A stretch of 11,860 nt of DNA from Candidatus Avipropionibacterium avicola (GTDB lineage: Bacteria > Actinomycetota > Actinomycetes > Propionibacteriales > Propionibacteriaceae): the NCBI GenBank assembly GCA_018715445.1, contig DVLP01000018.1, positions 1 to 11,860 of the forward strand, written 5' to 3'. Within the stretch, counting starts at the first letter, position 1. Every line of letters begins with the position of its first letter. The translations under genes and the position numbers were made by a program. Under the pieces are notes generated by a model, which did no database searches, was not told the DNA's origin, and saw only the letters and a program-made list of their open reading frames with translations. This document shows positions 1 through 11,860 of this stretch, piece by piece.

Positions 1-264
1 CTGACCGGCGACGCGGCCGAGTTGGGGCCCTGGCTGGCGTCCCATCGTGACGTGAACGCGCTGGACCTCACCGGTGCCGATGCAGAGCTGCGCACCGAGT
101 TGGCCACGGCCGCTGCGCCGACCGTCAAGCGGGTCCATGTGCCACGCCGCGAGCCTGACTTCCACGGGCCCGCCGGCACCGCGCGCCTGCGGGCCTTCCT
201 GGAGATCAAGACCGTCTGGCACCCGGTGGGTGCGCCCTCGCTCTCCGGAGGCGGAGGCTACTGA
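1..264 (+). CDS. Aldehyde dehydrogenase family protein, C-terminal fragment (5' end outside window)
   Basis: The frame is open from base 1 and stops with TGA at 262-264, giving the last 87 residues of a longer protein. Near the end it reads FLEIKTVWHPVG, and it finishes in a glycine-rich SGGGGY tail. From memory, the ExKTVWHPxG block near the C-terminus is typical of an actinobacterial branch of the NAD(P)-dependent aldehyde dehydrogenase family, where it follows the catalytic domain. The catalytic cysteine and NAD-binding regions lie outside the window, so activity and substrate cannot be judged. A TTG at 22 could open a short ORF, but coding sequence continues upstream of it without a stop, so it is not the real start. 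The gene ends 63 bp before the regulator gene, which has its own promoter, so the two are probably not co-regulated. The family call rests on one C-terminal motif. Confidence 0.6.
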   Translation: MTGDAAELGPWLASHRDVNALDLTGADAELRTELATAAAPTVKRVHVPRREPDFHGPAGTARLRAFLEIKTVWHPVGAPSLSGGGGY

Positions 265-290
265 GCGGCATGACTGGAACAACTCTTATA

Positions 291-305
291 TTTGAATGAT
301 TCCAA
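291..305 (+). promoter_or_regulatory. Candidate Fur/PerR-type operator, 7-1-7 dyad
   Basis: TTTGAATGATTCCAA is a 15-bp inverted repeat with a central G; 6 of 7 base pairs match between the arms. It agrees with the Bacillus PerR box (TTATAAT-n-ATTATAA) at 10 of 14 arm positions. It also resembles, from memory, the AT-rich FurA operator upstream of mycobacterial furA. It overlaps the -35 hexamer at 292-297, where a bound repressor would block RNA polymerase, which fits autoregulation by the downstream Fur-family protein. Confidence 0.7.
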
Positions 306-327
306 ACAAAGGTGTAGGGTCATTGCC
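292..327 (+). promoter_or_regulatory. Promoter of the Fur-family regulator / catalase operon, probably leaderless
   Basis: A -35 TTGAAT (292-297) and a -10 TAGGGT (315-320) are separated by exactly 17 bp. Seven bases lie between the -10 and the ATG at 328, so transcription is predicted to start at or next to the A of the start codon. No convincing Shine-Dalgarno sequence precedes that ATG, as expected for a leaderless mRNA. Confidence 0.65.
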
Positions 328-768
328 ATGAGGACGCCACAGCAGACCGAGCTCACCGATCAGGTGCGACGCTCGGGCCTGCGTGCCACGGCGGGCCGGG
401 TCGCCACCTTGGACTACGTGACCGCTCACCCTCACAGCACGAGCGCCGAGATCCACGCCGGGCTCTCCGGGCGTCTGCCGACGATGTCGATGCAGTCGAT
501 CCACAATGCCGTCAACGACATGACCGAGAAGGGTCTGTTGCGCAAGCTCGAGCTGCCGGGCGCGGCCCGCTACGAGACCCGGACCGGCGACAACCACCAC
601 CACATCCGCTGCATCAAGTGCGGACGGCTCGAGGATGTCGACTGCGTGGTCGGCGAGGCCCCCTGCCTGGACCTCGAGCACCGCGAGGCCATGCCTGTGG
701 TGTTGAGCGCCGACGTGACGTTCCAGGCCGTCTGTGCCGACTGCCTCGCTGCAGAGGAGGCCTCCTGA
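328..768 (+). CDS. furA: Fur-family peroxide-responsive regulator (CatR/FurA, PerR-like)
   Basis: This 146-aa protein has the usual Fur-family length. An N-terminal winged helix (about residues 10-80) precedes a metal-binding dimerisation domain. Two CxxC pairs (C95/C98 and C136/C139) should hold the structural zinc. By alignment from memory with Bacillus PerR, the regulatory metal ligands are H36, E83 (Asp in PerR), H90, H92 and D103. Asp rather than Glu at the D103 position is the PerR-type state associated with peroxide sensing by metal-catalysed histidine oxidation. The ATG at 328 is preferred over the in-frame TTG at 292 because the promoter and operator cover 291-320. The catalase gene follows after 73 bp, matching the Streptomyces CatR-CatA arrangement. 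It is expected to repress its own operon until peroxide inactivates it. Iron or zinc sensing is less likely. The symbol is a family-level choice; catR would serve equally. Confidence 0.85.
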
Positions 769-829
769 CCGTTTCGCCCGTACACCCCGATCTCTGATTT
801 CCACTCCTGCCCAGGAGACCGACCCGACC

Positions 830-836
830 GGAAGGA
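830..836 (+). promoter_or_regulatory. Ribosome binding site of the catalase gene
   Basis: GGAAGGA lies 5 nt before the ATG at 842. It fixes that start against the longer open frame reaching back to 734, which overlaps the end of the regulator gene. Confidence 0.8.
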
Positions 837-841
837 CAATC

Positions 842-2308
842 ATGACCACCACTGATCCCACCAAGGCCTCGACGACCGAGTCCGGTGCACCCCGTGAGTC
901 CGACGCGCACTCGCTGAGCGTCGGCAGCGACGGACCGCTGCTGCTGCACGACGTCGCCCTGGTCGAGAAGCTGGCCCGCTTCGACCGCGAACGCGTCCCG
1001 GAGCGCAGCCCCCACGCGAAGGGCTCCGGAGCCTTCGGCGAGTTCGAGGTCCTCGAGGACGTGAGCCGCTGGACCAAGGCCGACTTCCTGCAGCCCGGGC
1101 GCAAGACGCGCATGTTGGCCCGGTTCTCCACCGTGGCCGGCGAGCTCGGCTCCCCGGACTCGTGGCGCGACGTCCGCGGGTTCGCGCTGAAGTTCTACAC
1201 CGACGAAGGAAACTTCGACATGGTCGGCAACAACACGCCGATCTTCTTCGTCCGTGACCCGATGAAGTTCCCCGACTTCATCCACTCGCAGAAGCGCACC
1301 CCCGACTCCGGTCTGCGCTCGGCCAACATGCAGTGGGACTTCTGGACCAACTCACCCGAGTCGGCCCACCAGGTGTCCTACCTGATGGGTGATCGTGGTC
1401 TGCCGCGTACCTGGCGCCACATGAACGGCTACTCCTCGCACACCTACATGTGGGTGAACGCCGAGGGCGAGAAGTTCTGGGTGCAGTACCACTTCCACAC
1501 CGACCAGGGCGTGGAGAACATGACGAACGAGGAAGCCGCCCAGCTGGCCGCCGAGGACGCCGACGTGCACCGTCGCGACCTGTTCGAGGCGATCGCCCGC
1601 GGTGACTTCCCGAGCTGGACGCTCTCGGTCCAGGTCATGCCGTACGAGGAGGCGAAGGCGTACCGGTTCAACCCGTTCGACCTGACCAAGACCTGGTCCA
1701 AGAAGGACTACCCGCTGCACACGGTGGGCCGGTTCACCCTCAACGAGAACCCGGTCAACCACTTCGCCCAGATCGAGCAGGCGGCCTTCAGCCCGAGCAA
1801 CACCGTGCCGGGCACCGGGGTCTCGCCGGACAAGATGCTGCTGGGGCGGGTGTTCTCCTACCCCGATGCCCAGCGGCACCGGATCGGCACCAACTTCAAC
1901 CAGTTGCCGGTCAACCAGCCGATCACCGCGACCAACTCCTACGACAAGGAGGGGTCGATGCAGTACCACCACTCCGGTGACGCGCCGGTCTATGCACCGA
2001 ACTCGTACGGGCGGTCCTACCAGGACACCCAGGGCCCGGTGCAGAACGGCTGGGAGGCCGACGGCGAACTCGTTCGCTCGGCCTACTCCCTGCACGCCGA
2101 GGACGATGACTTCGGCCAGGCCCACACCCTGGTCCGCGAGGTCTACTCCGACGAGCAGCGGGACCGTCTGGTCGAGACGGTCACCGGCAGCCTGATCCCC
2201 GAGGTGCAGGAGCCGGTCCTGTCGAAGGTCTTCCAGTACTGGAAGAACATCGACGCCGAGGTCGGCCAGCGCATCGAGGACCTCTACCGCGAGAAGACCA
2301 AGGCCTGA
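842..2308 (+). CDS. katA: Monofunctional haem catalase, clade 3
   Basis: The enzyme disproportionates hydrogen peroxide to water and oxygen in the cytoplasm. It is 488 aa long, the normal small-subunit clade-3 size. The distal catalytic histidine is H58 in the [11 protein letters not shown] block. The catalytic asparagine is in VGNNTPIFF (N130/N131). The proximal haem ligand is Y340 in the [12 protein letters not shown] block (RxFxYxDxxR). The N-terminal stretch with [12 protein letters not shown] is typical of the family. All key residues are present and there is no secretion signal. Translation starts at ATG 842 behind a good ribosome binding site. The gene follows the Fur-family regulator by 73 bp with no obvious operator or promoter of its own in the gap, so it is probably transcribed from the peroxide-controlled promoter. 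It is not a bifunctional KatG, the partner usual for FurA in mycobacteria. It ends at a strong hairpin. Confidence 0.96.
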
Positions 2309-2321
2309 TCCGTCCAGACCT

Positions 2322-2358
2322 CACGAAGGCCCTGACCACCACGGTCAGGGCCTTCGTG
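2322..2358. terminator. Bidirectional terminator between convergent genes
   Basis: A perfect inverted repeat: a 16-bp left arm (2322-2337, CACGAAGGCCCTGACC), a 5-nt loop (2338-2342), and the exact complement at 2343-2358. It begins 13 bp after the catalase stop and ends 16 bp before the stop of the convergent binding-protein gene, so it can serve both transcripts. There is no U-tract, which is common for actinobacterial terminators. Confidence 0.85.
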
Positions 2359-2374
2359 CATCCGTACGTCCTGC

Positions 2375-4027
2375 TCAGGCCGGCAGCTCCTCGAGGGCAG
2401 CCTGGTACTCCTCACGAACCTTGTCGCCACCGGCCTTGCGCCAACCGTCCACGGCTTCGGCCAACGCGCTGACCTGTGAGCGCCCGGTGATGACGTCGGA
2501 GACGGTGTCGGCGATCTTCTGGCTGGCGGCCGAGGTCCTGGACTCGGTCGGTGAGTACACGCCCTGGGTCGGATCGACGAGCTGGTTGTCGACATTGTCG
2601 CTCTGGTAGTCGTGCAGCATCTTCACCATGTCGGGGGCCCCGTTCTGGGCATAGAGCACATCCGGCCCGCCGGCGACAAATCTCAACGACATGCCGGTGA
2701 CCTCCGAGGAGCCCCGCTCGGTCAGCACCGGCTCACCGTCGGTGATGGTGTGGTCGTCCCCCTCGACCCCGTAGGTCCGCAGGAAGTTCTCCTCGCTGCC
2801 GAAGGGTGCTGAGCACCAGTCGATCACCCGCAGGCATTCCTTGACCCGCTCGACCTCGCCCTTCTTCACAAAGGTCAGGAAGTCCGTGGGTCCGAGCGTG
2901 TACTGCGCCCCCTTCCCCCCTTCAGCCAGGAAGGGCGACATCAGCCCCACATCGAAGTTGACCTCTCCGCGGACGGTGTAGCGGACGAAGTTGTCGCTGA
3001 ACAGCGCAATCGTGCCGTTGGCGAACAACGGCTCGACCTCGAGCGACGAGCCACCCACGTCCGGGTGCCACCATCCGTTCTTCCAGGTGTCGGCGATGTA
3101 GGCGATCGCTGCCTCCCACTCCTCGGTCTCGAAGTCGCGGGTCAACGCGCCGTCGCTCTCCTGGCGCCAGCCGTTGGGGACCGAGAACATCGGGAAGAAG
3201 AGGTGCTCCAGCCACGAACTGGTGGCCGCCATGGCATACCGCCGACCGGGGCCGTTGGTGACGGCCTTGCAGAGCTCCTCGAACTCCTCCTTGTTGGTCG
3301 GCTCGGGATTGGCGCCGGCCTCCTCGATGATGTCAGGACGGGTGAAGATCGGACCTGCCGTACGGATCCTCAGCGTCGGGGTGGCGTGGATCTTGCCCGC
3401 CACCACGGCAGCCTCCCAGGCCTGCTGCGGCAGACGGGCCAGGTTGGGATAGTCCGCGACAGCGCCACCGGACAGCAGCTCGGTGAGGTCGGCGAACTTG
3501 TCCTGGACCACCGATTCGTAGCCCCGCAGTCGCCACGCCGAGGCCGTGTGCATCGTCACGATGTCCGGGATGTCGTTGCCGGTGAGCATCGCGGCCAGCT
3601 TGGTGTCGAAGTCGGTCGGGACCAGGGTCGGTTTGAGGTTGACGTTCAGTGCCTCGTTGATCGCCTGCCAGTAAGCGTTCCGCTTCACCGCCGGCGGTGG
3701 CGGGCTGTAGGTGATGACGAAGACACTCAGGTCACCGCCGGTCCCGACATCGCCGTCGACCGTCGTCACCCGGTCGGCCCCGTCGGGATAGCCGAAGTAA
3801 CCGGGGGCGATCAGCGAGTCGAGGTCACCGGGCAGATCCGGAGACACCTCGGGGAAGGCAATGTGGTCCGGCAGGACCGAGGTGTCACCACCTCCCCCGG
3901 TCTGCGGGCGATCCTGACTGCTGCCACCGCAACCGGCCAGCCCGGCCCCGGTCGCCGCGGCGGCCAGACCTCCCAGTGCCAGCAGCGATCGACGGTTCAT
4001 CGTCATGGACGTGGTCGTTGTCATCAT
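2375..4027 (-). CDS. ABC transporter solute-binding lipoprotein (LplA/YtcQ-like), Tat-exported
   Basis: This 550-aa protein is the extracytoplasmic sugar receptor of a CUT1-type importer. Its N-terminus carries a twin-arginine signal (NRRSLLALGG, residues 11-20) and a lipobox LAGC with the lipidated cysteine at C33. The mature protein is acidic and mixed alpha/beta, with aromatic-rich blocks (for example WKNGWWHPDV and VIDWCSAPFGSEEN) typical of large family-1 oligosaccharide-binding proteins. It exceeds the common 420-aa receptors, as LplA/YtcQ homologues do. The start is ambiguous: ATGs at 4027 and 4024 follow GAGAGGA at 3 and 6 nt, so the second has better spacing, and a third Met precedes the RR motif. 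It is the last gene of the operon, 39 bp after the second permease. The oligosaccharide specificity cannot be read from the sequence. Confidence 0.9.
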   Translation of the reverse strand: MMTTTTSMTMNRRSLLALGGLAAAATGAGLAGCGGSSQDRPQTGGGGDTSVLPDHIAFPEVSPDLPGDLDSLIAPGYFGYPDGADRVTTVDGDVGTGGDLSVFVITYSPPPPAVKRNAYWQAINEALNVNLKPTLVPTDFDTKLAAMLTGNDIPDIVTMHTASAWRLRGYESVVQDKFADLTELLSGGAVADYPNLARLPQQAWEAAVVAGKIHATPTLRIRTAGPIFTRPDIIEEAGANPEPTNKEEFEELCKAVTNGPGRRYAMAATSSWLEHLFFPMFSVPNGWRQESDGALTRDFETEEWEAAIAYIADTWKNGWWHPDVGGSSLEVEPLFANGTIALFSDNFVRYTVRGEVNFDVGLMSPFLAEGGKGAQYTLGPTDFLTFVKKGEVERVKECLRVIDWCSAPFGSEENFLRTYGVEGDDHTITDGEPVLTERGSSEVTGMSLRFVAGGPDVLYAQNGAPDMVKMLHDYQSDNVDNQLVDPTQGVYSPTESRTSAASQKIADTVSDVITGRSQVSALAEAVDGWRKAGGDKVREEYQAALEELPA

Positions 4028-4066
4028 TGATCCTCTCGAGCGTGACGTCGATGTCGTACGGAGCGG

Positions 4067-4960
4067 TCATCCCTTGACAGCCCCGGTGAGCACCCCGCTG
4101 CGGAAGTGCCGTTGGATGAAGGGGTAGACACAGGCGATCGGGATGATCGCCAGCACGACGACCGCCATCTGGAGCGACTGGGCCGGAGGCAGCTCCCCGA
4201 CCTCCGCAGCCTCCTTGGCCAACGGAGTCCCCTGCAGGACATAGGTGCGCAGCACCAACTGGAGCGGCCACTTGGCCGAGTCGTTCAGGTACAGCAGTGC
4301 GCTGAAGAAGGCGTTCCAGTAGCCGACCGCATAGAAGAGTCCGACCACCGCCACCACCGCCTTGGACAGGGGCAGCACGATCTGCAGCAGGACGCGCCAC
4401 TCCCCGGCCCCGTCGATCCGGGCACTGTCGAGAAGCTCACCGGGGACGCCCTGGAAGAAGCCTCGGATGATCACCAGGTTGAAGGCGCTGATCGCCGTCG
4501 GCAGGATGAGGGACCAGTAGCTGTCGAGCAGGTTGAGCTCCTTCACCATCAGGTACACCGGGATCATCCCCGGCGTGAACAGGAAGGTGAACAGGACCAT
4601 CATCAACAAGAACCGTTGCCCGATCATCTGGCGGCGGGTGAGCGCATAGGCCGCCAGCACCGTCGAGGAGAGCGAAACGGCGGTCCCGACCAGGGTGACC
4701 CCGACGCTGACCAGGATCGCTCGGGTCACCACCCCACCGGCCAACACCGATCGGTACGCCTCCAGGGTCGGCTCCCGAGGGATCAGGACATAGCCGCCGG
4801 CTCGATCGATCTCTGCCTGCGAAGCCAGACTCGTCGACACCACGACCAACATGGGGACCACGACCACAGCGACGATCAGCAGCAGCGTGACGGCCTTCAA
4901 CAGCTGCGTCAGCCAAGTCGGACGCTCCGCCCACACCGGGCGCTCATTCCTACGCGTCAC
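4067..4960 (-). CDS. Carbohydrate ABC transporter permease, LplC/YtcP (MalG) type
   Basis: This 297-aa inner-membrane subunit has about six hydrophobic segments: approximately residues 22-42, 80-104, 116-137, 148-166, 200-222 and a last one before the C-terminal PFIQRHF block. The cytoplasmic EAA loop, which docks the ATPase, is visible at about 175-197 (ELLDSARIDGAGEWRVL... through VLPLSK). The ending in FRSGVLTGAVKG matches the MalG-type C-terminus of this family. Translation starts at GTG 4960, with GGGGGTG 8 nt upstream. The first 11 bp overlap the 3' end of the preceding permease gene, which indicates translational coupling and a heterodimeric channel. The binding protein follows after 39 bp. 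No ATPase gene is linked. Confidence 0.93.
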   Translation of the reverse strand: MTRRNERPVWAERPTWLTQLLKAVTLLLIVAVVVVPMLVVVSTSLASQAEIDRAGGYVLIPREPTLEAYRSVLAGGVVTRAILVSVGVTLVGTAVSLSSTVLAAYALTRRQMIGQRFLLMMVLFTFLFTPGMIPVYLMVKELNLLDSYWSLILPTAISAFNLVIIRGFFQGVPGELLDSARIDGAGEWRVLLQIVLPLSKAVVAVVGLFYAVGYWNAFFSALLYLNDSAKWPLQLVLRTYVLQGTPLAKEAAEVGELPPAQSLQMAVVVLAIIPIACVYPFIQRHFRSGVLTGAVKG

Positions 4961-5891
4961 GCGAGTACACCCCCGCTTCGCCGAGCAGGTGTGCGGCCTT
5001 GTTGGCGGCCAGGATCAGGGCCAGGCCCACGACGCCCTTGAGCAGACCCGCCGCGACGCCGATGCTCCAGTCGCCGTTGACCACACCACGGAAGTAGACA
5101 TAGGTGTCCAACACCTCGGCCGCCGCCGGTCCCACATTGTCGCGCTGCAGCAGGAGTTGCTCGAATCCCACGCTGAGCGAGGTCCCGAGCTGCATGATCA
5201 GCAGCAGCACGATGATGGGACGCACACCGGGCAGGGTGATGTGCCAGGTACGACGCCAGGCGCTGGCCCCGTCGACCGCGGCCGACTCGTACAGGGAGTG
5301 GTCGATGTTGGACAGCGCGGCCAGGAAGATGATCGTGCCCCACCCGGCGTCCTTCCAGACACCCTGCCCGACGACCAGGAGCTTGAAGGTCTCGGGGATC
5401 CCCATGATGTTGATCGGTCCCCCACCCAAGCTCTGGACCACATCGGCGGTCAGCCCGGTCCCACCGAGCATCCGCTCGAAGATGGCCACCACGATCACCC
5501 AGGACAGGAAGTGCGGGAGGTAGATGACCGACTGGACGAATCCTCGGATGTACGGAGACAGCACGCTGTGCAACAACAGTGCCAGGAGGATCGGGACGGG
5601 GAAGGAGAAGAGCAGTTGGAGGGCCGTGATCTGCAAGGTGTTGACCAGTGCCCGCCAGAAGTCCGGGTCGGAGAACAGGGTGTGGAAGTTCTGCAGACCG
5701 ACCCAGGTCGTCTCGCTCCAGCGCAGGTAGGGGATGTAGTCCATGAAGGCGACCACATTGCCCACCAGCGGGGCGTAGACGAAGAGCACGAGCAGCACAC
5801 AGGTGGGCACGACCATGACCAGCAACGAGGCGTCGCGGCGCACACGCCCCCACACACCCAAGCGGGGTGCGGCCGTCCTCACGCTGTGCAT
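4950..5891 (-). CDS. Carbohydrate ABC transporter permease, LplB/YteP (MalF) type
   Basis: This 313-aa inner-membrane permease is the first channel subunit. Hydrophobic segments occur at about residues 22-45, 83-112, 125-141, 170-195, 224-242 and near the C-terminus. The EAA loop is at about 201-222 (YESAAVDGASAWRRTWHITLP). The short N-terminus before the first helix matches LplB/YteP rather than the extended MalF form. The ATG at 5891 is chosen because GGTGGAG lies just upstream; the frame stays open to 6005, but that extension overlaps the end of the preceding gene and is low-complexity. The start lies 10 bp after the stop of the unknown-function gene, and the 3' end overlaps the next permease by 11 bp, so the four genes form one tight operon. 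Confidence 0.93.
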   Translation of the reverse strand: MHSVRTAAPRLGVWGRVRRDASLLVMVVPTCVLLVLFVYAPLVGNVVAFMDYIPYLRWSETTWVGLQNFHTLFSDPDFWRALVNTLQITALQLLFSFPVPILLALLLHSVLSPYIRGFVQSVIYLPHFLSWVIVVAIFERMLGGTGLTADVVQSLGGGPINIMGIPETFKLLVVGQGVWKDAGWGTIIFLAALSNIDHSLYESAAVDGASAWRRTWHITLPGVRPIIVLLLIMQLGTSLSVGFEQLLLQRDNVGPAAAEVLDTYVYFRGVVNGDWSIGVAAGLLKGVVGLALILAANKAAHLLGEAGVYSRDA

Positions 5892-5901
5892 CAACTCCAC
5901 C

Positions 5902-7296
5902 TCAGGTGTAGACGAACTGGGCCGTGGCGGTGCCTGACACCGAGGGGACGAGTCGGATCCAGTGCGCGCTGAAGCCGGTCGGGAAGACCTCGCTGGCACA
6001 GCCACCCGGCTCGACGGTCAGCTCGCTGTGGCGGGCCCACCGTCCGGTGCCGGTGACGTCAATCTCCACCGTGACGTCCAGGCGATCCTCGCCGTCATTG
6101 GTCAGGTGCAGGCACTTGTGCTCGAACCCGGTCATCAGGTACGGATCGGACGCCACGCCGGCCTCCACCGCTGACTCCCACCACGGACCACCCCAGCCCT
6201 GCGGCTTGCCCCACTGCCACAGGTCATCGGTCTTGCCGAACCAGAGGTTCGCCTGCGGTTGGCCCGCCACCGGGTTGTTGTCGTTCAGCGGAGTGGTCTG
6301 GTCCCCCGCCATCACCAGCAGTCCGTTCCAGGAGCAGAAGTCGCCCACCACCCGCAGGTGCGAGGCCACCGGCCTGATCCCCCAGACCGCATCCGCGTAG
6401 GTGATCGACGGCAGCTCGTAGAACATCCCGCTGGCGTCCATCAACAGCCGCTCCGACTCCACCTCCCGGATCCGTGGCCATTCGGTGGTGAAGGCGTGGT
6501 CCTGGGTGTGGGTCGACTTCGGCAGGCGATACTGACGCCAGCCGGTGGTCGGCAGGTGCACCCACAGCAGCGCAGAGGCCCTGTCCTGCCCGACGGCGAA
6601 CAGGGCGTCACCCATGCCGTTGGCGGTGGCCAGCGTGTTGAACTGGGTGCGGGCCAGCGTGCGCCACTGCTCACCGTCCCACTCGGCGAGGCGGCCCTCG
6701 CTCTCACCGGTCCAGAAGTCGTCGTGGTAGTAGGAGTTGTTGACCACGACCACGCGACCGTTGCTGGTGCAGATGTCCTTGAAGTGGGGATAGCCGTGCA
6801 CCTGCAGGACGTCCAGCAGGTCGAAGAGCTGGGTGACCTCCAGGGTGTGGACGTCGACCTCGCAGAACTCACCCTCCATGCCGAGCATGTAGACCTTGTT
6901 GGCCGGGTCGTCCAGATGACGGGCGGTCCCGGTGATCCGGATGTCGACCAGATCGTCGATCGTCCGGACGGTGCCGTCGACATCGATCACGTGCGGCCCG
7001 ATGAACAGTTGCGAGGTCTCCTTGTGCACCAGTCGGTTGGCGTAGGTGCCGACCACGCTCTCGGGATGCTTGGTCACCTGCAGGTCGTCGTCAATGCTGA
7101 ACAGGCCCGTCCCGTCACCGGTCGGCGACTTGTGCGCCACGTAGGTCACGAACCACAACTTGTCCGCCCACGGCATCAACGCGCCGATGCCGGTCTCCGA
7201 TCGTCGTGGCAGGTGCTTGGCCTTCACGGCCAGACTCGGCACCACGCCACTGATCGCCACAGGTCCACTGATTCCCGCAGGTTGCCCCAATGCCAT
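5902..7296 (-). CDS. Conserved cytoplasmic protein of unknown function, beta-propeller-like, first gene of sugar-uptake operon
   Basis: This protein is 464 aa from ATG 7296. There is no signal peptide, lipobox or membrane segment, so it should be cytoplasmic. I do not recognise a named family, although I recall similar hypothetical proteins in polysaccharide-degrading bacteria. It is rich in short beta-strand units with Trp/Gly turns and alternating hydrophobics (about 38-52, 124-150, 170-215, 228-260, 283-296), which suggests a beta-propeller. Conspicuous blocks are HTQDHAFTTEWPRIREVE (263-280), GDFCSWNGLLVMAGDQTTP (318-336), LWFGKTDDLWQWGKPQGWGG (351-370) and SDPYLMTGF (383-391). The last 70 residues look like a beta-sandwich. 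The many His, Asp, Glu and Trp residues would suit a carbohydrate-active site. Its position directly before two permeases and a binding protein suggests that it processes the imported sugar. No clear Shine-Dalgarno precedes the chosen start; the frame is open to 7557, but that overlaps the regulator gene. Function is not assigned. Confidence 0.8.
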   Translation of the reverse strand: MALGQPAGISGPVAISGVVPSLAVKAKHLPRRSETGIGALMPWADKLWFVTYVAHKSPTGDGTGLFSIDDDLQVTKHPESVVGTYANRLVHKETSQLFIGPHVIDVDGTVRTIDDLVDIRITGTARHLDDPANKVYMLGMEGEFCEVDVHTLEVTQLFDLLDVLQVHGYPHFKDICTSNGRVVVVNNSYYHDDFWTGESEGRLAEWDGEQWRTLARTQFNTLATANGMGDALFAVGQDRASALLWVHLPTTGWRQYRLPKSTHTQDHAFTTEWPRIREVESERLLMDASGMFYELPSITYADAVWGIRPVASHLRVVGDFCSWNGLLVMAGDQTTPLNDNNPVAGQPQANLWFGKTDDLWQWGKPQGWGGPWWESAVEAGVASDPYLMTGFEHKCLHLTNDGEDRLDVTVEIDVTGTGRWARHSELTVEPGGCASEVFPTGFSAHWIRLVPSVSGTATAQFVYT

Positions 7297-7320
7297 GGGC
7301 GGGAGTGAATCGCACCCCGG

Positions 7321-7333
7321 CCGACACCGTCGG
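7321..7333. promoter_or_regulatory. Candidate operator, inverted repeat CCGAC-3-GTCGG
   Basis: CCGACACCGTCGG has perfect 5-bp arms around ACC. It covers the position where a -35 element for the leftward operon would sit relative to the TGCGATTCA sequence, so a bound protein could control that promoter. Such a short GC-rich dyad can arise by chance. Confidence 0.35.
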
Positions 7334-7367
7334 AGCCCAATCCCACGGTGCAGGTATTGCCCGACCA

Positions 7368-7379
7368 CCATGCACATGG
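7368..7379. promoter_or_regulatory. Candidate operator, inverted repeat CCATG-2-CATGG
   Basis: CCATGCACATGG has perfect 5-bp arms around CA. It covers the expected -35 position of the regulator's own promoter, consistent with IclR-type autoregulation. Its role is inferred from position and symmetry only. Confidence 0.4.
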
Positions 7380-7392
7380 CGCTTGGTGCAGC

Positions 7393-7405
7393 TACGATCG
7401 AAGCG
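7393..7405 (+). promoter_or_regulatory. Candidate leaderless -10 element of the IclR-type regulator
   Basis: TACGAT at 7393-7398 fits TANNNT and is followed by 7 nt before the ATG at 7406. No recognisable ribosome binding site is present. The -35 region is weak and overlaps the CCATGCACATGG dyad, so the promoter might depend on or be blocked by a bound regulator. Confidence 0.4.
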
Positions 7406-8170
7406 ATGACGAGCATCCCCGGAGCCCAGTCGCTCAGCCGCGGCCTACGAGTGCTGACCACTCTCGTGCACGCCGACGGCCCGCTCACCGCGACCGAGAT
7501 CGCCCATCGCTGCCACTGCCACCAGACGACCGCCTCGCGCATCCTGGCGGCGCTCATCGAGGCCGGCTACGTCCGCAAGGTCAGCTATCGCGAGTTCGCC
7601 CCGGACTTCGGCCTGCTCGCCCTGGGCATCGAGGCCACTGGCCACTTTGACCTGATCTCCCTGCCGCGTCCGGCGCTCGATCGGTGTGCCGAGATCTGCG
7701 CACCGATGATGGTGTCGTTGTGCCTGATGTGGCGTGGCCAGCTGCTCTACTTCGACCAGTCCACTCGCGGCTTCGACACCCGGGTGTTCCAGGGCAAGGA
7801 CTACCCCATCCACCTGTCGTCGCCGGGGCTGCTGTTCATGACCGAGATGTCGCGGACCGAGGCACTGCAGATGCTGCGAGCCTCACGTCACAAGTTCGGC
7901 TGGCCCCGCACCACGGCATCGGTGCCCGAGACCGAGACGGAGACGCTGGACCATGCACTCCGCCTGGTGCGCAACGACACCCTCGTGCTCAAGGAGTGGG
8001 CCGAGCCCGGGCACATCACCGCAGCGGCCCGGCTGCCGGACCACCACGGTCACCCGTTGGCGCTGGCCATCGCCGGGCCCGCCGACATCTTCTCGGTGGA
8101 GACGTTGCGGATGCGGCTGCTGGCATGCCGTTCGCTCGTCCTGCCAGCACTGCCCGCTCCGAACGGGTAG
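7406..8170 (+). CDS. IclR-family transcriptional regulator
   Basis: This 254-aa protein has the usual IclR length. An N-terminal winged helix (about residues 5-60) contains the helix-turn-helix TATEIAHRCHCHQTTASRIL (28-47), followed by AALIEAGYVRK, the standard IclR wing entry. The remainder matches the IclR effector-binding domain; the FQGKDYPIHLSSPGLLFMTEM block corresponds to the family's small-molecule pocket entrance. The ATG at 7406 is chosen because the homology begins there with the PGAQSLSRGLRVL stretch; the frame is open further upstream, but that extension overlaps the divergent gene. It is transcribed away from the sugar-uptake operon and convergent with the second binding-protein gene, so it probably regulates one or both in response to a sugar-derived ligand. 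An oddity is the CHCH sequence (36-39) in the DNA-binding domain. Whether it represses or activates is unknown. Confidence 0.9.
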   Translation: MTSIPGAQSLSRGLRVLTTLVHADGPLTATEIAHRCHCHQTTASRILAALIEAGYVRKVSYREFAPDFGLLALGIEATGHFDLISLPRPALDRCAEICAPMMVSLCLMWRGQLLYFDQSTRGFDTRVFQGKDYPIHLSSPGLLFMTEMSRTEALQMLRASRHKFGWPRTTASVPETETETLDHALRLVRNDTLVLKEWAEPGHITAAARLPDHHGHPLALAIAGPADIFSVETLRMRLLACRSLVLPALPAPNG

Positions 8171-8187
8171 ACCGCGGGCCCAGCGGT
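8171..8187. terminator. Weak candidate hairpin between convergent genes
   Basis: ACCGC (8171-8175) can pair with GCGGT (8183-8187) around a 7-nt loop, directly after the regulator's TAG and 9 bp before the stop of the convergent binding-protein gene. With a 5-bp stem and no U-tract it is weak, but it is the only hairpin I see in the 26-bp gap. Confidence 0.35.
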
Positions 8188-8196
8188 GAGACCTGC

Positions 8197-9822
8197 TCAG
8201 CCGCCGATCTCCATTCGGCGCTCGTGGGCCGCCTGGTAGGCCGCCAGGTAGTCGGGCATCCCCATCTGGTCGAACTTGGCGACGTAGTTGTCCCACTCCG
8301 ACAGCGGCAGCTGGCCGGTGATGAAGGCCGAGCGTGACTCGGTGGCGTGCTTGCTGATGTCGGTGCCGATCGACGAGAGCGTCGTGGACTCCTCGGAGGT
8401 GAAGGTGAAGGCCGACCACACCTCGTCCAAGGCGTACTGCTGCACCAGCTCAGCGCCCTCCACGGCCTGGGGGGTGTTCTCGACACCACGGAACCACTCA
8501 TCGGTGGCGCGGCCGGGGTAGCGTCCGCCGCCGTAGAGGGCGTGGGGCTGCAAACCCTCGCCGATCGAGCGACCTCCCGCGGTGATCTCGGGCATCAGCT
8601 CGTAGCGGCCGTCGACCTCGTGGAAGCTCACGCCCTCGACGCCCATGAAGAACATCCGGGCGCCCTCCTCGCTGAACCAGAAGTCCATCCAGCGGGCGAT
8701 CTCGACCGGATGCTCGGCCTTGTCGGTCATCGCGAACTGGCCGATACCGGCCACCTCGGAGCGGACGGCGTGCCACGGCGGGACGTCGTCGGAGGACTGC
8801 TTCTTCAGCGGTGCCAGCGCGACGTACTCCTCACCGACCTTGCCGAAGTAGCCGGCCGGTGTCTGGGTGGCGCAACTGGCCAACAGCCCGTCGGTGCCCA
8901 GGGTCTTGAACTTCAGCAGGTCGGTGTTGAACCCGTCCTCCATCAACAGACCCTTCTCGAAGAGTCGATGCAGGTAGGTCAACAGCTCGCGGTACCCGTC
9001 GGCGGTCGGGAAGTACCGCACCTTCTCGGTCTCGGGGTCCAGATCGACCAGTCCGACGTCGGGACCCTTGTTCCCGACCCCGAAAGTCCCGTAGAGACAG
9101 GGAATCGTGGTGCTGAAGGATCCAGAGTCGGCGTGCCCGATCGCACCGGCGCCGTCAGGGTCGGACCGCACCGCTTCCTCCAGGAAGGCCTCGAACTCGT
9201 CGAGGGTGGCGGGCACGTCCATCCCGAAGTCGTCCAACCAGTCCTGCCGGGCCCACAACTTGCTCGAGTACCGCATGCCCACGAAGTCCTTGTCGTAGAT
9301 CTGGGGCAGCGTGTAGATCTTCCCGTCCGGGAAGGTCAGGGCCTGGCGGATCGTGGGGTTCTCCTCCATGATCGCCGTGAGGTTGGGCATGTGCCGCTCG
9401 ATGAGATCGTCCAGCGGGACCAGCACGCCCTGTTCGCCGTACTTGGCGATGTCGCCGGCGCTGAGGCTGGTGCGGTAGAACACCTCCGGGTAGTCACCGC
9501 TGGCCAGGGCGAGGTTGCGCTTCTCCCCCACCCCCTCGAGGGGGACCAGGCCCCAGTCCAGGTGGATGTTGGTGATCTCCTCGGCCTTCTTGACCGCCGA
9601 GACCTCGTTCCAGTCGTCATTGGTGGTCGGCGGGTGACCGCTCATGAAGCGGAGGGTGGTCTTCTCCTTGACGATCGGATAGCCCTCGAGGTTGATGTTG
9701 GGATCCGGGTTGTCGATCTTCTCCTGGGTCTCACCGTCGGTACCGCCACTGCACGAGGCGAGGAATCCGGTACCGAGGACAGCGGCCGAAGCCAATGCCG
9801 TACGACGGGAGATGCTGGGCAC
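8197..9822 (-). CDS. Second ABC transporter solute-binding lipoprotein (LplA-like), Tat-exported
   Basis: This 541-aa protein starts at GTG 9822, preceded by GGAAGGA at 8 nt. The N-terminus has a twin-arginine motif SISRRTAL (residues 3-10), a short hydrophobic stretch and a lipobox LASC with the lipidated cysteine at C24. The mature part is an extracellular sugar-binding protein of the large LplA/YtcQ group: DFGMDVPATLDEFEAFLEEA and DGKIYTLPQIYDKDF are recognisable family stretches, and a WMDFWFSEEGARMFFMGVEG block lies in the C-terminal half. It is clearly diverged from the first binding protein, so the two probably bind different ligands or oligomer lengths. It is monocistronic: metG lies 114 bp upstream and the convergent regulator downstream. 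With no permease of its own, it may feed the nearby permease pair. The 21-residue N-terminal extension to 9885 is rejected because the ribosome binding site fits the GTG. Confidence 0.9.
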   Translation of the reverse strand: MPSISRRTALASAAVLGTGFLASCSGGTDGETQEKIDNPDPNINLEGYPIVKEKTTLRFMSGHPPTTNDDWNEVSAVKKAEEITNIHLDWGLVPLEGVGEKRNLALASGDYPEVFYRTSLSAGDIAKYGEQGVLVPLDDLIERHMPNLTAIMEENPTIRQALTFPDGKIYTLPQIYDKDFVGMRYSSKLWARQDWLDDFGMDVPATLDEFEAFLEEAVRSDPDGAGAIGHADSGSFSTTIPCLYGTFGVGNKGPDVGLVDLDPETEKVRYFPTADGYRELLTYLHRLFEKGLLMEDGFNTDLLKFKTLGTDGLLASCATQTPAGYFGKVGEEYVALAPLKKQSSDDVPPWHAVRSEVAGIGQFAMTDKAEHPVEIARWMDFWFSEEGARMFFMGVEGVSFHEVDGRYELMPEITAGGRSIGEGLQPHALYGGGRYPGRATDEWFRGVENTPQAVEGAELVQQYALDEVWSAFTFTSEESTTLSSIGTDISKHATESRSAFITGQLPLSEWDNYVAKFDQMGMPDYLAAYQAAHERRMEIGG

Positions 9823-9830
9823 GATCAGGG

Positions 9831-9837
9831 TCCTTCC
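9831..9837 (-). promoter_or_regulatory. Ribosome binding site deciding the GTG start of the second binding protein
   Basis: On the minus strand GGAAGGA ends 8 nt before GTG 9822. This start places the twin-arginine motif at residues 6-7, as expected for a Tat signal, whereas an upstream start would bury it behind an arginine- and cysteine-rich extension. Confidence 0.75.
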
Positions 9838-9888
9838 GTGGGGGCACCTGGTGAACCGATCCAGGCGGCGGCAGCAATCGCCCACGAC

Positions 9889-9894
9889 AGGCTA
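9889..9894 (-). promoter_or_regulatory. Possible -10 element of the second binding-protein gene
   Basis: Minus-strand TAGCCT fits the TANNNT pattern and lies 66 bp upstream of the GTG start. No -35-like hexamer is seen at the proper distance. A CACCTGGTG palindrome (9845-9853) lies between it and the start codon and could be an operator. Only a weak suggestion. Confidence 0.25.
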
Positions 9895-9904
9895 GTGCAC
9901 GGGT

Positions 9905-9928
9905 GGATGAGGCTCGCCTGAGCCATCC
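9905..9928 (-). terminator. Candidate terminator after the methionyl-tRNA synthetase gene
   Basis: GGAT (9905-9908) and GGCTC (9911-9915) pair with GAGCC (9920-9924) and ATCC (9925-9928) around a 4-nt loop, with a 2-nt bulge: nine base pairs in all. It lies 8 bp beyond the synthetase stop codon. There is no U-tract. Confidence 0.45.
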
Positions 9929-9936
9929 ATCATGTG

Positions 9937-11727
9937 TCAGTCCGCTGGAACGATCGGTGCGAAGCTCGGACCGGTACGGCCCAGTTCCTCGTCCAGCTTG
10001 GTGAAGATCGGGCTCGGCTTGCTCAGCGGGCGACCCACCGGGATCGGGATCGACTCCCACCTGGCCTGCTCGACGGTGTAGTCACCGGTCAGCACCGGAT
10101 AGTCCGGTCCCCCGTCCTCGGCGACCGTACGGATCTCGGGTTGCGCCGCCCAGACCCCCTCGCCACCGAGCGCCTCGAAGACCTTCTGCGCGCCGTGCGG
10201 CAGGAACGGGGTCAGCAGGGCATTGCAGTCCGAGACCAGTTGCAGGGCACAGTGCAGCACGGTGTCGCGCCGGGCCGGGTCGTCCTTCAGCTTCCACGGC
10301 TCCTGCTCGCTGAGGTAGCGATTGGCCAGGGTGACGATCCGCATCGCCTCGGTGATGGCGTTCTTGAACTTGTTGTGGGCCAACAGGTCCCCGACGCTCG
10401 CGAACGCGTCACGACCGGCCGCCAGCAGTGCTTCGTCGGCCTCGGTGAGCTCGCCGGCCGCCGGGATCTCACCATTGTTCTTGTGGGCCATCGAGATCGA
10501 CCGGTTGACCAGGTTGCCCCACTCGTTGGCGAGTTCGTTGTTGTTGCGGCGGACAAACTCGTCCCAGGTGAAGTCCGTGTCGTTGTTCTCCGGGCCGGCC
10601 ACGGCGATGAAGTAGCGCAACGGGTCCGGGCCGAACTCGGCGAGCACGTCCTTGACGTAGATCACCGTGGAACGACTGGTCGAGAACTTGGCGCCGCTCA
10701 TGGTGAGGAACTCCGAGCTGACCACCTCGGTCGGCAGGTTCAGCTCCCCGTACGGGCCCTCGGTGCCACCCTTGTCGCCGGCACCGTTGTGGCCGAGCAG
10801 GATCGCGGGCCAGATGACACTGTGGAAGACGATGTTGTCCTTGCCCATGAAGTAGTACGACTTCGTCTCCGGGTCGTTCCACCACTTGCGCCAGGCCTGC
10901 GGGTCACCACTGCGCACGGCCCACTCGACCGAGGCCGAGAGGTAGCCGATGACGGCGTCGAACCACACGTAGAACTTCTTCAACGGCAGGTCGCGCCAAC
11001 CGTCGAGCGGGATCGCGATGCCCCAGTCGATGTCACGGGTGATGGCGCGCGGCTTGAGGTCGTCGATGAAGTTCTGGCTGAAGCGCAGCACATTGGGCCG
11101 CCAGTCGGTGCGCTGCTGCAGCCAGGCCGTCAGGCTCTCGGCCAGGGCGGGCAGGTCGATGAAGAAGTGCTCGGTCTCACGGAACTCCGGGGTCTCACCG
11201 TTGATCTTCGAGACCGGGTCCTTCAGGTCCACCGGGTCGAGCTGGTTGCCGCAGTTGTCGCACTGGTCGCCGCGAGCACCGGCGTAGCCACAGATCGGAC
11301 AGGTGCCCTCGATGTAGCGGTCCGGCAGGGTCCGTCCGGTCGACGGGCTGATCGCGCCCATCGTCGACTCCTTGACCACGTAGCCGTTCTCCAGCAGCGC
11401 CGTGAACAGGCCCTGCACGACGCGGGCATGGTTGCCGGTGGTGGTGCGGGTGTAGAGGTCGTAGCTGAGCCCGAGCCCGTGCAGGTCGTCGATCAGCTGA
11501 CCGTGGTACTTGTCGACCAGTTCACGGGTGGTCAGGCCCTCCTTGTCGGCCTGCACCGTCACCGGCGTGCCGTGCTCGTCCGATCCGGACACCATCAGCA
11601 CGTCGTGGCCGTTCATCCGCAGGTAGCGGGAGAACACGTCGGAGGGCACTCCGAAACCGGACACGTGGCCGAGGTGGCGGGGGCCGTTGGCGTAGGGCCA
11701 AGCGACCGCGGTGAGATAACGAGCCAT
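9937..11727 (-). CDS. metG: Methionyl-tRNA synthetase
   Basis: This cytoplasmic class I aminoacyl-tRNA synthetase charges tRNA-Met with methionine using ATP. It is 596 aa and appears complete. The HIGH signature is HLGH (residues 18-21) in [20 protein letters not shown]. The connective zinc knuckle has C143/C146 (CPICG) and C156/C159 (CDNCG). A conserved [15 protein letters not shown] block follows at about 294-308. The KMSKS loop is KFSTS (347-351), the substituted form common in actinobacteria. The C-terminal third is the helical anticodon-binding domain, and no EMAP-like tRNA-binding extension is present. The ATG at 11727 begins [15 protein letters not shown], the usual start for the family. 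A TAGGGT at leaderless spacing precedes it. It is unrelated to the sugar-uptake genes to its left. Confidence 0.97.
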
Positions 11728-11733
11728 GCCCCC

Positions 11734-11739
11734 ACCCTA
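11734..11739 (-). promoter_or_regulatory. Candidate leaderless -10 element of metG
   Basis: Minus-strand TAGGGT lies 6 nt before the A of the metG ATG, placing a predicted transcription start at or beside the start codon. It is the same hexamer as in the regulator promoter at 315-320. The GGTGGGGGC between it and the ATG could alternatively act as a ribosome binding site. No good -35 is seen 17 bp upstream. Confidence 0.4.
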
Positions 11740-11860
11740 AACCGCGTACGTCCCCTGCCCCATCCGCGCCGACCACCGAGCCACTCCGGCCCCCGACCCC
11801 CGAGCCCGTCGAGGGGTGACCGACAAACTGTCGCGTCCTCAGGGGCGGCATCGACACAGG
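11740..11860. other. Upstream region of metG, no gene recognised
   Basis: These 121 bp contain no convincing coding region. There is one perfect dyad, CGACA-3-TGTCG at 11821-11833, and a C/G-rich stretch at about 11793-11818 containing CGAGCCCGTCGAGGGG, which resembles intergenic repeat sequences I recall from other actinobacteria. The open minus-strand frame here only shadows metG in another frame. Confidence 0.4.

Follow-up and report, generated by a model that had tools for sequence, protein, structure and literature searches.

A family of predicted seven-bladed beta-propeller proteins linked to sugar importers and to a PF12831 flavoprotein

The locus and its genes

The window, that is, the whole stretch of DNA analyzed here, comprises 11,860 nucleotides from Candidatus Avipropionibacterium avicola (contig DVLP01000018.1). 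The gene in question occupies an uninterrupted frame of 464 codons on the minus strand, running from an ATG at 7296 to a stop at 5902 (ORF reading), and its aligned close homologues start near the same point, just ahead of an ISGV(x)P motif. An earlier note on this DNA had named no strand. The gene and its neighbors, with the evidence for each, are listed below.

2375..4027, minus strand: solute-binding protein (SBP_bac_1, 2.1e-7)
4067..4960, minus strand: CUT1-type ABC permease, the second (BPD_transp_1, 1.8e-11; the UgpE, GlcU and MalG models are resembled, below their cut-offs)
4950..5891, minus strand: CUT1-type ABC permease, the first (BPD_transp_1, 1.3e-15 on the longest ORF, 4950-6005; start at 5891 from translation)
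5902..7296, minus strand: propeller protein (the gene in question), 464 aa, cytoplasmic (ORF, homologues, absence of a family match)
7406..8170, plus strand: IclR-type regulator, divergent (HTH_IclR, 1.8e-13; longest ORF from 7160, likely start at 7406)
8197..9885, minus strand: second solute-binding protein, beyond the IclR gene and on the same strand as the propeller gene (SBP_bac_1, 2.1e-12)

A Pfam scan of the nine window proteins returned Fur, catalase, two SBP_bac_1, two BPD_transp_1, IclR and MetG, and left the propeller protein matchless; the locus is framed by MetG on one side and by catalase and Fur on the other. Several features described in the earlier note were borne out. The gap between the propeller gene and the first permease, whose ATG was placed at 5891 from the translation, is exactly 10 bp as claimed; the 464-aa protein has no signal peptide; its Trp/His/Asp blocks at residues 263-280, 351-370 and 383-391 are present and lie within conserved stretches; and among the nine window proteins no sugar enzyme was recognizable in the Pfam scan. 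As in CUT1/LplABC uptake operons, a binding protein and two permeases adjoin the propeller gene, and no ATPase is found among the nine window proteins scanned (Pfam). The locus differs from such operons in that the window contains no Pfam-recognizable hydrolase, lyase or phosphorylase, and a nameless propeller stands in that place. In the source genome (3.25 Mb in 469 contigs), there was a single match to the propeller protein.

A large nameless family with a predicted propeller fold

The window protein had zero matches in Pfam, NCBIfam, PHROGs and PADLOC at E ≤ 1, and no PDB sequence was matched at E ≤ 10 with either the window protein alone or a 90-member profile as the query. Among 8000 candidates scored, 4068 homologues were found at E ≤ 1e-3; such numbers are far beyond chance. 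The 120 matches listed were 64-100% identical to the query over 91-100% of its length, and listed homologues were annotated, where readable, as hypothetical or uncharacterized protein. Mean column identity was 70% in a 25-sequence alignment that included members from Kribbella, Isoptericola, Microlunatus, Puniceicoccus and Omnitrophota, and identity between phyla, from actinobacteria to Omnitrophota, was about 65%. With Bacteroidetes queries, a long member retrieved 7244 matches and a short member 2576, sets that may overlap with the 4068.

When one genome per species was scanned, 63 loci were obtained, from Kribbella and other Actinobacteria, Paenibacillus and other Bacillota, Chloroflexi, Bacteroidetes, Planctomycetota, Verrucomicrobia, Lentisphaerae, Armatimonadetes and others. 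The gene is patchy in its distribution: in a sample of 396 genomes of the phylum only the source genome carried it, compared with 30 of 293 genomes of the window's taxonomic order. Because the propeller family has no name, the literature was sought by context words, and no paper linkable to the family was found in open-licence PubMed Central. The fold itself is already known, as is the importer operon with a dedicated enzyme; this propeller family, the residues it keeps invariant and its tie to a PF12831 flavoprotein have no assignment in any library searched.

Structure prediction for the window protein yielded a confident model (pLDDT 93.3, pTM 0.92) consisting of a seven-bladed beta-propeller (residues ~12-361) followed by a C-terminal beta-sandwich (367-463), in agreement with the propeller-like framework and sandwich tail that the earlier note had guessed. 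An earlier model built from 25 close homologues was poor (pLDDT 71), and its fold search was left unused. The domains and the most conserved motifs are located as follows.

5908..6198, minus strand: C-terminal beta-sandwich, residues 367-463 (DSSP of the model)
6214..7263, minus strand: seven-bladed beta-propeller domain, residues ~12-361 (predicted model)
6466..6483, minus strand: EWPRIR, residues 272-277, with invariant E272, W273, R275 and R277 (90/90 aligned members, 28/28 loci of the order)
6778..6786, minus strand: HFK, residues 171-173, with invariant H171 and K173, predicted start of the blade 4 inner strand (89/90, one gap; model)
7024..7035, minus strand: residues 88-91, with invariant R88 and H91, predicted blade 2 inner strand (88/90, two gaps; model)

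The fold search, which had been proposed along with the structure prediction, did not tell enzyme propellers from scaffold propellers. GH43- and GH32-type enzymes were among the Foldseek rows with TM-scores of about 0.3 or less, and therefore no inference is drawn from them. Structures of PL24, PL25 and PL42 were absent from the best 50 rows, from which their exclusion does not follow. The best 50 did include virginiamycin B (streptogramin B) lyase, Vgb (PDB 2z2n and 2qc5), which is likewise a seven-bladed propeller. However, its identity to the window protein is 9-11%, level with that of unrelated WD40 propellers, the matched region stops ahead of the C-terminal sandwich, and the window protein had no Pfam or NCBIfam match to the virginiamycin B lyase family at E ≤ 1. 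The sandwich is weakly CBM_35_2-like in 10 of 90 members and F5_F8_type_C-like in 5 of 90 (E ≤ 0.1), the window protein not being among them. Virginiamycin B lyase and the PL42 lyase (the latter from an excerpt of PMC10951650) are two eliminases with a fold of this kind, and they count in favor of the enzyme reading given below.

Fourteen residues (R88, H91, R120, E141, E146, H171, K173, N187, S241, E272, W273, R275, R277 and D319) were identical in every covering member of a set of 90, made up of 75 short and 15 long proteins, three of the long ones being fragments. They hold in members down to 33% identity. D238 was kept in 89 of the 90. A set of 28 loci from the window's order, two of them apparently repeats of earlier ones, retained all fourteen plus D238 without exception. 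Polar residues at a weighted conservation of ≥0.93, a measure in which gaps count against the column, occupied 7 of 93 top-face loop positions versus 0 of 73 on the bottom face (Fisher p 0.016), the faces and the pocket being inferred from strand order in the model and not from coordinates. Mean conservation differed little between the two faces (permutation p 0.08, loop 332-350 left out).

N-termini were read by eye across the family. Gram-positive, Chloroflexi and most PVC-type members have no signal peptide; a signal peptide is seen in Bacteroidetes members and in part of those from Planctomycetota and other groups, in some cases with a lipobox-like cysteine. By clade, therefore, the propeller protein is predicted to lie inside the cell with ABC import and in the envelope with SusC/D. 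Read in this way, whether the protein is exported matches where it would encounter the sugar.

Importer and flavoprotein partners

To describe the surroundings of the gene, locus genes were called from codon usage and loci cut by contig ends were retained in the counts. Among 25 loci from the window's order, 20 had a CUT1 pair and a binding protein within 5 kb. In 20 arbitrary control windows, placed at round positions in 16 of these genomes, no CUT1 permease was detected (0/20) and there was one weak binding-protein match (p 1.7e-8 for the CUT1 pair). These 25 loci and 20 control windows stood outside the building of the neighbor profiles, except that two of the loci (L113 and L116) are apparently identical to two that had been used (L002 and L003). 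Linkage of the propeller gene to sugar uptake genes is beyond chance.

Across all phyla, an importer component, sought as CUT1 or SusC/D only, was present within 5 kb at 24 of the 63 loci: a CUT1 pair at 11, any CUT1 permease at 15 and SusC/D at 8. Within the same distance, the flavoprotein was found at 13 and a sulfatase at 12, mostly Bacteroidetes, loci; all of these 63-locus counts are partly circular, as the profiles were built from the gene clusters of these loci plus the window proteins. Partners differ by clade, with CUT1 importers in Gram-positives and Chloroflexi and SusC/D and sulfatases in Bacteroidetes; no sulfatase occurred within 5 kb at Gram-positive loci with importers. At 15 loci mostly from PVC and Omnitrophota (L007-L021), neither a CUT1 or SusC/D importer nor the flavoprotein lay within 5 kb (0/15, with full flanks in 2/15). 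The recurrent linkage to LplABC-type transporters, which the earlier note had named as a check on the enzyme idea, stands in the window's order (20/25 versus 0/20) and does not extend evenly over the family (11/63 in all phyla, 0/15 in the PVC-rich set). Where the propeller is 76-78% identical to that of the window, an IclR gene lay within 5 kb at 6 of 6 such loci among the 25.

A PF12831 FAD oxidoreductase recurs across phyla, and is the best-supported and most constant partner of the propeller. In the window's order, this flavoprotein was encoded in 30 of 30 genomes with the propeller (at least 981 bits) versus 13 of 263 genomes without it (E ≤ 1e-150; p 4e-31, kinship ignored), the propeller and flavoprotein counts coming from two draws of 293 genomes that were taken as the same since their handles agree. 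Counted by genus, it was present in 5 of 5 with the propeller versus 4 of 32 without (p 3e-4). It lay within 5 kb at 19 of the 25 order loci versus 0 of the 20 control windows. In other groups, 28 of 29 propeller genomes (from 30 loci picked among the 63) carried the flavoprotein, and the 29th (L049) has a flavoprotein fragment beside the propeller gene (209 bits); this figure carries little weight, because in one control family 70 of 99 genomes have the flavoprotein regardless. Co-occurrence in the order does not establish a need for the flavoprotein. The flavoprotein is also found in further operons without the propeller, and therefore the propeller seems dependent on the flavoprotein rather than the reverse.

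A natural swap was observed in genus g27, which has two propeller types: type B, about 51-54% identical to the window protein, and type A, 76-78% identical. Type B lies inside an operon arranged SBP-permease-permease-B-RpiR-flavoprotein, whose RpiR gene was recognized by eye at a few loci, with Pfam confirmation at L173; type A is situated elsewhere, with IclR (at 5 of 6 type-A loci an IclR gene is accompanied by no importer). Type B, importer and flavoprotein occurred together in 20 genomes. Five other genomes have the importer genes and the flavoprotein but no B in the operon; an RpiR gene was called in four of these, and the fifth has a fitting gap of 0.9 kb. All five B-less genomes carry type A elsewhere, versus 1 of the 20 with B (p 1.1e-4, RpiR-type operon genomes only), so that a propeller is present in every sampled g27 genome with the RpiR-type operon. 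Two further genomes of the genus (G033 and G042) have no propeller, and their flavoprotein belongs to another operon, together with SDR and amidohydrolase genes; with these counted as propeller-less, p is 1.4e-3, and kinship within the genus weakens both p-values. Such a pattern would be expected of two types, A and B, that have the same role in one pathway.

In the source genome, the flavoprotein gene is on another contig (C421), directly behind a second IclR-type regulator. The 109-bp gap between the IclR and propeller genes of the window contains one further feature.

7370..7382, plus strand: 13-bp word ATGCACATGGCGC, possible shared operator, weak (IclR/propeller gap)

The pattern ATGCRCATGGCGC had two matches in the genome, one in this gap and the other upstream of the C421 pair of IclR and flavoprotein genes, and a backward-read control pattern had one. 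Since ATGCACATGGCGC was found by comparing the two places, both matches are given by construction, and by a rough hand estimate a match of ATGCRCATGGCGC quality would arise by chance about once in ten. ATGCACATGGCGC/ATGCRCATGGCGC may possibly mark an operator shared by the two IclR genes' surroundings, and we regard it as a lead, not a result.

Possible functions of the propeller protein

The earlier note had suggested an enzyme from a family with no assigned activity. The invariant residues, the confident model and the linkage to uptake genes and the flavoprotein support this suggestion, and there is a real chance that the propeller family represents a new enzyme class. The propeller very probably acts in one pathway with the PF12831 flavoprotein, and it is probably catalytic. 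That it cleaves a glycosidic bond is an evenly balanced proposition, and that such cleavage would proceed by elimination on an oxidized sugar is doubtful. Our leading interpretation, offered tentatively, is that the window protein may be a cytoplasmic enzyme of a new propeller family that cleaves an imported glycoside together with the flavoprotein.

In the proposed pathway, the CUT1 importer would bring in an oligosaccharide or glycoside, a role that SusC/D would take in Bacteroidetes, where the propeller bears an export signal. The flavoprotein and the propeller protein would then process the imported sugar together. Most likely, the flavoprotein would oxidize (or reduce) the sugar, either preparing or finishing the job, and the propeller would break the glycosidic bond atop its central channel by means of the invariant His, Arg, Lys and Glu residues, by beta-elimination or hydrolysis. 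Hints about the substrate from neighboring genes (sulfatases, right-handed beta-helix, URO-D-like and Gfo/Idh proteins) disagree across phyla, and we therefore name no substrate.

Cleavage could also follow the manner of polysaccharide lyases with no prior oxidation: Arg, His and Lys would neutralize a uronate or a sulfate-bearing sugar, a His/Tyr pair would take the proton, as in PL24, PL25 and PL42, and the flavoprotein would act later, on the unsaturated product. PL24 and PL25 have a seven-bladed beta-propeller catalytic domain. The fold predicted here is of the same kind, and invariant Arg, Lys and His residues near the channel top would fit an anionic sugar; the conserved set comprises H91, H127, H171, R88, R120, R275, R277, D238 and D319 (as sequence positions). 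According to the excerpt of PMC10951650, PL42 (FoRham1) shares the seven-bladed fold and has its active site on one face. There a His-His-Asp motif, in which one His serves as the base, works with Arg and Tyr. The sulfatases near 12 of the 63 loci, mostly in Bacteroidetes, point the same way. However, no sulfatase accompanies the Gram-positive importer loci, the window protein has no Pfam match (E ≤ 1) and the 90-member profile no PDB sequence (E ≤ 10), these Pfam and PDB searches thus revealed no sequence similarity to PL42, and the excerpt of PMC10951650 describes no flavoprotein partner. On balance, we consider a lyase of this type somewhat unlikely.

That one operon combines a flavoprotein and a beta-propeller protein would also suit a sugar lactonase or a related hydrolase or isomerase, with the flavoprotein making a lactone or keto-sugar that the propeller opens or rearranges. 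Beta-propeller lactonases include SMP-30 and 6-phosphogluconolactonase (PF10282). This reading is unlikely, given that the Pfam lactonase models neither match the window protein (E ≤ 1) nor appear among the 19 families matched by any of the 90 members (E ≤ 0.1), and that the SusC/D and sulfatase context in Bacteroidetes suggests polymeric or decorated substrates. Less likely still is a non-catalytic role, in which the protein would bind the sugar or act as a scaffold, keeping it available to the flavoprotein or sensing it on behalf of the IclR or RpiR regulator. Propellers are often scaffolds, as the fold-search rows illustrate, in some members the C-terminal sandwich is reminiscent of carbohydrate-binding modules, and regulators are often nearby; but for a scaffold the family is very strongly conserved (about 65% identity between phyla, with invariant His, Lys, Arg and Glu), and the Bacteroidetes versions carry export signals that would place them away from cytoplasmic regulators.

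Carotenoid cleavage oxygenases also have a propeller fold, with four Fe-binding His residues on the inner ring. At E ≤ 0.1 their RPE65 model (PF03055) matched 6 of the 90 members, which do not include the window protein, with a best E of 8e-4, and four PF03055 matches fell inside propeller genes by coordinates in the 29 genomes searched. The likeness comes down to a short stretch in a few members. Within the 469-position profile, none of the four reaches beyond positions 64-166, and their scores of 13.1-18 bits fall short of the cut-off of 27. That the propeller is a relative of these Fe(II) dioxygenases is extremely improbable. Only one match exceeded the cut-off, at 38 bits, and it belongs to a separate protein outside the family; the rest are short and below it, and this kinship was dropped.

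The preferred reading, an enzyme that cleaves an imported glycoside together with the flavoprotein, resembles the oxidize-then-eliminate systems in which a C3-glycoside oxidoreductase is joined by AtOGE or PuCGE: there a redox enzyme works with a second, cleaving enzyme (excerpts of PMC10628242 and PMC10646112), as would be the case here. The beta-eliminases AtOGE and PuCGE are Mn2+ TIM barrels (PMC10628242, excerpt) and the flavo-oxidases belong to the GMC superfamily (PMC10646112, excerpt), whereas a propeller and a PF12831 flavoprotein are found here; as far as these excerpts describe them, the chemistry would be alike and the structures unrelated. A new class of seven-bladed propeller eliminases, acting on sugars pre-oxidized by the PF12831 flavoprotein, is a rather unlikely outcome. 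If it were true, it would add a further, fold-unrelated route of glycoside cleavage by oxidation and elimination, spread over Actinobacteria, Bacillota, Chloroflexi, Bacteroidetes and PVC and standing in for known CAZymes in whole uptake loci. If the propeller is an enzyme of any kind, it would explain how those sugar-uptake loci work and name their missing activity; glycan annotation would gain a new family with a flavoprotein partner; and the question of how common non-hydrolytic glycan cleavage is would become testable, since the operon is recognizable in genomes. The family comprises thousands of closely alike, nameless proteins from many phyla, many of whose genes lie in sugar-uptake loci.

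Genes around the propeller

At several loci, mostly in Bacteroidetes, the short-form propeller gene is accompanied by a paralogue of 824-872 aa, in which a full copy is followed by a second C-terminal half. This unnamed long subfamily gave 7244 matches among 8000 candidates scored. Where the propeller has no adjoining importer, URO-D-like proteins were repeatedly adjacent (L012, L055 and L062), an assignment made by Pfam for L012 only and by cluster or eye for the rest. Right-handed beta-helix proteins were found near the propeller at two loci of Paenibacillus and near its partner, the PF12831 flavoprotein, in a genome of the window's genus; they hint at plant sugars.

Neighbours of the propeller and the flavoprotein (locus-internal coordinates)
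L035 4350-6968, long paralogue
L038 16438-19011, long paralogue
L042 11393-13873, long paralogue
L043 3293-5770, long paralogue
L048 9133-11643, long paralogue
L061 12863-15337, long paralogue
L012 7950-8993, URO-D-like
L055 7565-8635, URO-D-like
Further neighbours in L012, L055 and L062, URO-D-like
L030 7289-9001, beta-helix; weak Pfam match, slightly below cut-off
L031 6749-8458, beta-helix; same cluster as the L030 protein
L170 10333-12279, beta-helix near flavoprotein; PF12708, 4e-20

Settings of the flavoprotein

In L158 and L159, a flavoprotein without the propeller is encoded behind the same importer type together with SDR, amidohydrolase and Gfo/Idh/MocA genes, suggesting that a second pathway uses this flavoprotein class. 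In Caldicoprobacter, two different flavoproteins of one cluster stand in tandem behind importer and propeller.

L060 11404-12681, first flavoprotein; PF12831 match
L060 12729-14459, second flavoprotein

A 13-bp word in the IclR/propeller gap (window 7370-7382) recurs upstream of the IclR-flavoprotein pair on contig C421 (locus L078) of the window's own genome, G000, and a pattern search of the whole genome detected no third copy. The word might conceivably be an operator common to both loci.

Importer parts and window edge

No ATPase was found by Pfam among the nine window proteins scanned; the importer likely relies on a shared one encoded elsewhere.

The single permease pair is flanked by two different solute-binding proteins (window 2375-4027 and 8197-9885). 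At the window edge, a Fur-family regulator and the catalase gene downstream of it form an ordinary oxidative-stress pair.

Window 292-768, Fur-family regulator
Window 734-2308, catalase
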